DNA of 64,000 bases from Anaerolinea thermophila. Lineage in GTDB: Bacteria > Chloroflexota > Anaerolineae > Anaerolineales > Anaerolineaceae. Both the position numbers and the translations under genes were made by a program. The stretch spans positions 248,001 through 312,000 of the forward strand of contig NZ_DYHZ01000005.1 of the NCBI RefSeq assembly GCF_020723905.1, read 5' to 3'. Below the pieces are notes generated by a model. That model was not told the origin of the DNA, searched no databases, and worked only from the letters and a program-made list of their open reading frames with translations. Of this stretch, positions 1 through 64,000 are shown piece by piece. Position 1 is the first letter of the stretch. Each line of letters begins with the position of its first letter.

Positions 1-39
1 AGTACTCCTCAAAAAGGAATTTTGCAATTTCCATCAACA

Positions 40-45
40 TATAAT
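40..45 (+). promoter_or_regulatory. Candidate -10 box for the XRE regulator-lysA pair
   Basis: A perfect TATAAT hexamer lies 27 bases before the ATG at 72. An AAGGA ribosome site follows at 60-64. I see no convincing -35 hexamer at 16-18 bases, and the window edge is close, so this is a -10 assignment only. Confidence 0.4.
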
Positions 46-71
46 TTCGCGTAGCCATTAAGGAACAAAAA

Positions 72-698
72 ATGGAAAACTTTGACAGGCAAGCAGAGTC
101 AATCGATGTGGGGCAAAGATTAAGGACCCTCCGCGAGGAAAGAGATATATCTATTCGAGCACTCGCCCGTATGAGTGGGTTATCAGCAAATGCTTTAAGT
201 ATGATTGAGAGGGGATTGACCTCACCATCGGTGAGCACTTTGAACAAACTGGCTGCAGCCCTCAAAGTTCCGGTTACTGCCTTTTTCCGTACACTCCCAG
301 TGAAAGAAGAGATTGTTTTTCGGAAAGCAGGGGAAAGAACCAGGGTTCCTTTCTTGAGGGGAATCATGGAGGGTTTGGGCGGAGAGCATTTCATTGGAAA
401 AGTAGAAGCCTTTTTATTAACCTTAGAAAACGGTGGGAATAGTGGTCCAAACTATATCGTTCACAGCGGACATGAACTGGTATTTTGCTTAAGAGGGAAA
501 CTTGAATACGATGTAGAAGGTAAATCATATTTACTTGAATCTGGAGATAGTCTGATCTTTTCTGCAAACTTGAAACACCGCTGGCGCAATTCTGGTACCT
601 CTGTGGTAAACGCCTTAATTGTTATCAGTGGTTTTCATGAAGAAGAATCCCCAGCAGAGTATCATCTCTCAATCTTACCTGAAGAAAATCAACCCTGA
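72..698 (+). CDS. XRE-family regulator with C-terminal cupin domain
   Basis: A 208-residue transcription factor. Residues about 14-70 form a lambda-repressor-like helix-turn-helix (GQRLRTLREERDISIRALA, then SANALSMIERG and SVSTLNKLAAAL). Residues about 110-190 form a cupin_2 beta barrel (HSGHELVFCLRGKLEYDVEG, ESGDSLIF). This architecture is known from regulators that sense a small ligand in the cupin pocket, such as PuuR-like proteins. The ATG has an AAGGA site seven bases upstream. lysA starts five bases after the stop codon, so the two are probably co-transcribed. Control of lysA, or response to a polyamine- or amino-acid-like ligand, is an inference from position only. Confidence 0.85.
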   Translation: MENFDRQAESIDVGQRLRTLREERDISIRALARMSGLSANALSMIERGLTSPSVSTLNKLAAALKVPVTAFFRTLPVKEEIVFRKAGERTRVPFLRGIMEGLGGEHFIGKVEAFLLTLENGGNSGPNYIVHSGHELVFCLRGKLEYDVEGKSYLLESGDSLIFSANLKHRWRNSGTSVVNALIVISGFHEEESPAEYHLSILPEENQP

Positions 699-703
699 TA
701 AAA

Positions 704-1999
704 ATGAAAAATATATATTCTCTTTTACCTGATAGTGCATCCGTTTCTGAGAACGGAGATTTCATCATCTCCCGCTTTACAATAAAGGAACTTGCAGAAA
801 AGTATGGCACACCTTTGTATATATATGATGCCGTGACTGTTCAAAGAAACATCCAGATTTTAAGGAATTGTTTGAGTAGATATTATCCTGGAGATAGTAC
901 TATAACCTACGCAGCAAAAGCCTATTTCTCTTACCCGTTTGCTCAGCATATTGCAAAAATGGGAATAGGAGTTGATATTGTCTCGGAAAATGAACTTCTA
1001 TTCGCTTTAAAAGCGGGAATCTCACCCCATAAAATTCATCTCCACGGGAATAACAAAACCGATTCAGAACTTGATGGTGCGATTCAATCCAATATTCATG
1101 CAATTGTGCTGGATAATTTTGATGATTTAAACAGACTTACCCATTTGTCGACCAGGAATTATTCCGTACCAGTCTGGATCAGAATTAATCCGGAAATTGA
1201 CGTTAATACACACCCGTATCGCCAGACCGGTCATGCCTTAAGCAAATTTGGATTTACTATCAGCGATGGGCAGGCAGAAAATGCTATTCGTGAACTTCTT
1301 TCCAATCCGAAATTTCAATTAAGAGGCATTCATACCCATATCGGGTCTCAGATATTTGATCCGCACACCTATTCAGAAGCAATTCACAAGATGCTTGCGG
1401 TAGCTAAGAAAAGCCAGTGGCTGCCAGTTGAAGTTTGTCCCGGGGGTGGGTGGGGTGTTCCATATCATCTTGAAGAAATTGATCTCGACACCGGGATTGA
1501 GCACTGGATAAAGGAAATTTCTAAGACTATTCAGGAAGAATATCAAGACACCTCTTTTATCCCACACTTATTTTTAGAACCAGGCAGATGGATTGTTGCG
1601 CGCGCAGGAATTGCTGTATACCGGGTGGGAGGTATAAAGTCACTTCCCAATGGAGAGAAATTGCTTGCCATTGATGGGGGGATGGGAGATAATATTCGTC
1701 CTTCCCTATATCAGGCAAAATATGAAGCCCTGTTAGCAGAAAATCCTTTAGGAAAACCCGTAACCCGGTATAAGGTAGTGGGAAGGTACTGTGAATCTGG
1801 GGATACTCTTTTAGAAGAAATTGATTTGCCGGAAGTTCAAGCGGGCAATCATTTGATTATTCCTGTTGCCGGCGCGTATCATCTCAGTATGGCATCCAAC
1901 TATAATCTGGTTCCCCGTCCTGCCGTTCTATGGATTGAAAACGGAGAGGTAACTGTACTTCAAAAACGAGAAAATTTATGGGACAGTTGGTGGTGTTAG
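704..1999 (+). CDS. lysA: Diaminopimelate decarboxylase
   Basis: Decarboxylates meso-diaminopimelate to L-lysine, the last step of lysine synthesis; a cytoplasmic PLP enzyme of the alanine-racemase fold (type III). At 431 residues it has the usual length. The PLP lysine sits in TYAAKAYFSYPFAQ. The HIGSQIFDP motif, the glycine-rich CPGGGWGVPY loop, the CESGDTL motif that contributes the second-subunit cysteine, and the final GAYHLSMASNYNLVPRP block are all present and favour LysA over ornithine or arginine decarboxylase. It follows the XRE-cupin gene by five bases. Its stop overlaps by four bases the stop of the convergent dinG-like gene. Confidence 0.9.
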   Translation: MKNIYSLLPDSASVSENGDFIISRFTIKELAEKYGTPLYIYDAVTVQRNIQILRNCLSRYYPGDSTITYAAKAYFSYPFAQHIAKMGIGVDIVSENELLFALKAGISPHKIHLHGNNKTDSELDGAIQSNIHAIVLDNFDDLNRLTHLSTRNYSVPVWIRINPEIDVNTHPYRQTGHALSKFGFTISDGQAENAIRELLSNPKFQLRGIHTHIGSQIFDPHTYSEAIHKMLAVAKKSQWLPVEVCPGGGWGVPYHLEEIDLDTGIEHWIKEISKTIQEEYQDTSFIPHLFLEPGRWIVARAGIAVYRVGGIKSLPNGEKLLAIDGGMGDNIRPSLYQAKYEALLAENPLGKPVTRYKVVGRYCESGDTLLEEIDLPEVQAGNHLIIPVAGAYHLSMASNYNLVPRPAVLWIENGEVTVLQKRENLWDSWWC

Positions 2000-4800
2000 A
2001 GGTTCAACCATCGTTTAGCAATGGACGGCAGATCTTCAGCACTTCCTATTTTCAAAGTGCAGGTGGGTAAACTTTCAATAAATGCCCTTCCATATCTTTT
2101 AGTCAGAATCCTTTTATCCAAAACAGCCACAATTCCCCGATCCGATTGCGTACGTATCAATCTGCCAAATCCCTGACGAAATCGGAGAATGGCTTCAGGT
2201 AAATGGTATTCGTTAAAAGGGTCTTCGAAGGTTTCCGCACGTGCCGCGACGATTGGATCTGAAGGCACATCAAAAGGTAACTTGGCAATGACAAGAACAG
2301 ACAAGGCTTCACCGGGAATATCGACGCCCTCCCAGAATGCCCGCGTTCCCAACAATACTGCTTTTTCTGCTTCTCGGAATGTGGCTAATAGAGTGTGAGT
2401 TGACGCTCCTTCTCCTTGCTCATAAACCAGGATTCCATGGTCTGCTAATAATGGCGTAATCGCTTGAGAGGTCCGTTTCAACTGGAGATAGGAAGTAAAG
2501 AGCACCAGCATTCGTCCCTCGGTTGCTTTAGCCAGACGCACAAGGACGCGTTCAAGTTCACGCTGGTACCCATTGGCATCCGAAGGTTCGGGAATATCAT
2601 TGACAATATACAATAATGCAGAACTCTCATAGTCGAACGGGGAACCCAGTTGCAATTCATTGGCTTCGTCTGCATATAAACGATTTCGTATGTAATCAAA
2701 ACCTTCATTGGCAGTAAGAGTAGCCGAGGTCAAAATCACACTGGACTTTTCATGCCAGATATATTGCTCCATCAAGGGTCCAATATGTAAAGGCGCTCCA
2801 TTGATAGAAATAAAATTCCCATTAGGCTGGATTTCAATCCAATAAATCATATTCTGTTGAGGTTGGGAAATGCAGGCATGAATGTTCAAATCTGTTTCTG
2901 CTAATCGGCGATAAATAGATGCCAGCGCGTCTACAGTATCCTGGAGCCCTTCGTTCATCGATTCCCAAAATTCCGAACAGTTCTTATAAATTTCGCTTAA
3001 GAGGTTTAACAGGAGTGTAAATGTTTCGTGTGTATTGTCCCATTCAACTTCTACGCTTGTCCAGGATGGTAAAGTGCGTACACTTTCAATAATTCGGATT
3101 TCCTGTCCATATCCTCCAAGGGGATGTCCATCCCGTTGATCTTCTAAAAAATCATTTACAGCGTGGAAGAAGTTTTTAACAAAATTTTCCAGCCGAAAAG
3201 AGATATCTGTTGCCCGTTCAAACAATTGAGTAAATGCAGCCAAATCCGAAGGTCGAAGGCTTTGCCTGACTTCTGAGAATAACCTGCCCAGTAATCCTGT
3301 CGAGGTGCTTCCTAATTCTTTGAGAAGCCGTAAAATATCCGACTGGGAGACCCGGAAACTTAATGCGTTTGTGGTGGCACCTTCTAAATGATGCGCTTCA
3401 TCTACAATCAGATATTGATAATCTGGTAAAAGCCGATTCCCGGTAGCAATATCGGATAATAAAAGTGCATGGTTGACAATGATCAGGTGAGCACTTTGTG
3501 CTGATTGTCTGGCGCGATAGAAAGGACAATTTCCTCCCGTCCTGGCAATACAAACCTCCGCTTTACAGCCTTCATCTTCTGCTGAAATGCGGTTCCAAAT
3601 CTCTCGTTCAACGGGCCCGTTCAAATTGATTTCGTTTCGGTCTCCGGATTGACTGCTTAATAGCCAAACTAACACTTTGGCTAAAACTCTCATCTCATCA
3701 GCGTTGGATGGACCACGCTGACGCAGTGCCTCCAGTCTTCGAGGACATAAATAATTAGATCTGCCTTTTAGCACAACAGCCCGGAGATCAAGATTGAGTG
3801 CATTACGCAAATCGGGAATGTCTTTTTTTATTAATTGATCTTGTAGGGTTATCGTATTTGTTGAAATAACTACCCGGGTATTGTTTTGATAGGCAAATAT
3901 TGCGGCTGGGATTAAATAGGCAAAAGATTTCCCGGTGCCAGTCCCTGCTTCGACCATCAAGTGATACGGAGTAGAAAGAGCCTGACATACTTCTCGAAGC
4001 ATTTCAACTTGCTGTTGCCGATACTCATATTGCTCAAAGTAATGAGCAAAAGGACCGTGATGTTCGAGCAAACCAGCAATTTCATCAGGGTTAAGGGGGA
4101 TGGGGCGGTCTACGGTTTCCGTTAGTGGATATACGGGTTCAGAAGCCATTTCAAAAGGCTGATAGCGCTGTCGCTTACTTTTACTTTTCAGTGCATTTGA
4201 TGAAATTTTATGACTTAGAACATCTCGAAATACAATATGGGCATCCCAGTCCAGCGGTTCGCTCAATTGAACAATTTCAGAGAGAAGTTCTACCGGCAGG
4301 TCAGCCGCCATTTCCAGCAGTGAGATAAACAATGCATGAGTTACGCGTGCATCATCCAAAGCGCGATGGGTGGCGGGCAAGAGAATTCCTAAAGACTGAG
4401 CCAGAACACCTAAATTGTATCGGCTGGCAGTTGGAAGCAATACAGATGCCAGCTCATACGTATCAATAACGTGATTGTTCCATAAAATACGTTGTTTTTG
4501 AAGAAAGGAGAGATCAAAGCGAATGTTATGCCCTACTACCGGGCTGTTGCCAACAAATTGAGCCAAATCCCCAATAACTTCCTGGATAGTTGGGGCTTTG
4601 CGCACCATATCATTTGTAATTCCAGTCAATTGGGTGATAAAAGCAGGTATGGTTTTGGTTGGTTTAACCAGAGTAGACCACTCTTCTTCCACGCGCCGGT
4701 TCGAAAAACGTACAGCGCCAATCTCAATAATACAATCCTTTTCAGGGTCCAATCCGGTAGTCTCAATGTCAATGGCTACATACATACTCATGTCTGGCAT
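1996..4800 (-). CDS. dinG: DinG-family helicase with N-terminal DnaQ-like 3'-5' exonuclease
   Basis: A 934-residue fusion. Residues 7-170 are a DEDDh exonuclease domain: D11 and E13 in VAIDIETTG, the GHNIRFDLSFL block, and HRALDDARVT. From about residue 245 it is an XPD/DinG-type superfamily 2 helicase with Walker A EAGTGTGKS near 285 and a DEAH box near 467. Cysteines near residues 352, 412, 417 and 425 lie where E. coli DinG binds its 4Fe-4S cluster, which suggests a cluster here; some exonuclease-type DinG proteins of Firmicutes lack it. Likely role: unwinding of D-loops, R-loops or 5'-tailed DNA with end trimming in repair. The ATG at 4800 has AAGG five bases upstream. Confidence 0.88.
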   Translation of the reverse strand: MPDMSMYVAIDIETTGLDPEKDCIIEIGAVRFSNRRVEEEWSTLVKPTKTIPAFITQLTGITNDMVRKAPTIQEVIGDLAQFVGNSPVVGHNIRFDLSFLQKQRILWNNHVIDTYELASVLLPTASRYNLGVLAQSLGILLPATHRALDDARVTHALFISLLEMAADLPVELLSEIVQLSEPLDWDAHIVFRDVLSHKISSNALKSKSKRQRYQPFEMASEPVYPLTETVDRPIPLNPDEIAGLLEHHGPFAHYFEQYEYRQQQVEMLREVCQALSTPYHLMVEAGTGTGKSFAYLIPAAIFAYQNNTRVVISTNTITLQDQLIKKDIPDLRNALNLDLRAVVLKGRSNYLCPRRLEALRQRGPSNADEMRVLAKVLVWLLSSQSGDRNEINLNGPVEREIWNRISAEDEGCKAEVCIARTGGNCPFYRARQSAQSAHLIIVNHALLLSDIATGNRLLPDYQYLIVDEAHHLEGATTNALSFRVSQSDILRLLKELGSTSTGLLGRLFSEVRQSLRPSDLAAFTQLFERATDISFRLENFVKNFFHAVNDFLEDQRDGHPLGGYGQEIRIIESVRTLPSWTSVEVEWDNTHETFTLLLNLLSEIYKNCSEFWESMNEGLQDTVDALASIYRRLAETDLNIHACISQPQQNMIYWIEIQPNGNFISINGAPLHIGPLMEQYIWHEKSSVILTSATLTANEGFDYIRNRLYADEANELQLGSPFDYESSALLYIVNDIPEPSDANGYQRELERVLVRLAKATEGRMLVLFTSYLQLKRTSQAITPLLADHGILVYEQGEGASTHTLLATFREAEKAVLLGTRAFWEGVDIPGEALSVLVIAKLPFDVPSDPIVAARAETFEDPFNEYHLPEAILRFRQGFGRLIRTQSDRGIVAVLDKRILTKRYGRAFIESLPTCTLKIGSAEDLPSIAKRWLNL

Positions 4801-4844
4801 TATACCTTATGAAGCATATCCTTTCTCTCATTTTTAATTTGCTC

Positions 4845-4850
4845 TATAAT
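4845..4850 (+). promoter_or_regulatory. Candidate -10 box for the aldo/keto reductase gene
   Basis: A perfect TATAAT 34 bases before the ATG at 4885, with a GGGAGGA ribosome site between them. The -35 region (TTTCTC at 4822-4827) is a poor match, so the call rests on the -10 and its position in the divergent gap after dinG. Confidence 0.35.
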
Positions 4851-4884
4851 CAGAGGCAATGGCAAGTCACCACTGGGAGGAATT

Positions 4885-5816
4885 ATGTACCAGCAAGGCT
4901 ATGAAGATATTTTTGAAGGGCACCAAATGGGAATTGGCGCCTGGGCATGGGGAGATCGTCTGGTTTGGGGGTATGGAAAGGGATATTCCCTTGCCGATTT
5001 GAGAGAAGTATTTGAAATTTCCATTCGATCGGGGATTACTTTTTTTGATACTGCAGAAGTTTATGGTCAGGGAGAGTCTGAAAATATTTTGGGACAATTC
5101 CTGGAAACTACACAGCAAAAGATTTTCATTGCTACAAAATTTATGCCTTTTCCCTGGCGTCTCAACCGTCAAGCCCTGATCAATGCGCTTAAGGGTTCTC
5201 TCAAGCGTTTGCGAGTAGAGCAGGTTGACCTGTATCAAATTCATCAGCCTTTACCGCCCATAAATATTGAAACGTGGATGGAAGGTATGATTGAGGCAGT
5301 TCAGCGAGGGATGACCAGAGCAGTGGGTGTCTCGAACTATGACCTTGATCAAATGCAAAGAGCGTTTGATCGTTTGATTAGGGATGGAATCAGGCTGGCT
5401 TCGAATCAGGTTGAATATCACTTGCTGAACCGTAAAATTGAAAAAAGTGGCTTATTACAAAGAGCCAATGAATTAGGAATAAAAATAATTGCCTACAGCC
5501 CTCTGGCTATGGGGGTGTTAACAGGAAAATATACTCCTGATTCACCTCCATCCGGAATTCGGGGTGCGCGGTATAACAAAAGGGTATTGCTCAAAATACA
5601 GCCTCTACTCAATCTTTTGAAAGAAATTGGTGAGCAACACTACAAAACCCCTGCCAGGTTGCCTTGAATTGGGTAATTTGCAAAGGCGCTTTGCCAATTC
5701 CTGGTGCCAAAACACGATCGCAGGCAGAACAAAATGCGGGGGCCATTCATTGGAGGCTTTCTGAAAATGAAGTTGCTTTGTTGGATGAAATCAGCGATCA
5801 GGTTACACAAGAATAA
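4885..5816 (+). pseudogene. Aldo/keto reductase, frameshifted near its C-terminus
   Basis: An NADPH-dependent aldo/keto reductase with the family tetrad visible: Asp and Tyr in FFDTAEVYGQGESEN, Lys in ATKFMPF and His in YQIHQPLP. The open frame from the ATG stops at 5665-5667. Frame 3 then continues without a stop from about 5658 to the TAA at 5814-5816, and encodes the family C-terminus (ALNWVICKGALPIPGAK, then SQAEQNAGAIHWRLSENE). Restoring one C in the GCC-AGG stretch at 5652-5658, to read GCC-CAG-GTT (Ala-Gln-Val), would rejoin the frames. So this is either a real one-base deletion or a sequence error. The truncated product of 260 residues would lack the last NADPH-binding segment. Confidence 0.85.
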
Positions 5817-5827
5817 CCTTTTTATGA

Positions 5828-5833
5828 TATGAT
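5828..5833 (+). promoter_or_regulatory. Candidate extended -10 promoter for the 180-residue hypothetical gene
   Basis: TATGAT preceded by TG one base before it (TGATATGAT, 5825-5833), an extended -10 pattern, 36 bases before the ATG at 5870. No good -35 is seen. Confidence 0.35.
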
Positions 5834-5869
5834 TTTGCCTCTATATTTGAAAGAAAGGTGGCAGACTGC

Positions 5870-6412
5870 ATGTCAGAACAAGAACACGTCCGTTACTTAC
5901 CCTTTCACGCTATTAATGAGTTCATGGTAGATGAGTATCGAGAAAAAGTTATTCGATTTGTGTTCGAAAACCTTGGGGGGGTGAACGCCGCAAGAAAAAA
6001 TGCGATTCTCTCAATTTTTAAGAAACAGGTAAAAATTCCAGGATTTCGGGACAGTTCACTGGCCCCTCTTCCTCTGAAAATCCGTCATGGAGAAACCTTG
6101 TTTGAACGAAATCCTGAATTTGTCGCCCAGGTTCTTCAGGCATGGGCAGAACTTCATGGCGATTTACGGGAAAAAGTTTTTCAAATGTTGACATCTCGTG
6201 GATGGAAGAACCTGCTCCCTCCAGAAACAGATCGCTCGAAATTGCCCGGATTTCAGGTGGAATGGCCCAAATCAGAAACTTACGAGGTTCTAGATCAAAG
6301 TTTCGCTGAACAAAATCCTGATCTGGAAATCCCCAATGACGATGTTCGGCTCATGGCAGTATGGTTGGTTAATGCCCTGCCTTACGAATTGTTTGAAGAA
6401 GATAAGCCTTAA
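5870..6412 (+). CDS. Conserved-looking hypothetical protein, 180 residues
   Basis: I do not recognise the family. The protein is soluble, without signal peptide or membrane segment, and has an acidic C-terminus. The N-terminal third (VRYLPFHAINEFMVDEYREK) and a repeated R/K-rich helix pattern suggest an all-helical fold. I chose ATG 5870 because a GAAAGGTGG ribosome site lies nine bases upstream; an in-frame GTG at 5858 lies inside that site and would add four residues. It is a single gene with its own candidate promoter and a strong terminator just after the stop. Confidence 0.7.
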   Translation: MSEQEHVRYLPFHAINEFMVDEYREKVIRFVFENLGGVNAARKNAILSIFKKQVKIPGFRDSSLAPLPLKIRHGETLFERNPEFVAQVLQAWAELHGDLREKVFQMLTSRGWKNLLPPETDRSKLPGFQVEWPKSETYEVLDQSFAEQNPDLEIPNDDVRLMAVWLVNALPYELFEEDKP

Positions 6413-6415
6413 AGA

Positions 6416-6455
6416 AAAGCCGGGGGTCTTAAAAAACCCTCGGCTTTCCCTTTTA
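6416..6455. terminator. Bidirectional rho-independent terminator between convergent genes
   Basis: Eleven-base-pair stem (6416-6426 with 6437-6447, one G-U pair) with an A-run on the left and a T-rich tail on the right, so it can serve both the hypothetical gene and the YceI gene. Confidence 0.8.
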
Positions 6456-7175
6456 TTATTGTTCAGTAAAAACAAATTCTAAAGTAAGAGAAACACCATC
6501 TTTGACAATTAAAACTCCAGCAATATTTGGGGGTTCAATTCCCCAATCTGCCATGTAAATGAAGGTGGTGGCTTTGCCCGTTAATTCTTTTCCTCTTAAC
6601 ATGGCTGAGACATCCCATGTTACTGATCGAGTTACTTCCCGAATGGTTAAGTCGCCAACCAGTTGAAAATTTACCAGTTCATTTTCCTTCGGATTCTGGG
6701 GAAGTCCCTTAACATCCTTCACCATAAAACGAGCCAGGGGGAATTTTTCCGATTCCAGCCAGCGATTTTGAATTGCAGCGTCTCTTCTGCTGCTGTCGCT
6801 TTTTAATGTGCTGATATCCACAATAAATTCGCCAAAAGTGACATTAGATAAATTCTGCGTATCGATTTGGATCTCTCCACTGATTGCACTGGTTTTTCCC
6901 ACGGCAGTTGCCAAACGATTATTCTGGTTTAAGAAAGTCTCATCCACCGAATAGGAAATAACCGATCTTTGTTTGTCCAGGATAAAATTCCTGGCGGTAA
7001 CAATTTCCTCGGTATTTTTTATACCTTCAGTCATTTCTACAACAGGCGTTGATGTTGGTGTGGGCAAAGGGGTTTTCGTCGGAGACGCACTTACGCCACC
7101 AGCACACCCTGATAAAAAGCCGATAGAAAAGATCAGAAAGACTAAAATAAACTGAATTCTAAATTTGCTTTTCAT
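6456..7175 (-). CDS. YceI-like domain lipoprotein
   Basis: A 239-residue exported protein. Residues 1-24 are a lipoprotein signal peptide with lipobox FLSGC. A short Pro/Thr-rich linker (residues about 30-45) follows, and residues about 65-238 form a YceI-type lipocalin-like beta barrel: ISGEIQIDTQNLSNV, SSRRDAAIQNRWLESEKFPLA and the final VKDGVSLTLEFVF strand. Members bind isoprenoid or other apolar ligands in the periplasm or at the cell surface. The ligand here is unknown. The Pro/Thr linker that sets a domain away from the membrane recurs in other lipoproteins of this window. Confidence 0.85.
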   Translation of the reverse strand: MKSKFRIQFILVFLIFSIGFLSGCAGGVSASPTKTPLPTPTSTPVVEMTEGIKNTEEIVTARNFILDKQRSVISYSVDETFLNQNNRLATAVGKTSAISGEIQIDTQNLSNVTFGEFIVDISTLKSDSSRRDAAIQNRWLESEKFPLARFMVKDVKGLPQNPKENELVNFQLVGDLTIREVTRSVTWDVSAMLRGKELTGKATTFIYMADWGIEPPNIAGVLIVKDGVSLTLEFVFTEQ

Positions 7176-7284
7176 AAATACTCCAAAAGTATACTAATAA
7201 GGTTCTTTATAAAGAGATATTTTACTGGATTTGTGTTTTTTATTGTGTGAGAGAATATTAATCAAGGATTTTGATGAGGACGAA

Positions 7285-8619
7285 ATGATAAATTCACTCA
7301 GAAACACGTTTAATCTTCCCGAAAGCCCGATCCTGGCGATTGTAGGGAGCGGAGGTAAAACCTCATTGTTGTTCCGTTTAGCAAAGGAATATTCTCCTTT
7401 GGTCATTTTATCCAATACCGCTCATCTAGGAATGTCCCAGGGAGAAAATGCCGATAAAGTGTTTCAGGTCAGCACTTCACAGGAAATTGACAGAATAATC
7501 ACTTCAGAATTCAAGGGAATTCTGCTAATTACGGGAATGCCGGATAAAAAGGATAGATATACAGGGCTAGACGAAATGATGATTTCTCATCTCATCAAAA
7601 TCTGTAAAGAAAAAGGCATTCCGTTACTGATCGAAGCCGATGGCTGTCGGGGAAAACCACTTAAAGCACCTGCTCCGTGGGAGCCTCCCATTCCACAGGA
7701 AGTAGAACAGGTCATTGTATGCATTGGTGCAAATGGATTTGGGAAGGAGTTGAGTGAAGAATGGGTTTATCGTGTGGATGATTTTGCAAACCTTTCCCAC
7801 ACAGCCTTGGGAGACCCCATCTCTCCAGAAACCATTTTTCAAGTGATAGTTCATCCCTTTGGAGGACAAAAAAATATTCCTCAAAATGCCAGACGGTACC
7901 TGCTTATCAATCAGGCGGATCAACCCGATCAGCAGGAATTTGGTGGTGAGATAGCCATTCGGTCCTTAACTGCATATGAGAAATGTGTCATTGCAAGTTT
8001 AAATGGCATCGATTTTACAAAGCCAGTGCAAATTCACCGGGTGTATTCACCCGTTGCTGGTGTGATCCTTGCTGCAGGTGAAAGTCGCCGATTTGGTTCT
8101 CCAAAACTATTGTTGCAATTGGATGGCGAGCCGTTAATTCGCAGAATTACAAAAGTAGCCCTTCAGGGTTGCTTAAAACCCGTCTCGATAATTCTAGGAG
8201 CGTACCCGGAAGTTTCGAAAGTCGTTTCAGATTTAAATGTCAATGTAATTGAAAATCGGTTTTGGCGGCTTGGACAATCCAGTTCGGTTAAAATTGCGAT
8301 GGAAACACTCTCCAATTCCGTTGATGCAGTAATTTTCTTACTGGGTGATCAACCCTTTATTACCCCGAACATTCTCCAGAAACTGGTGCATGCTTTTTCC
8401 ATATCTCGGGCGCCAATCATTGCCCCTGTTGTAAATGGGCAGCGGACAAATCCTGTTCTTTTTAGCCGAGAAACATTTTCTTCCCTAAAAGGAATCACTG
8501 GAGATACAGGAGGAAGACAATTATTTCAGAAATTCCCTGTCGAATTAATTCCCTGGGATGATGAGAAATTGTTAATTGATATTGACACCATAGAAGACTT
8601 ATCAAAGTTGGATAACTAA
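7285..8619 (+). CDS. Fusion of YqeC-type hydroxylase accessory protein and MocA-type nucleotidyltransferase
   Basis: A two-domain protein of 444 residues. Residues about 14-235 match the YqeC family (selenium-dependent molybdenum hydroxylase accessory protein) with a P-loop-like GSGGKTS at 21-27 and EADGCRGKPLKAPAPWEPPIP. From about residue 255 it is a MocA/MobA-like nucleotidyltransferase with GVILAAGESRRFGSPKLLL and a LLGDQPF motif. MocA makes molybdopterin cytosine dinucleotide, the cofactor form used by xanthine-dehydrogenase-type enzymes. I start at ATG 7285 because GAGGA lies five bases upstream; a TTG at 7231 would add 18 unlikely residues. Its probable clients in the window are XdhC (37.3 kb) and the molybdenum hydroxylase (61.6 kb). 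Confidence 0.85.
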   Translation: MINSLRNTFNLPESPILAIVGSGGKTSLLFRLAKEYSPLVILSNTAHLGMSQGENADKVFQVSTSQEIDRIITSEFKGILLITGMPDKKDRYTGLDEMMISHLIKICKEKGIPLLIEADGCRGKPLKAPAPWEPPIPQEVEQVIVCIGANGFGKELSEEWVYRVDDFANLSHTALGDPISPETIFQVIVHPFGGQKNIPQNARRYLLINQADQPDQQEFGGEIAIRSLTAYEKCVIASLNGIDFTKPVQIHRVYSPVAGVILAAGESRRFGSPKLLLQLDGEPLIRRITKVALQGCLKPVSIILGAYPEVSKVVSDLNVNVIENRFWRLGQSSSVKIAMETLSNSVDAVIFLLGDQPFITPNILQKLVHAFSISRAPIIAPVVNGQRTNPVLFSRETFSSLKGITGDTGGRQLFQKFPVELIPWDDEKLLIDIDTIEDLSKLDN

Positions 8620-8635
8620 CCGTTGAGGTGAATCT

Positions 8636-8857
8636 CTACATTGAATGATGAGGAGTCGTATCACATTGCTGGATAATGGCTTGTACTTTTTCGAAAAAAG
8701 TTTGTGGATGAATATGATGATACAAAGCTGCGTCTTTTATTGTGTCAAAAATACCCATAGGGCAGCCAATGCAAGCCATTCGATACTGAATAAAAAGGCT
8801 GGTAGTTTGGGGATATTGGCGGAGTAAATCGTAAATTCTTGTATCTAAACCAATCAC
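8636..8857 (-). CDS. DUF1858-domain small protein with CxxC motif
   Basis: A 73-residue protein. Nearly all of it is a DUF1858/ScdA-N-like domain with the typical ACIGCPMG cysteine pair near residues 30-33. Such domains occur next to, or fused with, iron-sulfur and nitrosative-stress proteins (hybrid cluster protein, ScdA/YtfE). The start is GTG with no Shine-Dalgarno sequence; a TATAAT-type -10 lies seven bases upstream, so the mRNA may be leaderless. The gene follows a Crp/Fnr regulator on the same strand, and an FNR-like box lies between them. Confidence 0.8.
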   Translation of the reverse strand: MIGLDTRIYDLLRQYPQTTSLFIQYRMACIGCPMGIFDTIKDAALYHHIHPQTFFEKVQAIIQQCDTTPHHSM

Positions 8858-8863
8858 AATTCA

Positions 8864-8906
8864 ATTATATTGAAAAATATTCCGAGAGCGCTTTGTTGTA
8901 GATCAA
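8864..8906 (-). promoter_or_regulatory. FNR-like box and -10 element controlling the DUF1858 gene
   Basis: Read on the plus strand, 8893-8906 is TTGTT-GTAG-ATCAA, nine of ten positions of the FNR consensus TTGAT-N4-ATCAA. On the minus strand a TATAAT -10 occupies 8869-8864. If transcription starts at the G of the GTG at 8857, the box is centred near -42.5, close to the class II activator position (-41.5). The regulator gene next door ends at 8907. Confidence 0.6.
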
Positions 8907-9608
8907 TCAACTTCCATGTTCTGGTAAATCCTCGGCGATGCACATGAGGAGGTGGCTATTTTTTATAATGATTTTTTCCCTGCTACTAAAAATTATCCCA
9001 CGGCTTTCCCACTGGGAAAGGAATCGACTGACTGTGTAAAGGGTTGTCCCAACCATTTCTGCCAGATCTTGACGAGTTAATGGCAGATTGATCACAATAC
9101 CTTCGCTGGTTTTTACACCACTCTGAGCGGCTAGTCGAATCAACATTCTTGCAAGCCGGCGTTCTACCCTTTGAGTAGCGATCTCTTTAAATCTTTGCTG
9201 ATATTCCTGTAACCGTTCAGCCATGAGGCGCATGGCTTGGAGGGAAATAGCGGGCACAATTTTTAGAATTTCTTCTATAGCATCTCTGTTCCATTTCAAT
9301 AAGATACTTTCCTGAGTGACTTCGGCGCTTACAGGATATGCAGAAGAAGGAACAAGTGCAACAATGGCAAAGAAATTACCGGGTGTGACCACATGCATTA
9401 ATACCTGTTGGCCTTCAGGTGTAAGAGAAAATAACCGAATGTGTCCCTTAACAAGAAAGAACAGATTTTCCGCCGGATCTCCTTGAAAAAACAAGAAACT
9501 CCCGGCTTCTGCTTTAATAGAAAATGCTTTCTTGTATATAAAAGTGAGATCTTTCTCATTCATGTCCACAAGGAGTGGATTGCTTTTAAGCGTGAGAAAT
9601 GCATCCAT
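8907..9608 (-). CDS. Crp/Fnr-family transcriptional regulator
   Basis: A 233-residue regulator. Residues about 20-130 are a cyclic-nucleotide-binding-type effector domain (AGSFLFFQGDPAENLFFLVKG), a dimerisation helix follows, and residues about 170-225 form a Crp-type winged helix with LTRQDLAEMVGTTLYTVSRFL. It lacks the N-terminal cysteines of iron-sulfur FNR, so it is not an oxygen sensor of that type; haem- or nitric-oxide-sensing DNR-like behaviour is possible. The recognition helix keeps Ser and Arg of the FNR E-x-x-S-R pattern but has Tyr where FNR has Glu. It precedes the DUF1858 gene, its likely target. Confidence 0.88.
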   Translation of the reverse strand: MDAFLTLKSNPLLVDMNEKDLTFIYKKAFSIKAEAGSFLFFQGDPAENLFFLVKGHIRLFSLTPEGQQVLMHVVTPGNFFAIVALVPSSAYPVSAEVTQESILLKWNRDAIEEILKIVPAISLQAMRLMAERLQEYQQRFKEIATQRVERRLARMLIRLAAQSGVKTSEGIVINLPLTRQDLAEMVGTTLYTVSRFLSQWESRGIIFSSREKIIIKNSHLLMCIAEDLPEHGS

Positions 9609-9650
9609 AGTCCGTATAGTTTAACATAAAGGTATCGTTTAGATCTAATC

Positions 9651-9679
9651 TTGCAGAAATCATTTCCGAAGATTACAAT
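9651..9679 (+). promoter_or_regulatory. Sigma-70-type promoter for folC-lon
   Basis: TTGCAG (9651-9656), a 17-base spacer and TACAAT (9674-9679), 23 bases before the folC ATG. A GGGAGTG ribosome site lies in between. Confidence 0.65.
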
Positions 9680-9702
9680 GCCAATGGGAGTGAATTGAAC
9701 AA

Positions 9703-11103
9703 ATGAGCGAGTATGAAATTTTATACCAAGAAGCCCTGGATTATTTATACAGTTTTGTCGATTACAGCCTCACCAGAAATTTTCGGTACACGCCGGAAAA
9801 ATTCAATCTTGACCGTATTTTTAAGTTTTTAGAACTGCTTGGAAATCCGCAAGAAAAATACGCCATCTATCATGTGGCTGGCACGAAAGGGAAAGGATCC
9901 ACATCTGCGTTAATCGCCAGTGCTCTTCAAGCGGAAGGATATCGGGTCGGTTTTTACACCAGCCCACATCTACAAGATTACACCGAAAGGATACAGGTAG
10001 ATGGTGAACAGATTTCCCATAAGGATTTTGTAGAACTTGTGGGAGAAATTAAGTCCTATGTTGATCAGGTACCACAATTAACCACCTTCGAGATTACCAC
10101 TGCAATGGCATTCTTATACTTCGCCCGTCAGGAATGTCAGGTAGCCGTTATTGAAGTGGGGTTAGGTGGCAGATTGGATGCAACCAACGTGGTAACCCCT
10201 ACTGTTTCGGTCATCACCTCACTTTCTATGGATCATATGAATGTACTGGGGGATACTCTTGCAAAGATTGCATTTGAGAAAGCCGGCATCATCAAACCAG
10301 GAAAACCTGTTGTGACATCACCGCAACTCCCTGAAGCGATGGCGGTGCTTGAGGAGGTTGCCCGCGAAAGGGGGTCCGAATTGTTTAAAGTGGGGCAGGA
10401 TTTTCATTTTGCGCCGTGGTCTCACGATCTTGAAGGTCAGACTTTATTTGTATGGAAGGATGATGAACAAGAATCGGTAAATTCCTTTATTGAATCAGGC
10501 GGGCATACGGATTGGGAACCTTTACGATTGCGTATTCCGTTGCTTGGTTATCACCAGGTACAAAATGCGGCTACAGCGTATGGCGCTCTGCAAATTGGAA
10601 AGCAAAGAGGAGTTTATATTTCAGATTCTTCTATTCAAAAAGGGTTCAGCAACGTTAAATGGCCTGCACGATTTGAAATCTTGAATAAAAACCCCATGCT
10701 GATTGTAGACTCAGCGCATAACCGGGATTCTGCATTAAAACTCAGATTAACCCTCGACGATTATTTACCGGGGAAACCTGTAATTCTGATTTTTGGCGTT
10801 TCAGAAGATAAAGATATTTCAGGCATGCTTGAAGAACTGCTTCCCAGAGTGAAGCGGGTGATTGCCACACAGTCTGTTCACCCCCGAGCCATGGATGCAA
10901 CTGCTCTGGTAAAATTGATCCGTCAACATGGCATGCGTGCAGATGCTATTGTTCCGGTTGAAAAAGCCCTATTGACGGCATTGGAAATTGCAGAAACCTC
11001 AGAAGCCGTCGTTCTTGCGGCCGGTAGTTTGTTCATTGCTGCGGCTGTAAGGTATGCCTGGCAGCAATACGTGCAACCCCAATTACAAACTTCACATCCA
11101 TAA
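9703..11103 (+). CDS. folC: Bifunctional folylpolyglutamate/dihydrofolate synthase
   Basis: Ligates glutamate to dihydropteroate or folate, using ATP, in the cytoplasm. The 466-residue protein has the Mur-ligase/FolC P-loop AGTKGKGSTSA at residues about 59-69, the folate-binding FYTSPHLQDYTERI segment, EVGLGGRLDATNVV, the SMDHMNVLGDTL metal-binding block, the KPGKPVV carbamylated-lysine region and a C-terminal Rossmann-like domain with IVDSAHN. It starts an operon with lon, 17 bases apart. Folate supply connects logically to the SHMT-GcvT protein at 52 kb, but nothing in the sequence links their control. Confidence 0.92.
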   Translation: MSEYEILYQEALDYLYSFVDYSLTRNFRYTPEKFNLDRIFKFLELLGNPQEKYAIYHVAGTKGKGSTSALIASALQAEGYRVGFYTSPHLQDYTERIQVDGEQISHKDFVELVGEIKSYVDQVPQLTTFEITTAMAFLYFARQECQVAVIEVGLGGRLDATNVVTPTVSVITSLSMDHMNVLGDTLAKIAFEKAGIIKPGKPVVTSPQLPEAMAVLEEVARERGSELFKVGQDFHFAPWSHDLEGQTLFVWKDDEQESVNSFIESGGHTDWEPLRLRIPLLGYHQVQNAATAYGALQIGKQRGVYISDSSIQKGFSNVKWPARFEILNKNPMLIVDSAHNRDSALKLRLTLDDYLPGKPVILIFGVSEDKDISGMLEELLPRVKRVIATQSVHPRAMDATALVKLIRQHGMRADAIVPVEKALLTALEIAETSEAVVLAAGSLFIAAAVRYAWQQYVQPQLQTSHP

Positions 11104-11120
11104 TGGAATGAGGCTCTTTT

Positions 11121-13601
11121 ATGAAAGAAAATTGGTCTGATTCAGACGCAGAAGAATTTGCAAACCATTTACATCAGCGGACCGAGGAATTGTATAACAT
11201 CCCTGACGCAGAGCCTGACGATGAGGGACTGATTGAGTGCTCTGCTTTTATCATGCAGGACATGGTAATTTTTCCTCGCATGATTTCGCCTGTATTCATT
11301 CTACCTGGTCCCAATCTGGTTGCCGTTTTGGATGCTCAGGCGAATGACGAGACGATGATTGCCATGTTCCTGCAAGACCCTGATGCAGAAGAACCAGCAC
11401 TAGAGGATTTTCTCCCTATCGGAGTAGAAATTGCTGTCGGACGGTTGCTTTCCCTCTCAGATGGCAAAAGTTCTGCCCTGATTCAGGGACGGCGGCGGGT
11501 TGAAATAGTCGAAATTGTTCAGGAAGACCCATACTTAAGGGTTCGGGCTCGTCCAATTCACGAGTCAGTTGAAGTCAATCGGGAAATTGACGCGTTGATG
11601 CGCACTTCGCGAGACTTGTTTGAAAAATGCGTACAACTTGATCGCAGTATCCCGGATGAAGCCCATATTTACTCCCTCAATATTCCAGAGCCGGGATGGC
11701 TGGCAGATATGATTGCCACCGCAATATCTTTCCCTCTCAAGGAAAGGCAAACTTTGCTCTTGCTGGCAGATCCAAAAGAGCGACTGAAACGGCTTAACTG
11801 GTTGCTGGCACAAGAGTTGGATGTTCTGCAACTGGAAGATGAAATTCAAAGCAGGGTACAAAATGAGGTTGATAAAAGCCAGCGAGAGTTTTATCTTCGC
11901 GAGCAAATGAAAGCCATCCAGACTGAACTTGGAGAAGGGGATATCTGGATGCGGGATATCGCAGAGCTTCGCGAGCGGATCGAAAAAGCCGGTTTACCCG
12001 ATGAAGCCCGTAAGGTTGCTGAAAAAGAAGTGGAACGTCTTGCTCAAATGCCTGCAATGGCTCCTGAAGTGGGGATCATCCGAACGTATCTTGAATGGAT
12101 TCTGGAATTACCCTGGTACCAGGAAACAGAAGATAACCTTGATGTGGAACACGCCGCAAAGGTTCTGGATCAATATCATTTCGGCTTGAAAGATGCCAAA
12201 GATCGCATTCTGGAATATATTGCCGTTCGAAGTCTGAAACCCAAACGATCTCGTCAGCCCATTTTGTGTTTTTCAGGTCCTCCAGGCACCGGTAAAACTT
12301 CCCTGGGACGTTCCATTGCCGAAGCACTTGGTAGAAATTTTGTCAGAGTTTCACTCGGAGGAGTCAGAGACGAGGCTGAAATTCGTGGACACCGCAGAAC
12401 ATATATTGGTGCTCTTCCTGGAAGAATTTTACAAACCATGCGCCGGGCAGGGACCATTAATCCACTCTTCATGCTGGATGAAATTGACAAACTGGGCGCT
12501 GACTTCCGTGGTGATCCTGCAGCCGCCCTTTTAGAAGTACTGGATCCTGAGCAAAACCACGCCTTTTCGGATCATTATCTCGAGATCCCGTATGATTTAT
12601 CTAAAGTAATGTTCATTACAACTGCTAACTCTTTGGCTTCCATACCGCCAGCACTTCTGGATCGCATGGAAGTGATTGAGTTCCCGGGTTACATTGAAGA
12701 GGAAAAACTGGAGATTGCCAGAAGATTCCTGATTCCTCGCCAGATTGAAGAAAGCGGTTTGCAAGATAAAGAGGTTGTCTTCAGAGATAGCGCTATCCGA
12801 AGAATTATTCGTGAGTACACTTATGAAGCGGGGGTGCGGAATTTAGAGCGGGAAATCGGGAGAATGTGCCGAAAGATAGCCCGGTTGAAGTCTCAAAAGA
12901 AACGCTATCCAACACAATTGACCCCTCAACTGGTTGAAAAATTTTTGGGTCCTCCGCAGTTCTTTGTTACTGAGGCAGAAAGACAGGACGAAGTAGGTGT
13001 TGCTACAGCCATGGCGTGGACAGAGACGGGTGGTGAAATTATGCCCGTTGAAGTTCTTATCATGGAAGGTAAAGGAAATCTTCAGATAACAGGGCAAGTT
13101 GGCGACATCATGCAAGAGTCTGCCCAGGCAGCTTTGTCTTATCTCAAAGCCCATTGTGCTGACTTTGATTTAGAGCCCTCCATTTTTGAGGGGTTGGATA
13201 TTCACATCCACGTTCCTGAAGGTGCGGTTCCTAAAGATGGTCCCAGTGCGGGGATTACCATTGCAACTGCGCTGGCATCGGCTTTGACAGAACGAAAGGT
13301 TTACCGTGATGTGGGAATGACCGGAGAAATTACATTACGGGGAAGAGTTCTGCCAATTGGGGGAGTACGCGAAAAAATCCTCGCAGCTCATCGGGCAGGA
13401 TTAAAAACAGTCATTCTCCCTGAGAAAAACAAGAAAGACCTTGTGGATGTCCCTAAAAAAGTGTTATCAGACTTAAAAATTGTGTTTGTCACCCATATTG
13501 ACGAGGTCTTTCGGGTGGCTCTTCATCCTGCCAGTGAGAATGCCTCACCACCTCGATGGAAGATAAAAAAAGAGGAGAAAAACGAGGAAGAAGAGGAATA
13601 A
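11121..13601 (+). CDS. lon: ATP-dependent Lon protease
   Basis: A cytosolic AAA+ serine protease that degrades misfolded and regulatory proteins. It has 826 residues: an N-terminal LON substrate domain (about 35-230), a helical region, Walker A GPPGTGKTS near 386-394, Walker B MLDEIDK near 450, and the P domain with catalytic Ser709 in PKDGPSAG and Lys752 in VREKILAAHRAG. The 43-residue spacing of the dyad equals that of E. coli Lon (S679/K722). The tail after the protease domain is a run of Lys and Glu, which is unusual and could be disordered. GAGG lies eight bases before the ATG. A very strong terminator follows. Confidence 0.95.
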   Translation: MKENWSDSDAEEFANHLHQRTEELYNIPDAEPDDEGLIECSAFIMQDMVIFPRMISPVFILPGPNLVAVLDAQANDETMIAMFLQDPDAEEPALEDFLPIGVEIAVGRLLSLSDGKSSALIQGRRRVEIVEIVQEDPYLRVRARPIHESVEVNREIDALMRTSRDLFEKCVQLDRSIPDEAHIYSLNIPEPGWLADMIATAISFPLKERQTLLLLADPKERLKRLNWLLAQELDVLQLEDEIQSRVQNEVDKSQREFYLREQMKAIQTELGEGDIWMRDIAELRERIEKAGLPDEARKVAEKEVERLAQMPAMAPEVGIIRTYLEWILELPWYQETEDNLDVEHAAKVLDQYHFGLKDAKDRILEYIAVRSLKPKRSRQPILCFSGPPGTGKTSLGRSIAEALGRNFVRVSLGGVRDEAEIRGHRRTYIGALPGRILQTMRRAGTINPLFMLDEIDKLGADFRGDPAAALLEVLDPEQNHAFSDHYLEIPYDLSKVMFITTANSLASIPPALLDRMEVIEFPGYIEEEKLEIARRFLIPRQIEESGLQDKEVVFRDSAIRRIIREYTYEAGVRNLEREIGRMCRKIARLKSQKKRYPTQLTPQLVEKFLGPPQFFVTEAERQDEVGVATAMAWTETGGEIMPVEVLIMEGKGNLQITGQVGDIMQESAQAALSYLKAHCADFDLEPSIFEGLDIHIHVPEGAVPKDGPSAGITIATALASALTERKVYRDVGMTGEITLRGRVLPIGGVREKILAAHRAGLKTVILPEKNKKDLVDVPKKVLSDLKIVFVTHIDEVFRVALHPASENASPPRWKIKKEEKNEEEEE

Positions 13602-13603
13602 AA

Positions 13604-13643
13604 AACACGGGACTGTCCTATTTTTCTAAGACAGTCCCGTGTT
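13604..13643. terminator. Perfect 14-bp hairpin terminator between lon and the DivIVA-like gene
   Basis: Arms 13604-13617 and 13630-13643 pair perfectly around a T-rich 12-base loop. The site lies three bases after the lon stop and faces a convergent gene. There is no long T-tract after the right arm on either strand, so it may act partly as a bidirectional or 3'-end-protecting hairpin. Confidence 0.75.
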
Positions 13644-13660
13644 GCACACAAACATTTTTT

Positions 13661-14122
13661 TTATCCTTCTGGGGATCTTCTTTCACTTTGTAAAGTTCGG
13701 ACCCCATTCCGTACCTGGGTCAAAATTCTTTCCAGTTCGGCTTCCAGACGGGTCAGAGACTCTAAAACGTAATCATCGGCTTCTTTCCGTATGGCTGCAG
13801 CATCGATATGGGCTTGTTCAATAATCTGTTCCGCTCTGGCTTGTGCTTCTGCTACAATTGAATCTCTCGCAACTAACTGCTCACTTTTCTCTCGTGCCAA
13901 TGCAATGGTTCGATTTGCTTCTTCCTGCGCCTGTGCCAGAATACGATCTCTTTGAGCCAGAATTTGCTGTGCTTTCTTGATTTCCTCTGGAATAGAGACA
14001 CGCATCTGATCAATAATGTCCAGCATCCGATCCTCGTTCACCAGTACGCTATGCGTTAAAGGGAACGGTCGGCTTTCATTAAAGAGTTCTTCGAGTCGAT
14101 CTACCAGGTGCAGGATATCCAT
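13661..14122 (-). CDS. Coiled-coil protein, DivIVA / ATP-synthase-b-like
   Basis: A 153-residue soluble protein. Residues about 45-145 form a long alanine- and glutamate-rich helix (AQEEANRTIALAREKSEQLV, ARAEQIIEQAH) that will score as a coiled coil and resembles F0F1 subunit b stalks and DivIVA-like scaffolds. There is no membrane segment, so it is not a true subunit b. Position near recG, coaD and other growth genes suggests a cell-division or scaffold role, which is only inference. GGAGG lies seven bases before the ATG, and a TATAAT-type -10 is at 14175-14180 on the same strand. Confidence 0.7.
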   Translation of the reverse strand: MDILHLVDRLEELFNESRPFPLTHSVLVNEDRMLDIIDQMRVSIPEEIKKAQQILAQRDRILAQAQEEANRTIALAREKSEQLVARDSIVAEAQARAEQIIEQAHIDAAAIRKEADDYVLESLTRLEAELERILTQVRNGVRTLQSERRSPEG

Positions 14123-14194
14123 TTATTTCCTCCGTGACCTTTTACGATCTTTCCGTTGCAATTTTTATACCGATATTATATGGCAAATTCTTAA

Positions 14195-14710
14195 CTAGTC
14201 TCGTATGGGAACCGGTAATAACATGGAAGGGGTCTGTTTGAGTTTGGTTTTCAGAGCAATTTCCACATGTGGGGGAACCATACTGGAAATATCTCCGCCT
14301 AACGCTGCAATTTCCCTCACTGTTGTCGAGGAAAGAAATGTATGCTCCTCGTTGGTAATAAGCGCGATCACTTCAATGTCGGGTGCAAGGCGATGGTTTG
14401 CAAGAGCCATGCGAAACTCATATTCAAAATCAGAAAAAACCCGCAAGCCTCTGACAATCACTTGAGCCCCATTTTCACGACAGGCATCCACAGTTAATCC
14501 GCGATACCCGATCACACGGATTTTTTCCTGTCCGGCGAAGGATTGTTGTACCAGTTCCATTCGCTCTTCAGGGCTAAACAGTAAGTTCTTCAGGGGGCGA
14601 TCATACACTGCCACAATTAATTCATCGAAGATGCAGGAGGCGCGCAGTGCAATATTGATATGCCCATAATGAATGGGGTCAAAGGTTCCTGGAAAGAAGG
14701 CTCGTACCAT
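14195..14710 (-). CDS. coaD: Phosphopantetheine adenylyltransferase
   Basis: Adenylylates 4'-phosphopantetheine to dephospho-CoA, the fourth step of CoA synthesis, in the cytoplasm. At 171 residues it has normal length. The nucleotidyltransferase signature FPGTFDPIHYGHIN is at residues about 6-19, the phosphate-binding RGLRVFSDFEYE is in the middle, and the second signature FLSSTTVREIA near residue 128. It lies two bases after recG. In many bacteria rsmD sits between them; here it is absent. Confidence 0.94.
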   Translation of the reverse strand: MVRAFFPGTFDPIHYGHINIALRASCIFDELIVAVYDRPLKNLLFSPEERMELVQQSFAGQEKIRVIGYRGLTVDACRENGAQVIVRGLRVFSDFEYEFRMALANHRLAPDIEVIALITNEEHTFLSSTTVREIAALGGDISSMVPPHVEIALKTKLKQTPSMLLPVPIRD

Positions 14711-14712
14711 GA

Positions 14713-17157
14713 TTAACTGATATCTCCTTTGCCATTCTGCCAGAATTCCTCTAACCGTTTTGCTAGTAGAGCATGCTCTGGCAACTGAAGTTCCGGGTCT
14801 TTTTGAAAGATGAATTGAGCTTGTTGACGCGCTTTTTCAATAATATGCACATCTGTTAAATTCGCCATTTTCAACTCGGTGAAACCAGCCTGGCGTGTTC
14901 CCAAAAACTCTCCGGGTCCCCGTTGCTGCAGGTCACGCTCTGCCAGCACAAAGCCATCATTTGTTTCTACCATGACAGAAAGGCGTTCATTTTCCAGAGC
15001 ATCATCAGATTCAGGAATCAGCAAACAATACGATTTGGCTGCGCCGCGTCCGACTCTTCCTCTGAACTGATGTAATTGTGCTAATCCGAAACGGTTTGCT
15101 CCCTCGATAACCATCACGGTAGCGTTCGGGACATCTACACCAACCTCAATGACGGAGGTGGAAACCAGGATGTGATATTGACCATCTCTAAATCGAGCCA
15201 TCACTTCATCTTTTTCTTCCGGTTTTAATCTTCCGTGCATCATCCCAATGTTTAGATCGGGGAAGACCTCTTTTTGTAACCGGGAAAATTCCTGTACTAC
15301 GGACAAACCATCTCCGTTTTCGTTTTGTTCCACCATTGGATAAATAATATATGCCTGATGTCCATTGCTGATCTCATGGCGAATCAGTTGATAGGCTCGT
15401 TCTCTTTCCAGTGGATGAAGAACATGTGTTTCCACGGGTTGACGTCCGGGTGGCATTTCATCCATGACCGTCAAATCAAGGTCACCATAAATCGTCAATG
15501 CCAGTGAACGTGGGATTGGCGTGGCTGTCATTACCAGGAGGTGAGGATTATTCCCTTTCTTCCTGAGCGCCGCACGTTGTGACACACCAAATCTGTGTTG
15601 TTCATCAATAACAACTAACTGTAAATCTTGAAATTGTACTGGATCTTCAATGAGTGCGTGGGTTCCAATTAATAATTTTACTGATCCGTTTTGCAATCCA
15701 TTCAAAATATCTTCTCTCTCTGCGCCTCGGACATCGCTGGTGAGGAGCCGGATTTGCTCGGGCTGGAGAATAGCAGGCAAATCATCTCCAGATTGGGTCA
15801 ACACGCGGCTTAAATTTCGATAATGTTGTTCTGCAAGGATACTGGTGGGAGCCATCACAGCAGCCTGGGCTCCATGGTAGGTTACCATGCCAATTGCCAT
15901 TGCGGCTACAATCGTTTTTCCCGATCCAACATCTCCCTGTAAAAGGCGATCCATGGGTTTTCCAGATGCAAGATCTATTCGGATTTCCTGAATGGCTCTT
16001 TTTTGGGCATTGGTTAATTCGTAGGGCAACAGGGCAAGTCTCTGCTCAATCCAGGAGTCTGGTACTTCAAATACCCTTGCTGGGAGAGATTTCCACGAGA
16101 GTTTTTGACGTAAAACACCCAGTTGAAGCAGAAAGATTTCGTCAAAAGCCAGGCGCCAACGGGCCTGGTCTAAAGAGTCCTGACTATCCGGAAAATGAGT
16201 TTGTGAAATGGCAATTCCCAGCTCAAGCAACTTGAGCGAGGTGCGCACTGAAGTTGGGAGAAAATCCTGAACCTTCGGTGCCCATTGCATGATGGTTTTA
16301 TACATCAGCCGGCGCAATGTTTTTTGGTTCAACTCGCTGGTCAGGGGATAAACGGGGACAATTCGACTGGTATGCAATTGCTCCCGATCAATTTCCTCGA
16401 TTTCCGGATCTTTCATCACCAGTTTTCCCAAATACATATCCAGTTTCCCGGAAACCGCTACTTGGGTTCCTTTTGGAAAACGATTGACATACCATAACTT
16501 ATTGAACCAGGAAAGACGGAGAGTACCGGTTCCATCTGTAATGATGGCTTCAATCAATTGCATTTTTCCATCACGAACCGGTCGCGATGCAATTGCCTGA
16601 ATCACTCCTAATACAGTTACTTCATCGCCATATTTCAATTTATTGATGGGTTTCAGCCGGCTGTAATCATCATACCGTCTTGGGAAAAAATACAACAAAT
16701 CTTGAAGCGTCCTGACACCAAATTTTTCGAGAGCATCGGCTGTTTTCTTGCCAACACCGCTCACGCGTTCAAGCGGCGTCTGAAGAATTTTAGAGATTTG
16801 AGTATTATCTTCTTCACGGGTTTCTTTCTTCACCGAAGGTTGTTGTGAGCCTTTGGATGAATGTCTGGAAGGATGTTCTACTAGTTGAGCAGGTGCTTTA
16901 TTAGACGCGCCACAGGTTTCAATTTGAGCGAAAATCTGTTGAATAATTTCTTTACGTTGTTCTGGTTGCAAACGGGGATATTCCTGAAGTTTTTCCACGA
17001 TGAAAGAAATTAATTCTTCAGGTAACTGATACGCACGGGCTTCTCTTTCCCAATATGGGACAGCCTTATCTAAACCACCCACAACAGCGCGATTCTCATA
17101 GTTTTGTTCGCGCTCAAGTTCTAAAAATTTGTTTAATTTTTCCAGTGGAGACTGCAT
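14713..17157 (-). CDS. recG: ATP-dependent DNA helicase RecG with N-terminal extension
   Basis: Remodels stalled replication forks and Holliday junctions. The 814-residue protein has an N-terminal extension of about 130 residues ahead of the helix-hairpin-helix/wedge start (RVSGVGKKTADALEKFGV); extensions like this are known in Thermotoga and some other RecG proteins. The OB wedge domain follows. Walker A LLQGDVGSGKT lies near residue 408, the DEQH box in VIDEQHRFGV, and the TRG/C-terminal motifs in QFRGRVGRG and LQQRGPGEFLGTRQAGF. E. coli RecG has 693 residues. The gene heads a block with coaD on the same strand. Confidence 0.94.
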   Translation of the reverse strand: MQSPLEKLNKFLELEREQNYENRAVVGGLDKAVPYWEREARAYQLPEELISFIVEKLQEYPRLQPEQRKEIIQQIFAQIETCGASNKAPAQLVEHPSRHSSKGSQQPSVKKETREEDNTQISKILQTPLERVSGVGKKTADALEKFGVRTLQDLLYFFPRRYDDYSRLKPINKLKYGDEVTVLGVIQAIASRPVRDGKMQLIEAIITDGTGTLRLSWFNKLWYVNRFPKGTQVAVSGKLDMYLGKLVMKDPEIEEIDREQLHTSRIVPVYPLTSELNQKTLRRLMYKTIMQWAPKVQDFLPTSVRTSLKLLELGIAISQTHFPDSQDSLDQARWRLAFDEIFLLQLGVLRQKLSWKSLPARVFEVPDSWIEQRLALLPYELTNAQKRAIQEIRIDLASGKPMDRLLQGDVGSGKTIVAAMAIGMVTYHGAQAAVMAPTSILAEQHYRNLSRVLTQSGDDLPAILQPEQIRLLTSDVRGAEREDILNGLQNGSVKLLIGTHALIEDPVQFQDLQLVVIDEQHRFGVSQRAALRKKGNNPHLLVMTATPIPRSLALTIYGDLDLTVMDEMPPGRQPVETHVLHPLERERAYQLIRHEISNGHQAYIIYPMVEQNENGDGLSVVQEFSRLQKEVFPDLNIGMMHGRLKPEEKDEVMARFRDGQYHILVSTSVIEVGVDVPNATVMVIEGANRFGLAQLHQFRGRVGRGAAKSYCLLIPESDDALENERLSVMVETNDGFVLAERDLQQRGPGEFLGTRQAGFTELKMANLTDVHIIEKARQQAQFIFQKDPELQLPEHALLAKRLEEFWQNGKGDIS

Positions 17158-17176
17158 AACTGTATTTTACCGCACT

Positions 17177-18025
17177 TTAATCCCCCTCAAGAATGACCAT
17201 TCCTATCGTGCGGGGACCAAATAAAATTGCTGTTGGCAGATTCAAACTGTGTTCGCTAAATGGAACATCCGGAAACATTTCGTGTACATAGTTCCGTAAG
17301 ATTTGAGTTTCGTGATTGAACGGAGAAATGCCCTGAAGAACCGCAATATGTCTTAATTCCTCAAATTCTTCCAGAAATTCCTGAAAGAAATCCAACGCGC
17401 CTCGGACATTTCTCGCTTTTTCAATTGGACTGATTTTCCCCTCTTCAAAGGACAACACCGGCAGCATGTTGAGCATTTCCCCGGCTATCGCTTGAGGTTT
17501 CTCCAAAAAACCGGCTTCGTGAAGATAGGAAAGCCCTGCGGTACAAATAAGGGTATAAAGTTTCGGGATGGTTCTCCGTATCTTCTGCTCAATAGTCAAT
17601 GGATCTTTCCCATGAGCAGCTTCCTGTGCTGCCATTTGTACGAGCAATCCCACTCCTACCGAAATGGTTTGTGAATCGATCAGCGTTATAGGCACCAGGT
17701 TTTTTGCGGCTTGCGCGGCTTCTTCTGCCGCTTTGTAAATTGGGGTTAATTCCGACGAGGAAAAAATAGCAATGACATGGGAATATTCAGCGGCATGTTT
17801 TTGAAATAATGCATAAAAGGTTTCGGGATCTGGTGCTTTGAGGCGGGGTTTAATTCCGTTCAATGTAGATGAGGGAAGATAATTCCATCGAATTCCTTCC
17901 CCTTCCGGATACACTAATCCCCGTAAAGAAACATCATATGGGACAATCCAAACATGTTGATACCCCGGAAATCCAGGGTGGGTGAATTGAGTGGCAGCAT
18001 CAGTGAGAATGCAAAGGTTGCCCAT
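17177..18025 (-). CDS. DegV-family fatty-acid-binding protein
   Basis: A 282-residue soluble protein of the DegV/FakB family, which binds a fatty acid between two domains and presents it to the FakA kinase. Family features: the N-terminal LTDAATQFT strand (usually TDSxxD), IFSSSELTPIYKAA for the head group, the LIDSQTISVGVGLLV block and a C-terminal GPRTIGM strand. It lies ten bases after the DAK2-domain gene, so the pair looks like a FakA/FakB module. Head-group residues differ enough from FakB that another lipid is possible. Confidence 0.85.
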   Translation of the reverse strand: MGNLCILTDAATQFTHPGFPGYQHVWIVPYDVSLRGLVYPEGEGIRWNYLPSSTLNGIKPRLKAPDPETFYALFQKHAAEYSHVIAIFSSSELTPIYKAAEEAAQAAKNLVPITLIDSQTISVGVGLLVQMAAQEAAHGKDPLTIEQKIRRTIPKLYTLICTAGLSYLHEAGFLEKPQAIAGEMLNMLPVLSFEEGKISPIEKARNVRGALDFFQEFLEEFEELRHIAVLQGISPFNHETQILRNYVHEMFPDVPFSEHSLNLPTAILFGPRTIGMVILEGD

Positions 18026-18034
18026 TCTTCTGTT

Positions 18035-19741
18035 TTATTCAATTCCGATGATAAACTGGTAGTGGGGTTGCCCCCCTTCCTTCAGTTCCAGCTCCTGTTG
18101 AGGATATTTCTCCCGTACCAGGTCTGCAATTCGATTGGCTTCGGTGTGACTGATGTTTTCACCATAAAACATGGTAATCAAATCGTATTCACCAGCCTGA
18201 GCCTTCTCAAGAAGTTGTAAGCAGGCATCTTCAATGGTATTGCTGGAGACTACAAGGGTTCCATCCAGCAAACCAATCACAGCCCCTTCCTGCACGTCAA
18301 CGCCATTCAGATTGACAGAACGGGTAGCCGTAGTAATTTCACCTGTTCGCACTTCTGTGATGGCTTCTTTCATTTCCTCGACCAGTTCACTTAAGTCTCC
18401 CTCAGGGTTATATCGGAACATTGCTGCCAATCCCTGGGGGACACTTCGGCTGGGGATGACTTCTACTTTTTTCACGGTTACACTGGCAGCGTTTTGGGCA
18501 GCCAGAATGATGTTTTTGTTGTTGGGTAAAATGATGATCTTATCTGTGGGCAAATTTTCAAACGCATTAAGGATTTGTTCTGTACTTGGATTCATAGTTT
18601 GCCCGCCCTCAACAATGGCAGAAACGCCAAGGCTGGCAAACACTCGGGAAATTCCTGGGCCGGGGGATACAGCAACCACGGCAACTTGATCCGGTTGAAC
18701 GGTAGCCAGTTCTAAGCGGGGCGCTTCCACTGTAGCGGGGGTTCTACCTCCCATTTGCTCCAGAAGGTTTTCCATGGCGATTTTACTCCATACGCCAATC
18801 TTTGAAATATATTGAATGGGATCATACTGGCGTTCCTGGCTTACATGAATATGCATGCGGTACATTCCATCGCCCTCACCAACCTGTATGGAAGTTCCCA
18901 TTTCACTGAGGTCGGCGTAAAATCGTTCCAGGTTTAATGGTTGATGAGGTCTGAAGTCAATGACCACCTCAACTTCTTGCCCGGGCTCAATTTCCTCCAC
19001 TGTCTGTTCAATCTGCATCATGGATAGGGGTTGTACTATATTTAAATTGGTGTCCAAAGGTTGCCCGTTGATGTAACGCAACATTCCCTCCAGAATATAA
19101 AACAGACCTTTCCCCCCTGAGTCGACAACGCCGGCCTGTTTGAGAATTGGGAGCAATTCTGGAGTCTTTTTAACTGATTCGTTGGCGGCTTCGACAACTG
19201 CTTCAAGGATTTCTTTCAAGTCGCTGGTCCGTTCCCTGGCTTTTCGAGCCGCTTCTGCAGCATCTTTCGCCACGGTTAAAATTGTGCCTTCGACTGGGCG
19301 CACCACCCCTTTATAAGCGGTATTCTGCCCCTCAAGCATCGCGGCAACAAACAGATCCGCGTTCATCGTCTCATAGTTATCCAGAGCACGGGCAAAGCCG
19401 CGCCAGATTTGAGAAAGGATCACGCCGGAATTCCCTCTTGCTCCCATCAGAGCGCCTTGAGCAATGGCTTTAGCCATTTTTCCAATATTGGTTTCGCCCG
19501 ACGTTGCTACCTCACTGTAAGCGGCTTGCATTGTCAACAACATATTGGTACCAGTATCACCATCAGGCACAGGAAACACATTTAAGGCATTTACTACCTG
19601 CTGGTTAGTTTTCAACCAGGTCATCCCTGCGATCAGTAATTCCTTCAACTTTTGCCCATCAATCCGGCTATCTGAGGACTTTTCCTGAAGATTCGAATCG
19701 CTATGATGAGGATGAGTCGTATTTAATTCATCTATGGACAT
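18035..19741 (-). CDS. DAK2-domain kinase, FakA-like
   Basis: Residues about 30-220 form the DhaL/DAK2 nucleotide-binding domain with NVFPVPDGDTGTNML, where the aspartates bind two Mg ions with ATP. A middle domain and a C-terminal DegV-like domain follow, the FakA layout. It probably phosphorylates the fatty acid bound to the DegV-family partner encoded next. I use ATG 19741, giving 568 residues. A TTG at 19777 overlaps the Asp23 gene stop as TTGA and would add 12 residues; neither start has a good ribosome site. Asp23-DAK2-DegV-recG order is common in Gram-positive-like genomes. Confidence 0.88.
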   Translation of the reverse strand: MSIDELNTTHPHHSDSNLQEKSSDSRIDGQKLKELLIAGMTWLKTNQQVVNALNVFPVPDGDTGTNMLLTMQAAYSEVATSGETNIGKMAKAIAQGALMGARGNSGVILSQIWRGFARALDNYETMNADLFVAAMLEGQNTAYKGVVRPVEGTILTVAKDAAEAARKARERTSDLKEILEAVVEAANESVKKTPELLPILKQAGVVDSGGKGLFYILEGMLRYINGQPLDTNLNIVQPLSMMQIEQTVEEIEPGQEVEVVIDFRPHQPLNLERFYADLSEMGTSIQVGEGDGMYRMHIHVSQERQYDPIQYISKIGVWSKIAMENLLEQMGGRTPATVEAPRLELATVQPDQVAVVAVSPGPGISRVFASLGVSAIVEGGQTMNPSTEQILNAFENLPTDKIIILPNNKNIILAAQNAASVTVKKVEVIPSRSVPQGLAAMFRYNPEGDLSELVEEMKEAITEVRTGEITTATRSVNLNGVDVQEGAVIGLLDGTLVVSSNTIEDACLQLLEKAQAGEYDLITMFYGENISHTEANRIADLVREKYPQQELELKEGGQPHYQFIIGIE

Positions 19742-19773
19742 AAAACACTCAATATCTTCCCTTCGCCTGAAAC

Positions 19774-20127
19774 TCAATCCGGATTGCTTACTCGTAAACC
19801 ACGGACGTGTACATTCACTTGACTCACCGGAATACCAATTGCTTTTTCAACTTGATAGCGAACATTATCCGCTACACTCGAAGCCACCATTTTAATACGA
19901 GTTCCGTATTCTACAATGATATAAAGGTCAATCTGAATAGAATTGTTAACATAACGAACGTCAACGCCAAGGGTAGGGTCTTTTACCAAGACTTGAGCCA
20001 GACCTTCTGCAAGGTTTTTTGCGGCAAATCCAACCACTCCGTAAGAGGACAAAGCAGCCTGGTATGCGACCGTGGCAATTGCCCGATAACTGACATAAAT
20101 ATTTCCTAATGGATTACTGTCCTTCAT
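19774..20127 (-). CDS. Asp23/Gls24-family protein
   Basis: A 117-residue alkaline-shock-protein 23 family member. Family strand pattern: GNIYVSYRAIATVAYQAA at the N-terminus, VDVRYVNNSIQIDLYIIVEYG in the centre, and VNVHVRGLRV near the end. In Firmicutes these proteins concern envelope stress and often accompany the DAK2/DegV genes, as here. The ATG has AAAGGG eight bases upstream. Divergent from rpmB. Confidence 0.9.
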   Translation of the reverse strand: MKDSNPLGNIYVSYRAIATVAYQAALSSYGVVGFAAKNLAEGLAQVLVKDPTLGVDVRYVNNSIQIDLYIIVEYGTRIKMVASSVADNVRYQVEKAIGIPVSQVNVHVRGLRVSNPD

Positions 20128-20158
20128 ATGTGACCCTTTTGAGTTAATAACCCGATTC

Positions 20159-20187
20159 TTGTATTTCGATACGAGGTGTGGTAAAAT
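20159..20187 (+). promoter_or_regulatory. Extended -10 promoter for rpmB
   Basis: TTGTAT (20159-20164), a 17-base spacer and TAAAAT (20182-20187) with TG one base before the -10. It lies 62 bases before the ATG. Confidence 0.65.
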
Positions 20188-20249
20188 TTTCGCTCGTTGA
20201 GTTTTGAAACACTCCAGGCAACCTGGCGCAAGGAAGAAAGGAATTGACT

Positions 20250-20432
20250 ATGGCTAAATGTGAAAATTGCGGCAAGAAAACTGTATTTGGACATCGTCGG
20301 AGCTTCTCGATGCGTGCGACTAACCGGGCTTTTCGTCCCAATTTGCAGAAAGTTCTGGTGATTGAAAATGGTCGAAAGGTCCATAAAGTCCTGTGCACAA
20401 AATGCATCCGTACAATGGTCAAAGCAGCCTGA
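20250..20432 (+). CDS. rpmB: 50S ribosomal protein L28
   Basis: A 60-residue large-subunit ribosomal protein. It carries two CxxC pairs (CENC near residues 4-7 and CTKC near 50-53), the zinc-binding C+ form of L28. The conserved KTVFGHRRSFSMRATNRAF stretch and LQKVLVIENGR are clear. I start at ATG 20250 with AAAGGA seven bases upstream; an upstream TTG at 20244 lies inside the ribosome site. It is a single gene with its own promoter and terminator. Confidence 0.95.
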   Translation: MAKCENCGKKTVFGHRRSFSMRATNRAFRPNLQKVLVIENGRKVHKVLCTKCIRTMVKAA

Positions 20433-20460
20433 TTTTACCTTCTTTTTCTTTGTTTGTGCA

Positions 20461-20494
20461 AAAATCGCGGCAATGGCGCCGTGATTTTTGTTTA
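20461..20494 (+). terminator. Rho-independent terminator after rpmB
   Basis: Twelve-base stem (20461-20472 with 20479-20490, one mismatch). A-run and T-run are part of the stem ends, so it can also act for the convergent rpe gene, which ends at 20492. Confidence 0.8.
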
Positions 20495-21154
20495 ACTTAC
20501 ACTTTCCCGTAATGCCTTTACTCCAGCGGAAATGCCGTTCGGGTGCTTAAAAATGGCTGTAGCCGAAACAATGACCCTCGCTCCCGCCGAATACACCAGC
20601 GGCAGAGTGTTCTGGTCAATTCCACCATCTACCTGAATAGCGGCTTTGCTACGGGCATGTTCTACCATCGAATGCACTTTGCTGATTTTGGGAAGTACCT
20701 CTGGCAAAAAAGTCTGTCCAGAAAAGCCTGGATTTACTGTCATCACCAGAATCAAATCGACATGACTGACTACTTCTTCCAGCCAGGATGCAGGCGTTCC
20801 CGGGTTCAACACGACACCTGCTTCACAACCTGAAGCATGAATGGTTTGAATCGTGCGGTGAATGTGAGGACAGGTTTCAATCTGGACGGAAAGACGATGC
20901 GCTCCAGCCTCTGCATACCAGGGGATCATTCGGTCCGGATTCTCAACCATAAGATGAACATCAAGGGGCAGGTGGGTAATCTTCTTCAACGTAGATACAA
21001 TAAATGGCCCCATGGTCAGATTGGGGACAAAATGACCATCCATGACATCTACATGAATCTCATCGACGCCCGCGTCTTCAAGTTGTTTTATCTGATCCGC
21101 CAGATAGCGGAAATCTGCCGAAAGTACTGAAGCGCACAACCGGAAAACGTTCAC
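20492..21154 (-). CDS. rpe: Ribulose-phosphate 3-epimerase
   Basis: Interconverts ribulose 5-phosphate and xylulose 5-phosphate in the pentose phosphate pathway. A TIM barrel of about 220 residues. Signatures: ASVLSADF with the first-strand Ser, DVMDGHFVPN with metal-binding Asp, HLMVENP with metal-binding His, VNPGFSGQTF, and QVDGGI. I prefer GTG 21154, which overlaps the kinase stop as GTGA and has a GGGTGGG site upstream; a GTG nine bases earlier is possible. Translational coupling to the kinase gene is likely. Confidence 0.93.
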   Translation of the reverse strand: MNVFRLCASVLSADFRYLADQIKQLEDAGVDEIHVDVMDGHFVPNLTMGPFIVSTLKKITHLPLDVHLMVENPDRMIPWYAEAGAHRLSVQIETCPHIHRTIQTIHASGCEAGVVLNPGTPASWLEEVVSHVDLILVMTVNPGFSGQTFLPEVLPKISKVHSMVEHARSKAAIQVDGGIDQNTLPLVYSAGARVIVSATAIFKHPNGISAGVKALRESVS

Positions 21155-22251
21155 TTGACCCACCCAAGCACATTAAGGATATATGAATAAAATGGTAACA
21201 ACCCAACTCCAAGAACGAGAGCAATAATGGCGAGCACAATAATATCTGGTGTGAATAAGGTGGATGAAGAGGAGCGTAAAGCCTCAGATGGGGAAGGTTT
21301 TGATTTTGGTGGGGTATATTCTGCAGGGATGCTGGCTGATGATGGAGAAGCCTGTGGAGGGGTAGTATTGCTCCGTGGGGTTGTGCTTACAACCCGGTTT
21401 TGGGGGGCAGCAAATTCAAGCCCTTCAAGCATGCGTGCAAGAATATCTGCATTCCTAAACCTTTGCCGGGGGTCTTTAGACAGGAGTACGAGCAGAATTT
21501 CTTCCAATTTTTCAGGAATATCCCTATTCAGGTGCCTTGGTGGAATTGGACGAATATTTGGATCACGGTGCTGTCGGGCTAAATCGGCTGGGGTTTTTCC
21601 GGTGTATGGTAATTGCCCTGTAAGCATTTCATAAAAAACAACCCCTAACGAATACACATCACTGTATGGCATGGGGGGCTGCCCTGATGCCTGCTCTGGA
21701 GAGAAATATTGAGGAGAACCCCAAATTTCATCCGCCGTTTCATCTGGATGAATACTGGCGATGGCACGCGCAATACCAAAGTCTGTCACTTTCAGATGAC
21801 CATCTTTAGTAACAAGCATGTTGTGGGGTTTTACATCACAGTGAACTACTCTTGCACGGTGAGCATACCCCACACCTTTGGCAGCCTGGATCATTAATGG
21901 CAATGCTTCATGGAGTTCAAAGACACCTTTTTGTCGAATCAGATCTTTAAGGTTCTGCCCTTCAATGTATTCCATTACAATAAACAGGCGCCCGGAATCG
22001 TAACCAATATCATAAATGGTGACGATGTTTGGGTGTGAAAGGTTTGCCGCAGCGCGGGCTTCTCTGCGGAATTGCTCTTGAAAGGCTTGATTTCCTGAAT
22101 ATTTTGGGCGTAATAGTTTGATGGCAACCGTTCGTTCCAGCATGCGATCCCTGGCACGATAGACGACAGCCATACCGCCAGAGCCAATTGTCTCTTCAAG
22201 CACATAACGGTTTTGGAGCATTGGCGTGGTTGTTGAGTTTGCAGTTCCCAT
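21151..22251 (-). CDS. PknB-like Ser/Thr protein kinase, non-RD type, C-terminal membrane anchor
   Basis: A 366-residue Hanks-type kinase. Gly loop GSGGMAVVYRAR near residues 22-33, Lys in VAIKLLRP, catalytic loop HCDVKPHNML, DFGIAR and SPEQASG of the activation segment. The usual Arg before the catalytic Asp is Cys (HCD, not HRD), a non-RD kinase that may not depend on activation-loop phosphorylation. A Pro/Ser/Thr-rich linker (about 275-330) leads to one C-terminal transmembrane helix (IIVLAIIALVLGVGLLPFYS) with almost no extracellular tail, so it has no PASTA sensor domain. No partner PP2C lies next to it; the nearest is at 27.8 kb. Confidence 0.9.
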   Translation of the reverse strand: MGTANSTTTPMLQNRYVLEETIGSGGMAVVYRARDRMLERTVAIKLLRPKYSGNQAFQEQFRREARAAANLSHPNIVTIYDIGYDSGRLFIVMEYIEGQNLKDLIRQKGVFELHEALPLMIQAAKGVGYAHRARVVHCDVKPHNMLVTKDGHLKVTDFGIARAIASIHPDETADEIWGSPQYFSPEQASGQPPMPYSDVYSLGVVFYEMLTGQLPYTGKTPADLARQHRDPNIRPIPPRHLNRDIPEKLEEILLVLLSKDPRQRFRNADILARMLEGLEFAAPQNRVVSTTPRSNTTPPQASPSSASIPAEYTPPKSKPSPSEALRSSSSTLFTPDIIVLAIIALVLGVGLLPFYSYILNVLGWVK

Positions 22252-22257
22252 TTAGAG

Positions 22258-22270
22258 GTGATTATATCAC
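22258..22270 (-). promoter_or_regulatory. Palindrome over the -10 box of the kinase gene
   Basis: GTGAT-TAT-ATCAC is a perfect inverted repeat. On the minus strand it contains TATAAT (22266-22261), which would start transcription within a few bases of the ATG at 22251, so the mRNA may be almost leaderless. No -35 is visible. A bound protein would block the -10. Confidence 0.4.
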
Positions 22271-22327
22271 AATCAAGATTCCCACTTTTTAGTTAAGGCA
22301 TTCCAAAAATATTGGTGCGCAATCAGA

Positions 22328-22333
22328 TATAAT
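22328..22333 (+). promoter_or_regulatory. Candidate -10 box for the Ca2+/H+ exchanger gene
   Basis: TATAAT 16 bases before the ATG at 22349. The implied leader is very short. No -35 is visible. Confidence 0.35.
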
Positions 22334-22348
22334 AACCAAAATGACTGC

Positions 22349-23446
22349 ATGGGATGGCTCGATGGTATGAGAAAAATCCTTGTTCTTTTTCAAAAACCAA
22401 TTAACTGGCTCATCGTTGCTTTACCTTTTGCGTTGTTTGCAGAAATATTTCATTGGGGAGATTTCTGGATTTTTATTCTCTCCTGTATTGGGATAGTGCC
22501 TCTGGCAGGTTTGATTGGCGAAGCAACTGAGTCTCTGGCAGTCTATACCGGTCCTAAAATTGGTGGGTTGTTGAACGCCACACTCGGCAACGCAGCGGAA
22601 TTGATTATTACCCTGGTAGCCATCCAGGCGGGTCTTATTGAACTGGTCAAAGCCTCCATTACAGGATCAATTCTGGGAAACCTGCTCCTTGTACTGGGCG
22701 CTTCAATTTTTCTGGGTGGACTCAGACACGGAGTACAATCCTTTGACCGTCGCCAAGCCTCAAACCATGCCATTCTTCTCATCATCGTTGTGATTGGGTT
22801 GGCAATCCCTTCTTTGTTCAGCCATTCGATTGGTCCTGATGACAGCATTCAGGTAGAGGCATTGAGTATAGGCGTTGCCATTGTTTTGATGATTCTGTAT
22901 GCTCTGGGACTGGTTTATACTCTGAAAACCGCAAAAAGCCCAATTTCATATCCGCCAACCGAAACTCATACTCAAAACCATGGTTTCACAAAAGTCGAAG
23001 CACTGGTATTGCTGACAATTTCTACACTCGGGGTTGTTTGGCTCTCCGAGATGCTGGTAGGAGCCGTTGAACATGTCGTGAGCAATATAGGAGTCTCAGA
23101 ATTTTTCCTGGGAATTATTCTTATCCCGTTAGTTGGAAATGTGGCGGAGCACCTTGTCGCCGTTCAGGTCGCCCTTAAAAATCAGATGGAGTTGAGTGTG
23201 GAAATTGCAGTCTCCTCCAGTTTGCAAATCGCTCTTTTTGTGGCACCTGTACTGGTTTTTGTCAGTCTCTTAATGGGAAATCCACTCACATTGATATTCA
23301 ATCAGTTTGAGTTGATTGCTCTTATTGCAGCGGTTGTTGTTGCCGCTCTCGTGTCTTCTGATGGAGAATCGAACTGGCTGGAAGGCGTGGCATTGATTGG
23401 CGTTTATCTCATTTTGGGTGTTGGATTCTTCTTGTTGCCTTCATAA
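22349..23446 (+). CDS. Calcium/proton exchanger (CaCA superfamily, CAX type)
   Basis: A 365-residue inner-membrane antiporter with about ten to eleven transmembrane helices. The two alpha repeats are obvious: GGLLNATLGNAAELIITLVAI in the first half and the matching IILIPLVGNVAEHLVAVQVA in the second, each with the conserved Glu. A Gly-Glu-rich loop separates the halves. It exports Ca2+ in exchange for H+. A second ATG at residue 7 is possible because no clear ribosome site precedes the first. The SH3-domain protein starts four bases after its stop. Confidence 0.92.
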   Translation: MGWLDGMRKILVLFQKPINWLIVALPFALFAEIFHWGDFWIFILSCIGIVPLAGLIGEATESLAVYTGPKIGGLLNATLGNAAELIITLVAIQAGLIELVKASITGSILGNLLLVLGASIFLGGLRHGVQSFDRRQASNHAILLIIVVIGLAIPSLFSHSIGPDDSIQVEALSIGVAIVLMILYALGLVYTLKTAKSPISYPPTETHTQNHGFTKVEALVLLTISTLGVVWLSEMLVGAVEHVVSNIGVSEFFLGIILIPLVGNVAEHLVAVQVALKNQMELSVEIAVSSSLQIALFVAPVLVFVSLLMGNPLTLIFNQFELIALIAAVVVAALVSSDGESNWLEGVALIGVYLILGVGFFLLPS

Positions 23447-23450
23447 CACC

Positions 23451-23948
23451 ATGAAACGGTTTTCAGGTTTTTCTGTTACTCCCTGGATGCTCATTGGCGC
23501 AATTGGTGTTGCCGGAATCCTGTCACTTTTCCTGGTTGCAGGGTTAAGTTTTCTTGCTCAACGATGGGCATCACATCAAAATACTTCACAGAAAGCCATA
23601 TTGACGGTCATTCCTGCTCCAACAGTGACTCCAACTCCACTATTTATAATTACAGAGACGCCAGAAATTGCCAGCGTAGAGATCAATGGAATCAGTATTG
23701 GGGTATATGTTCAAATCTCCGGTACCGGGGGAGACGGGTTAAGATTGCGCTCAGGACCAGGCAAGGAGTTTCCTCCCCTTTTCCTGGGTTATGAATCTGA
23801 AGTATTTGAGGTGAAAGACGGTCCGAAATTTTCGGACGGTATTACATGGTGGTATCTGGTTGCCCCATACGATCAAACTCGAAGTGGTTGGGCGGCATCA
23901 GATTATCTAAAACTGGTGACGGTAGAATTGGAGAAACCTTCCCAATGA
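23451..23948 (+). CDS. Membrane-anchored SH3-domain protein
   Basis: A 165-residue protein with one N-terminal transmembrane helix (residues about 10-33), a Pro/Thr-rich linker, and a bacterial SH3b domain from about residue 80 (GLRLRSGPGKEFPPLFLGYE and WWYLVAPYDQTRSGWAASDYL). SH3b domains outside the membrane often bind cell-wall peptides. I start at ATG 23451, after the exchanger stop; longer readings run into the exchanger gene. Its stop overlaps the DUF971 start as ATGA. Confidence 0.8.
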   Translation: MKRFSGFSVTPWMLIGAIGVAGILSLFLVAGLSFLAQRWASHQNTSQKAILTVIPAPTVTPTPLFIITETPEIASVEINGISIGVYVQISGTGGDGLRLRSGPGKEFPPLFLGYESEVFEVKDGPKFSDGITWWYLVAPYDQTRSGWAASDYLKLVTVELEKPSQ

Positions 23949-24316
23949 ATCAAACAGAATTTCCCCAAAGAATTACTCTTAACAAGAAAGAAAATTTCCT
24001 TGAAATTCTCTGGCAAGACGGGCATCTCAGTCAATACCCTCTTCCACTCTTGCGCGCGGCATGTCCCTGTGCTACCTGTCGGGGAGGTCACGAGAACATG
24101 CGTTCCGAACCAGACCCTATGGTTTTTGCAGTAAAACTTTCTGATTCCCCTGCTACCAGGATTGATCAGATTGAAGCAACCGGACAATATGCAATAACCA
24201 TCCACTGGCAGGATGGTCATCATTACGGGATTTACACCTGGCATTATTTGCGTGCCTTATGTCCATGTTCTGAATGCCGGGGAATTATTCACGGGGAAGA
24301 CACGCCTTCTTCTTGA
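23945..24316 (+). CDS. DUF971 (GBBH-like) domain protein
   Basis: A 123-residue protein with DUF971, the domain related to the N-terminus of gamma-butyrobetaine hydroxylase. Two CPC motifs, ACPCATCRG and LCPCSECRG, suggest metal binding. DUF971 proteins accompany iron-sulfur carrier genes such as ApbC/Mrp in other genomes; none is next to it here. The start overlaps the previous stop by four bases. Its 3' end overlaps the convergent purB by 28 bases. Confidence 0.85.
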   Translation: MNQTEFPQRITLNKKENFLEILWQDGHLSQYPLPLLRAACPCATCRGGHENMRSEPDPMVFAVKLSDSPATRIDQIEATGQYAITIHWQDGHHYGIYTWHYLRALCPCSECRGIIHGEDTPSS

Positions 24317-25701
24317 AGGTATTTTTCAATCGTTTCCGCCAGTTGTCTGGCTCGCACTGGAGCAATGCCAGTGTAACTCTCAATATTTTGACACGCCAGA
24401 ATTTCTTCCGGGCTAAGGAATTTTATCAGTCTTTCATCGGAAATAAAAAGATTGAAAAGAGGGTTAGGGGCTCCCGAAAGCACTGCAGACCACGCCTTCA
24501 TGGAGTGTTCCCGGATAATTTCATGCATTTCCTGGCGGTTTGCCCCTTTCTGGACCAGTTTCATCAGCAGTTGCTCGCTTGCAGAAAAGGGAGCAAATGT
24601 CTGAAGGTTTCGCTGGATAACATTGAAATTAACTTTCAGCCCTTTGAGAATCCTTATAGAAGTCAATAAAATCTCATCGGTGATGAGAAAGGCTTCTGGA
24701 AGGATGGAGCGACGATTGGCACTATCATCCAAGGTCCGTTCCAGTAGTGAATGAGAGGCATTCTCCCACGCAACTTGTGGCAGCGATGCCAGTAAACGAG
24801 CCAATGAATCAATTTTTTCAGCCTGGATGGGGTTGCGTTTGAAGGGCATGGCAGAAGACCCAACCTGTTTTTCACTGAATGGTTCGCTCCATTCCCCAAA
24901 CAATGGAGATTGAAGAATTCGGAGATCAAAAGCAAATTTGTACAACGTAGATCCCAATCCAGCCAGAGAAGAGAGAACCTGATAGTCCTGGATTCGAGGG
25001 TAGGTCTGGGTGGTTACTGAAAAGAAAGGTACCCCTAATTCGGTACTCATGCGCTGTTCAAAACGATCAAATTTGTCTATCCCGAAAAGTTCAACGTATG
25101 AAGAAGCAGAACCAACGGCACCTTTAAATCCTTTTCCGCGAATCTCATTTTTGAGTTTGTTCAGAATCTGGCTGTGAAACAACAGGTCTTGGGCAAAACC
25201 TGCCAGACGATATCCCAGTGTAGTGGGTTCTGCTGGTTGTAAATGGGTGAAGGCAAGGGTTGGGGTATCTGCATAAAGACGTATATTCTGTGCACTTAGG
25301 GCGAGTAATTCATTAACCTTCCTGATAAGAATATCGAAAGATTCTTTAAGTCGAATGGCTTCGGCATTATCCTCAATATCCATTGAGGTTGCACCAACAT
25401 GGAGATATCCTCCTGCGTTAGGACATTGCTCGGCAAAACACTGAAGTTCTGCCATCAGATCGTGGTGGATTTGTCTCTCGATTTCCAGGGAACGTTCGAT
25501 ATTGATTTGATTTTGCTTTTCTTCCAATTCCGCAAGAATTTCCGGGGAAAATAATCCACACTCTGCTTGAACTCTGGCAAGGCATACCCAAATTTTTCGC
25601 CAGAGCATTCTTTTGTGTTCTTCACTCCAAATAGCGCGCATTTCGGGGCTGGCGTATCGCCAGCTGAAGGGGGATTGGTAAAGTGTATAATTAGTTAACA
25701 T
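24289..25701 (-). CDS. purB: Adenylosuccinate lyase
   Basis: Cleaves SAICAR and adenylosuccinate, two steps of purine synthesis, in the cytoplasm. The 470-residue protein has the fumarase/aspartase signature GSSAMPFKRNPIQAEKI with the mobile catalytic Ser, the catalytic His region AFTHLQPAEPTTLG, and the ATSMDIEDN block. I chose ATG 25701, with GGATGG about seven bases upstream; a TTG at 25716 adds five residues and has no ribosome site. Confidence 0.93.
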   Translation of the reverse strand: MLTNYTLYQSPFSWRYASPEMRAIWSEEHKRMLWRKIWVCLARVQAECGLFSPEILAELEEKQNQINIERSLEIERQIHHDLMAELQCFAEQCPNAGGYLHVGATSMDIEDNAEAIRLKESFDILIRKVNELLALSAQNIRLYADTPTLAFTHLQPAEPTTLGYRLAGFAQDLLFHSQILNKLKNEIRGKGFKGAVGSASSYVELFGIDKFDRFEQRMSTELGVPFFSVTTQTYPRIQDYQVLSSLAGLGSTLYKFAFDLRILQSPLFGEWSEPFSEKQVGSSAMPFKRNPIQAEKIDSLARLLASLPQVAWENASHSLLERTLDDSANRRSILPEAFLITDEILLTSIRILKGLKVNFNVIQRNLQTFAPFSASEQLLMKLVQKGANRQEMHEIIREHSMKAWSAVLSGAPNPLFNLFISDERLIKFLSPEEILACQNIESYTGIAPVRARQLAETIEKYLQEEGVSSP

Positions 25702-25856
25702 CGTAAACCCATCCAATGGTTAGGAAATTGAAAGGTCAAAAGGTAGCATTCTGACAATCTAAAATATATAATTGCTTAACAACACAGAGCATCAGGGTGG
25801 CGATTTCTCGGATTTATTGTAACGTTAAATTGGGTAAAGAATGGGAGAGGGATTCT

Positions 25857-27740
25857 GTGGAAACCCATCGAATAACACAAAGTTTTACACCAGGTTCAGA
25901 AGGACAGGATAAACAGCTTCAACCAGGAAGCATGTTAGCCAACCGATACCTCATTCAGGAAGTCGTAGGTATTGGTGGTATGGGGTCAGTTTATCGCGCT
26001 CGGGACCTTCACTTTCCAAATGTAGTGAAATTGGTCGCGGTCAAAGAGATGATTAACCAGGCAAGGGATAGCCAGATCCGCCAGACCATTGTACAAAACT
26101 TTGAACGAGAAGCAAATATTCTGGCTACCCTGAATCACCCTTCCATCCCAAGGATTTTTGATTACTTTACCCATGATGAACGTTCGTACCTTGTTCTGGA
26201 ATATATTAATGGGAAAGACCTGGAAGAAATCCTTTCTGAGTCCCCAGGACCTTTGCCGGAAGATCAGGTAGTTGCCTGGGCGATTGAATTGTGTGACGTA
26301 CTGGCTTACCTGCACAACCACAAACCAGAGCCGATCATCTTCCGGGATATGAAACCCTCCAATGTGATGGTCAACCAGGATGGGCATATTGTACTGATCG
26401 ACTTTGGTATTGCGAAGATGTTCCGTGCAGGTCAGAAAGGCACCATGATCGGTACAGAGGGTTATTCGCCACCTGAACAGTATCGTGGGGAAGCCACACC
26501 CCTGGCAGATATTTATGCTTTGGGAGCAACGCTTCATCACCTGCTCACCAAACGAGATCCGCGCATTGAAACACCATTCACATTCAACGAACGTCCTGTG
26601 CGGAAATTCAATCCTTCTGTCTCTCCGGAACTGGAAGCCATTATCAACACAGCCGTTCAATATAACCCTCAGGATCGTTTCCAGAGCGCTGAAGAGATGA
26701 AAGAAGCCCTGCTCAATGCTGCCCGAAAGACGGGTGTGCTTTCGCGTATTGCTACAAAGTCATTACTGATCTCAAGCGAGGAAAACACCAAACCTCTGTG
26801 GACATTTGAATGCGAGGATGAAATCCGGGGCGGTCCGGCATTTGAAAACGGTCTTATCTATGTGGGCTCGTATGATAATAACCTGTATGCGGTAAATGCT
26901 ACCGATGGAAAATTCGTGTGGAAATTTCCAACTGAGGGTGGAATTGTTACTCGCCCGGCTTTTGGGGAAGGGTTGGTTATTTTTGGTTCAGAAGATCATC
27001 GGATTTATGCATTGAACTCCAGAAGCGGTAAAATCGCCTGGACATATCCTACAGAAGGACCGGTCCGAGGATCTCCGAAGGTTGCAGAAGGACATGCGTT
27101 TGTGGGTTCTGATGATGGTTTTCTTTATGCCATCAATCTTACTTCCAGCAGGTTGGTCTGGAAATATGATACCGGTGGACCAGTACGCTCTACCCCGTTT
27201 ATTGCGAATGATTTGATTTTCTTCGGGTCTGAAACCGGAGATTTATTCTGCATGGATTTCCGTGGCGCTGTGAAGTGGCGCTTTAAAGCCAAGCGGGCCA
27301 TTTATTCTTCTCCGCTTGTGGTTAAAGGCTCGCTCTTCTTCACATCTCTGGATTCGATTTTGTACTCGATTGATGCTCGCACGGGGTGGGCAATCTGGCG
27401 TTTCCGCATGGGAAAAGGGTCGGTATCTTCCCCGTGCAATGTGGAAAGTTACATCATTGTAGGTTCCGCAGATGGATTTATTTACTGCGTAGATGGTGGC
27501 ACGTCAAAAGAGATCTGGCGATTTAAGACCGATCATCAGGTCAGCGGTTCTCCATTAGTTTATCGAGACTCTATTTATTGCGGTGCCGCAGATGGAAATC
27601 TTTATTGTCTGGAGTATCGCACAGGAAGGTTGCGTTGGAAATTCAGCACAGGAGGGGCAATCACCAGTGCGCCAATTGTGTATAATGATATCTTGTACGT
27701 GGGTTCTGCCGATCATATTCTATATGCGCTCATTCCATAA
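25857..27740 (+). CDS. Ser/Thr protein kinase fused to a PQQ-type beta-propeller
   Basis: Phosphorylates proteins; first gene of a six-gene signalling operon. With the GTG at 25857 (GAGAGG six bases upstream) it has 627 residues; an upstream GTG at 25797 has no ribosome site. Residues about 30-300 form a Hanks kinase: GIGGMGSVYRARDL, VAVKEMI, IIFRDMKPSNVMV (Phe for the usual His, Arg and Asp kept), DFGIAKMF and GYSPPEQY. From about 320 to the end there are some seven PQQ-like blades (GSDDGFLYAINLTSSRLVWK, GSADGFIYCVDGGTSKEIWR). No transmembrane helix separates the two, so the propeller appears cytoplasmic, unlike the usual membrane kinase with an outside sensor. Confidence 0.92.
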   Translation: METHRITQSFTPGSEGQDKQLQPGSMLANRYLIQEVVGIGGMGSVYRARDLHFPNVVKLVAVKEMINQARDSQIRQTIVQNFEREANILATLNHPSIPRIFDYFTHDERSYLVLEYINGKDLEEILSESPGPLPEDQVVAWAIELCDVLAYLHNHKPEPIIFRDMKPSNVMVNQDGHIVLIDFGIAKMFRAGQKGTMIGTEGYSPPEQYRGEATPLADIYALGATLHHLLTKRDPRIETPFTFNERPVRKFNPSVSPELEAIINTAVQYNPQDRFQSAEEMKEALLNAARKTGVLSRIATKSLLISSEENTKPLWTFECEDEIRGGPAFENGLIYVGSYDNNLYAVNATDGKFVWKFPTEGGIVTRPAFGEGLVIFGSEDHRIYALNSRSGKIAWTYPTEGPVRGSPKVAEGHAFVGSDDGFLYAINLTSSRLVWKYDTGGPVRSTPFIANDLIFFGSETGDLFCMDFRGAVKWRFKAKRAIYSSPLVVKGSLFFTSLDSILYSIDARTGWAIWRFRMGKGSVSSPCNVESYIIVGSADGFIYCVDGGTSKEIWRFKTDHQVSGSPLVYRDSIYCGAADGNLYCLEYRTGRLRWKFSTGGAITSAPIVYNDILYVGSADHILYALIP

Positions 27741-27761
27741 AGCGACCAACGGGGAGGAATT

Positions 27762-28670
27762 GTGCTGGAATTTTTGAAGAAATTTATTGGCAAGAAACCC
27801 CAACCAGCGACATCAACGCCTGTGATTGGGATCGAAACGGCTCCATTATCCGAAGAGCAATTGCAATCTGTATTACCTGAAACGGTACACGTTTCGCCTC
27901 CACAATATCAGATTGGAATGGGCTTATCGGTAGGCAGACAACGTGAGGTCAACGAAGATACCATATTTGCTCTGTCTGCAACCATTGCTGATGGTGTAAG
28001 GGATCTTCCTTTTGGTATTTTTGTATTGGCTGATGGAATGGGGGGGCATGCCAGCGGAGAGGTTGCCAGTGCCGCCGCTGCAAAAACGATGGCGCAGTTT
28101 GTTTTGGATAAAATTTCGTCCTGGATGCTATCGGTTGAGCAGGAAGGTGCGGGGGAAAGCATTCAGGAAATTATGGAAAGCGGCGTCCGTGAGGCACATC
28201 GCGCGGTATTAAAAGCCGCGCCCGGGGGAGGGACTACCTTGACCGCCGTACTTGCTCTGGGAGAACAAATTACGATTGCCCATGTGGGTGATAGCCGGGT
28301 GTACTTTATTTACCCTGATGGGCGCGTACAGATAAAAACTCAAGATCATTCTCTGGTACACAGATTGAAAGAATTGGGGCAAATCACTGACAAAGAAGCC
28401 TCCACCCATCCACAAAGAAATATCCTTTATCGGGCATTAGGTCAAACCGAACCCTTCCGCCCTGATATTATTACCTGTGAATTTCCTCATCCGGGGACAC
28501 TTTTACTTTGCAGTGATGGTCTCTGGGGTGTTTTGCCAGAAGAAAGCATTGCTCATATTGTCAATACTGCTAAAAGTCCTTCTCAAGCCTGTCAAACCCT
28601 GGTTGAATCGGCGAATCTTGCAGGAGGACCAGACAACATAAGCGTGATTCTTGCACAGTATCTCTCTTAG
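27762..28670 (+). CDS. PP2C-type Ser/Thr phosphatase
   Basis: A 302-residue PPM/PP2C phosphatase, the natural opponent of the kinase 21 bases upstream. Metal-binding and core motifs: VNEDTIFALS, FVLADGMGGHASGEVAS, GGGTTLTAVLA, VAHVGDSRVYF-type strand (IAHVGDSRVYF) and LLCSDGLWG with the final GGPDNISVI. The N-terminal 45 residues are a short extension. The GTG start has GGGAGGA five bases upstream. It is cytoplasmic, without a membrane segment. Confidence 0.92.
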   Translation: MLEFLKKFIGKKPQPATSTPVIGIETAPLSEEQLQSVLPETVHVSPPQYQIGMGLSVGRQREVNEDTIFALSATIADGVRDLPFGIFVLADGMGGHASGEVASAAAAKTMAQFVLDKISSWMLSVEQEGAGESIQEIMESGVREAHRAVLKAAPGGGTTLTAVLALGEQITIAHVGDSRVYFIYPDGRVQIKTQDHSLVHRLKELGQITDKEASTHPQRNILYRALGQTEPFRPDIITCEFPHPGTLLLCSDGLWGVLPEESIAHIVNTAKSPSQACQTLVESANLAGGPDNISVILAQYLS

Positions 28671-28682
28671 CGGAGTAAAGCC

Positions 28683-30143
28683 TTGAGAGATTATTATTCT
28701 ATTTTGGGGGTCTCAATTGATGCAACGCCGGAAGAAATCCGGGCGGCTTATTTTGATTTAGCCAAAAGGAATCATCCAGATGTTACGGATGATCCCAAGG
28801 CACATGATCGGTTTGTAGAAATTCAGGAAGCCTACGAAGTGCTTTCGAATCCCTCTCGGAAAGCAAAGTACGATGCTTCGTTGCCAGAGGAGATAAAAAA
28901 AGGTCCGGCTGTAACCTTAAACGTCCGCACCAGTCGTATGGTCATTCCGAAAATCCAGGAACCTCAATTGTTTTACGCGCTGGTGGATTTAATCTGCACT
29001 GCTGAATATGATGTAAAAGAAGCGCCTCCCTTCCATATTTGCCTTGTTCTGGATCGTTCTACTTCAATGCAAGGCGCAAGAATGGACATGGTAAAGTCCA
29101 GTGCCATTAATTTGCTTAAACAATTCCGTAAGCAGGATCTGATTTCTGTTGTAGCGTTTAGCGACAGGGCTGAAGTCATCATTCCACCCACTCGTGTGAC
29201 CGACCTTGCAAAAGATGACCACCGAATCAGCATGTTACAGGTGGGGGGAGGAACGGAAATTTATCAGGGTTTGCAACTGGGTATTGAACAGCTCCGCTCT
29301 ATTGATCCTCGTTTTATGCGCCAGTTGATTTTGCTGACGGATGGGCACACTTATGGTGATGATGAAGCCTGCATTCAACTGGCTGAAGAAGCCGCACAGG
29401 ACGGCATTCAAATTAACACCATGGGAATAGGCCATGAGTGGAATGACGATTTGCTGGATAAAATAGCCACCATCAGTGGAGCCAATTCGATTTATGTGAC
29501 TTCTCCCAAGGATCTCAATAAATTCTTTGAGCAAAAATTGCAGTTGTTGAGCGATACCTATGCCCGGGGATTGTCTCTGGAGTTCACGCTAGGAGAAGGG
29601 GTGGAACTGAAATACGCTTTTCGTCTCCATCCAGAGACAACTCCTTTACCGGCCGCCAATCCCCTTCCGTTAGGCTCGCTGATGTATCATAAGAGTATGA
29701 GTTTACTCTTTGAATTTGTCATTCACCCAATTACTGCGGAAACTTCCTCCCTCTCAGTTATGACCGGAAAAATTAAAATGGAACTTCCATCCGTCCAATC
29801 ACTACGCGCTCGTTTGCCCATTCAGATCAAGCGTGTGGTGAGCGAAAATCCGGACCCGGAATCACCTCCTCCTGCTTTAATCGAAGCCCTGGGAAAATTA
29901 ACCCTTTATCGCATGCAGGAAAAAATTCAAAAAGAGGTAGAGGAAGGACAAATTGATAAAGCCACAAGGAGACTTCATTACCTGGCAACTCAATTGCTTT
30001 CTCAAGGAGACCGCGAACTGGCACATGCTGTCCTTTTAGAAGCGGAACACTTACAACAAAGTCGAACTTTTAGCCGCGAGGGGGATAAAAGAATCAAATA
30101 TGGAACGCGAGCACTCCTTTTACCTTCAGGGATGGAGCATTAG
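28683..30143 (+). CDS. DnaJ J-domain fused to a von Willebrand factor A domain
   Basis: A 486-residue fusion. Residues 3-66 are a J-domain with intact HPD at 31-33 and the final helix SNPSRKAKYDASL, so it can stimulate an Hsp70. Residues about 115-300 form a vWA domain with the MIDAS motif DRSTS at 124-128, the GGGTEIYQGL threonine loop and LLTDGHTYGDD. The C-terminal third is predicted mixed with a helical tail. The start is TTG with GGAG upstream. It follows the phosphatase by 12 bases. Kinase plus PP2C plus vWA resembles the TerY-P triad; the J-domain is an addition I do not recall as standard. Function not established. Confidence 0.88.
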   Translation: MRDYYSILGVSIDATPEEIRAAYFDLAKRNHPDVTDDPKAHDRFVEIQEAYEVLSNPSRKAKYDASLPEEIKKGPAVTLNVRTSRMVIPKIQEPQLFYALVDLICTAEYDVKEAPPFHICLVLDRSTSMQGARMDMVKSSAINLLKQFRKQDLISVVAFSDRAEVIIPPTRVTDLAKDDHRISMLQVGGGTEIYQGLQLGIEQLRSIDPRFMRQLILLTDGHTYGDDEACIQLAEEAAQDGIQINTMGIGHEWNDDLLDKIATISGANSIYVTSPKDLNKFFEQKLQLLSDTYARGLSLEFTLGEGVELKYAFRLHPETTPLPAANPLPLGSLMYHKSMSLLFEFVIHPITAETSSLSVMTGKIKMELPSVQSLRARLPIQIKRVVSENPDPESPPPALIEALGKLTLYRMQEKIQKEVEEGQIDKATRRLHYLATQLLSQGDRELAHAVLLEAEHLQQSRTFSREGDKRIKYGTRALLLPSGMEH

Positions 30144-30146
30144 TCT

Positions 30147-30668
30147 ATGATCAAGTGTCCAAATTGCCACCACGAAGAACTTCCAGGCTCTCTCTATTGC
30201 AGTGAGTGTGGTACTCAACTGGTTGTTTCTCAAACGACCACAACCCAGCATATTCAACGAAATCCCTCCGATGTTCTGGTGGTTACTCCTCCTTCACAAA
30301 TGCCACCCAAACCGGGCATTCATCCAGATACTGAAGCGGAATTCAAGGTTTTTCTCAGTTTTGTTGACAGTGGGAAGGTGATTGAGTTGTCTGGACAAAC
30401 AGAATATACCCTCGGGAGAACATCAGAAGGTCAACCTATTCTTCCTGATATTGATCTTTCCCCTTTTGACGCTTATTCGAAAGGAGTATCGCGTCTTCAT
30501 GCTGCTTTGAAAATACAAAGCCATCGTGTGGTGATTACCGATCTGGGATCTTCAAATGGTACCAGAGTAAATGGTCAAAAGATCGTTCCTCATGTGGATT
30601 ATCCGCTAAACCATGGGGATATGATATCTCTGGGGAAATTCGCTTTGCAAATTTTGATCAAAAAATAG
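30147..30668 (+). CDS. Zinc-ribbon plus FHA-domain protein
   Basis: A 173-residue protein. Residues 3-21 hold a zinc ribbon (CPNCHH then CSECG), and residues about 75-170 an FHA phosphothreonine-binding domain with YTLGRTSEG, GVSRLHAAL and LGSSNGTRVNGQ. It likely docks onto proteins phosphorylated by the kinase of this operon. It starts three bases after the J-vWA gene, so co-translation is likely. It is soluble. Confidence 0.9.
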   Translation: MIKCPNCHHEELPGSLYCSECGTQLVVSQTTTTQHIQRNPSDVLVVTPPSQMPPKPGIHPDTEAEFKVFLSFVDSGKVIELSGQTEYTLGRTSEGQPILPDIDLSPFDAYSKGVSRLHAALKIQSHRVVITDLGSSNGTRVNGQKIVPHVDYPLNHGDMISLGKFALQILIKK

Positions 30669-30677
30669 AGGTGTGCT

Positions 30678-30917
30678 ATGCCAACGGTATTAATCCACAT
30701 TATGAACGAAGATCCTGTAGCGGGTGAGGTGGAGCATCTCCCTTCTCCTACTGATAATCTGATTATTCTTAAAAACCCCCGTAAACGAGATGGTAAAGAC
30801 CTTCATTACCTGGAACCGAATGTTTCTACGGTGATATGGCCCATTTCTCGCATCAATTTCATTGAAGTCCTACCCACAGGCGAAGAAGAAGAAATCATTA
30901 CTTTCATTCGTGAATAG
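30678..30917 (+). CDS. Small hypothetical protein of the signalling operon
   Basis: A 79-residue acidic protein with no recognisable family. It shows a beta-rich pattern ([32 protein letters not shown], then [15 protein letters not shown]) and ends in a Glu-rich stretch. The ATG follows the FHA gene by nine bases with GAGGTG upstream. Gene order and the tight spacing make it part of the operon; it may be a partner of the FHA or vWA protein. No function is claimed. Confidence 0.65.
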
Positions 30918-30928
30918 GTGGTGCATCT

Positions 30929-31663
30929 GTGCCAGACCAATTTAAAAATCGAAGCATTCTTGTCGTAGATGATGAAGAAAGAATGGTGCGGTTTATCCGC
31001 CTGAATCTGGAGCATGATGGCTTTCAGGTCATTTCTGCATACCGTGGATATGAGGCATTAGAAAAAGTTCGAACCGAAATGCCCGATCTGGTATTACTGG
31101 ATGTCATGCTCCCTGATTTAGATGGTTTTGAGGTTCTCCGGCTGATTCGGGAAAGCAGTAATACCCCTGTGATCATGCTGACCGCAAAAGGAGAAGAAGA
31201 TGATCGTGTCCGCGGACTTGAACTGGGAGCGGATGATTATGTTACCAAACCTTTTAGTCCACGCGAACTGGTCAGCAGGGTCAGAGCAGTATTACGTAGA
31301 GTAGAAGCGGCCAGCCTGACAGCAAAAAATGAAATCATAGAGGTGGATGATCGTTTGAAAATAGACTTCGGCCGTCGTGAAGTATGGGTTGAAGGAAAAA
31401 CGGTGAAACTCAGACCAACAGAATATCGCCTTCTTTACCATCTGGTGCAAAATGCCGGCTGGGTGATGACCTATGAACAGTTATTGACCAAGGTTTGGGG
31501 GTATGAATACCGCGATGAAGAACATTATGTGCGGCTATATATCAACTACCTGAGACAAAAAATTGAGAAAGACCCCTCTAATCCAAAATACATTCTGACC
31601 GAAAGAGGGGTAGGGTATCGCTTTGTGGATTTCCGTAAAAATACCGAAGCCGCACAAGGTTAA
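30929..31663 (+). CDS. OmpR/PhoB-family response regulator
   Basis: A 244-residue regulator: receiver domain (residues about 9-120, LVVDDEERM acidic pair, phospho-acceptor Asp in [15 protein letters not shown] and KPFSP) and a winged-helix DNA-binding domain (about 145-240, [32 protein letters not shown]). It ends the signalling operon, 11 bases after the small gene. No histidine kinase is nearby, so its phosphodonor is unknown; control by the Ser/Thr kinase is a possibility. Confidence 0.9.
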
Positions 31664-31671
31664 GTCAGCAC

Positions 31672-31700
31672 TGGACGTCCCATTCTTTTTCTGATATATT
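31672..31700 (+). promoter_or_regulatory. Extended -10 promoter for the thioredoxin gene
   Basis: TGGACG (31672-31677), a 17-base spacer and TATATT (31695-31700) with TG one base before it. It lies 33 bases before the ATG. Confidence 0.55.
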
Positions 31701-31733
31701 GCAGTAAGAAATTGAACCTGTGGAGTGTTTTTT

Positions 31734-32087
31734 ATGATCAATGAACCTATTCATGTAACCGATGCCGCCTTTGAAAAAACGGTACTGCAGTCTTCCTTAC
31801 CTGTAATTGTAGATTTCTGGGCGCCCTGGTGTGGTCCCTGTAAAATGATCGCCCCTGTGCTGGAAAAAATTGCCAAAGAGTACGCGGGAAAGGTAATCGT
31901 GGCAAAAGTGAATACGGATGAAAATCCAGAATGGGCAATGAAATACGGGATTCAGGGTATTCCAACTTTGTTGTTTTTCTCAAATGGGAAGATTGTCCAT
32001 CGCCAGGTGGGAGCGTTGCCTGAACGAGCCCTCAGGGATATTGTGACTCAGTTCTTAGAGGTGGTTAATTCCACTCAAACCCACTAA
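31734..32087 (+). CDS. trxA: Thioredoxin
   Basis: A 117-residue cytosolic disulfide reductase with the active site WAPWCGPCKMIAPVL (CGPC) and the cis-Pro loop GIQGIPTLLFF. The usual length is 105-110. I start at ATG 31734 with GGAG about eight bases upstream; an earlier GTG at 31725 would only add three residues. Single gene with promoter and terminator. Confidence 0.93.
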   Translation: MINEPIHVTDAAFEKTVLQSSLPVIVDFWAPWCGPCKMIAPVLEKIAKEYAGKVIVAKVNTDENPEWAMKYGIQGIPTLLFFSNGKIVHRQVGALPERALRDIVTQFLEVVNSTQTH

Positions 32088-32107
32088 CTTGAGGTTTTAT
32101 AAGAAGG

Positions 32108-32133
32108 CTCCGCCGACAAGGCGGAGTTTTTTT
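32108..32133 (+). terminator. Rho-independent terminator after thioredoxin
   Basis: Perfect seven-base stem CTCCGCC/GGCGGAG with a five-base loop and seven T residues. Confidence 0.9.
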
Positions 32134-33217
32134 ATTGCTGTTGGAGTATAGAAGATATGAGAAAACCAGCAATTTGATCAGCCCCATTGGTTTTCTGTTT
32201 TCTACGGGGTAATTGGAGTAACTGGTTTACACTTTCCAGGAGGGATTCTTCCCAGAATAAGTCTTCAGGAATTTCTATACCTCCCATTTCTTCTCTAACA
32301 AAACGAGCCAGGGGGGGAGATTCCCGAAATTTAAGGCGAGGAATGTAGCCGTAAGGAACGCCTGTCCAGCAGGCTTCAGCCAGTGTGCTGTAACCAAGTT
32401 TTCCGATTACCGCATCGCAAGCATTCATTAGATCGGTATGGTAATAACCGGAACGGTGAGGCAACAAAATTAAGTTTTTTTGTTTTGAAGCAAAACTTGC
32501 TCCCCCAGGAACGATGAAATAGGTATCTGGCATTTTCTGAAGCATTTCAACGGGAAACCGGTTACTTTCAATACCCCCCATAGTAATGAGTACAACCGGG
32601 GCATTTTGAGGAATCTCAAGGGAAGTACGTATCGCCTCTCTTGAGGTGTAAATAGGCCTGCTTATCGGATCAACAATCAGATGACATGGTTCAGGTTTAC
32701 AAAAGGGTATTGCCTGGACGTGAAAGGAACACTGGGCGTACAATTCTTTCAAATATTCGATAAAGGGTATAAAACCCGGTTCTTCCGAAAGATATCCTTC
32801 GTAAATCCAATCCCAGGTAAAATTTTCAATTAGCACAGAAGGTACATGAATGCGTTTAGCAACCGAAATACCTAAAGGGGAGATGTCACAAAGTATTGCT
32901 TTGATTTCTTTTTCCTTTGCCTCTTCAGATAGCTTTACTACCACAGGCTCAGAAATCGGGTAAAAACTTTCCAACGCTCTGAGGGTGGCAGGGAGATCTT
33001 CCTGCAAAGAATTGATTTGCACCAACCCAATGTCGCAAGCCAGCGGATGAATTGTATAATTAGTTAGTCGAGAGTCATCGAAAAACCATTGAGGAACAGT
33101 TGTGTATACCTCAAACCATAGATCACGTCGTTTTTGTAAGCAAGCCAGCATTACAGCCGTAGCCCTTGCGGCATGTCCAAAGCCATGAGGTGTGATAAAG
33201 TAAGCAAGATGGATCAT
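32132..33217 (-). CDS. GT-B-fold glycosyltransferase-like protein, L-arabinokinase N-domain type
   Basis: A 361-residue soluble protein. The N-terminal FITPHGFGHAARATAVML motif and the late GKLGYSTLAEACWTGVPYGYIPR donor-site-like motif are those of MurG/GT28-type folds, and are close in kind to the N-terminal glycosyltransferase-like domain of plant L-arabinokinase. It may bind a nucleotide sugar. I start at M34 of the longer frame (ATG 33217); there is no clear ribosome site. The longer reading overlaps the lipoprotein gene. Function unassigned. Confidence 0.6.
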   Translation of the reverse strand: MIHLAYFITPHGFGHAARATAVMLACLQKRRDLWFEVYTTVPQWFFDDSRLTNYTIHPLACDIGLVQINSLQEDLPATLRALESFYPISEPVVVKLSEEAKEKEIKAILCDISPLGISVAKRIHVPSVLIENFTWDWIYEGYLSEEPGFIPFIEYLKELYAQCSFHVQAIPFCKPEPCHLIVDPISRPIYTSREAIRTSLEIPQNAPVVLITMGGIESNRFPVEMLQKMPDTYFIVPGGASFASKQKNLILLPHRSGYYHTDLMNACDAVIGKLGYSTLAEACWTGVPYGYIPRLKFRESPPLARFVREEMGGIEIPEDLFWEESLLESVNQLLQLPRRKQKTNGADQIAGFLISSILQQQ

Positions 33218-33296
33218 AATAATTAAGCCAGAAGTATAACACTGCATTTCCGTAAGCCAAGGTATTGGATGTGTCTTCAAACCGGGAGGATTGACG

Positions 33297-34499
33297 ATGA
33301 AACACAAAACCCACAAATTACTTCCTTTGATTTTTATCTTTTTACTTTCGGGTTGTAATTTACTGGCAACTCCGCAAGTAGATGAAAATCAAATTGCCAC
33401 TCAAAGTGCTCTAATCATCCAGCAAGCCGCACAAGCCACTGCAACGGCCTATGCAATGGAAACGGAAATGGCAAATATAGCCACCAAAGCGGCGCTATTG
33501 GGTGCAACGTTTACACCGACATTTACAGCGGTTCCACCCAGTAGCACTCCATTGCCCACGTCAACATTACCACCAACCCAAACACCCTTGCCTTCTTTTA
33601 CGCCATTTCCTACATTCACTCCAATTCCTACGGCAACTCCTGTTCCATGCAACCGTGCTGGCTTTGTTGCTGATGTGACCATTCCAGATGGTACAATCAT
33701 TCCACCCGGAGCAACTTTTACAAAAGTTTGGCGGCTGAAAAATAATGGCACTTGCACCTGGAATACGAATTACTCTGTGGTGTTTTCTGGTGGAGATCGA
33801 ATGGGTGGGGCTTCTCCAACTCCGCTTACAGCAAACGTCGTGCCAGGAGAAACCATTGACATTTCAATTACCTTTACGGCTCCTACTACTGAAGGGAAAT
33901 ACCGCAGTAACTGGAAACTCCGCGCTGCCGATGGAACAGAATTTGGTTTAGGTTCCAGGAATTCAGCATTCTATGTTGATATTGAGGTAAAAAGCGGTAC
34001 CTCCGCTTATCCCTTTGACTTTGTCTTAATGGTTTGTTCTGCAGAGTGGAGTAGTGGCGCCGGCACGTTACCTTGTCCCGGAACAGATGGTGATGCAAAA
34101 GGTTTTGTGTTAGTTCAGCAAAAACCTCAACTGGAAAGTGGTGTTGTGGATGATGAACCGGCTCTCATTACACAACCTCAGGCAATCACCGATGGCACCC
34201 TGAGAGGAAAATTCCCGGGATATAAGGTACAAACCGGGGACAAATTCAAAGCCATCATTGGCTGCAGTTACAACTACAAATCCTGTGATATGCGTTTTCA
34301 ACTTGATTACCAGATTGGCTCTGACCCTATTCAAACTCTTGCCTACTGGAATGAGGTTTACGATGAAACTTTTCACAGTGTTGAGGTGGATCTCAGTCCG
34401 CTCAATGGAAAGACTGTGCGTTTCATCCTCACTGTGTTAGCCAATGGAGAAATGAAGCAAGATCGAGGGATTTGGTTAGCCCCTCGAATCGTTCGATAA
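33297..34499 (+). CDS. Lipoprotein with Pro/Thr linker and NBR1-like Ig domain
   Basis: A 400-residue exported lipoprotein. Signal peptide with lipobox LLSGC (Cys near 20), a helical stretch, then a long Pro/Thr-rich linker (about 60-115). Residues about 120-225 are an Ig-like domain of the NBR1 type (IPDGTIIPPGATFTKVWRLK, NNGTCTWNTNYSVVF, FTAPTTEGKYRSNWKLR). The C-terminal 170 residues are a beta-rich domain I do not recognise. ATG 33297 has GGGAGGA six bases upstream. Such proteins are common in Chloroflexota and probably bind extracellular polymers; substrate unknown. Confidence 0.8.
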   Translation: MKHKTHKLLPLIFIFLLSGCNLLATPQVDENQIATQSALIIQQAAQATATAYAMETEMANIATKAALLGATFTPTFTAVPPSSTPLPTSTLPPTQTPLPSFTPFPTFTPIPTATPVPCNRAGFVADVTIPDGTIIPPGATFTKVWRLKNNGTCTWNTNYSVVFSGGDRMGGASPTPLTANVVPGETIDISITFTAPTTEGKYRSNWKLRAADGTEFGLGSRNSAFYVDIEVKSGTSAYPFDFVLMVCSAEWSSGAGTLPCPGTDGDAKGFVLVQQKPQLESGVVDDEPALITQPQAITDGTLRGKFPGYKVQTGDKFKAIIGCSYNYKSCDMRFQLDYQIGSDPIQTLAYWNEVYDETFHSVEVDLSPLNGKTVRFILTVLANGEMKQDRGIWLAPRIVR

Positions 34500-34534
34500 T
34501 GCTCTTGACCAAATTGAAAGTGGAGGATTGAACC

Positions 34535-35923
34535 GTGAAACCTCAGCCCCAGGTCAGCATCATATTCCTGTATTCAGATCATCTGAATAAGCCCGCTTTT
34601 GAAAGCATTCGTCAAGAATTAGAGACTGACCGGCGTGCAATTCTTGAAAAACTTTCAGAGAAGTATTCCATCTGTTCTTATTGGGTTGTGTCTACCAATC
34701 AAGATCTTGCCCGTTTTGTGAGTTCATTCCAGTCTGAAGAAAGTGACATTGTCATCTTGCTATACCAGACACAGGTTGAAGAACTGCATGTGCAAGAACT
34801 CGTAGATGCTGTAGGTAATAAACCGCTTGTGGCATGGTGTTATCTTCCGTGGAAACGGGCGCCTAAACCGCTCTCTTACGAGGAATACCTCCGTGCTTCT
34901 GGAGCGGCTTCGATGTTTGTGGCATTTCATGAATTTCGTAAGCGATTTGTTCCTTATCTTCCCGTCTTTGGTGCAATTCAGGATACAGATTTATTACGAA
35001 AATTAGACTCTTTTGTACAGTCGGCAAGAGTCAGAAGCCAGTTACGCCATGCAAAAATCGCTGTCTTAGAACACGCTGGCATCCATACTGAAGAAATTTT
35101 CCAAACCATTCAATCTCTTGGAGTCAACCTGCAACGGATCCCTCTTTCTGAATACCAGGATGAAGTGGTAAAGGTTTCGAGTAAGGACATTGCTGAGTAT
35201 ATTCAGCAATTGAAAGAATATGTCCCAGATTTCATGGTGACAATTCCTACGTTACAACATGGAGCCAAATTATCCGTTGCATTAAACCGTCTGGCTTTGC
35301 AAAAGAACCTGGATGTTTTTGCCTTACCAGCGCATTCACCGGAAATTCGCCGGGTATTGAAAATTTGCCCGGGGCTTCCACCAGAATGGGGAGATAATCC
35401 TCACACCATTTACTTAACCACACTGGATCCTGGTGCAATCCTGGCGAGTTTATTGCTTCGTCTTGTGACCGGGCAAGTTGGTTTTTTGTTCAAAGCATGG
35501 TTTTGGGATAAAGCCAGAAACATCCTTGTGGGTGGACATACCGGACTTCAATACCCCAACATCAGCGCTCCTAAACTTTCTCTGGTCTGTGGAGATTATT
35601 ACTGTAACCGCGCTGATCCTGATGGGGGAGTTCAGTTAGAATTTATTGCAAGATCAGGAAGAGTAACCTTACTTCAGATGGAGCACCGTCCTGAGGGGTG
35701 GAAAGCCTTAATCACGTCTGGAATGTGTTTGGAAAGTGAGTTATGGGTAGAGGGACTACCACAGGCAGTAATCCGTCCTGACTGCACTATTGACCATTAT
35801 CTGGAAGTGGTTTCTGCGAAGGGGAGTGGAAGGAACTGGGTTATGGTTTATGGAAGCATCATGGAGGATTTGATTGCCCTCTTTGAACTGATGCAAATGC
35901 CGTTTGATATTATCCAGCAATAA
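34535..35923 (+). CDS. L-fucose/L-arabinose isomerase-fold protein
   Basis: A 462-residue cytoplasmic protein resembling the FucI/AraA superfamily in layout: an N-terminal alternating fold (IVILLYQTQVEELHVQEL, KPLVAWCYLP), a linker, a second domain (RHAKIAVLEHAGIHTEEIF) and a C-terminal block with KAWFWDKARNILVGGHTGLQ, like the metal-binding region of these isomerases. Whether the metal residues are complete is uncertain. The GTG start has GTGGAGG upstream. It follows the lipoprotein by 35 bases. A sugar isomerase or related enzyme is inferred, substrate unknown. Confidence 0.6.
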   Translation: MKPQPQVSIIFLYSDHLNKPAFESIRQELETDRRAILEKLSEKYSICSYWVVSTNQDLARFVSSFQSEESDIVILLYQTQVEELHVQELVDAVGNKPLVAWCYLPWKRAPKPLSYEEYLRASGAASMFVAFHEFRKRFVPYLPVFGAIQDTDLLRKLDSFVQSARVRSQLRHAKIAVLEHAGIHTEEIFQTIQSLGVNLQRIPLSEYQDEVVKVSSKDIAEYIQQLKEYVPDFMVTIPTLQHGAKLSVALNRLALQKNLDVFALPAHSPEIRRVLKICPGLPPEWGDNPHTIYLTTLDPGAILASLLLRLVTGQVGFLFKAWFWDKARNILVGGHTGLQYPNISAPKLSLVCGDYYCNRADPDGGVQLEFIARSGRVTLLQMEHRPEGWKALITSGMCLESELWVEGLPQAVIRPDCTIDHYLEVVSAKGSGRNWVMVYGSIMEDLIALFELMQMPFDIIQQ

Positions 35924-35956
35924 ATCGTGGGGTGATTCTGATTAAGTAATATACTA

Positions 35957-35992
35957 AACCTCTCTTACAGATACAAAAGAGAGGTTTTTTCT
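35957..35992 (+). terminator. Rho-independent terminator after the isomerase-fold gene
   Basis: Ten-base stem AACCTCTCTT/AAGAGAGGTT (35957-35966 with 35977-35986) followed by a T-rich tail. Confidence 0.9.
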
Positions 35993-36009
35993 TTTTTGGG
36001 TGATTGGGT

Positions 36010-36015
36010 TATAAT
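36010..36015 (+). promoter_or_regulatory. Candidate -10 box for the TatB-like gene
   Basis: TATAAT 45 bases before the ATG at 36061. No clear -35, because the region upstream is the T-tract of the preceding terminator. It makes an alternative TTG start at 36004 impossible, which supports ATG 36061. Confidence 0.4.
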
Positions 36016-36060
36016 CAGTCAGCGTATTCTGAAGCGACTAAAGGGATACCGTTTTGTCCT

Positions 36061-36549
36061 ATGCAAATTTTAAACATTGGTCCATTAGAACTGATCATTA
36101 TCTTCTTGATCATGTTTATATTACTTGGTCCTGAAGGGATGATCAAAACAGCAAGGCAAATTGGCACATGGATTCGCAAAGTCATCCAATCGCCCATTTG
36201 GCGAGACATCATGGGGTATTCTCAAGAAATTCGAGAGTTGCCTACCAAAATTGTTCGGGAAACTGGACTGGAAGAAGATCTGGAAGAGATACGGAAATCA
36301 ACTGAATTAACCGCCAAAGAACTGGAAAAAACAGTTAACGAAACTAACCGCGAGATAAATGAAACCATCAGAGAAACCGGAAAAGTAGAAGTAAACCTTG
36401 ACTTAAATCCCCCGGCAAAATCAGTGCCACTGGAACCATCGAGTACTCCGCAAAATATTCGTAAAGATGGCTCTGCTACTTCCTCTATTCCTGCAGTCCA
36501 GACCTATGATAAGTACAATCAAACGGACGATGATGAGGAAGAAGAGTAA
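36061..36549 (+). CDS. tatB: Sec-independent translocase protein, TatA/TatB family
   Basis: A 162-residue membrane component of the twin-arginine pathway, which exports folded proteins. One N-terminal transmembrane helix (IGPLELIIIFLIMFILLGPEG) with the family Gly-Pro pattern, an amphipathic helix after it, a long charged and coiled region, and an acidic tail. Length and tail fit TatB better than TatA. tatC lies tail to tail, with the two stop codons adjacent at 36549/36550, unusual for these partners. Confidence 0.82.
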   Translation: MQILNIGPLELIIIFLIMFILLGPEGMIKTARQIGTWIRKVIQSPIWRDIMGYSQEIRELPTKIVRETGLEEDLEEIRKSTELTAKELEKTVNETNREINETIRETGKVEVNLDLNPPAKSVPLEPSSTPQNIRKDGSATSSIPAVQTYDKYNQTDDDEEEE

Positions 36550-37245
36550 TCAAGCAAACTTGGCAAAGAGCACACTCAATAAATATAAAGCAAAAAGGGG
36601 AGCCATCAACAACCCCATATTAACCGGGTCAACGGTTGGGGTAATCATTGCAGCAATGACGGCAATGATTACCACTGCATAACGCCACTGCGCTAATAAC
36701 ATTTTTGAATTTACGATTTTGAATTTTGCCAGTACAAATACGATCAGAGGCGTTTCAAAACTCACCCCAATCCAGAACATTAAATTCGTTACAAAGTTAA
36801 TGTAGTTTGATAGCCGAATAAATGACTGTACCCCTAAAAAAGAAACTAAAAATGGAATTGCAGCAGGAAGCATTACGAAGTAAGCAAATGCTACTCCGGA
36901 GAGAAACAAAAACGAAGCAACCGGAATAACAGTGAACAGGATGCGTTTCTCACGGGGCAATAAACCCGGAACAATAAAAGCAAAAATCTGGTATAAGATA
37001 TAAGGAAGTGCCAGAATGAAACCGCTGAGCAAAGAAACCCGCATGAAGACACCGACATTCTCGGTCACTTCGATAGATACAACGTTTTTAATGCCACCAA
37101 TTGGACGTGCGAGAATCTCAATGGCGTATTGGGAAAACATGAAACTCAGAAACGTAGTGACGATCAGGGAAAAAAGGGCTTTGAGCAATCGACTACGGAG
37201 TTCGTTTACATGTTCCCAGATATCCATTTCTTTGCCAACGGTCAT
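36550..37245 (-). CDS. tatC: Sec-independent protein translocase TatC
   Basis: A 231-residue inner-membrane protein with six transmembrane helices. N-terminal WEHVNELRSRLLKALFSLI with the charged loop that binds the twin-arginine signal, FIVPGLLPREKR, FLSGVAFAYFVMLPAAIPFL, and the conserved Pro-rich APLFALYLLS. It is the signal-peptide receptor of the Tat pathway. Its stop is adjacent to that of tatB, so the two are transcribed convergently. Folded cofactor enzymes such as molybdenum hydroxylases are typical substrates, though none here shows a Tat signal. Confidence 0.94.
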   Translation of the reverse strand: MTVGKEMDIWEHVNELRSRLLKALFSLIVTTFLSFMFSQYAIEILARPIGGIKNVVSIEVTENVGVFMRVSLLSGFILALPYILYQIFAFIVPGLLPREKRILFTVIPVASFLFLSGVAFAYFVMLPAAIPFLVSFLGVQSFIRLSNYINFVTNLMFWIGVSFETPLIVFVLAKFKIVNSKMLLAQWRYAVVIIAVIAAMITPTVDPVNMGLLMAPLFALYLLSVLFAKFA

Positions 37246-37328
37246 ATACGCCCATCCTCTCTACTCAAAGTGGTTGTATTTTATCCCAAGATGAGGGCTT
37301 TGGTGAAGGAAATACCGGGAAGGTGGAC

Positions 37329-38351
37329 ATGGAAATTACAAGAGATGTTCTCACAAAACTTGCAGAAATAAATGCCGAATTTGTGATTGCCACAATCGTA
37401 GCCCATCAGGGATCAACTCCACGTTCCACTGGAACGAAAATGTTGGTCTTCCCAGATGGCAAGATTATGGGAACCATTGGTGGGGGAATGCTGGAAGCCA
37501 ATGTGATTAAACAAAGTCTCATCGCGTTGAAAGAAAGAAGAGGTGCTCTCCATGCCTACCAATTTACCGGAAAAGATGCCGCGTCAATGGATATGATCTG
37601 TGGGGGAGAAGTCACTGTAATGGTGACGTTTATCCCTTCACAGGCGAAAGATTTTATGGAAATCCAGCAAAAACTCAAAAATTGGGAAGAGAAAGGGGAA
37701 ACTTTTCTGGAAATAACTGGATTCCAGGAAAATGGAAATTGTCTGTTTGGGGGGATCAATCTTACGACAGGGGAGGAAATTGGATGGATTCCGGAAAAAG
37801 ATGTCTGGAGAGCAGAAGCCAGGACAACATTCATGCAGTTGGAGTGGGGCTACGTTTTTTCAGAATATCACCAGCCGGGGTTCACGGTTTATATTTTTGG
37901 TGCCGGGCATGTCGGTCAGTCTGTGGCTTTATTTGCCAAACCCGTCGGATTCCGTGTTGTAGTTGTTGACGATCGGGAAGAGTTTGCCAATCCTGACCGC
38001 TTCCCCCAGGCGGATGAAATTCTTGTTCTGCCTTCAATAACCGATGTTTTTCAAAACAGGACATTTAAAGCATCTGATTATATTGTGATTGTTACACGGG
38101 GACATTTGCAAGATTATCAGGTGCTGGAGCAGGCTTTACAAACTCACGCTGGTTATATTGGAATGATTGGTAGTCGCAGGAAAAATCAATTGATTTTTCA
38201 GACGCTTCGTGAAAAAGGTTTCCCGGAAGAAAAAATCCAGCGGGTACACGCTCCAATTGGATTGGCTATTGGGGCAGAGACCCCCGAAGAAATTGGAATC
38301 TCAATTCTTGCAGAGTTGATCCAATTTCGAGCAAACCAGCGGAACCGCTAA
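37329..38351 (+). CDS. XdhC/CoxI-family molybdenum cofactor insertion protein
   Basis: A 340-residue cytosolic protein that binds molybdenum cofactor and helps insert it into xanthine-dehydrogenase-type enzymes. The N-terminal XdhC_CoxI domain has VAHQGSTPRSTGTKMLV and GTIGGGMLEANVI, and the C-terminal Rossmann domain VYIFGAGHVGQSVALF and VIVTRGHLQDYQVLEQAL. I start at ATG 37329 with GGAAGG five bases upstream. Its partners in this window are the YqeC-MocA fusion at 7.3 kb and the hydroxylase at 61.6 kb, not neighbours. Its stop overlaps the convergent phosphatase by four bases. Confidence 0.9.
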   Translation: MEITRDVLTKLAEINAEFVIATIVAHQGSTPRSTGTKMLVFPDGKIMGTIGGGMLEANVIKQSLIALKERRGALHAYQFTGKDAASMDMICGGEVTVMVTFIPSQAKDFMEIQQKLKNWEEKGETFLEITGFQENGNCLFGGINLTTGEEIGWIPEKDVWRAEARTTFMQLEWGYVFSEYHQPGFTVYIFGAGHVGQSVALFAKPVGFRVVVVDDREEFANPDRFPQADEILVLPSITDVFQNRTFKASDYIVIVTRGHLQDYQVLEQALQTHAGYIGMIGSRRKNQLIFQTLREKGFPEEKIQRVHAPIGLAIGAETPEEIGISILAELIQFRANQRNR

Positions 38352-38935
38352 GAAACACGCCCGTTTGACTGAATGAGGTCATAATAACGATACAATTGCT
38401 GCAATTGAGGGGGCGTGATAAAAATAAATGGACGTACTGCCCTAATTGTAGCAATGGCTTCTTCTACATGCATGCCCTGGTGAATTAAGTACGCCGCTGC
38501 CATGGTTGGGGCTCTGCCAACACCAGCACCGCAGTGGATATATACTTTGCCGCCTTTTTGAATTATTCTCTGGATAAATTCAACACCCTGCCTTAATTGC
38601 TCTATAGAAGGGGCTTCATCATCAGGTGTGGGTAAATAGCAGTATTCTTCTGGAGCCAATCCAAGGGCTTGATCGTCCTTTTCTTCCCGCATATTGACAA
38701 CTGCATGAATTCCCTCGGTTTGAAGAAGACGCAAGCCCTGTTTTCGATATTGAGGTCCTACGTAAAGATTAGGGGTAATTTTTGAAAATTGTAAAAGGGG
38801 TACTCCCGTCAGGGCAGGTAATCCACGCCCGTAGAGCCATAAAAAAGTTACCCTTACCCCTTGCTCAGTTATTCTGCGGTAAATGATTTGTAGCGCTTTT
38901 CCAATCATTTCTTTATTAATTGTCTGACAATTCAT
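38348..38935 (-). CDS. Dual-specificity protein phosphatase
   Basis: A 195-residue member of the cysteine-based phosphatase superfamily. The P-loop VYIHCGAGVGRAPTMAAAYL carries the HCxxGxxR signature, and the general acid lies in the earlier LPTPDDEAPS segment. The N-terminal 60 residues are an extension without recognised domain. It could act on phosphotyrosine, phosphothreonine or a phospholipid or RNA 5' end. It shares no operon and overlaps the convergent XdhC gene by four bases. Confidence 0.85.
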   Translation of the reverse strand: MNCQTINKEMIGKALQIIYRRITEQGVRVTFLWLYGRGLPALTGVPLLQFSKITPNLYVGPQYRKQGLRLLQTEGIHAVVNMREEKDDQALGLAPEEYCYLPTPDDEAPSIEQLRQGVEFIQRIIQKGGKVYIHCGAGVGRAPTMAAAYLIHQGMHVEEAIATIRAVRPFIFITPPQLQQLYRYYDLIQSNGRVS

Positions 38936-39460
38936 AAAAGGTGTTTCATATCAAGTAGGGTGGGGGATACCCCTGGAAATCTTTTGAGCATATGCCCGAA
39001 CGGAATAAATGCATGAATTAATTATATCTTATGAGAATGGTTTGGCTAACCAAAAACAAGTAATGTCACTAAAATTTCGTGTAGATGATATTCTGTAGTC
39101 AGACGAATTATCGGCTATAAGAAAGTTTTGGCTTTTACACAACTTCCAGAGAATGCTCACAAACAAATCGGTGGTTAAGACATTTTTCCCAGGACACACA
39201 ATAATAAAGAGAATCCAGTTTTTATTTGAATGCGAAGATAGTTACTCTGTCCACTCTATAGAATATCATCCACGGATACGCAAATGATAAATATAAATGA
39301 CCTTTAATAAACGGAAAGATTTCGCATATGATCGACTTTCTCGCTTCTTCATTCTGTTTATGGTTTTTATGAGATTGTTAGAGACCTGTTTATAGTTTGT
39401 GATAATAATACTTATCGAAAACATTATTTTGACAAATGAAAAACCTACCCCCTCTCTTAT

Positions 39461-39476
39461 CCTGACGGTCAGTCAA
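39461..39476. promoter_or_regulatory. TetR-type palindrome candidate upstream of the MFS gene
   Basis: The minus strand reads TTGACTGACCGTCAGG, with TGAC-N5-GTCA symmetry that resembles operators of TetR regulators. It lies about 210 bases upstream of the ATG at 39685 and about 160 upstream of its promoter, farther than a usual operator. No TetR gene is adjacent. Confidence 0.3.
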
Positions 39477-39626
39477 ATAACGATAACTTATAAAATAATG
39501 ATCCAAAGTCTTTTTTAGATTTACCGCTGAAAAAGAGCAAGGTCGTATTAAACAGATTATTTCCAGTTCTCCCCTACCCTCTTGTAACCATGTTATTTTC
39601 TTCAAAATTTTAGGAAGAATATTCAC

Positions 39627-39654
39627 TGGACAGATTACTTAATCCCCCTAAAAT
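39627..39654 (+). promoter_or_regulatory. Promoter for the MFS transporter gene
   Basis: TGGACA (39627-39632), a 16-base spacer and TAAAAT (39649-39654), 31 bases before the ATG. Confidence 0.5.
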
Positions 39655-39684
39655 TATTTTCAGTTCTTTTTGTGAGGAGACTTT

Positions 39685-41034
39685 ATGGGAAAACACAAAC
39701 ATTCTGGACGAACCCTGTTTGCCCTGGGTTTAGGCTACCTGGTTGATCAAGGCGAAGGGCAATCTATGGGAGTTCTTTCCCCGATCATTCAAAGTATCTG
39801 GGGTATTTCTTTCCAGCAAATTGGCATTATGGAAACGCTGCGCAGTATAGCGCAAACGGTGAGCGCGCCTTTCTGGGGGTATGTATCTGATAAATTCTCT
39901 CGCAAGAAGGTTCTCATATTTGGAACAGGCGTCTGGGGAATCTGGACAGTTCTTGTTGGGCTGGTGCCCAATTTTTACAGCATGTTGATCATCAGAGCCA
40001 TTTCAGGCCTGGGGTTGGGTTGTCTGATGCCTGCAACCTTCTCCTTGTTAGGTGATCACTACCCTCAGAATCAACGGGGACGCGCTTTAGGTGTGATCGG
40101 CCTGGTGGGTTTGATGGGTACCGTGCTGGGAGTGCTGGCATTGGGGTTTGTTGCTTCTCCTGAACTCTGGAGGTGGGGTTTCATTGGTTTAGGACTGGCA
40201 AGTATTCTTTCAGGGATCCTGATCTGGTTGCTGGTGGAAGAGCCACCTCGCGGTTCTGCAGAACCTGAACTGGCAGGTCTGATCACACATGAAGACGAAA
40301 AACAATATTCGATTAACTGGAAAGATATGTTCAACACCCTGCGTATTCCTACCATCTGGGCGGCTATTTTGCAGGGAATTACCGGATCAATGCCATGGGT
40401 GGTCATGGGGATTTACTTCATCAACTGGATGGTGCGTGAACTGGGATATTCCAACGACATCTCTTTATCTGATCCTAAGGGAAGTGCGCCGTTAGTCTTT
40501 GCAGGTGTGGTGGTTAGCGCTGCTATCAGTAATCTTTTAGGCGGTTTTATTGGTGATTTTGCAGAAAAAATCAACCCGAAATACGGTCGTACAATCATCG
40601 GACAGTTTTCCGTGTTTATTGGCGTCCCGTTGATGTACATTCTGCTTACTCAAGCCAAAAACTGGAATTTTCTTCAGTTATTCGCGTTTGCGTCCTTTAC
40701 TGCTCTCCTGATTGGCTGGCCCGGAAGAGGCGCAAAGGAACCCATGATGCAGGCAGTGGTCCCTCCTGAGATGCGCTCCAGCGCATATTCCATTGTGAAC
40801 TTGATCGAAGGTGGTTTATCCGCGTTTGCCAGTTACATTGCCGGTTCTCTGGCAGATCAAATTGGATTAACTAATGCTCTCCTCTGGACCATCCCATTCC
40901 CCTGGGTTATTTGTGGAATACTTTTCACCATCTTCTATTTCACATATCCACGGGATGCAGAAAAAGTTCGACGAATGATGGAACAGCGGCGTGAAGAACT
41001 GCTCCTGAAGCATCAGGTAGTTTCGGGAGATTGA
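39685..41034 (+). CDS. Major facilitator superfamily transporter
   Basis: A 449-residue inner-membrane permease with about twelve transmembrane helices. The loop 2-3 motif GYVSDKFSRKKVLIFG is the MFS signature A, with ISGLGLGCLMPA in helix 4, and the second-half motif is GGFIGDFAEKINPKYGRTI. An extra cytosolic segment (EEPPRGSAEPELAGLITHED) separates the halves. Substrate cannot be told; a phosphorylated or organic anion is as likely as a drug. GAGGAG lies before the ATG. Its 3' end overlaps the convergent small membrane protein gene by 22 bases. Confidence 0.85.
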   Translation: MGKHKHSGRTLFALGLGYLVDQGEGQSMGVLSPIIQSIWGISFQQIGIMETLRSIAQTVSAPFWGYVSDKFSRKKVLIFGTGVWGIWTVLVGLVPNFYSMLIIRAISGLGLGCLMPATFSLLGDHYPQNQRGRALGVIGLVGLMGTVLGVLALGFVASPELWRWGFIGLGLASILSGILIWLLVEEPPRGSAEPELAGLITHEDEKQYSINWKDMFNTLRIPTIWAAILQGITGSMPWVVMGIYFINWMVRELGYSNDISLSDPKGSAPLVFAGVVVSAAISNLLGGFIGDFAEKINPKYGRTIIGQFSVFIGVPLMYILLTQAKNWNFLQLFAFASFTALLIGWPGRGAKEPMMQAVVPPEMRSSAYSIVNLIEGGLSAFASYIAGSLADQIGLTNALLWTIPFPWVICGILFTIFYFTYPRDAEKVRRMMEQRREELLLKHQVVSGD

Positions 41035-41420
41035 CAACGAGATAACCACCAGGCAATCATCAAAAGCAGCAGTCCTGCGCTGTCAAATAGAATAAATCGC
41101 AGGACTGTTTGTTTTACTGCTTGCATTTGAGGAGATAAGTCCAGAAAAAGAGTGGTTTCCCCTATCACCCCGATGGCTTGCATCAGTACACAGGCAAAAA
41201 GTAACATACGTTCTTTCTCTGGCTTCAGCATTGCCAGAAAATAGGGGACATTCCACATGATGAAGAGGATGCCCAGAGATTGAATGACTTTTTCTCCCAC
41301 TTCTCCGGTTAGCATAAAAGAAGAGAGGTAATCCTGAGGAAATATAAGAAATAAAACTGCTGCCTGGACATTCCAGAGGAATACCACGCTGATTAAGAAA
41401 CGTGCTGTAGCTTTTTTCAT
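41013..41420 (-). CDS. Four-helix membrane protein, unknown
   Basis: A 135-residue protein with four predicted transmembrane helices (residues about 6-28, 48-68, 70-93 and 105-128). The short loops are mildly charged. I do not recognise the family. It overlaps the 3' end of the convergent MFS gene. It could be an accessory to that transporter, but the opposite strand argues against an operon. Confidence 0.6.
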   Translation of the reverse strand: MKKATARFLISVVFLWNVQAAVLFLIFPQDYLSSFMLTGEVGEKVIQSLGILFIMWNVPYFLAMLKPEKERMLLFACVLMQAIGVIGETTLFLDLSPQMQAVKQTVLRFILFDSAGLLLLMIAWWLSRCQSPETT

Positions 41421-41471
41421 TCACTCTCCTGCATTCCCAGCAAAGTTGATTTTGCCATTAAAATTAACCTC

Positions 41472-41948
41472 ATGGAACATCAAAATCATCGTCATAAAAT
41501 CCTCTTTGTTTGCACGGGAAACATTTGTCGTTCGCCAATGGCAGAAGCCATTTTTCAACATCTGGTCAAGCACTCGGGTCTGGAAAGTCAGTTTGAGGTA
41601 GCCTCAGCCGCTACAACCTCCTGGGAAGTTGGCGAGCCGCCTCATCCGGGGACATTGTCAGTGTTGAAAAAACACGGGATTCCGATTAGCCCAACCAAAA
41701 GGGCAGTCAAAATCTCTCCACGGGATCTGGAATATTACGATTATATATTCGTCATGGATAGTGACAATGTTCGGGCATTAAAAGGCTACGAGAAAGTTCA
41801 GCGCCTGACAGATTTTGCTCCTTCGGGAAGTCCCCGGGATGTACCCGATCCATACTATACAGGAGATTTTGACGAGGTATATGAACTCATCTATGCTTCC
41901 TGTCAGAACTTGCTGAGGTTTTTTCAGCAAAAAATTTCTTCAACATGA
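41472..41948 (+). CDS. Low-molecular-weight protein-tyrosine-phosphatase family
   Basis: A 158-residue Cys-based phosphatase. The P-loop VCTGNICRSPMAE carries CxxxxxRS, and the general acid Asp is in DVPDPYYTGDFDEVYEL. Members also remove phosphate from protein-bound ribulosamine 5-phosphate. The next gene, a fructosamine-kinase homologue, overlaps it by four bases, which strengthens a role in protein deglycation. Arginine phosphatases of this family (YwlE) need a Thr at the P-loop; here the residue after Cys is Thr, so that activity is not excluded. Confidence 0.88.
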   Translation: MEHQNHRHKILFVCTGNICRSPMAEAIFQHLVKHSGLESQFEVASAATTSWEVGEPPHPGTLSVLKKHGIPISPTKRAVKISPRDLEYYDYIFVMDSDNVRALKGYEKVQRLTDFAPSGSPRDVPDPYYTGDFDEVYELIYASCQNLLRFFQQKISST

Positions 41949-42841
41949 GCGAAATTCCACGAGTTGTACAGGAAAGTTTGCTTAAGCACCTCGGATATCC
42001 CCCGGATACTCCCATTCGGTCCACATCCGTTTCGGGAGGATGTATTCATCGTGGAATGCACATTGTCATTGAAAACCAGGAATTCTTTCTGAAATGGAAT
42101 TGCAGTTCTTTAGCCAGCGCTTTCTCATCCGAAGCCGATGGACTTACCCGTTTGTCTCAAAAAGGTGCAATCAAAACCCCTGAAGTGATTGCTTTGGGAA
42201 AACCTGAAAAGTCAGGTGGTTGTGGATTTCTTTTGTTGGAGTGGATTTTCGTATCCCCCTCACCTGCTATGAGTGCATTCCAAACCTTTGGTGAGCAACT
42301 TGCTTCTCACCATTTAAAAACTGAAGCGAAACCTTTTGGATTGGAAATAGATAATTTTATTGGCAGTACTCCACAACAAAATTGTCCTCACATGAACTGG
42401 GTGGAATTTTTCCGTTCCAGGCGGTTAAACCGCCAGTATGAGTTAGCCGCTAAAAACCATTTGCTAACTGAAACCAGACGAAAGCGTCTGCAAAAACTGA
42501 TTGACCACCTTGACAAATGGCTTCCTGCTGATCCGCCCGCCAGTTTGCTTCATGGAGATTTATGGATAGGAAATGTGCTTTTTGATCGGAAGGGCGTCCC
42601 GGTTCTCATCGATCCCGCGGTGTACTATGGAGATAGAGAAGCAGACCTGGCTTTTACAGAGTTGTTTCATGGTTTTCCGCCAGTTTTCTACCAGGCATAT
42701 CAGAGTGTTTATCCCCTGGATCCAGAATACAGAGAGCGGAGAGACCTCTACAACCTTTACCATTTGTTGAATCATCTGAATATTTTTGGCGAAAGTTATG
42801 GCCCTGCGGTTGACCGGGTCTTAATGAAATATGTAGGTTAG
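41945..42841 (+). CDS. Fructosamine/ketosamine-3-kinase family protein
   Basis: A 298-residue kinase of the aminoglycoside-phosphotransferase fold that phosphorylates ribulosamines and related adducts on glycated protein lysines; the products then decompose and free the amine. Motifs: SVSGGCIHRGMHI, FLKWNC, LLEWIF, LLHGDLWIGNVLF with catalytic Asp, and IDPAVYYGDREADLAFT. It overlaps the upstream LMW-phosphatase gene by four bases (ATGA). This gene pair is known in other bacteria. Bacterial homologues prefer ribulosamines and erythrulosamines. Confidence 0.88.
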   Translation: MSEIPRVVQESLLKHLGYPPDTPIRSTSVSGGCIHRGMHIVIENQEFFLKWNCSSLASAFSSEADGLTRLSQKGAIKTPEVIALGKPEKSGGCGFLLLEWIFVSPSPAMSAFQTFGEQLASHHLKTEAKPFGLEIDNFIGSTPQQNCPHMNWVEFFRSRRLNRQYELAAKNHLLTETRRKRLQKLIDHLDKWLPADPPASLLHGDLWIGNVLFDRKGVPVLIDPAVYYGDREADLAFTELFHGFPPVFYQAYQSVYPLDPEYRERRDLYNLYHLLNHLNIFGESYGPAVDRVLMKYVG

Positions 42842-42853
42842 GAGAACATCTGC

Positions 42854-43915
42854 ATGATTACACTTTTTGGGGCGACAGGATATACGGGGCGGAAAATTGC
42901 CCGGGAATTAGAACTGCGGGGACTTCCGTATCGAATTGCAGGACGGTCTAAAGAGCGATTGGAACAATTATCCAGCACGCTTCCTTCCAGACCTGCCTTT
43001 CTGGTAGCAGATGCCCAACAAAGTGAAACACTTCCCCCCCTTTTTAAGGACACTCAATTGCTCATTAATTGCGCCGGACCATTCACCGATTTGGGTGAAA
43101 AAGTGGTTCAAATGGCGTCATTTGCCGGGGTAAACTATCTGGATACCACCAATGAACTGGGGTTTGTATATCGTCTCCAAACCTATCATCAAATGGCAAA
43201 AACCAACCATTGTTTTCTTTTGCCTGCCTGTGCTTTTGAGATTGCCCTTTCCGATGTTGCCATTGCTAAAATTTTTCAGAAACACCCTGTGCAACATCTT
43301 TATGTGGTTTACCATACCCCACAGACAAACATCTCAAAGGGAACTCGTCTTTCTGCTCTGAGAAGTCTAACCACTTCGTGGATTGGCTTTCAGGATGGCA
43401 GTTGGAGTGGAGTTGTTCCTGCCGGAAAATCAGCACAGTTTTCATTCTCAACCGGAAATCGTTATGCAATTCAAATCCCCAGCACGGAAATTTTCAGTAT
43501 TCCCTGGAAATACCCCGTTCGAAATGTAGAGGTGTGGATGACCGTCTCACGGGAATGGGGCTTTTGGGGACCTGTTCTCCTGCCTTATTTTGCCCGATTC
43601 ATGCGTTCCATTGCGGGAAAGTGGATTTATTCCCTGACTGCAAGCCGGCGCGAATCAGTCCCTGAAGATGATCAAAACAATCCTTTTGAAATTTTAATTG
43701 GCTTCCGGGAGAAAACCGAGCAAGCCTGGCGGCAAGCCCGAATTACTGGTAAGGGACCATACTCGCTAACCGCTAAGATTGCAGGCTATGCTGCGTTCTT
43801 TTCTTTGAAGTCATCCTCGCTCCCTGAAGGGCTTATTACCCCCTCAACTCTGTTACAGCCGGAAGCGTTTTTTGAGGAAATGCATTCTCAAGGAGTGGAA
43901 TTTTCTTTTGATTGA
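42854..43915 (+). CDS. Saccharopine-dehydrogenase-like NAD(P)-binding protein
   Basis: A 353-residue protein with an N-terminal Rossmann domain (FGATGYTGRKIARELELRG, AGRSKERLEQL, NCAGPFTDLG) and a C-terminal domain of the saccharopine dehydrogenase/trans-acting enoyl reductase type. Substrate unknown. It follows the FN3K gene by 12 bases and precedes pgl by 8, so it belongs to the same operon, in which it may handle a sugar-derived or lysine adduct. That is inference from context. Whether it is a true oxidoreductase cannot be judged from motifs alone. Confidence 0.8.
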   Translation: MITLFGATGYTGRKIARELELRGLPYRIAGRSKERLEQLSSTLPSRPAFLVADAQQSETLPPLFKDTQLLINCAGPFTDLGEKVVQMASFAGVNYLDTTNELGFVYRLQTYHQMAKTNHCFLLPACAFEIALSDVAIAKIFQKHPVQHLYVVYHTPQTNISKGTRLSALRSLTTSWIGFQDGSWSGVVPAGKSAQFSFSTGNRYAIQIPSTEIFSIPWKYPVRNVEVWMTVSREWGFWGPVLLPYFARFMRSIAGKWIYSLTASRRESVPEDDQNNPFEILIGFREKTEQAWRQARITGKGPYSLTAKIAGYAAFFSLKSSSLPEGLITPSTLLQPEAFFEEMHSQGVEFSFD

Positions 43916-43923
43916 GAGGAAGA

Positions 43924-44664
43924 ATGATATCAGGAATTTTACATATCACCCCCAATTCAGAAATTCTTGCTCGAGAAGTGGCTTTCTTCTTGCGCGAGCG
44001 GATTCTTGCTGGTTTGAAGCAAAAAGAACGTTTTTCCATTTCCCTTTCGGGTGGAAATACTCCGCGAATGCTCTACCGATTGCTGGCTTCAGAGCCTTTT
44101 CTTTCCAGTATCCCATGGAATCAGCTGGACTTTTTCTGGGGGGATGAACGCTGTGTTCCACCCGATCATCCCGACAGCGATTACCTCATGGCAAAGGAAG
44201 CCTTTCTGGAAACGGTTACCCGGAACTGGAACCCTGGAATTTACCGCATTGAGGCTGAATTGCCCCCCGCTGAAGCGGCACTGAGATATGAGGAAACCTT
44301 ACGAGCCTACTTTGCAAACAAGCCTCTGGGATTCGATCTGCTTTTATTGGGCATGGGAGAGGATGGGCATACAGCATCTCTTTTTCCTTTCACCAGAGCG
44401 CTGGAAGAACCACAGCGCTGGGTAGTCGATAATTATGTTCCCAAACTGCAAGCCTGGAGGATTACCCTCACGGCACATTTTCTCAATCAAGCCAGAACCA
44501 CTGTCATTCTTGTCAGCGGGCACTCCAAGCAGAAGGTTTTTTCAGCGATTCAGGCTCCGGATGCTTCTCCCCTGGAATTTCCTGTCCTTTCCATCCAACC
44601 CGAAAATGGCGAACTACACTGGTTTGTGGACGAGGATGTGATTAACGGAGATGCGAAGTCGTAA
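43924..44664 (+). CDS. pgl: 6-phosphogluconolactonase
   Basis: Hydrolyses 6-phosphogluconolactone in the oxidative pentose phosphate pathway. A 246-residue enzyme of the NagB/DevB superfamily with SLSGGNTPRMLYRLL, the catalytic FFWGDERCVPPDHPDSDY block, and LLLGMGEDGHTASLFP. I start at ATG 43924, with GAGAGGAAGA upstream; a TTG at 43912 adds four residues. It ends the deglycation-type operon. Its 3' end overlaps the convergent GH-like gene by 23 bases. Confidence 0.93.
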   Translation: MISGILHITPNSEILAREVAFFLRERILAGLKQKERFSISLSGGNTPRMLYRLLASEPFLSSIPWNQLDFFWGDERCVPPDHPDSDYLMAKEAFLETVTRNWNPGIYRIEAELPPAEAALRYEETLRAYFANKPLGFDLLLLGMGEDGHTASLFPFTRALEEPQRWVVDNYVPKLQAWRITLTAHFLNQARTTVILVSGHSKQKVFSAIQAPDASPLEFPVLSIQPENGELHWFVDEDVINGDAKS

Positions 44665-45700
44665 AATTATTGAATGCCTCTCCAACCGGAGTGAGTTCGC
44701 CTGTTGATGGATTGACCAGATTGGATACAGGGTATATGGAATCTGCCAGGCTGAACCACGCCCACTGTTGCACAAGACGCCCATCATCCTGCGGATAACC
44801 TGTACTCATATCCTGAGCAGTGTTCAGCCATTCAAATGTCTGGGTCAGGTATCTGGATACCCAGTCGGGTGAATACCCAAATTCTTCGGGAAGTAAAATA
44901 CCCATTTCCGTTATTGCCAGCGGATATTCCCGATAACCATGGTCTTTCATCCACCGGCGGAAGGACATGATTTGCGTCTTGAACAACTCCACATCGCCAT
45001 GCTGAGAGGGTTCTATTAACAACCCTTGCTTGTCGGATAACCCCACTGGAATCTCAGCCCCCCAATCCCCTTTTTGTTCCTGCAGCACGTATCCATGAAC
45101 CGTCCAGATATCCACCGGCATGCGATTTCCGGTCAACATTTCGTAATGCACGAGAACGCGCTCCAGGTAACGCAAGCGTAAAGCCGATGGCTGGGTAACG
45201 CCGGCAATAGCAATCTGACAGGTTGGATCAGCGGCTTTGAGCGCATCATAAAAGCGAGCATAACGTTCAGCATACGCTTCAGGGGACAGGGCATCCTGGA
45301 AGGGATTATCCGGTTCGTTGCCGATGATCCAGACATTACCGGGGTGAGTGCGTGCTATCTCAATGCTTCGATTCAGATCAGGGACATCCCGATCTGGAAA
45401 GGTGCGCACCATGAGCCAGTACCGGGGAAGCCGCAAAGCGTGTCGTGGACTGGCGCGCCAGTCCAGATACCAGCCTGCGCCTAACACGTTTGCCCAGTAT
45501 TCCACCGGCAACGCTTCGGAAACACCTATTCCCACGCGCCAGTTTCCTTGCGGATGGGGATTTGAGCATGCAAGGAGCAGGGTTATCCCGATTAATAACC
45601 CTGCTCCCCATGTCCAGTATAATAAGGGAAACACTTTCCCAAGGATGTGAGCATGAAAAAATGGCTGGTTACGGGGTTTGAGCCTTTTGATGGTTCGCAT
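44642..45700 (-). CDS. Lipoprotein with glycoside-hydrolase-like TIM barrel
   Basis: An exported protein of about 350 residues. A hydrophobic segment ends in a lipobox-like LLLACS, so it is probably a lipoprotein. The remainder resembles a GH-A clan/Asl1-type barrel: VWIIGNEPDNPFQDALSPE carries the Asn-Glu pair, LAITEMGILLPEEFG the second Glu, and QQWAWFSLAD a late barrel strand. ATG 45700 has GAGGG six bases upstream but lies inside the divergent pcp gene, so the overlap would be 48 bases. An alternative GTG at 45634 avoids the overlap. Family assignment is tentative. Confidence 0.65.
   Translation of the reverse strand: MRTIKRLKPRNQPFFHAHILGKVFPLLYWTWGAGLLIGITLLLACSNPHPQGNWRVGIGVSEALPVEYWANVLGAGWYLDWRASPRHALRLPRYWLMVRTFPDRDVPDLNRSIEIARTHPGNVWIIGNEPDNPFQDALSPEAYAERYARFYDALKAADPTCQIAIAGVTQPSALRLRYLERVLVHYEMLTGNRMPVDIWTVHGYVLQEQKGDWGAEIPVGLSDKQGLLIEPSQHGDVELFKTQIMSFRRWMKDHGYREYPLAITEMGILLPEEFGYSPDWVSRYLTQTFEWLNTAQDMSTGYPQDDGRLVQQWAWFSLADSIYPVSNLVNPSTGELTPVGEAFNNFTTSHLR
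45574..45607. repeat. Perfect 13-bp inverted repeat near divergent gene starts
   Basis: Arms 45574-45586 and 45595-45607 are perfect complements with an eight-base loop. The element lies in the signal-peptide part of the GH-like gene and just upstream of the pcp -10 box. In mRNA of the minus-strand gene it would form a stable hairpin; as DNA it could be an operator. There is no T-tract, so it is not a classical terminator. Confidence 0.6.
45618..45640 (+). promoter_or_regulatory. -10 box and operator-like palindrome for pcp
   Basis: TATAAT (45618-45623) is followed at once by the perfect palindrome GGGAAA-CAC-TTTCCC (45626-45640), across the expected transcription start. The pcp ATG is 13 bases further on. 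No clear -35 is seen. Confidence 0.45.
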
Positions 45701-46270
45701 GTCAATCCCTCTGCACAAATTGTAACTGCACTTTCCAGTTTTTATCCAACAGAGTCCTTTCACGGCATCATTTTGCCCGTTGAGACTCGCACAGCGCCAA
45801 AGGTATTAGTAGAGGCACTTGAAGCCATTCATCCTGAGGCAGTGCTTTGTCTTGGAGAAGCCGCCGGTCGTACTGCAGTGTCCCTTGAGCGGGTAGCCAT
45901 TAATTTGCTGGATTTCCGCATTCCCGATAACGCGGGTGAACAAATTACGGACTTGCCGATTGTGCCTGATGGACCGGTTGCGTATTTTTCCAGTCTGCCA
46001 GTGCGGCAGATTCGCGATGCGCTGCTGGAAGAAGGCATCCCGGTGGAGTTGTCATATTCCGCAGGGACGTACCTGTGCAATCAGGTTTTCTACACGCTGA
46101 TGCATTTTCTTTCCCGACATCAATGGAACATTCCCGCGGGCTTTGTCCATGTGCCTTCGTTACCTGAACAGGCTGTCAAACGCCATCCCCTCACGCCTTC
46201 CATGAGCGTGGATCTGGATATCCGCGCTATCCGTACAATCATCCAGATGGTGGAAGAAAAGACGCCATGA
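45653..46270 (+). CDS. pcp: Pyroglutamyl-peptidase I
   Basis: Removes N-terminal pyroglutamate from peptides; a cytosolic C15-family cysteine peptidase. The 205-residue protein carries the triad Glu79 in SLERVAINLLDFR, Cys142 in GTYLCNQVFY and His near 166 in GFVHVPSLPEQ. The N-terminal VTGFEPFDG is also typical. ATG 45653 has AAGGATG just upstream; a GTG at 45647 would add two residues. The following membrane-protein gene overlaps its stop by four bases. Its 5' end overlaps the possible divergent start of the GH-like gene. Confidence 0.92.
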   Translation: MKKWLVTGFEPFDGSHVNPSAQIVTALSSFYPTESFHGIILPVETRTAPKVLVEALEAIHPEAVLCLGEAAGRTAVSLERVAINLLDFRIPDNAGEQITDLPIVPDGPVAYFSSLPVRQIRDALLEEGIPVELSYSAGTYLCNQVFYTLMHFLSRHQWNIPAGFVHVPSLPEQAVKRHPLTPSMSVDLDIRAIRTIIQMVEEKTP

Positions 46271-46842
46271 TTCAAAACCTGCTCACCGCTCTCGAACAAA
46301 AGGCTTCCGGTAAGATTCTCCTTCTGCTCCTCATGGTGCTTATTCCCTTTAATTTCCTTGTTTTTCCCCTCATGCAGGCAGAACTTTCCTCTCGTTCACT
46401 TTCTCCTGAAGTGCAAATGCTGGATGTGCAAATTGGTTATACCCCCAGACAGGCGCAGGAAAAAATCGCTCACCTGGGTGAAACTGGCAGACAGTGGTAC
46501 CGTGTGATCACGTGGACTGCTGACCTGATTTATCCCGTACTGTACAGTTCCTTTTTTGCGCTTTTGCTGGCATACCTGCTGAAATCTCAGACCACGGGTA
46601 ACAGGTATCTTTCTCTGGTACCGCTGATTCCCTTTGTCATGGCGGTGATGGATTACGGGGAAAATATCTCCATTACAGTGGCTCTGGGGATATCCAACCC
46701 TCCCCTGTCCGTGCTACAGATTGCGGCGGCTTTCTCAGCCCTCAAATGGGCAGGCGCGGTGGTGGTTCTATTCTTTACGATCGGGCTTCTGGGTTACGCC
46801 CTTTTCAATGGATTTCAAAGGTTGCGAGGGGATCAGCCATGA
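46267..46842 (+). CDS. Hypothetical membrane protein
   Basis: A 191-residue protein with four likely transmembrane helices (residues about 17-37, 80-103, 115-135 and 155-185). The loop after the first helix holds about 45 extracellular or cytosolic residues, LDVQIGYTPRQAQEKIAHLG. I do not recognise the family. It overlaps pcp and the lycopene cyclase gene by four bases on either side, so it is translated with both. Its role is unknown. Confidence 0.7.
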   Translation: MIQNLLTALEQKASGKILLLLLMVLIPFNFLVFPLMQAELSSRSLSPEVQMLDVQIGYTPRQAQEKIAHLGETGRQWYRVITWTADLIYPVLYSSFFALLLAYLLKSQTTGNRYLSLVPLIPFVMAVMDYGENISITVALGISNPPLSVLQIAAAFSALKWAGAVVVLFFTIGLLGYALFNGFQRLRGDQP

Positions 46843-47996
46843 AGAAATTCGCCTATATTATTCTCGGGGCAGGCGCGGCGGGGCTCAGCCTTGCCTATCA
46901 ACTGGTACACAGCAAATTACGGGATCAACCTATCCTCATCATTGATCGGGTGGAAAAGAATCGCAACGACCGCACATGGTGTTTCTGGTCCAATCGGTCT
47001 GAGATTTTTTCTTCAATTTTCTACCGCTCCTGGGAAAAAATTGGGTTTATCCAGGAACGATGGCAGAAGGTAATTCCCCTGGGAGATTACCGGTACAACA
47101 TGATTCGGGGGATTGATTTTTACCAGGAAGTCCGGCAGGTGCTCAATGCCCGCTTAAACGTGGAATGGATCACCGCGCCGGTCACGCAGGTGATTGACAC
47201 CAGCGAGTTTGCCCTGGTGGTTGCCGGTGGCAGCACCTACCAGGCGGAATGGGTGTTTGACAGCCGTTTTGATCCGCGGGCAATTGAAAAACGTCCCCAA
47301 AAGTACCACTACCTCCTGCAACACTTCCTGGGATGGGAAATTGAAACTTCTCAACCGGTGTGGGATCCTGCGGTGCCGGTGCTGTTTGATTTTCGGGTGT
47401 CCCAGGAAACGGGCTTCCAGTTCTTTTACACCCTGCCATTCAGCGAACGGCAGGCTCTGGTGGAGTACACTTTCTTTACCCCCACGGTGCTTTCGGATGA
47501 GGAATATACCGCTGGGCTTCAAACGTACCTGAAGGAGATCATGGGGTTAGATGCGTACGAAATCCACGCTGTGGAGAAAGGGGTTATCCCTATGACCGAC
47601 CACCCCCTTCCGCGCAGAGGCGGTGAAAGGATCATGAACATTGGCACCCGCGGCGGCAGGGTCAAACCCTCTTCAGGCTATGCCTTTGCGCGGATTTTAC
47701 GCGACAGTCGTGAAATTGTCCGCTCACTGGAGAAATACGGGACGCCGTTCCGCATCCCGTCTCCCTCCCGCAGATACGCCTGGTATGACCGCCTGCTCCT
47801 GCAGATTCTGTACCGCCAGCCTCAGGCAGGCAAGGACATCTTCACCGCGCTCTTTAAGAATAACCCTCCACATCGTATCTTTCGATTTCTCGATGAGGAG
47901 GGCTCACTTTTCGAAAACCTGCAGTTGATTGCTTCTCTGCCGCCGGTGCCATTTCTGAAAGCCTTGTGGCGGGTCAACATCCGGCGGATTATCTAG
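46839..47996 (+). CDS. Lycopene-cyclase-family protein (CrtY/CrtL type)
   Basis: A 385-residue FAD/NAD-fold protein of the lycopene cyclase family, which forms the ionone rings of carotenoids. N-terminal FAD-binding YIILGAGAAGLSLAYQL, the family hallmark NDRTWCFWS, and the C-terminal IPMTDHPLPRRGG plus NIGTRGGRVKPSSGYAFARI. I start at ATG 46839, GAGGGG seven bases upstream, overlapping the previous stop as ATGA; longer readings run into the membrane-protein gene. No carotenoid genes (crtB, crtI, crtE) lie in this window. Another membrane isoprenoid or flavin-dependent reaction is possible. Confidence 0.8.
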   Translation: MKKFAYIILGAGAAGLSLAYQLVHSKLRDQPILIIDRVEKNRNDRTWCFWSNRSEIFSSIFYRSWEKIGFIQERWQKVIPLGDYRYNMIRGIDFYQEVRQVLNARLNVEWITAPVTQVIDTSEFALVVAGGSTYQAEWVFDSRFDPRAIEKRPQKYHYLLQHFLGWEIETSQPVWDPAVPVLFDFRVSQETGFQFFYTLPFSERQALVEYTFFTPTVLSDEEYTAGLQTYLKEIMGLDAYEIHAVEKGVIPMTDHPLPRRGGERIMNIGTRGGRVKPSSGYAFARILRDSREIVRSLEKYGTPFRIPSPSRRYAWYDRLLLQILYRQPQAGKDIFTALFKNNPPHRIFRFLDEEGSLFENLQLIASLPPVPFLKALWRVNIRRII

Positions 47997-48634
47997 TCGG
48001 CGGGTTTGGTGCCAAACACCACATCCCACAGCGGAGAACTGACCCCAAAACGCGCATTGGGAGTCTTGTAATGATGCTGCATGTGATAGCGCTTCAGGTA
48101 CTTCCAGATGCCCGAGCGCATGGGGAAGTGATGGGTGGCGTAGTGTGTCAGGTCATAGAAAAGGTATCCCACGATAAAACCGGACATCACCGGAAAGACC
48201 CAGTGAGGCAAACCCAGCAATGTGGAGAAAATCAATGAGATGATACCGTACATGACCAGCGCCATGGGGATGCTGACCACTGGCGGCATGACCAGACGGG
48301 TCTTGCACTGGGGTTGAGCGTGATGCACCCCATGAAAGAGGAAAAAAATGCGTTCCCACTTCGGGTCTTTGGGCTGATAGTGGAACAGAAAGCGATGCAG
48401 GGTGTATTCTGCAAAGGTCCACAGGAAAGCCCCTGCAAGGAAACCGCCGATTAAATACCCCACGCCGCGGGTGGCATATCCCCCGCCCAGGACTTCCAGA
48501 ACCATGAAGCCCACCGCTACCGGCAGCCAGATCACCACCACAACAACCGGGCTGATGTGAGTGAAGAACTCCAGAAAATCGGATTTGAACAATCGAATGG
48601 GGACATTGCTGTGATCAATCGGGTAATGCGCCAT
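47993..48634 (-). CDS. Fatty acid hydroxylase superfamily membrane protein
   Basis: A 213-residue integral membrane di-iron oxygenase-type protein. The histidine clusters are complete: TLHRFLFHYQP, FHGVHHAQPQ, THYATHH and RYHMQHHYKTP. The arrangement is closest to fatty acid 2-hydroxylase, a C-terminal domain that hydroxylates sphingolipid or fatty acid chains; CrtZ-type carotenoid hydroxylases share the fold. ATG 48634 has AGGAGGT six bases upstream; a longer frame from 48691 is unlikely. Convergent with the lycopene cyclase gene, with a four-base overlap. It needs O2, which is notable beside anaerobe genes. Confidence 0.85.
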   Translation of the reverse strand: MAHYPIDHSNVPIRLFKSDFLEFFTHISPVVVVVIWLPVAVGFMVLEVLGGGYATRGVGYLIGGFLAGAFLWTFAEYTLHRFLFHYQPKDPKWERIFFLFHGVHHAQPQCKTRLVMPPVVSIPMALVMYGIISLIFSTLLGLPHWVFPVMSGFIVGYLFYDLTHYATHHFPMRSGIWKYLKRYHMQHHYKTPNARFGVSSPLWDVVFGTKPAD

Positions 48635-48698
48635 CAGGCACCTCCTGTGTATCCGGTATATGAGTATTTTAGTCTGATTCTTCAGAAACACAACCGGG

Positions 48699-50000
48699 TT
48701 AAGACCAATCCTGTGTATCCAGCCGAATTGTGCCCGCCTGACGGATGCTTACCGGATAACAGGACCCTTTGCCAAATACGGCTTCCATGCGTTCCACGTA
48801 CTCTCTGACCTTCTCCACGGGGACAAAGGCCTGTATGGTGCCGGCAAAACCGCCGCCGTGCACCCGCCAGGCGCCCTGCTCGCCTAACAGAATCTCGCTG
48901 AGAGCCTGTGCCAGCGGGATGCCCTGATGTTGAGGCTTGCGGGTGGAATAGCCGTTCTGCAACAACATCCAGGAACTGCGCCCCGATTCGCGCACCAGAC
49001 GCAGGAAGCGCTCAAACTGATTGGCTTCCAGTGCGGCAACCTGCTCCTCCACCCGCTGATTGTCGTCGAAGAAGTGCAGAGCGCGTAAAATGGCGCGGTC
49101 GTGCACCTTTTTACGCAGGGATGCCAGTTGCTCCAGCACTGCTTCCCGGCTGATCTCCCTCAGTACCCGTTTGCCGAAAAACGCAGAAACCGCTTGCATA
49201 TCCTCACGGATGCTGGCGTAATCATCGGTCAGGTCGGCGTGGTCTCCTCCCGTCTCCACAATGATGACCTCGTAGCCGCTGCGGGAAAAGTCGTATGCCA
49301 CCTGATGCACCACCGGATGCTGCGGGTCGGCAAAGTCAATGGACACAAAACCGCCCACCGCCGAAGCGGTCTGATCCATCAAGCCGCAGGGTTTGCCGAA
49401 AAAGACGTTCTCGGCGTACTGCCCGATTTGCGCACAGGTCAACGCAGGGATGCGCCCGTCGTTGTACAGATGATTGAGGATGGTGGCAACCGCAACCTCA
49501 AACGCCGCCGAAGAACTCAACCCCGAGCCCTTGGGGACGCTGCTGGTCATCACCGCGCGAAAACCGCCCACTATAAAACCCAGTTGCGCCATACGCGCGC
49601 ATACCCCCCGCACCAGCGCGGGGGTGGTGCCCTTTTCGGTGGGGCGCGCGTCCAGTTGACCAACGTTCATACGCACCGATGGATACCCCTCCGAGGCAAG
49701 GATGATCTCGCCGTCGGCTGCCGGTGCGGCAATGACTGCCACGTCGCGGTCCACCGCCGCCGCCAGCACCCTGCCCTGATTGTGGTCGGTGTGGTTGCCG
49801 CCCACCTCGGTGCGCCCCGGCGTGCTGAACAGGGCAACTTCCTCAAAGTCGGGAAAGGTTTCCTGAAAGCGGGTCAGCAGGTTGACCCAGCGACGCCTTT
49901 CCTCCTGCAGACGGGCGGGTTCCTCCCCATACAGAGCGGAAAACCAGCGGGGAGCCGGTGAAGCCGTTAACTGGCGGTGAACAGATGCAAGCGATGCCAT
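48699..50000 (-). CDS. galK: Galactokinase-like GHMP kinase
   Basis: Phosphorylates galactose or a related sugar at C1. A 433-residue GHMP kinase: galactokinase signature PGRTEVGGNHTDHNQGRVL, ATP-binding VPKGSGLSSSAAFEVAVA, catalytic loop GKPCGLMDQTASAVGG, and C-terminal WRVHGGGFAGTIQAFVP. The substrate-binding first motif usually reads GEHTDYN, here GNHTDHN, as in close relatives, so arabinose, galactosamine or another sugar is possible. ATG 50000 follows AGGAGG closely; a GTG at 50021 adds seven residues. The region is notably GC-rich. Confidence 0.85.
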   Translation of the reverse strand: MASLASVHRQLTASPAPRWFSALYGEEPARLQEERRRWVNLLTRFQETFPDFEEVALFSTPGRTEVGGNHTDHNQGRVLAAAVDRDVAVIAAPAADGEIILASEGYPSVRMNVGQLDARPTEKGTTPALVRGVCARMAQLGFIVGGFRAVMTSSVPKGSGLSSSAAFEVAVATILNHLYNDGRIPALTCAQIGQYAENVFFGKPCGLMDQTASAVGGFVSIDFADPQHPVVHQVAYDFSRSGYEVIIVETGGDHADLTDDYASIREDMQAVSAFFGKRVLREISREAVLEQLASLRKKVHDRAILRALHFFDDNQRVEEQVAALEANQFERFLRLVRESGRSSWMLLQNGYSTRKPQHQGIPLAQALSEILLGEQGAWRVHGGGFAGTIQAFVPVEKVREYVERMEAVFGKGSCYPVSIRQAGTIRLDTQDWS

Positions 50001-50173
50001 AACCTCCTCACGAGCATACACGGTATTGCAGTAATTTTACCTGTGAATGCCCCGGACGCAGAGAAAAATGCCCCCGAACGCCGAAAAAGAAATGCGTTTG
50101 AAATGCTCCCTCTGCTCGATCCCTGCTATAGATCCCGTTTTTCGTCCAAATTCCCGAAGGATTCTTCCCCTGG

Positions 50174-50332
50174 ATGCGCACAATGGTAAGCACGTACACC
50201 GCCCTGGCGCCAGACTCCCTCCTGACGATACCCCCCCGGATGGGACAGGCGCTGAAGGACCTGCCCCATCATCCCCGCCCGGAGGTTGCCGACACCGCCC
50301 GGCGCCTGCTGGAGATGGTGCGCTTCGATTAA
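50174..50332 (+). CDS. Possible small protein, 52 residues
   Basis: A short frame beginning ATG at 50174 (or 50183) and ending TAA at 50330-50332. Codons show the high third-position GC typical of neighbours, and the product (PEVADTARRLLEMVRFD near the end) looks like a helical peptide. AAGGA is about 12 bases upstream of the first ATG. No family recognised. It could be a remnant of a larger gene. Confidence 0.35.
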   Translation: MRTMVSTYTALAPDSLLTIPPRMGQALKDLPHHPRPEVADTARRLLEMVRFD

Positions 50333-50349
50333 GAAGTGCATCTGCCCTC

Positions 50350-50378
50350 TTGTCATTTGTGGGCATGTGCTTTAAACT
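50350..50378 (+). promoter_or_regulatory. Promoter for the alpha/beta hydrolase gene
   Basis: TTGTCA (50350-50355), a 17-base spacer and TAAACT (50373-50378), 22 bases before the ATG. Confidence 0.55.
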
Positions 50379-50399
50379 TACTCCCCTGGAGCGTGTTCC

Positions 50400-51257
50400 A
50401 TGACTGCCAGACTGCATATCCATGAATCCATGTGGTCCACCCCGGACCGTCAGCAACTCTACACCCGCCGCTGGGTGCCTCTGCAGGAAAGCGTGCGCGC
50501 CGCCCTGGTCCTGGTGCATGGACTGGGCGAGCACTGTGCGCGCTACGACGCTGTTGCCGCGTTCTTTGCCGGGCAGGGCATCGCCACCTTCGGTTTCGAT
50601 CACCGCGGGCACGGGCGTTCCAGCGGCAAGCGCGGGCATATCCCCTCTTATGACCTTGTCCTCCAGGACATGGACCATTTCATCGAGGAAGCCCGCCGCG
50701 CCTTTGAAGACGTGCCGGTCTTCCTCTACGGGCACAGCATGGGCGGCAACATGGTGCTGTATTATGCTCTGCAGCGCCGACCACAGGCCTTGCGCGGGGT
50801 CATCAGCACCAGCCCGGGGCTGGCGGTGGGCACGCCGCTTCCTCTGGCGCTTCGGGCAGTCGCGCGCCTGGTGTACGCACTGGCGCCGTCCTTCACACTA
50901 CCCAACGGGTTAAACCTGGCCCATCTTTCCCACGACGAGCGAGTCATCGAAGCCTACCGCAACGATCCGCTGGTCACGTCGATGGTCTCTGCCCGGCTGG
51001 GGCTGGAGATGATGGACAAAGGCAGGTGGATTCTGGAACACGCTGAAGATTTCCCACTGCCGTTACTGCTCCTGCAGGGCGGCGCGGAGCGCATCGTCTC
51101 CCCCGAAGCGGTGCGGGAATTTGCCCGGCGCGTCCCCGCTGATCGCATCACCTACCGCGAGTGGGAGCATCTTTACCACGAACTGCACAACGAGCCGGGA
51201 AAAGACCAGGTCCTGCACACCATGCTGGACTGGCTCAACCGGCACATCTCATCCTGA
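50400..51257 (+). CDS. Alpha/beta hydrolase, monoacylglycerol-lipase type
   Basis: A 285-residue serine hydrolase. Oxyanion-hole LVHGLGEHCARY, the nucleophile elbow YGHSMGGNMV with catalytic Ser, Asp in LLLQGGAERIVSPE region, and the His in WEHLYHELHNEPG. The whole layout matches bacterial monoacylglycerol lipases/lysophospholipases. No signal peptide, so it is cytoplasmic or loosely membrane-bound. It is followed 11 bases later by a TolB-like lipoprotein gene and has its own promoter. Confidence 0.9.
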   Translation: MTARLHIHESMWSTPDRQQLYTRRWVPLQESVRAALVLVHGLGEHCARYDAVAAFFAGQGIATFGFDHRGHGRSSGKRGHIPSYDLVLQDMDHFIEEARRAFEDVPVFLYGHSMGGNMVLYYALQRRPQALRGVISTSPGLAVGTPLPLALRAVARLVYALAPSFTLPNGLNLAHLSHDERVIEAYRNDPLVTSMVSARLGLEMMDKGRWILEHAEDFPLPLLLLQGGAERIVSPEAVREFARRVPADRITYREWEHLYHELHNEPGKDQVLHTMLDWLNRHISS

Positions 51258-51268
51258 AGGAAGGTTTA

Positions 51269-52132
51269 ATGAAGCATTCTGCCCGCAGTTTCCTGGCTCT
51301 GTTGATTCTGGTTTTGTTGTCTGCCTGCAGTGGGGAACCCACCCGCTACCTGACCTACACCATCCGCGCTCAGAACTCCGAAATCTGGATGCTGGACACC
51401 TCGAACGAGAAACTGCTCAATCTGAGCAACAAATCCAGCGATGATTTCTGGCAGACCTGGGCGCCCGATGGGCGCTATATGGCGTTTACTTCCGATCGTT
51501 CGGGGAATTTCGACCTCTGGATTCTGGATATGAAAGAGGAAAAGGTGTTCAACTACACCAATTCCCCGGAAGACGACGGCTGGCCCGCCTGGTCGCCGGA
51601 TGGAAAGTACATTGTCTATGCCTCCAACGTGGAGGGCACGTACGACATCTGGCGAATGAACTCGGACGGCACCAACCGCATTAACCTGACGCCGGGCGAC
51701 GGCGATGACGGCTTGCCCGCCTGGTCGCCGGACAGCCAGCGTATTGTCTTTTCCAGCAACCGCAACGGCAACTACGACCTGTACATCGTCAGCGTGAACG
51801 GCGGTTCCCTGGAGCAAATCACCAGCGACGAAGCCGATGACATCATGCCCGCCTGGTCACCCGACGGCAAGAAGATTGCGTTTGTCTCCAAACGCGACGG
51901 AAACAGCGAAATTTACCTGTACGATCTCGCTACCAGAGGGGTGACCAACCTGACCAGAAACCCCTACAACGACGAGACACCAGCCTGGTACCCGGATGGA
52001 AGCCGAATCCTGTTTGTATCGGAACGGTTTGACAATCAATGGGATGTGTACAGCATGTTGCCTGACGGTAGTGAAGTGCGTCGTCTAACCCACGACGAAC
52101 TGCAAGAGTTTCACCCGCTCTGGAGACCGTGA
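51269..52132 (+). CDS. TolB-like PD40-repeat lipoprotein
   Basis: A 287-residue exported lipoprotein with signal peptide and lipobox LLSACS near residue 20. Residues about 40-285 contain about six WD40-like/PD40 blades with the repeated PAWSPDG pattern (WAPDGRYMAFTSDRSG, PAWSPDGKYIVYASN, PAWSPDGKKIAFVSK). It forms a beta-propeller. TolB itself works with Pal and the Tol system in Gram-negatives, which this organism appears to lack, so the role is open. ATG 51269 has GAAGGAAGG upstream; the longer frame is not supported. Confidence 0.88.
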   Translation: MKHSARSFLALLILVLLSACSGEPTRYLTYTIRAQNSEIWMLDTSNEKLLNLSNKSSDDFWQTWAPDGRYMAFTSDRSGNFDLWILDMKEEKVFNYTNSPEDDGWPAWSPDGKYIVYASNVEGTYDIWRMNSDGTNRINLTPGDGDDGLPAWSPDSQRIVFSSNRNGNYDLYIVSVNGGSLEQITSDEADDIMPAWSPDGKKIAFVSKRDGNSEIYLYDLATRGVTNLTRNPYNDETPAWYPDGSRILFVSERFDNQWDVYSMLPDGSEVRRLTHDELQEFHPLWRP

Positions 52133-52173
52133 GGAGGGTGAAACGCGTCCACAATTTTGGGGAAACTTCTCAC

Positions 52174-52203
52174 TTGACGAATTTTTCCAGTTTCCCCTAC
52201 AAT
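52174..52203 (+). promoter_or_regulatory. Promoter of the SHMT-GcvT gene
   Basis: TTGACG (52174-52179), an 18-base spacer and TACAAT (52198-52203). It lies upstream of a strong terminator that precedes the ATG at 52310, so its transcript must pass through that terminator. Confidence 0.7.
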
Positions 52204-52248
52204 AGAAGTGTATGGTGAGCATTTTCCGGAAATCGAGCGGAGCACGGG

Positions 52249-52282
52249 CGGGGCGCAATATTTAAAGCGCCCTGTTTTTTTT
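52249..52282 (+). terminator. Leader terminator (possible attenuator) of the SHMT-GcvT gene
   Basis: Eight-pair GC-rich stem (CGGGGCGC 52249-52256 with GCGCCCTG 52267-52274, one G-U pair), a ten-base loop and eight T residues. It sits between the promoter and the ribosome site (52298-52303). The region between start site and hairpin is about 40 bases, too short for a known glycine aptamer. Confidence 0.75.
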
Positions 52283-52309
52283 CACCCTGAAACCACCGAG
52301 GAGCAAACC

Positions 52310-55300
52310 ATGAGCGATTTTCTTTTTCGTGGAAGACTGGTAGATGTAGATCCCGACCTGAACGAACTGATTGACATCGAAGCCGAACGTCAGGTGCGCA
52401 AGTTGATTCTCATCCCCAGCGAAAGCACCGCGCCGCAGGCTGTCCGTGAGGCGCTGGGATCGGTCTTTCAGAATCTGTATGCCGAGGGCTATCCGGATGA
52501 ATCCATGCTGGGATTACCGGAGGCAGAGATTTTGAACTACCCTCAGAGGCTGGCGGAGTACCGCCGCTACTCCGACGCGCGGTACTACAAAGGTGTGGAA
52601 TACGTGAATATCGTTGAAGCGCTGGCGCGCCGCCGCTGTGCAGAACTGTTTGCCACGCCATCCTTCCCGGCGGAGAAAATTTTTGTCAACGTGCAGCCGC
52701 TCTCCGGGGCGCCCGCCAACAATGCCGTGTACACCGCTTTCCTCAACCCGGGCGATACCATTCTGGGAATGAATCTCCTGCATGGCGGGCACCTGACTCA
52801 TGGATCGTCGGTCAACCGTTCCGGAAAGTGGTACAACGCGGTGCATTACACGGTGGATCCTCAAACCGAACAGATTGACTACGACGCCGTCCTGCAACTG
52901 GCACAGGAGCACAAGCCCAGAATCATCATTGCCGGTTATTCCTCGTATCCATGGGTGCCGGACTGGAAGAAATTCCGTGAGATCGCCGACGCAGTGGGGG
53001 CAATTTTGCTGGCGGATGTCTCGCACATTGCCGGGTTGATTGCCGCGCAGGTGGTGCCCTCGCCGGTGGGCATTGCTCATGTGGTCACATTCACTACCCA
53101 CAAGACCCTGTGCGGTCCGCGCGGGGCGTGTATCCTGACCACTGATTCTGCCCTGGCAAAGAAAATTGACCGCGCGGTGTTCCCGGGGGAACAGGGTGGT
53201 CCACATGTGCATGCCATTGCCGCGCTGGCTGTGGCGTTGAAAATTGCGCAAAGCGAATCCTTCCGTCAACTGCAGGCGCAAATTGTCAAAAACTGCCAGG
53301 CGCTCACCCGGCGCCTGCAGGAGCGCGGACTGCGCATCCCCTTTGGCGGAAGCGATACCCACCTGGGCAACATTGATTGCAAATCCATCGTGGGCGAGGA
53401 TGGCACGCCGCTTTCAGGCGATATGGCGGCGCGCATTCTGGATATTGCCGGTATCGTGTTGAACCGCAACACCATCCCCGGCGATAAATCTGCCCTCAGC
53501 GCTTCGGGTATCCGTTACGGCACGCCGTGGATGACTCAACGCGGGCTGAAGGAAGAGGACATGATCGAGGTCGCCGACATCATTGCCGATATCCTTTTTG
53601 CCACCAAACCCTACAGCATTGAGACCCGGCAGGGTTTAGCCCCACGCGCCAAAGTGGACTTTGAGGTCTTTGAGAATGCCCGCCTGCGGGTGCGTGCGCT
53701 TGCCGAAAAAGCCAGCACTGACCTCACCACTGGAAAGCACGGCTATCCGCATTTTTACTATGTGGATGATATCGCCGAACATGCCGGAGAGAAGGCGACG
53801 GTGGAAATTCAGGGCGGAGCGGTGCATTCATTCGTCAATTACGTCTTCTCCAGCAACACCGAACGCTTGTCCCCCGGACAGGGGCAACGCACATCCCTGT
53901 GGACGCCCAGAGGGACCGTTGAGGGGAACCTGTACTGGATTGCCGGTACCGTGTACCGCTTTACTTTTGAACGCTCCCACTTCGGGCTGGTTGCAACCTG
54001 GCTGCGTGACCTGTCGGATGGATATGTGGCGTTCGACGCCGATGTCACCCGCCGCCTGCCCGGTCCGATTCTGGTCGCGGAAGTGCCTGTCTACGATGCA
54101 CCGGTGGTTGATGAACCCGCTGTGGATGAAGCCAAACCGTACTTTATCGGGGCTTCTCCATCCAGCGGACTGCCCGCATTGCCTGATTTTGTCTGGGAAG
54201 AGAAGGAAAGCACGGAACTGAAACGCACTCCGCTGAACGCCGCCCATAAACAGATGGGGGCAAAGATGGTGCCGTTTGCCGGCTGGGAAATGCCTGTGCA
54301 GTACACCTCGGTGGCGGAAGAACATCTGGCAACGCGCAAAGCCGCGGGATTGTTTGATGTCTCCCATATGGGCGTGTATCAGGTCGAAGGACCGCAAGCC
54401 TGCGCTTTCCTGGACAGCGTGTGCGGAAACGACATTGCCGCGCTGCAGGTGGGCGAATCCTGCTACACCCACTTCCTCGATCCCGATGCCAATGTGATTG
54501 ACGATACGCTGGTGTACCGGCGCGGGGAGGAAGCCTATCTGGTTGTGGTCAACGCCTCAAACGACGATAAAGATTGGGCATGGTTGAACGCAGTCCTTCA
54601 GGGAAAGGTGAAGGTGGACCGTGAAAAGCCATGGGTGCGCGCCTTTGGTCAGGGAGCCCGCCTGCGCAACCTGCGCGATCCCAGAGAAGGCAAAGACATG
54701 CGCATTGACATTGCCTTACAGGGTCCCCGTTCCCGCGACATCCTCCTGTCGCTTGGGTGCAGTCCGGAAGATCGAAAACGCATCATGGCACTCAAACGCA
54801 CCGAATTATGCGAAGCCCGGGTTGGCGGATTCGACCTGGTGGTTTCACGCACCGGTTACACCGGCGAGAAGATGGCATTTGAACTGTTCGTCCATCCGGA
54901 TCAGGCGGTAGAGTTGTGGAATGCTCTGCTGAAAGCCGGTGAGCCTATGGGATTGAAAGCCTGCGGGTTGGGTGCCCGGGATTCTCTGCGCACCGAAGCC
55001 GGGTTGCCTCTCTATGGGCACGAAATGGGCGGGCAACTCAATCTGGGGGTTGCCGAAGCCGGGTTTGGATCCTACGTCAAACTGTACAAGCCATGGTTCA
55101 TCGGGAGGAATGCCTATATCGAGCGGGAGAAACAACGCAAAGGCGTGGTGGTGCGCTTCCGCTTCAACGAAAAAGGTGTCCGCCTGGCACACCTGGGCGA
55201 TCCGGTAGTGGATCAAAAGGGGCGCGTCATTGGAACGGTCACCTCTTGCTCGATTGACAGCGAAGGCTTTCTCACCGGGCAGGCGTTTGTGGAATTGAAA

Positions 55301-55444
55301 TCGGCAGTGGAAGGCACGCCCATCTGGATTTATCAGAGCGCGCCCAAGACCCCGGGTAAAGCCCCTGCCGAGTTGACCATTGGAGATCGCATTACCCTTC
55401 CGACTCCTGCGGTCGTGATAAGCCGCTTCCCGAAACTGGGGTAG
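52310..55444 (+). CDS. Fusion of serine hydroxymethyltransferase and aminomethyltransferase (GlyA-GcvT)
   Basis: A 1044-residue protein joining two one-carbon enzymes. Residues about 1-485 are a PLP-dependent SHMT: LILIPSESTAPQAVREALGS, NVQPLSGAPANNAVYTAF, THKTLCGPRGA with PLP-Lys265. Residues about 637-1044 are a GcvT-type T-protein (PFAGWEMPVQY, YTGEKMAFELF, LRTEAGLPLYGHEM). A region of about 150 residues between them is not clearly either. SHMT makes glycine and 5,10-methylene-THF from serine; GcvT makes methylene-THF from glycine-bound aminomethyl. ATG 52310 has GAGGAG seven bases upstream; the longer frame from 52208 lies upstream of the leader. I see no gcvH/gcvP here. Confidence 0.9.
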   Translation: MSDFLFRGRLVDVDPDLNELIDIEAERQVRKLILIPSESTAPQAVREALGSVFQNLYAEGYPDESMLGLPEAEILNYPQRLAEYRRYSDARYYKGVEYVNIVEALARRRCAELFATPSFPAEKIFVNVQPLSGAPANNAVYTAFLNPGDTILGMNLLHGGHLTHGSSVNRSGKWYNAVHYTVDPQTEQIDYDAVLQLAQEHKPRIIIAGYSSYPWVPDWKKFREIADAVGAILLADVSHIAGLIAAQVVPSPVGIAHVVTFTTHKTLCGPRGACILTTDSALAKKIDRAVFPGEQGGPHVHAIAALAVALKIAQSESFRQLQAQIVKNCQALTRRLQERGLRIPFGGSDTHLGNIDCKSIVGEDGTPLSGDMAARILDIAGIVLNRNTIPGDKSALSASGIRYGTPWMTQRGLKEEDMIEVADIIADILFATKPYSIETRQGLAPRAKVDFEVFENARLRVRALAEKASTDLTTGKHGYPHFYYVDDIAEHAGEKATVEIQGGAVHSFVNYVFSSNTERLSPGQGQRTSLWTPRGTVEGNLYWIAGTVYRFTFERSHFGLVATWLRDLSDGYVAFDADVTRRLPGPILVAEVPVYDAPVVDEPAVDEAKPYFIGASPSSGLPALPDFVWEEKESTELKRTPLNAAHKQMGAKMVPFAGWEMPVQYTSVAEEHLATRKAAGLFDVSHMGVYQVEGPQACAFLDSVCGNDIAALQVGESCYTHFLDPDANVIDDTLVYRRGEEAYLVVVNASNDDKDWAWLNAVLQGKVKVDREKPWVRAFGQGARLRNLRDPREGKDMRIDIALQGPRSRDILLSLGCSPEDRKRIMALKRTELCEARVGGFDLVVSRTGYTGEKMAFELFVHPDQAVELWNALLKAGEPMGLKACGLGARDSLRTEAGLPLYGHEMGGQLNLGVAEAGFGSYVKLYKPWFIGRNAYIEREKQRKGVVVRFRFNEKGVRLAHLGDPVVDQKGRVIGTVTSCSIDSEGFLTGQAFVELKSAVEGTPIWIYQSAPKTPGKAPAELTIGDRITLPTPAVVISRFPKLG

Positions 55445-55503
55445 GTTTTTACCGGGGGCTTGCGTGTGCATGCCCCCGGTTCATTCTCAAAGGAGGTAAA
55501 GAT

Positions 55504-56733
55504 ATGGTGACACCCTGGGAGCATCGTTTCGCACAGCGTACGCAACGGATGAAATCCTCTGCCATTCGCGAACTGCTCAAATTGACCGAAGACCCCGAAG
55601 TGATCTCTTTTGCTGGCGGATTACCCGCACCAGAAGTATTCCCCGTGGAAGAAATTCTCGAAGCCGCCACAAAAGTCTTACGCGAACAGGGATCGCGCGC
55701 CCTTCAATATGGCTCCACCGAAGGGTACACGCCCCTGAGAGAGATGATTGCCCGGCATACCAGCCGCTACGGCATTGAAGTCACTGCAGACAACATCCTG
55801 ATTACCTCCGGCTCCCAGCAGGCGCTGGATTTGTTGGGCAAGGTATTCATCAACCATGGTGACCGCATTCTGGTCGAAGCACCGACTTATTTGGGGGCGC
55901 TGCAGGCCTGGGATATTTACGGCGCGGAGTACGTTCCGGTGCGTTCTGACGATGATGGCATTGTGACGGATGAACTGGAGGGCGCTCTCCGCACCGGTCC
56001 AAAGTTCATTTATGTGTTGCCCAACTTCCAGAATCCCACGGGCGTGACAATCTCTTATGAACGGCGCTTGAAACTGGTGGAACTTGCCGATCATTACGGC
56101 GTTCCCATCATTGAGGATGATCCCTACGGACAGTTGCGGTTTGAAGGCGAGCATATCCCCGCCATTGAAGTGCTGGACAGCCAGAAACATCACAACGGTG
56201 CCTGTTACACCGGTAACGTGATTTATCTGAGCACATTCTCCAAGATTCTTGCTCCAGGTCTGAGGCTTGCCTGGGTGGTAGCCCCACCGGAAGTCATTCG
56301 GAAACTGGTCATGGCAAAACAGGGCGCCGATCTCCACACGGCTACGTTTAACCAGATGGTGGCATATGAAGTGGGACGCGGAGGCTTCATTGACCGCCAT
56401 GTAGAAGTCATCCGAAAAGTGTACCGCGAACGGCGGGATGTCATGCTCAAAGCCCTCGAAGAGAACATGCCGGATGGTGTTGAATGGACCCATCCCAAGG
56501 GCGGATTGTTCCTGTGGGTGCGCCTGCCAGAAGGCATGGATACCGCCGAACTTTTCAAGGTCGCCGTAAGCCAGAAGGTCGCTTTTGTGCCCGGCGCGTC
56601 CTTCTTCCCCAAAGGCGGGGGAGAAAACACCATGCGCTTGAATTTCTCCAACGCAACTCCTGAAAAAATCGAGGAAGGAATTGCCCGGCTTGCCAAAGCC
56701 ATCAAAGAGATGCTGGTCAAACAACCTGGATAA
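55504..56733 (+). CDS. PLP-dependent aminotransferase, LysN/AtoN-like class I
   Basis: A 409-residue fold-type I aminotransferase related to 2-aminoadipate aminotransferase. It has the family N-terminus ISFAGGLPAPEVFP, LPNFQNPTGV with the Asn ligand, EDDPYGQLRFEG with PLP-binding Asp and Tyr, the PLP lysine in LSTFSKILAPGLRLAWVVAP, and a MRLNFSNA end. It lacks the GntR helix-turn-helix found in MocR proteins. Strong AGGAGGT site. It follows SHMT-GcvT by 59 bases; substrate not determined, possibly a lysine, kynurenine or amino-acid intermediate. Confidence 0.88.
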   Translation: MVTPWEHRFAQRTQRMKSSAIRELLKLTEDPEVISFAGGLPAPEVFPVEEILEAATKVLREQGSRALQYGSTEGYTPLREMIARHTSRYGIEVTADNILITSGSQQALDLLGKVFINHGDRILVEAPTYLGALQAWDIYGAEYVPVRSDDDGIVTDELEGALRTGPKFIYVLPNFQNPTGVTISYERRLKLVELADHYGVPIIEDDPYGQLRFEGEHIPAIEVLDSQKHHNGACYTGNVIYLSTFSKILAPGLRLAWVVAPPEVIRKLVMAKQGADLHTATFNQMVAYEVGRGGFIDRHVEVIRKVYRERRDVMLKALEENMPDGVEWTHPKGGLFLWVRLPEGMDTAELFKVAVSQKVAFVPGASFFPKGGGENTMRLNFSNATPEKIEEGIARLAKAIKEMLVKQPG

Positions 56734-56750
56734 AGAAGGGTGATGTAGTC

Positions 56751-56786
56751 AAAAAGCGGGGCATCATCAAAGAGCCCCGCTTTTTT
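56751..56786. terminator. Bidirectional rho-independent terminator
   Basis: Twelve-pair stem (AAAAAGCGGGGC 56751-56762 with its complement at 56774-56785) with an 11-base loop, so A-run and T-run are both present. It serves the aminotransferase gene and the convergent dehydrogenase gene. Confidence 0.9.
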
Positions 56787-56804
56787 GATCTCTGCCAAAA
56801 AGGA

Positions 56805-57887
56805 TTAATCTATCTCCTGGAGAGGGGTGAGATCAAAGGGAACGCCTACCTCTTTCCCGGCACTGATGAGGGTGTCAACAACTTCCCGCATCAGAGGAAT
56901 CCCTTCTTTCTGATATTTTTCCGCCAGTTCAAACTCTTTTTCCCCATGAATGTAAATGCGTTCCTGTCCTTCGGCTTTCGGGGCATTTTTCAATCCCTGG
57001 ATGAGGGCATCCATTTCGGCTTTGAATTCTTCTGGTGGACGGAAAGCGTCTACCCGAATGGCAGCAAAATAATGACCCACATTGGCCGGGCGATCGGATT
57101 TCCCTACCTCGGGTCCGGTCGCAGCGCCAGCCAGCACCCCCGCAAAAATATCCACCCACAGTGCCAGCCCATAGCCCTTGTAACCCCGCATCAGGTCTGT
57201 GCCGCCCAACGGCAACAGCGCGCCGCCGTTAAGCACTTCTCCCGGGTCGGTGGTGACGTTTCCATTTTTATCAATGCCCCAGCCTTCAGGAATGCGTTTC
57301 CCGGCTTTCTGATATACCGTAATACGCCCAATGGGTACAATGCTGGTTGCCATATCCAGCACATAGGGGCGTTCTTTCCCCGCCGGGACGGCAACGGCAA
57401 TCGGGTTGGTTCCCAGAAAGCGGGTTTTGCCATAGGTGGGGGCTACCAGGGGTTGAGAATTGGTGAAACTGATGCCAATCATGTCATGTTCCAGAGCCAT
57501 CATGGCATAGTACCCCGCTATTCCATAGTGGTTGCTGTTGCGAACAGTGACCATTCCCACACCGACCTGGCGGGCTTTTTCGATGCACATCTGCATGGCT
57601 TTATATCCCACCACATGCCCCAGACCGGTACCGCCGTCCAGTGCCAGTGTGGCAGGAGTTTCTGTCAATACTTTAAGTTGTGGATGGGGATCAATGAGAC
57701 CTTTCCTCAGGCGGCTGCCATAGTAAGAGTCCAGCCGAATCACGCCGTGAGAGTCAACACCGCGCAAATCGGCGGCAAGCAGTACATCTGCAACGATTTG
57801 CGCATCTTCCAGTGGCACATTATGCTTGAGGAAAAAACGAATGATATAATCGCGCAAATCCTCAACCCGGTAGACCAGTCTGGACAT
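56805..57887 (-). CDS. Malate/L-lactate dehydrogenase (Ldh2 family)
   Basis: A 360-residue NAD(P)-dependent 2-hydroxyacid oxidoreductase of the unusual Ldh2/MDH fold (type-2 malate/lactate or sulfolactate dehydrogenase). Motifs: ADLRGVDSHGVIRL with catalytic His, VRNSNHYGIAGYY, TNPIAVAVPAG, LDMATSIVPIGRI and GYKGYGLALWVDIFAG. The true substrate (malate, lactate, ureidoglycolate or sulfolactate) cannot be told. ATG has AAGGAGGGAAC upstream. It is divergent from the aldehyde:ferredoxin oxidoreductase gene, and the two may share a regulatory region. Confidence 0.92.
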   Translation of the reverse strand: MSRLVYRVEDLRDYIIRFFLKHNVPLEDAQIVADVLLAADLRGVDSHGVIRLDSYYGSRLRKGLIDPHPQLKVLTETPATLALDGGTGLGHVVGYKAMQMCIEKARQVGVGMVTVRNSNHYGIAGYYAMMALEHDMIGISFTNSQPLVAPTYGKTRFLGTNPIAVAVPAGKERPYVLDMATSIVPIGRITVYQKAGKRIPEGWGIDKNGNVTTDPGEVLNGGALLPLGGTDLMRGYKGYGLALWVDIFAGVLAGAATGPEVGKSDRPANVGHYFAAIRVDAFRPPEEFKAEMDALIQGLKNAPKAEGQERIYIHGEKEFELAEKYQKEGIPLMREVVDTLISAGKEVGVPFDLTPLQEID

Positions 57888-57994
57888 TGTTCCCTCCTTG
57901 TCGTAGTGAAAAAACTTTTACTGGTATTATAATCACGAAAAGGAAATCCAAGAAAATAAATATCCCTTATTAACTCCAAAAAGGAGATTTTTAT

Positions 57995-60037
57995 ATGACT
58001 TATCCTCTGATGTTGAGAGAACTGGTCATTCACCTGGATACGGGTGAATATGAAATCAACCGCATTGAAGATCCTCGCATTATAGGGCCGGTAGATTATG
58101 GTTGGTCCAGGTATCACACCCATCTGCATATGACAGGACAAAGAGACCCGGCGCTGTTTACTTTTGGGGGCGGTCCACTGGCAGGTTCACGTATTCCCGG
58201 CACCAGACGACTGGTCTTTTGTTCTTATTCTCCCCTCTGGGATGGGTTTTACATCAGCAGTATGGGGGGCGCAGCGTATATCCTGCATCGTGTGGGGGTT
58301 GATTTTGTATGTTTGAAGGGGGAAGCCAAACAGGACTCCGTTCTGATTCTCAACCATAAGAATGGACAGGTAACCGCACGTCTGGAGCCTATCAATCCAG
58401 ACAATCTCTGGAATGGTTATGCCAGCCCACAGGGCGAGTGGTTGACAGGGTTCTATGCCCTTCAGCAGGCAGTATTTGATCGGTATAAGGATGAATATGA
58501 AGGCGACTGGGTAAGGGTTTTTGCCGTCGGTCCCGGATCTCGCTATACCAATCAGGGAATTATTGGGAGCAATCCCGTTCGACGAGGAATGTTGACTCCC
58601 ATTGAGGACTGGGCGGGTCGAGGTGGCTTGGGAAGCCGGCTGCTTCAACGTCATCGTATTGCTGCCTGTATTTTTGGGGGAGACTGGATTGATCCAGACC
58701 TGCAGGACTCCAAAGAGATTGACGCTTACTTTATGACCTATTACCAGCAATCCATGATTAAAACGGATTTAGGGGCTACGGAAAAATACCGCTATGTCCC
58801 GGACTTTCAAACGGGTGGAACGTTTGGCGTTAACATGCTTACTGTGGAAGAAAAACTGTTGAGTTTTAATTACCGTTCCATTTATCAGGATCCATCTGAA
58901 CGGTTAAAGCAACACAAAGAATTCATTTTGAATCATTACCTGAAGCAGTTCAATGAAGAAATTATCCAACCCAAACAATTTGATCACTGTGGTGAACCAT
59001 GCTCGGTGGTTTGCAAAAAGTACCAGGGTAAATTCAAAAAAGACTACGAACCCTATCAGGCACTGGGACCTTTGTGCGGTGTTTTTGATCAGCGCGCGGC
59101 AGAGGAACTGAACCATTTTGTGGATTCTTTGGGATTGGACGCCATACAAATTGGGGGGACGGTTTCCTGGTTGATGGAGTGCATCGCCGAAGGTCTTGTT
59201 CGCCCTGAAGATTTTGATTTGCCTCCTGCGGATCAAATGTCTTTTGATTTTGTTAATGATCCCCATCGTTTTCAGATTGTTGAGGACTCGCTCAAGAATG
59301 CGCATTACGCCAGAGAAATTGTTAAACTGCTGATGGACAAAGAAAAGGGCAAAATCTTCCAGAATGGCATCCGTGCTGCTGCATATGCTCTTGACGAAAA
59401 ATACAGGTACTCACAGCCGGGAAAACGTACCATTGATCGCGCTGTGTTTACCTCTCACGGACGCCAGGGATGCATGACTATCAATCAATACTGGGTTCCG
59501 GGAATGCTCAGCCCCATGCCTATGATGGGAAAATACTTTGTCTACTATGGAGTGGAATATCTCCCCCCTCGTGAACTGGGGAAAAAGTGCGTTCATCGAA
59601 TGGTGTATGAGTTTTTCTCTGAGAACAGCGGTGTATGTCGTTTCCATCGGAAGTGGGTTGAGGCGATTGTAGACGAAATTATCACGGCTCATTACGATCT
59701 TGATATAGACTACACGAAACATCAGTTTAACCTTTGCAAGGATATCCATGACCATGAAAGTCCTTCTGTGGTATTCTGGGAGAGCGAACGAAATATTGAT
59801 CTAATCTGGAAATTCCTGGAGGACTGGAAACTGCGCGGGTTGAACGATCCATCTCTGGAGGACTGGATCAACCGCTTCCGTAATGATAAATATCGGGCCG
59901 CGCGGGAATTCTGGGAAGAAATTCGTGAAGGGATTGAAGAAGCCTTTGAAGCCGGAGCCGATCAGATTCCAGAGGTTGCGCCTCCTTACAAGGCAGCCAA
60001 ACTGGATATTATGGAACAGAAAAGTCAAGGCAAATGA
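57995..60037 (+). CDS. Aldehyde:ferredoxin oxidoreductase family, tungsten enzyme
   Basis: A 680-residue member of the AOR family, which oxidises aldehydes to acids with a tungstopterin centre and a 4Fe-4S cluster and reduces ferredoxin. Domain-1 sheet (LFTFGGGPLAGSRIPGTRRL), domain 2 with the cluster cysteines at about 332, 336 and 340 (CGEPCSVVC) and about 548 (NSGVCRFH), and the conserved middle segments. The first three cysteines are spaced Cx3Cx3C, where classical AOR has Cx2Cx3C. No adjacent ferredoxin or molybdenum/tungsten cofactor gene. AAGGAG precedes the ATG. Confidence 0.88.
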   Translation: MTYPLMLRELVIHLDTGEYEINRIEDPRIIGPVDYGWSRYHTHLHMTGQRDPALFTFGGGPLAGSRIPGTRRLVFCSYSPLWDGFYISSMGGAAYILHRVGVDFVCLKGEAKQDSVLILNHKNGQVTARLEPINPDNLWNGYASPQGEWLTGFYALQQAVFDRYKDEYEGDWVRVFAVGPGSRYTNQGIIGSNPVRRGMLTPIEDWAGRGGLGSRLLQRHRIAACIFGGDWIDPDLQDSKEIDAYFMTYYQQSMIKTDLGATEKYRYVPDFQTGGTFGVNMLTVEEKLLSFNYRSIYQDPSERLKQHKEFILNHYLKQFNEEIIQPKQFDHCGEPCSVVCKKYQGKFKKDYEPYQALGPLCGVFDQRAAEELNHFVDSLGLDAIQIGGTVSWLMECIAEGLVRPEDFDLPPADQMSFDFVNDPHRFQIVEDSLKNAHYAREIVKLLMDKEKGKIFQNGIRAAAYALDEKYRYSQPGKRTIDRAVFTSHGRQGCMTINQYWVPGMLSPMPMMGKYFVYYGVEYLPPRELGKKCVHRMVYEFFSENSGVCRFHRKWVEAIVDEIITAHYDLDIDYTKHQFNLCKDIHDHESPSVVFWESERNIDLIWKFLEDWKLRGLNDPSLEDWINRFRNDKYRAAREFWEEIREGIEEAFEAGADQIPEVAPPYKAAKLDIMEQKSQGK

Positions 60038-60684
60038 CTCAATCGCAGGAGGTATAAAGCAATTCCCGTGGCAATAGCAACATTCAAAGAATTTTTAGAA
60101 CCAAACATGGGAAGGTAAACGACCGTTTCACACAAATCTAAAATATCCGGGTCTATTCCGGTAACTTCGTTTCCGGAAACCAGCAAAACCGGGCGCCTGT
60201 CTTGAAGCGGAAACACCGTTTGGATGGGAAGCGCATTTTCACCCCCTTCCAGGGCAATCAGGTGATATCCGGCAGATTTTACACCCTGCGCCGTGACCAA
60301 ACCATCGGGATGGTATTCCCAGTTCACAGATTTTTCCGCTCCTAAGGCAGTTTTGGCCACTTGAGGGTTATCGGGCGTTGGAGAAATCCCACAAAGATGA
60401 ATTTTTTTCACTCCAGCCCCATCGGCAGACCGGAAAATCGCCCCAACATTCCAGGTGGATCGAAGGTTATCCAGGAGGAGTTCAATCGCAGGAAAGGAGG
60501 ATTTTGGAACGGAAGGGATATTTTTTGGGGAAAAAGTTTTTAGTTGTTCCGCTATAGCGCTACGACAGCGAGGACATTCCCGAACCGCTTTTTCTGCGCC
60601 GCTCAAAGTAAATCGCAACCTGCAGGAAGGATTGATGCACTGATACACATAAAACTGTGAATTTTCTGCTTTTTTGCCTTCCAT
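60025..60684 (-). CDS. SpoU/TrmH-family RNA 2'-O-methyltransferase with N-terminal zinc ribbon
   Basis: A 219-residue SPOUT methyltransferase. Residues 15-45 are a zinc-ribbon-like segment (CINPSCRLRF then ECPRCR). Residues about 65-219 form the knotted methyltransferase domain: LLDNLRSTWNVGAIFRSADG, LVSGNEVTGID and LPMFGSKNSLNVAIATGIAL, the SAM-binding trefoil knot. It probably methylates a tRNA or rRNA ribose; the target is not shown. ATG 60684 has GCGAGG six bases upstream. It overlaps the convergent AOR gene by 13 bases. Confidence 0.9.
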   Translation of the reverse strand: MEGKKAENSQFYVYQCINPSCRLRFTLSGAEKAVRECPRCRSAIAEQLKTFSPKNIPSVPKSSFPAIELLLDNLRSTWNVGAIFRSADGAGVKKIHLCGISPTPDNPQVAKTALGAEKSVNWEYHPDGLVTAQGVKSAGYHLIALEGGENALPIQTVFPLQDRRPVLLVSGNEVTGIDPDILDLCETVVYLPMFGSKNSLNVAIATGIALYLLRLSHLP

Positions 60685-60742
60685 CACAAACCTCGCAATT
60701 CAAAAATAAGGATGTTTTGAAACAATTGTAAAGGAAAAAATT

Positions 60743-61582
60743 ATGCCACGAACCAATTCTCATCTCAAAGTGGGTGTTTTTGTAGATGTAGCCAATATTT
60801 ACATGAATGGCGGACAACGCATGCAATATGATGTCCTGCGACAATTTGCCTGCCGGGATAACTCAGAAGCGATACGCCTGAACGCTTATGTGACCTATGA
60901 TGTGGAACGCGCAGAAGGTGACGAAGAATATCGCAAAGGGGCACAGAACTTTCACGGCGCATTAAGGGATCTGGGATATAAGGTTATCGTCAAAGAAATT
61001 CACTGGTACATTGATGCAAACGGCGTGCGGGTTGCTAAAGCCAACGCTGATCTGGATATGGCTGTGGATGCACTGACCCAGTCGGATTACCTCGATCGAG
61101 TCCTGATTGCCAGCGGAGATGGCGATTTCGTACAGGTCGTCCGCGCTTTGCAAAACAAAGGCTGCCGGGTTGAAGTCGTCGGACTGGATAATGTCTCAAA
61201 CCGCTTAAAAAACGAAGCCGACTTTTTCATCTCAGGCTATCTTATTCCCGATCTGATTCCTGTGGATTATGGCGGAAAATACGAAACGCCCCCTGATTGG
61301 GGAGAACTGGGCTCACGGGTACGCGGATGGTGCTACTGGCATTCCGATCAGGGCTATGGTTTCTTCCGCTTCTTGAAGGAAATCAGCCCCAACCTGTGGA
61401 TTACCGATACCCGCGACCCCGATTCCCCCTATGGAACAGTGTTCTTTCACGATTCGAGTTTGCCTTCTACAGTTAACCCAAATGCCCTCCCCAACCGCAA
61501 CATGATTTTCGAGTTTGAACTGGCAAAATCCGAAAAAGGAGCCGGAGTTCAGGCAATTGAGATTGAACTGACGACAAGATAA
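60743..61582 (+). CDS. NYN-domain nuclease fused to a cold-shock-like domain
   Basis: A 279-residue protein. Residues 8-170 are a NYN (PIN-like, LabA/DUF88) ribonuclease domain with acidic residues VFVDVANIY, NADLDMAVDAL and ASGDGDFVQVVRAL. Residues about 190-279 look like a cold-shock OB domain: GWCYWHSDQGYGFFRFL, TVFFHDSSL and an EFEL strand near the end. It probably binds and cuts RNA. I know LabA proteins with other partner domains; this pairing fits RNA turnover. ATG is preceded by AAAGGA. It is a single gene ending in a hairpin. Confidence 0.82.
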   Translation: MPRTNSHLKVGVFVDVANIYMNGGQRMQYDVLRQFACRDNSEAIRLNAYVTYDVERAEGDEEYRKGAQNFHGALRDLGYKVIVKEIHWYIDANGVRVAKANADLDMAVDALTQSDYLDRVLIASGDGDFVQVVRALQNKGCRVEVVGLDNVSNRLKNEADFFISGYLIPDLIPVDYGGKYETPPDWGELGSRVRGWCYWHSDQGYGFFRFLKEISPNLWITDTRDPDSPYGTVFFHDSSLPSTVNPNALPNRNMIFEFELAKSEKGAGVQAIEIELTTR

Positions 61583-61584
61583 AT

Positions 61585-61619
61585 TTAAGGGGGAGAGTTT
61601 CCGTGTCTCTCCCCCTTAA
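61585..61619. terminator. Perfect 12-bp hairpin between NYN and hydroxylase genes
   Basis: TTAAGGGGGAGA (61585-61596) pairs perfectly with 61608-61619. It lies between two converging genes, three bases after the NYN stop codon. No T-tract follows, so termination strength is uncertain. Confidence 0.65.
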
Positions 61620-61621
61620 GA

Positions 61622-64000
61622 TTAATCCGCTGGCTGTAAGCGGGATTCTCGGGCTTTGATTTGACGGAGAATCCATTCCTGATCGACAGGCAGACGGGTA
61701 ACCCGAACCCCAACAGCATGATAAATGGCATTGGTAATCGCCGGGACGGTCGGGATGATGACAATCTCCCCTACCCCTTTTGCACCGTAGGGACCTTCAG
61801 ATGTGGGGTGCTCCACCACAAATGAAGTAATTTTTGGAAGTAACGCAATCGAGGGAACGCGGTATTTCGCCAGCCGATCGGTAATCACCCTGCCCTGCTC
61901 TGTCAGGAAGGCTTCGGTTAAGGCATGCCCGATTCCCATCACCACACCGCCTTCAATTTGCCCCTGCAAGCCCAGAGGATTGACCGCAAAGCCCACATCA
62001 TTGGCAGTAATGACTTCCAGAACGCGCACCTCGCCGGTGAGCGTGTTGACCTCCACCTCTGCCGCCTGAGCGGCAAAGGAGTATGCAAAGTGCATATCTC
62101 CCCCTTCACCGAGCGGTTTCGTCGGAGGCGCCCAGTAGGTGTACTGCACAACCGGCTTTCTGCCCCCCTGACGGACTATCTCATAGACCTGGGTGAGAGG
62201 AATCGAGCGGTTTTCCACCTTCGCCAGCCCTTCAATAAACTGAATGTGTTCCGGAGAAGCATCGAAATACTCAGCCAGATGGCTGGTGATCATCTCTCTC
62301 AAAGCCGAGGCAGCATAGCGCACTGCATTACCAGTGACATAGGTTTGGCGGGATGCCGTGGTCGGACCGCCATCCGGCGTTCGGTCGGTATCAGACAGTA
62401 AAACACTCACCTGTTGCAGTGGCTGTTCCAACTCTTCGGCAGCAATCATTTGCAGAACGGTAGGCAGTCCCTGCCCCAGTTCTGCCGAGGCAGTGCGCAC
62501 CTCAAAAGTGCCATCGGGCAACAGTTCAACTTCCGCGCCGGCTTTGTCCGGCGCTCCGCCGCCCAGACCGGTGTTTTTATACGCCACCGCAAAACCCCAC
62601 GCGCGGCGTAGGTGAGGATTTTCTGCATCCACTCGCGCCTCAAAGGGCGCATCCCCTGCCCTGCGCTGGAGTTCCTGCGCCACTTTCTCTATGCATTCCA
62701 GCAGGCCCACGCTGTCTTTGAGCACCTGCCCGGTACTGGTAACACTACCCACCCGCAGAGCATTTTTACGGCGCAGTTCGATGGGGTCAATTCCCAATTG
62801 ATGCGCCAGGGTGTCCATGGTACTTTCAATGGCAAACGCCGACTGAAGGACACCAAACCCGCGGAAGGCTCCCGCAGGCGGATTGTTGGTGTACATGGCA
62901 TAGCAATCGGCTTTGACATGCGGCACTTCATAGGGTCCGGAGGAGTGAGTGGTGGCACGGGACATCACCTTTTCGCCCAGCGAGGCGTAAGCACCGGTAT
63001 CCCCAAACAGTTCCGTCTCCACGGCGGTCAGCGTGCCATCTCGTTTTGCCCCCACGCGCACGCGGATCCGGGTGGCATGACGCTTGGGATGTACCAGCAG
63101 ACTTTCCTGCCGGTCAAAGAGCAGTTTGACCGGTCTGCCGGTTTTCTGCGCCAGAAGCGCGGCATGAATCTGCCCGGCAATGTCTTCTTTCCCGCCAAAG
63201 CCGCCGCCGATCAGCATGCCGATGATGTGAACGCGGCTTTCCTCCACCCCCAGCACCTTTGCCACCTGACTGCGATCCGAGTAAGGGATCTGCGAGCCAA
63301 CGTAAATTTCCATGCGTCCGTCTGCTGTGGGACGGGCAATACTGCACTCCGGCTCGATAAAGGCATGATCGTGCATGGGGGTGTGATACACCTCTTCCAG
63401 GACCACGTCTGCCTGAGCAAAGCCCTCGGCGACGTCCCCCTTGCGGACTTTAATGTGCTTGAGCAGATTGCCCTGCGGATGGACTTTAGGCGCATCCGGC
63501 TGGAGGGCTTGCACGGGGTCAGAGACTACCGGTAATGGCTCAATGTCCATCTCAATGGCATCCAGTGCCTGAGTGGCCTGTTCGCGCGTTTCCGCAGCCA
63601 CAATTGCCACAGCATCCCCCACCGTGCGAATGACCTCTCCCATACCGACCAGCACGGGCCAGTCGGAGATCACCAGACCGTGCGTCTTTGCAGCCGGTAA
63701 ATCTTCAGCGGTCATGACTGCCAGCACACCCGGCATCGTTTTTGCCCTGGAAACATCCAGCCGCCGCAGGATGCCCGCCGGGACGCCCGCCCGCTTGACA
63801 CGGGCATGAATCATCCCTTCAAATGACAGATCGTCGGTGTATTTCGCGGTTCCGCTGACCTTGGCAATCGCATCCGGACGGGGATGCACCCTGCCTGCCA
63901 CACGACGCGCCTCGCGGGCTTCGGGAACTTCCGGAGGCTGTACCGGCTGACCGGTCAGAATGGCTTTGCCCGCCGCCTGAATGGCTTGAAGGATGGCGCT
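61622..64000 (-). CDS. Xanthine-dehydrogenase-type hydroxylase, molybdenum subunit with fused Fe-S part (partial)
   Basis: A large molybdenum hydroxylase, incomplete at its N-terminus because it runs off the right edge. The visible 759 residues from the GTG at 63901 cover the molybdopterin domains: KYTDDLSFEGMIHARV, GGGFGGKEDIAGQIHAALLA, NNPPAGAFRGFGVLQSAFA, the GPYGAKGVGEIVIIPTVPA active-site loop with its Glu. Upstream of that GTG the frame stays open to 64000 and encodes AILQAIQAAGKAIL, like the end of a 2Fe-2S small subunit, so the protein is probably a fused Fe-S/Mo enzyme of the selenium-dependent xanthine dehydrogenase type. It would use YqeC-MocA and XdhC products. Confidence 0.87.
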   Translation of the reverse strand, partial: SAILQAIQAAGKAILTGQPVQPPEVPEAREARRVAGRVHPRPDAIAKVSGTAKYTDDLSFEGMIHARVKRAGVPAGILRRLDVSRAKTMPGVLAVMTAEDLPAAKTHGLVISDWPVLVGMGEVIRTVGDAVAIVAAETREQATQALDAIEMDIEPLPVVSDPVQALQPDAPKVHPQGNLLKHIKVRKGDVAEGFAQADVVLEEVYHTPMHDHAFIEPECSIARPTADGRMEIYVGSQIPYSDRSQVAKVLGVEESRVHIIGMLIGGGFGGKEDIAGQIHAALLAQKTGRPVKLLFDRQESLLVHPKRHATRIRVRVGAKRDGTLTAVETELFGDTGAYASLGEKVMSRATTHSSGPYEVPHVKADCYAMYTNNPPAGAFRGFGVLQSAFAIESTMDTLAHQLGIDPIELRRKNALRVGSVTSTGQVLKDSVGLLECIEKVAQELQRRAGDAPFEARVDAENPHLRRAWGFAVAYKNTGLGGGAPDKAGAEVELLPDGTFEVRTASAELGQGLPTVLQMIAAEELEQPLQQVSVLLSDTDRTPDGGPTTASRQTYVTGNAVRYAASALREMITSHLAEYFDASPEHIQFIEGLAKVENRSIPLTQVYEIVRQGGRKPVVQYTYWAPPTKPLGEGGDMHFAYSFAAQAAEVEVNTLTGEVRVLEVITANDVGFAVNPLGLQGQIEGGVVMGIGHALTEAFLTEQGRVITDRLAKYRVPSIALLPKITSFVVEHPTSEGPYGAKGVGEIVIIPTVPAITNAIYHAVGVRVTRLPVDQEWILRQIKARESRLQPAD

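Follow-up and report, generated by a model that had tools for sequence, protein, structure and literature searches.

A J-domain fused to an ArnB-like von Willebrand A protein in a kinase, phosphatase and FHA operon of Anaerolinea thermophila and other Chloroflexota

The DNA analysed here, referred to as the window, is a stretch of 64,000 nucleotides from Anaerolinea thermophila (contig NZ_DYHZ01000005.1, positions 248,001 to 312,000). It contains four closely packed genes, separated by gaps of 21, 12 and 3 bases, encoding a kinase, a PP2C phosphatase, a protein in which a J-domain is joined to a von Willebrand A (vWA) domain, and an FHA protein. These genes, the parts of the J-vWA gene and the regulator gene that follows are listed below.

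25797-27740, + strand: Hanks-type Ser/Thr kinase carrying a beta-propeller of the PQQ type (Pfam Pkinase 5.2e-43, PQQ_2 3.8e-50)
27762-28670, + strand: PP2C-type phosphatase (Pfam PP2C_2 4.1e-13; NCBIfam Stp1 207.9 bits, short of the model's 230-bit cut-off)
28683-30143, + strand: J-vWA gene, an open reading frame of 486 amino acids with a TTG start (Pfam, open orthologous loci, AlphaFold model)
28689-28874, + strand: J-domain (residues 3-64), with HPD at 28773-28781 (Pfam DnaJ E 1.3e-21; model helices)
28911-28997, + strand: first strands of a beta-sandwich (residues 77-105) (secondary structure of the model; fold match to 8s05_A starting at residue 76)
29031-29552, + strand: vWA domain (residues 117-290), with MIDAS residues D124, S126, S128, T191 and D220 (Pfam VWA E 2.2e-18)
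29556-29843, + strand: second set of beta-sandwich strands (residues 292-387) (model; fold matches 4fx5 and 8s05)
29871-30113, + strand: C-terminal four-helix bundle (residues 397-477) (model; placed like the regulatory helical bundle of ArnB)
30105-30116, + strand: T475-R-A-L478, candidate FHA-read phosphosite, proposed from conservation near the C-terminus
30147-30668, + strand: zinc-ribbon plus FHA protein of ArnA-like layout (Pfam FHA 1.9e-16; zinc-ribbon models below their cut-offs)
30929-31663, + strand: OmpR-type response regulator, the usual next gene (Pfam Response_reg and Trans_reg_C)

Elsewhere in the window, a second Ser/Thr kinase gene (21151-22251, - strand) and a gene for an SH3-domain protein (23397-23948) are found again close to the operon of several relatives, and an open frame of 462 residues at 34535-35923 gave no Pfam match at E 0.01.

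An earlier note, made from the letters of this DNA, had described the third gene as a J-domain directly fused to a vWA domain, with an HPD motif at residues 31-33 and a MIDAS of the form DRSTS at residues 124-128. Both domains were recovered by Pfam above the cut-offs (DnaJ at residues 3-64, VWA at residues 119-284), both motifs lie intact at those residues, and the fusion is conserved at full length in relatives. HPD is invariant in alignments of 29 and of 80 rows, and D124, S126, S128, T191 and D220, which make up a complete MIDAS, are invariant in 29/29 and 80/80 rows, the window being included in both. An AlphaFold model obtained with 80 aligned sequences (pLDDT 88, pTM 0.83) places helices at residues 4-8, 16-30, 38-55 and 57-66 and shows a J-domain at the N-terminus; a predicted N-terminus of another kind, which the note had named as a refutation, is thus not what is seen. 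The two-domain description holds for the J and vWA domains and was incomplete, because four parts are seen in the model: the J-domain, a split beta-sandwich, the vWA domain inserted into it and the C-terminal bundle, the sandwich and the bundle having been missed.

The distribution of this protein was followed in 61 genomes, its own and those of 60 relatives, searched at E 1e-3. Every one of them gave some match at this threshold, many of them to J only or to vWA only. The J-vWA protein itself is present in 39 of the 61, at full length in 38 and as a fragment at a contig end in G003, and the full-length proteins of the 37 other genomes show 35-71% identity to that of the window. A J-less version occurs in G017, G037 and G051. 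In G013, the four complete vWA genes are J-less paralogues, and a tail fragment lies beside an FHA gene at a contig start (C30), the kinase being at a contig end. The frame is open from J to C-terminus in 28 of 29 orthologous loci, L019 having one stop near the last codons, and in 79 of 80 loci of a larger set, where the exception, L073, is this same locus. This larger set holds the best 80 of 561 confirmed loci, all of them Chloroflexota by title (the genome search was likewise centred on Chloroflexota), at 43-71% identity, and includes an orthologous locus of Anaerolinea thermolimosa (L044) at 71%. HPD, DxSxSM and TDGxTYGD are each found in 79 of the 79 readable rows of these best 80 of 561 loci, the count for TDGxTYGD not being independent because it is the search pattern itself. 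In a draw of 301 Chloroflexota genomes, 105 gave a match at 1e-30, at least 30 with the J-domain (27 matches starting at profile position 1-4, plus L167, L168 and L169 from reading of the loci), and J-bearing proteins also occur outside the class of the window (L133, L134, L167-L169). The earlier note had allowed that the frame might be two genes joined by a sequence error. With full-length orthologues in 37 other genomes and 79 of the best 80 of 561 loci open, the probability of such an error is negligible, and a chance joining is likewise ruled out.

The surroundings of the gene are constant as well. In the best 80 of 561 loci, the PP2C gene lies upstream and the zinc-ribbon-FHA gene downstream of J-vWA in all 80; the kinase-propeller gene is found further upstream in 79, the contig of the remaining one (L086) starting inside the PP2C gene, and an OmpR-type regulator follows within 1500 bases in 76. 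In these same 80 loci, the kinase conserves its G-loop (74), AVK (72), RDxKPxN (76) and DFG (77) motifs, and the phosphatase DG[MV]GG (79) and GDSR (80), another PP2C pattern being matched in only one. The FHA protein keeps SRxH and the zinc-ribbon cysteines in all 80. A further FHA pattern was matched by 52 of the 80, and has to be considered too strict since S135, N137, G138, T139 and N142 are invariant in 56 aligned FHA rows, as are C4, C7, C18 and C21 of the zinc ribbon and R91, S115, R116 and H118, which together with N137 are the phospho-threonine-binding residues of the FHA domain. As to the regulator, it shows about 70-85% identity to that of the window, above most of the operon products.

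The joint encoding of a vWA protein, a PP2C and a Ser/Thr kinase recalls the TerY-P triad, described in passages of PMC11090510 and PMC4978471 as a TerY-like vWA protein, a PP2C and a kinase with a zinc ribbon, tied to restriction systems; furthermore, 13 of the 80 members give a weak match to the vWA-TerF-like model of Pfam. Nevertheless, that the operon is a stress or defence triad of this kind is highly improbable. The core gene order is constant in the best 80 of 561 loci, whose flanks were typed against the window genes only, and among 316 plasmid records matched by tblastn none covers 80% of the J-vWA protein. Moreover, here an FHA protein is added and the zinc ribbon lies on it instead of on the kinase, which carries a propeller, and the vWA protein bears a J-domain.

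A relation between the vWA and FHA proteins can also be seen across genomes. When a genome was scored as vWA-positive if it held the J-vWA protein or a near J-less version, weaker matches (G022, G038) being scored as absent, the FHA gene was found in 42 of 43 vWA-positive genomes vs 2 of 18 vWA-negative ones. The kinase is present in 50 of the 61 genomes, and among these the FHA gene accompanies 42 of 43 vWA-positive vs 1 of 7 vWA-negative genomes (Fisher 3e-6, kinship ignored). Kinase and PP2C genes also stand without adjoining vWA and FHA genes, in L149, L150, L153, L154 and L156 (L151 and L152 are cut off by the end of their contigs). Taking into account this tight co-occurrence, and the persistence of kinase and PP2C without both partners, the vWA and FHA proteins look like one unit.

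The nature of this unit is suggested by the fold of the J-vWA model. Its best match among solved structures is 4fx5 (Z 34.3, 389 residues), a Catenulispora acidiphila vWA protein with no J-domain in the entry title or in the match. ArnB in the ArnAB complex (8s05_A) follows with Z 30.1 over 370 residues and rmsd 4.2, end residues 76-481 of the model lying on 3-382 of 8s05_A, and an ArnB paralogue (5a8j) with Z 26.0; in the three cases the match runs from the sandwich to the bundle. ITIH1 (6fpy, Z 26.3) also spans residues 76-470 of the model, with a larger rmsd. Most other fold matches listed cover about the vWA domain alone, and lower in the list, with lower fold scores, come Sec23 and Sec24, eukaryotic coat proteins which are much longer and are not known to carry a J-domain. 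The COPII core that these form has a vWA domain, a beta-sandwich and a helical core, and is compared with ArnAB in part of PMC12852372; 4fx5, in turn, is named ArnB-like in passages of PMC6509490 and PMC12852372.

At the level of sequence, a profile comparison with 8s05_A over the vWA domain gave 4e-20, and one with human ITIH4 vWA was no worse (2e-20). When E-values as high as 5 were allowed, the Pfam model ArnB_C matched 3 of the 80 members, the best at 0.05 and none above its cut-off, and when used to search the genome of the window it did not match the J-vWA gene. The FHA domain does not appear specially close to that of ArnA: in the fold search OdhI, FhaA and others rank higher and ArnA (5a8i) is 36th of the 50 matches listed, all of these E-values lying within about thirtyfold, and phmmer against ArnA gave E 0.1. 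What is shared is the architecture, a beta-sandwich split by a vWA domain and then a helical bundle, as in ArnB of the archaellum regulatory network of Sulfolobus acidocaldarius, together with the MIDAS and a partner gene combining zinc ribbon and FHA. A Hanks kinase and a Ser/Thr phosphatase act on the archaeal pair, according to passages of PMC12852372 and PMC6509490, and here kinase and PP2C genes adjoin the J-vWA and FHA genes. The two systems differ in that the present one is bacterial and has an N-terminal J-domain, in that its phosphatase is a PP2C and not a PP2A, and in that its kinase carries a beta-propeller and sits in the operon.

Passages of PMC12852372 and PMC6509490 describe how ArnC phosphorylates threonines in the C-terminal bundle of ArnB, several of them with R or K as the next residue, and how the FHA domain of ArnA then binds. 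In the window protein, T475-R476 lies in the last helix of the bundle. Neither T475 nor L478 varies across 80 rows (in the 29-row alignment T475 is invariant and L478 is kept in at least 90%), T[RK]x[LIV] occurs in 109 of 111 J-bearing proteins within 45 residues of the C-terminus, and a looser pattern in 25 of 26 J-less ones within 60. T475 would be the best candidate phosphosite and may be a counterpart of T371-T375 of ArnB; its conservation could also be structural.

The J-domain itself is well preserved, and with its HPD it agrees with what is expected of a class C J-domain protein. HPD, the motif that serves Hsp70 stimulation, is kept in 108 of 111 distinct J-bearing proteins of chosen loci, and mean pairwise identity in the 80 rows is 0.60 for J vs 0.56 for vWA. 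Three proteins have lost HPD and kept the vWA domain and the tail (L136 6324-7898, L141 1336-3072, L143 6438-7928). In J-domains helix II usually carries a basic pair, for contact with Hsp70, which is lacking here and makes this helix II atypical. Position 24, in this helix, is F in 68 of 112 proteins of the family and position 25 is acidic in 74 of 112, at places that would touch DnaK; the DnaJ and CbpA-like J-domains of the same genome have R, then N or K there. The net charge of helix II is 0 in the window protein and 0.7 on average in the family, DnaJ and the CbpA-like protein of this genome having 1 and 2.

The genome encodes two full-length DnaKs and two other J-domains, so potential partners for the J-domain exist. 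Neither full-length DnaK gene lies on the contig of the window; the second is at G000 C13:89590-91350, outside the window, and the other is near a J-domain gene on C5. Two full-length DnaKs are found in 24 of 39 genomes with J-vWA vs 7 of 22 without it (p 0.03, kinship ignored). The second DnaK as a dedicated partner was rejected, since this association is weak, kinship is not removed from it, and dnaK paralogues are common in Chloroflexi anyway, at the highest rate according to a passage of PMC11019930.

It could be argued that the J-domain serves for docking or has a structural role and no longer drives DnaK, the protein being simply an ArnB-like scaffold. The hydrophobic and acidic residues at positions 24-25, the loss of HPD in L136, L141 and L143 and the existence of relatives with the same operon and no J-domain would agree with it, but HPD is retained in the other 108 proteins of the chosen loci and the identity of the J-domain is as high as that of the vWA domain, so that we regard this explanation as rather unlikely. 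The J-domain probably works in the recruitment of DnaK, judging from these sequence features.

The relatives just mentioned inform about the origin of the fusion. Elsewhere in Chloroflexota, the order kinase, PP2C, vWA, FHA is found with a vWA protein that lacks J; its open frame mostly has about 410-470 residues, and its vWA domain starts near residue 40-85. Some of these J-less loci are rearranged or expanded (L127, L135, L159, L163-L166). L127 and L159 belong to a single contig (G013 C251), where an expanded cluster combines four vWA genes without J with several genes each for FHA proteins, PP2C and kinases. No J-domain apart from vWA was found in frames of at least 50 residues when loci L005-L033, L044-L143 and L149-L159 were searched at E 1e-3 with the J profile of the family, nor among the matches listed in further loci of the phylum, including L167-L169. 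The lack of a separate J frame near the J-less vWA genes indicates an added module rather than a split gene. Thus, on gene layout, the J-domain appears as a module added to a switch, a J-less vWA protein holding a like operon position elsewhere in the phylum.

A tree was made from the region between a point just before the vWA domain and the tail, with 93 rows (67 of the 111 distinct J-bearing proteins and all 26 J-less ones). On it, presence and absence of J need 4 changes vs 22.9 in shuffles, at least 3 of them forced by the starred branches, and three J-less proteins lie inside the J-bearing clade. The simplest reading would be one old gain of J and later losses (G037/G051, G017), on a tree in which the placement of the root and of L133 is weak and two long branches, L126 (G017) and L140, come together. 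Since three J-bearing proteins have lost HPD and three J-less ones sit inside the J-bearing clade, it follows that the J-domain can be dispensed with.

The J-less versions also bear on the proposal that the protein is mainly a DnaK co-chaperone, whose vWA domain and beta-sandwich hold unfolded clients, with kinase, phosphatase and FHA protein only regulating it under stress. The intact J-domain and an operon encoding possible regulators speak for it, as does a passage of PMC7159879 where vWA proteins are co-chaperones of MoxR AAA+ proteins. However, the J-less versions keep the kinase-PP2C-vWA-FHA operon, so the switch needs no J-domain, and there is no DnaJ-type C-terminal client domain among the Pfam matches of the window protein; we consider the proposal unlikely.

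Taking into account the ArnB-type build, the adjoining gene of ArnA layout and the J-less versions in the same operon position, the core job of the protein is probably that of a phospho-switch. Our main reading, to which we give a probability of about 45% for the whole mechanism, is that J-vWA acts as the scaffold of an ArnA-ArnB-like phosphorylation switch, coupled by its J-domain to DnaK. Thus, the operon kinase would phosphorylate threonines of the C-terminal bundle, T475 being the best candidate, and PP2C would remove these phosphates. The FHA protein would use its FHA domain to bind the phosphorylated bundle and its zinc ribbon to bind the resting form, while the MIDAS of the vWA domain may hold a further partner. 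The J-domain would bring DnaK-ATP to the switch complex, and the signal state would set the time at which DnaK works on the partner bound there or on the switch complex. A more specific version, in which the kinase-phosphatase-FHA circuit gates Hsp70, phosphorylation of the bundle timing the presentation of DnaK, by the J-domain, to whatever partner the vWA domain holds, can be proposed tentatively. The earlier suggestion that the J-domain is aimed at partners of the signalling operon is compatible with the fusion and with its setting; what changes is the emphasis, the J-domain being probably a DnaK coupling added to the switch.

As regards novelty, none of the matches listed in the open-licence full-text literature was a paper that deals with J-vWA fusions in an operon of kinase, PP2C and FHA genes. 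In the passages retrieved from the closest of those listed, PMC7159879 and PMC11090510, the sets described consist of kinase, PP2C and vWA, and a DnaJ-FNIII fusion or Hsp70 homologues appear separately. Among the GAP1-N2 systems (Kaur et al. 2020, PMC7159879), as presented in such passages, one theme links a kinase to PP2C and stand-alone vWA genes, and another combines a DnaJ domain and genes for HSP70 and GrpE; unlike here, that domain is part of an FNIII-repeat protein, in a theme other than that of vWA. The parts are known, and their combination is a variant of ArnAB-like and TerY-P-like switch modules in which J is joined to vWA.

This joining brings together three subjects that have mostly been studied apart: Hanks kinases of bacteria, FHA-vWA switches, for which the control of motility in Sulfolobus is the main example, and Hsp70 targeting. 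The existence of versions with and without J in like operons leaves the role of the J-domain open to direct comparison. Because a J-domain and an ArnB-like body adjoin a kinase, a phosphatase and a reader of phospho-threonine, the locus suggests a signal-controlled chaperone in many Chloroflexota genomes. If this is true, it would be, within the open-licence literature searched, the first case of a switch of the ArnAB type being linked with a chaperone, and Chloroflexota of the Anaerolineae type would have in common a DnaK system that is switched by signals and specific for its client.
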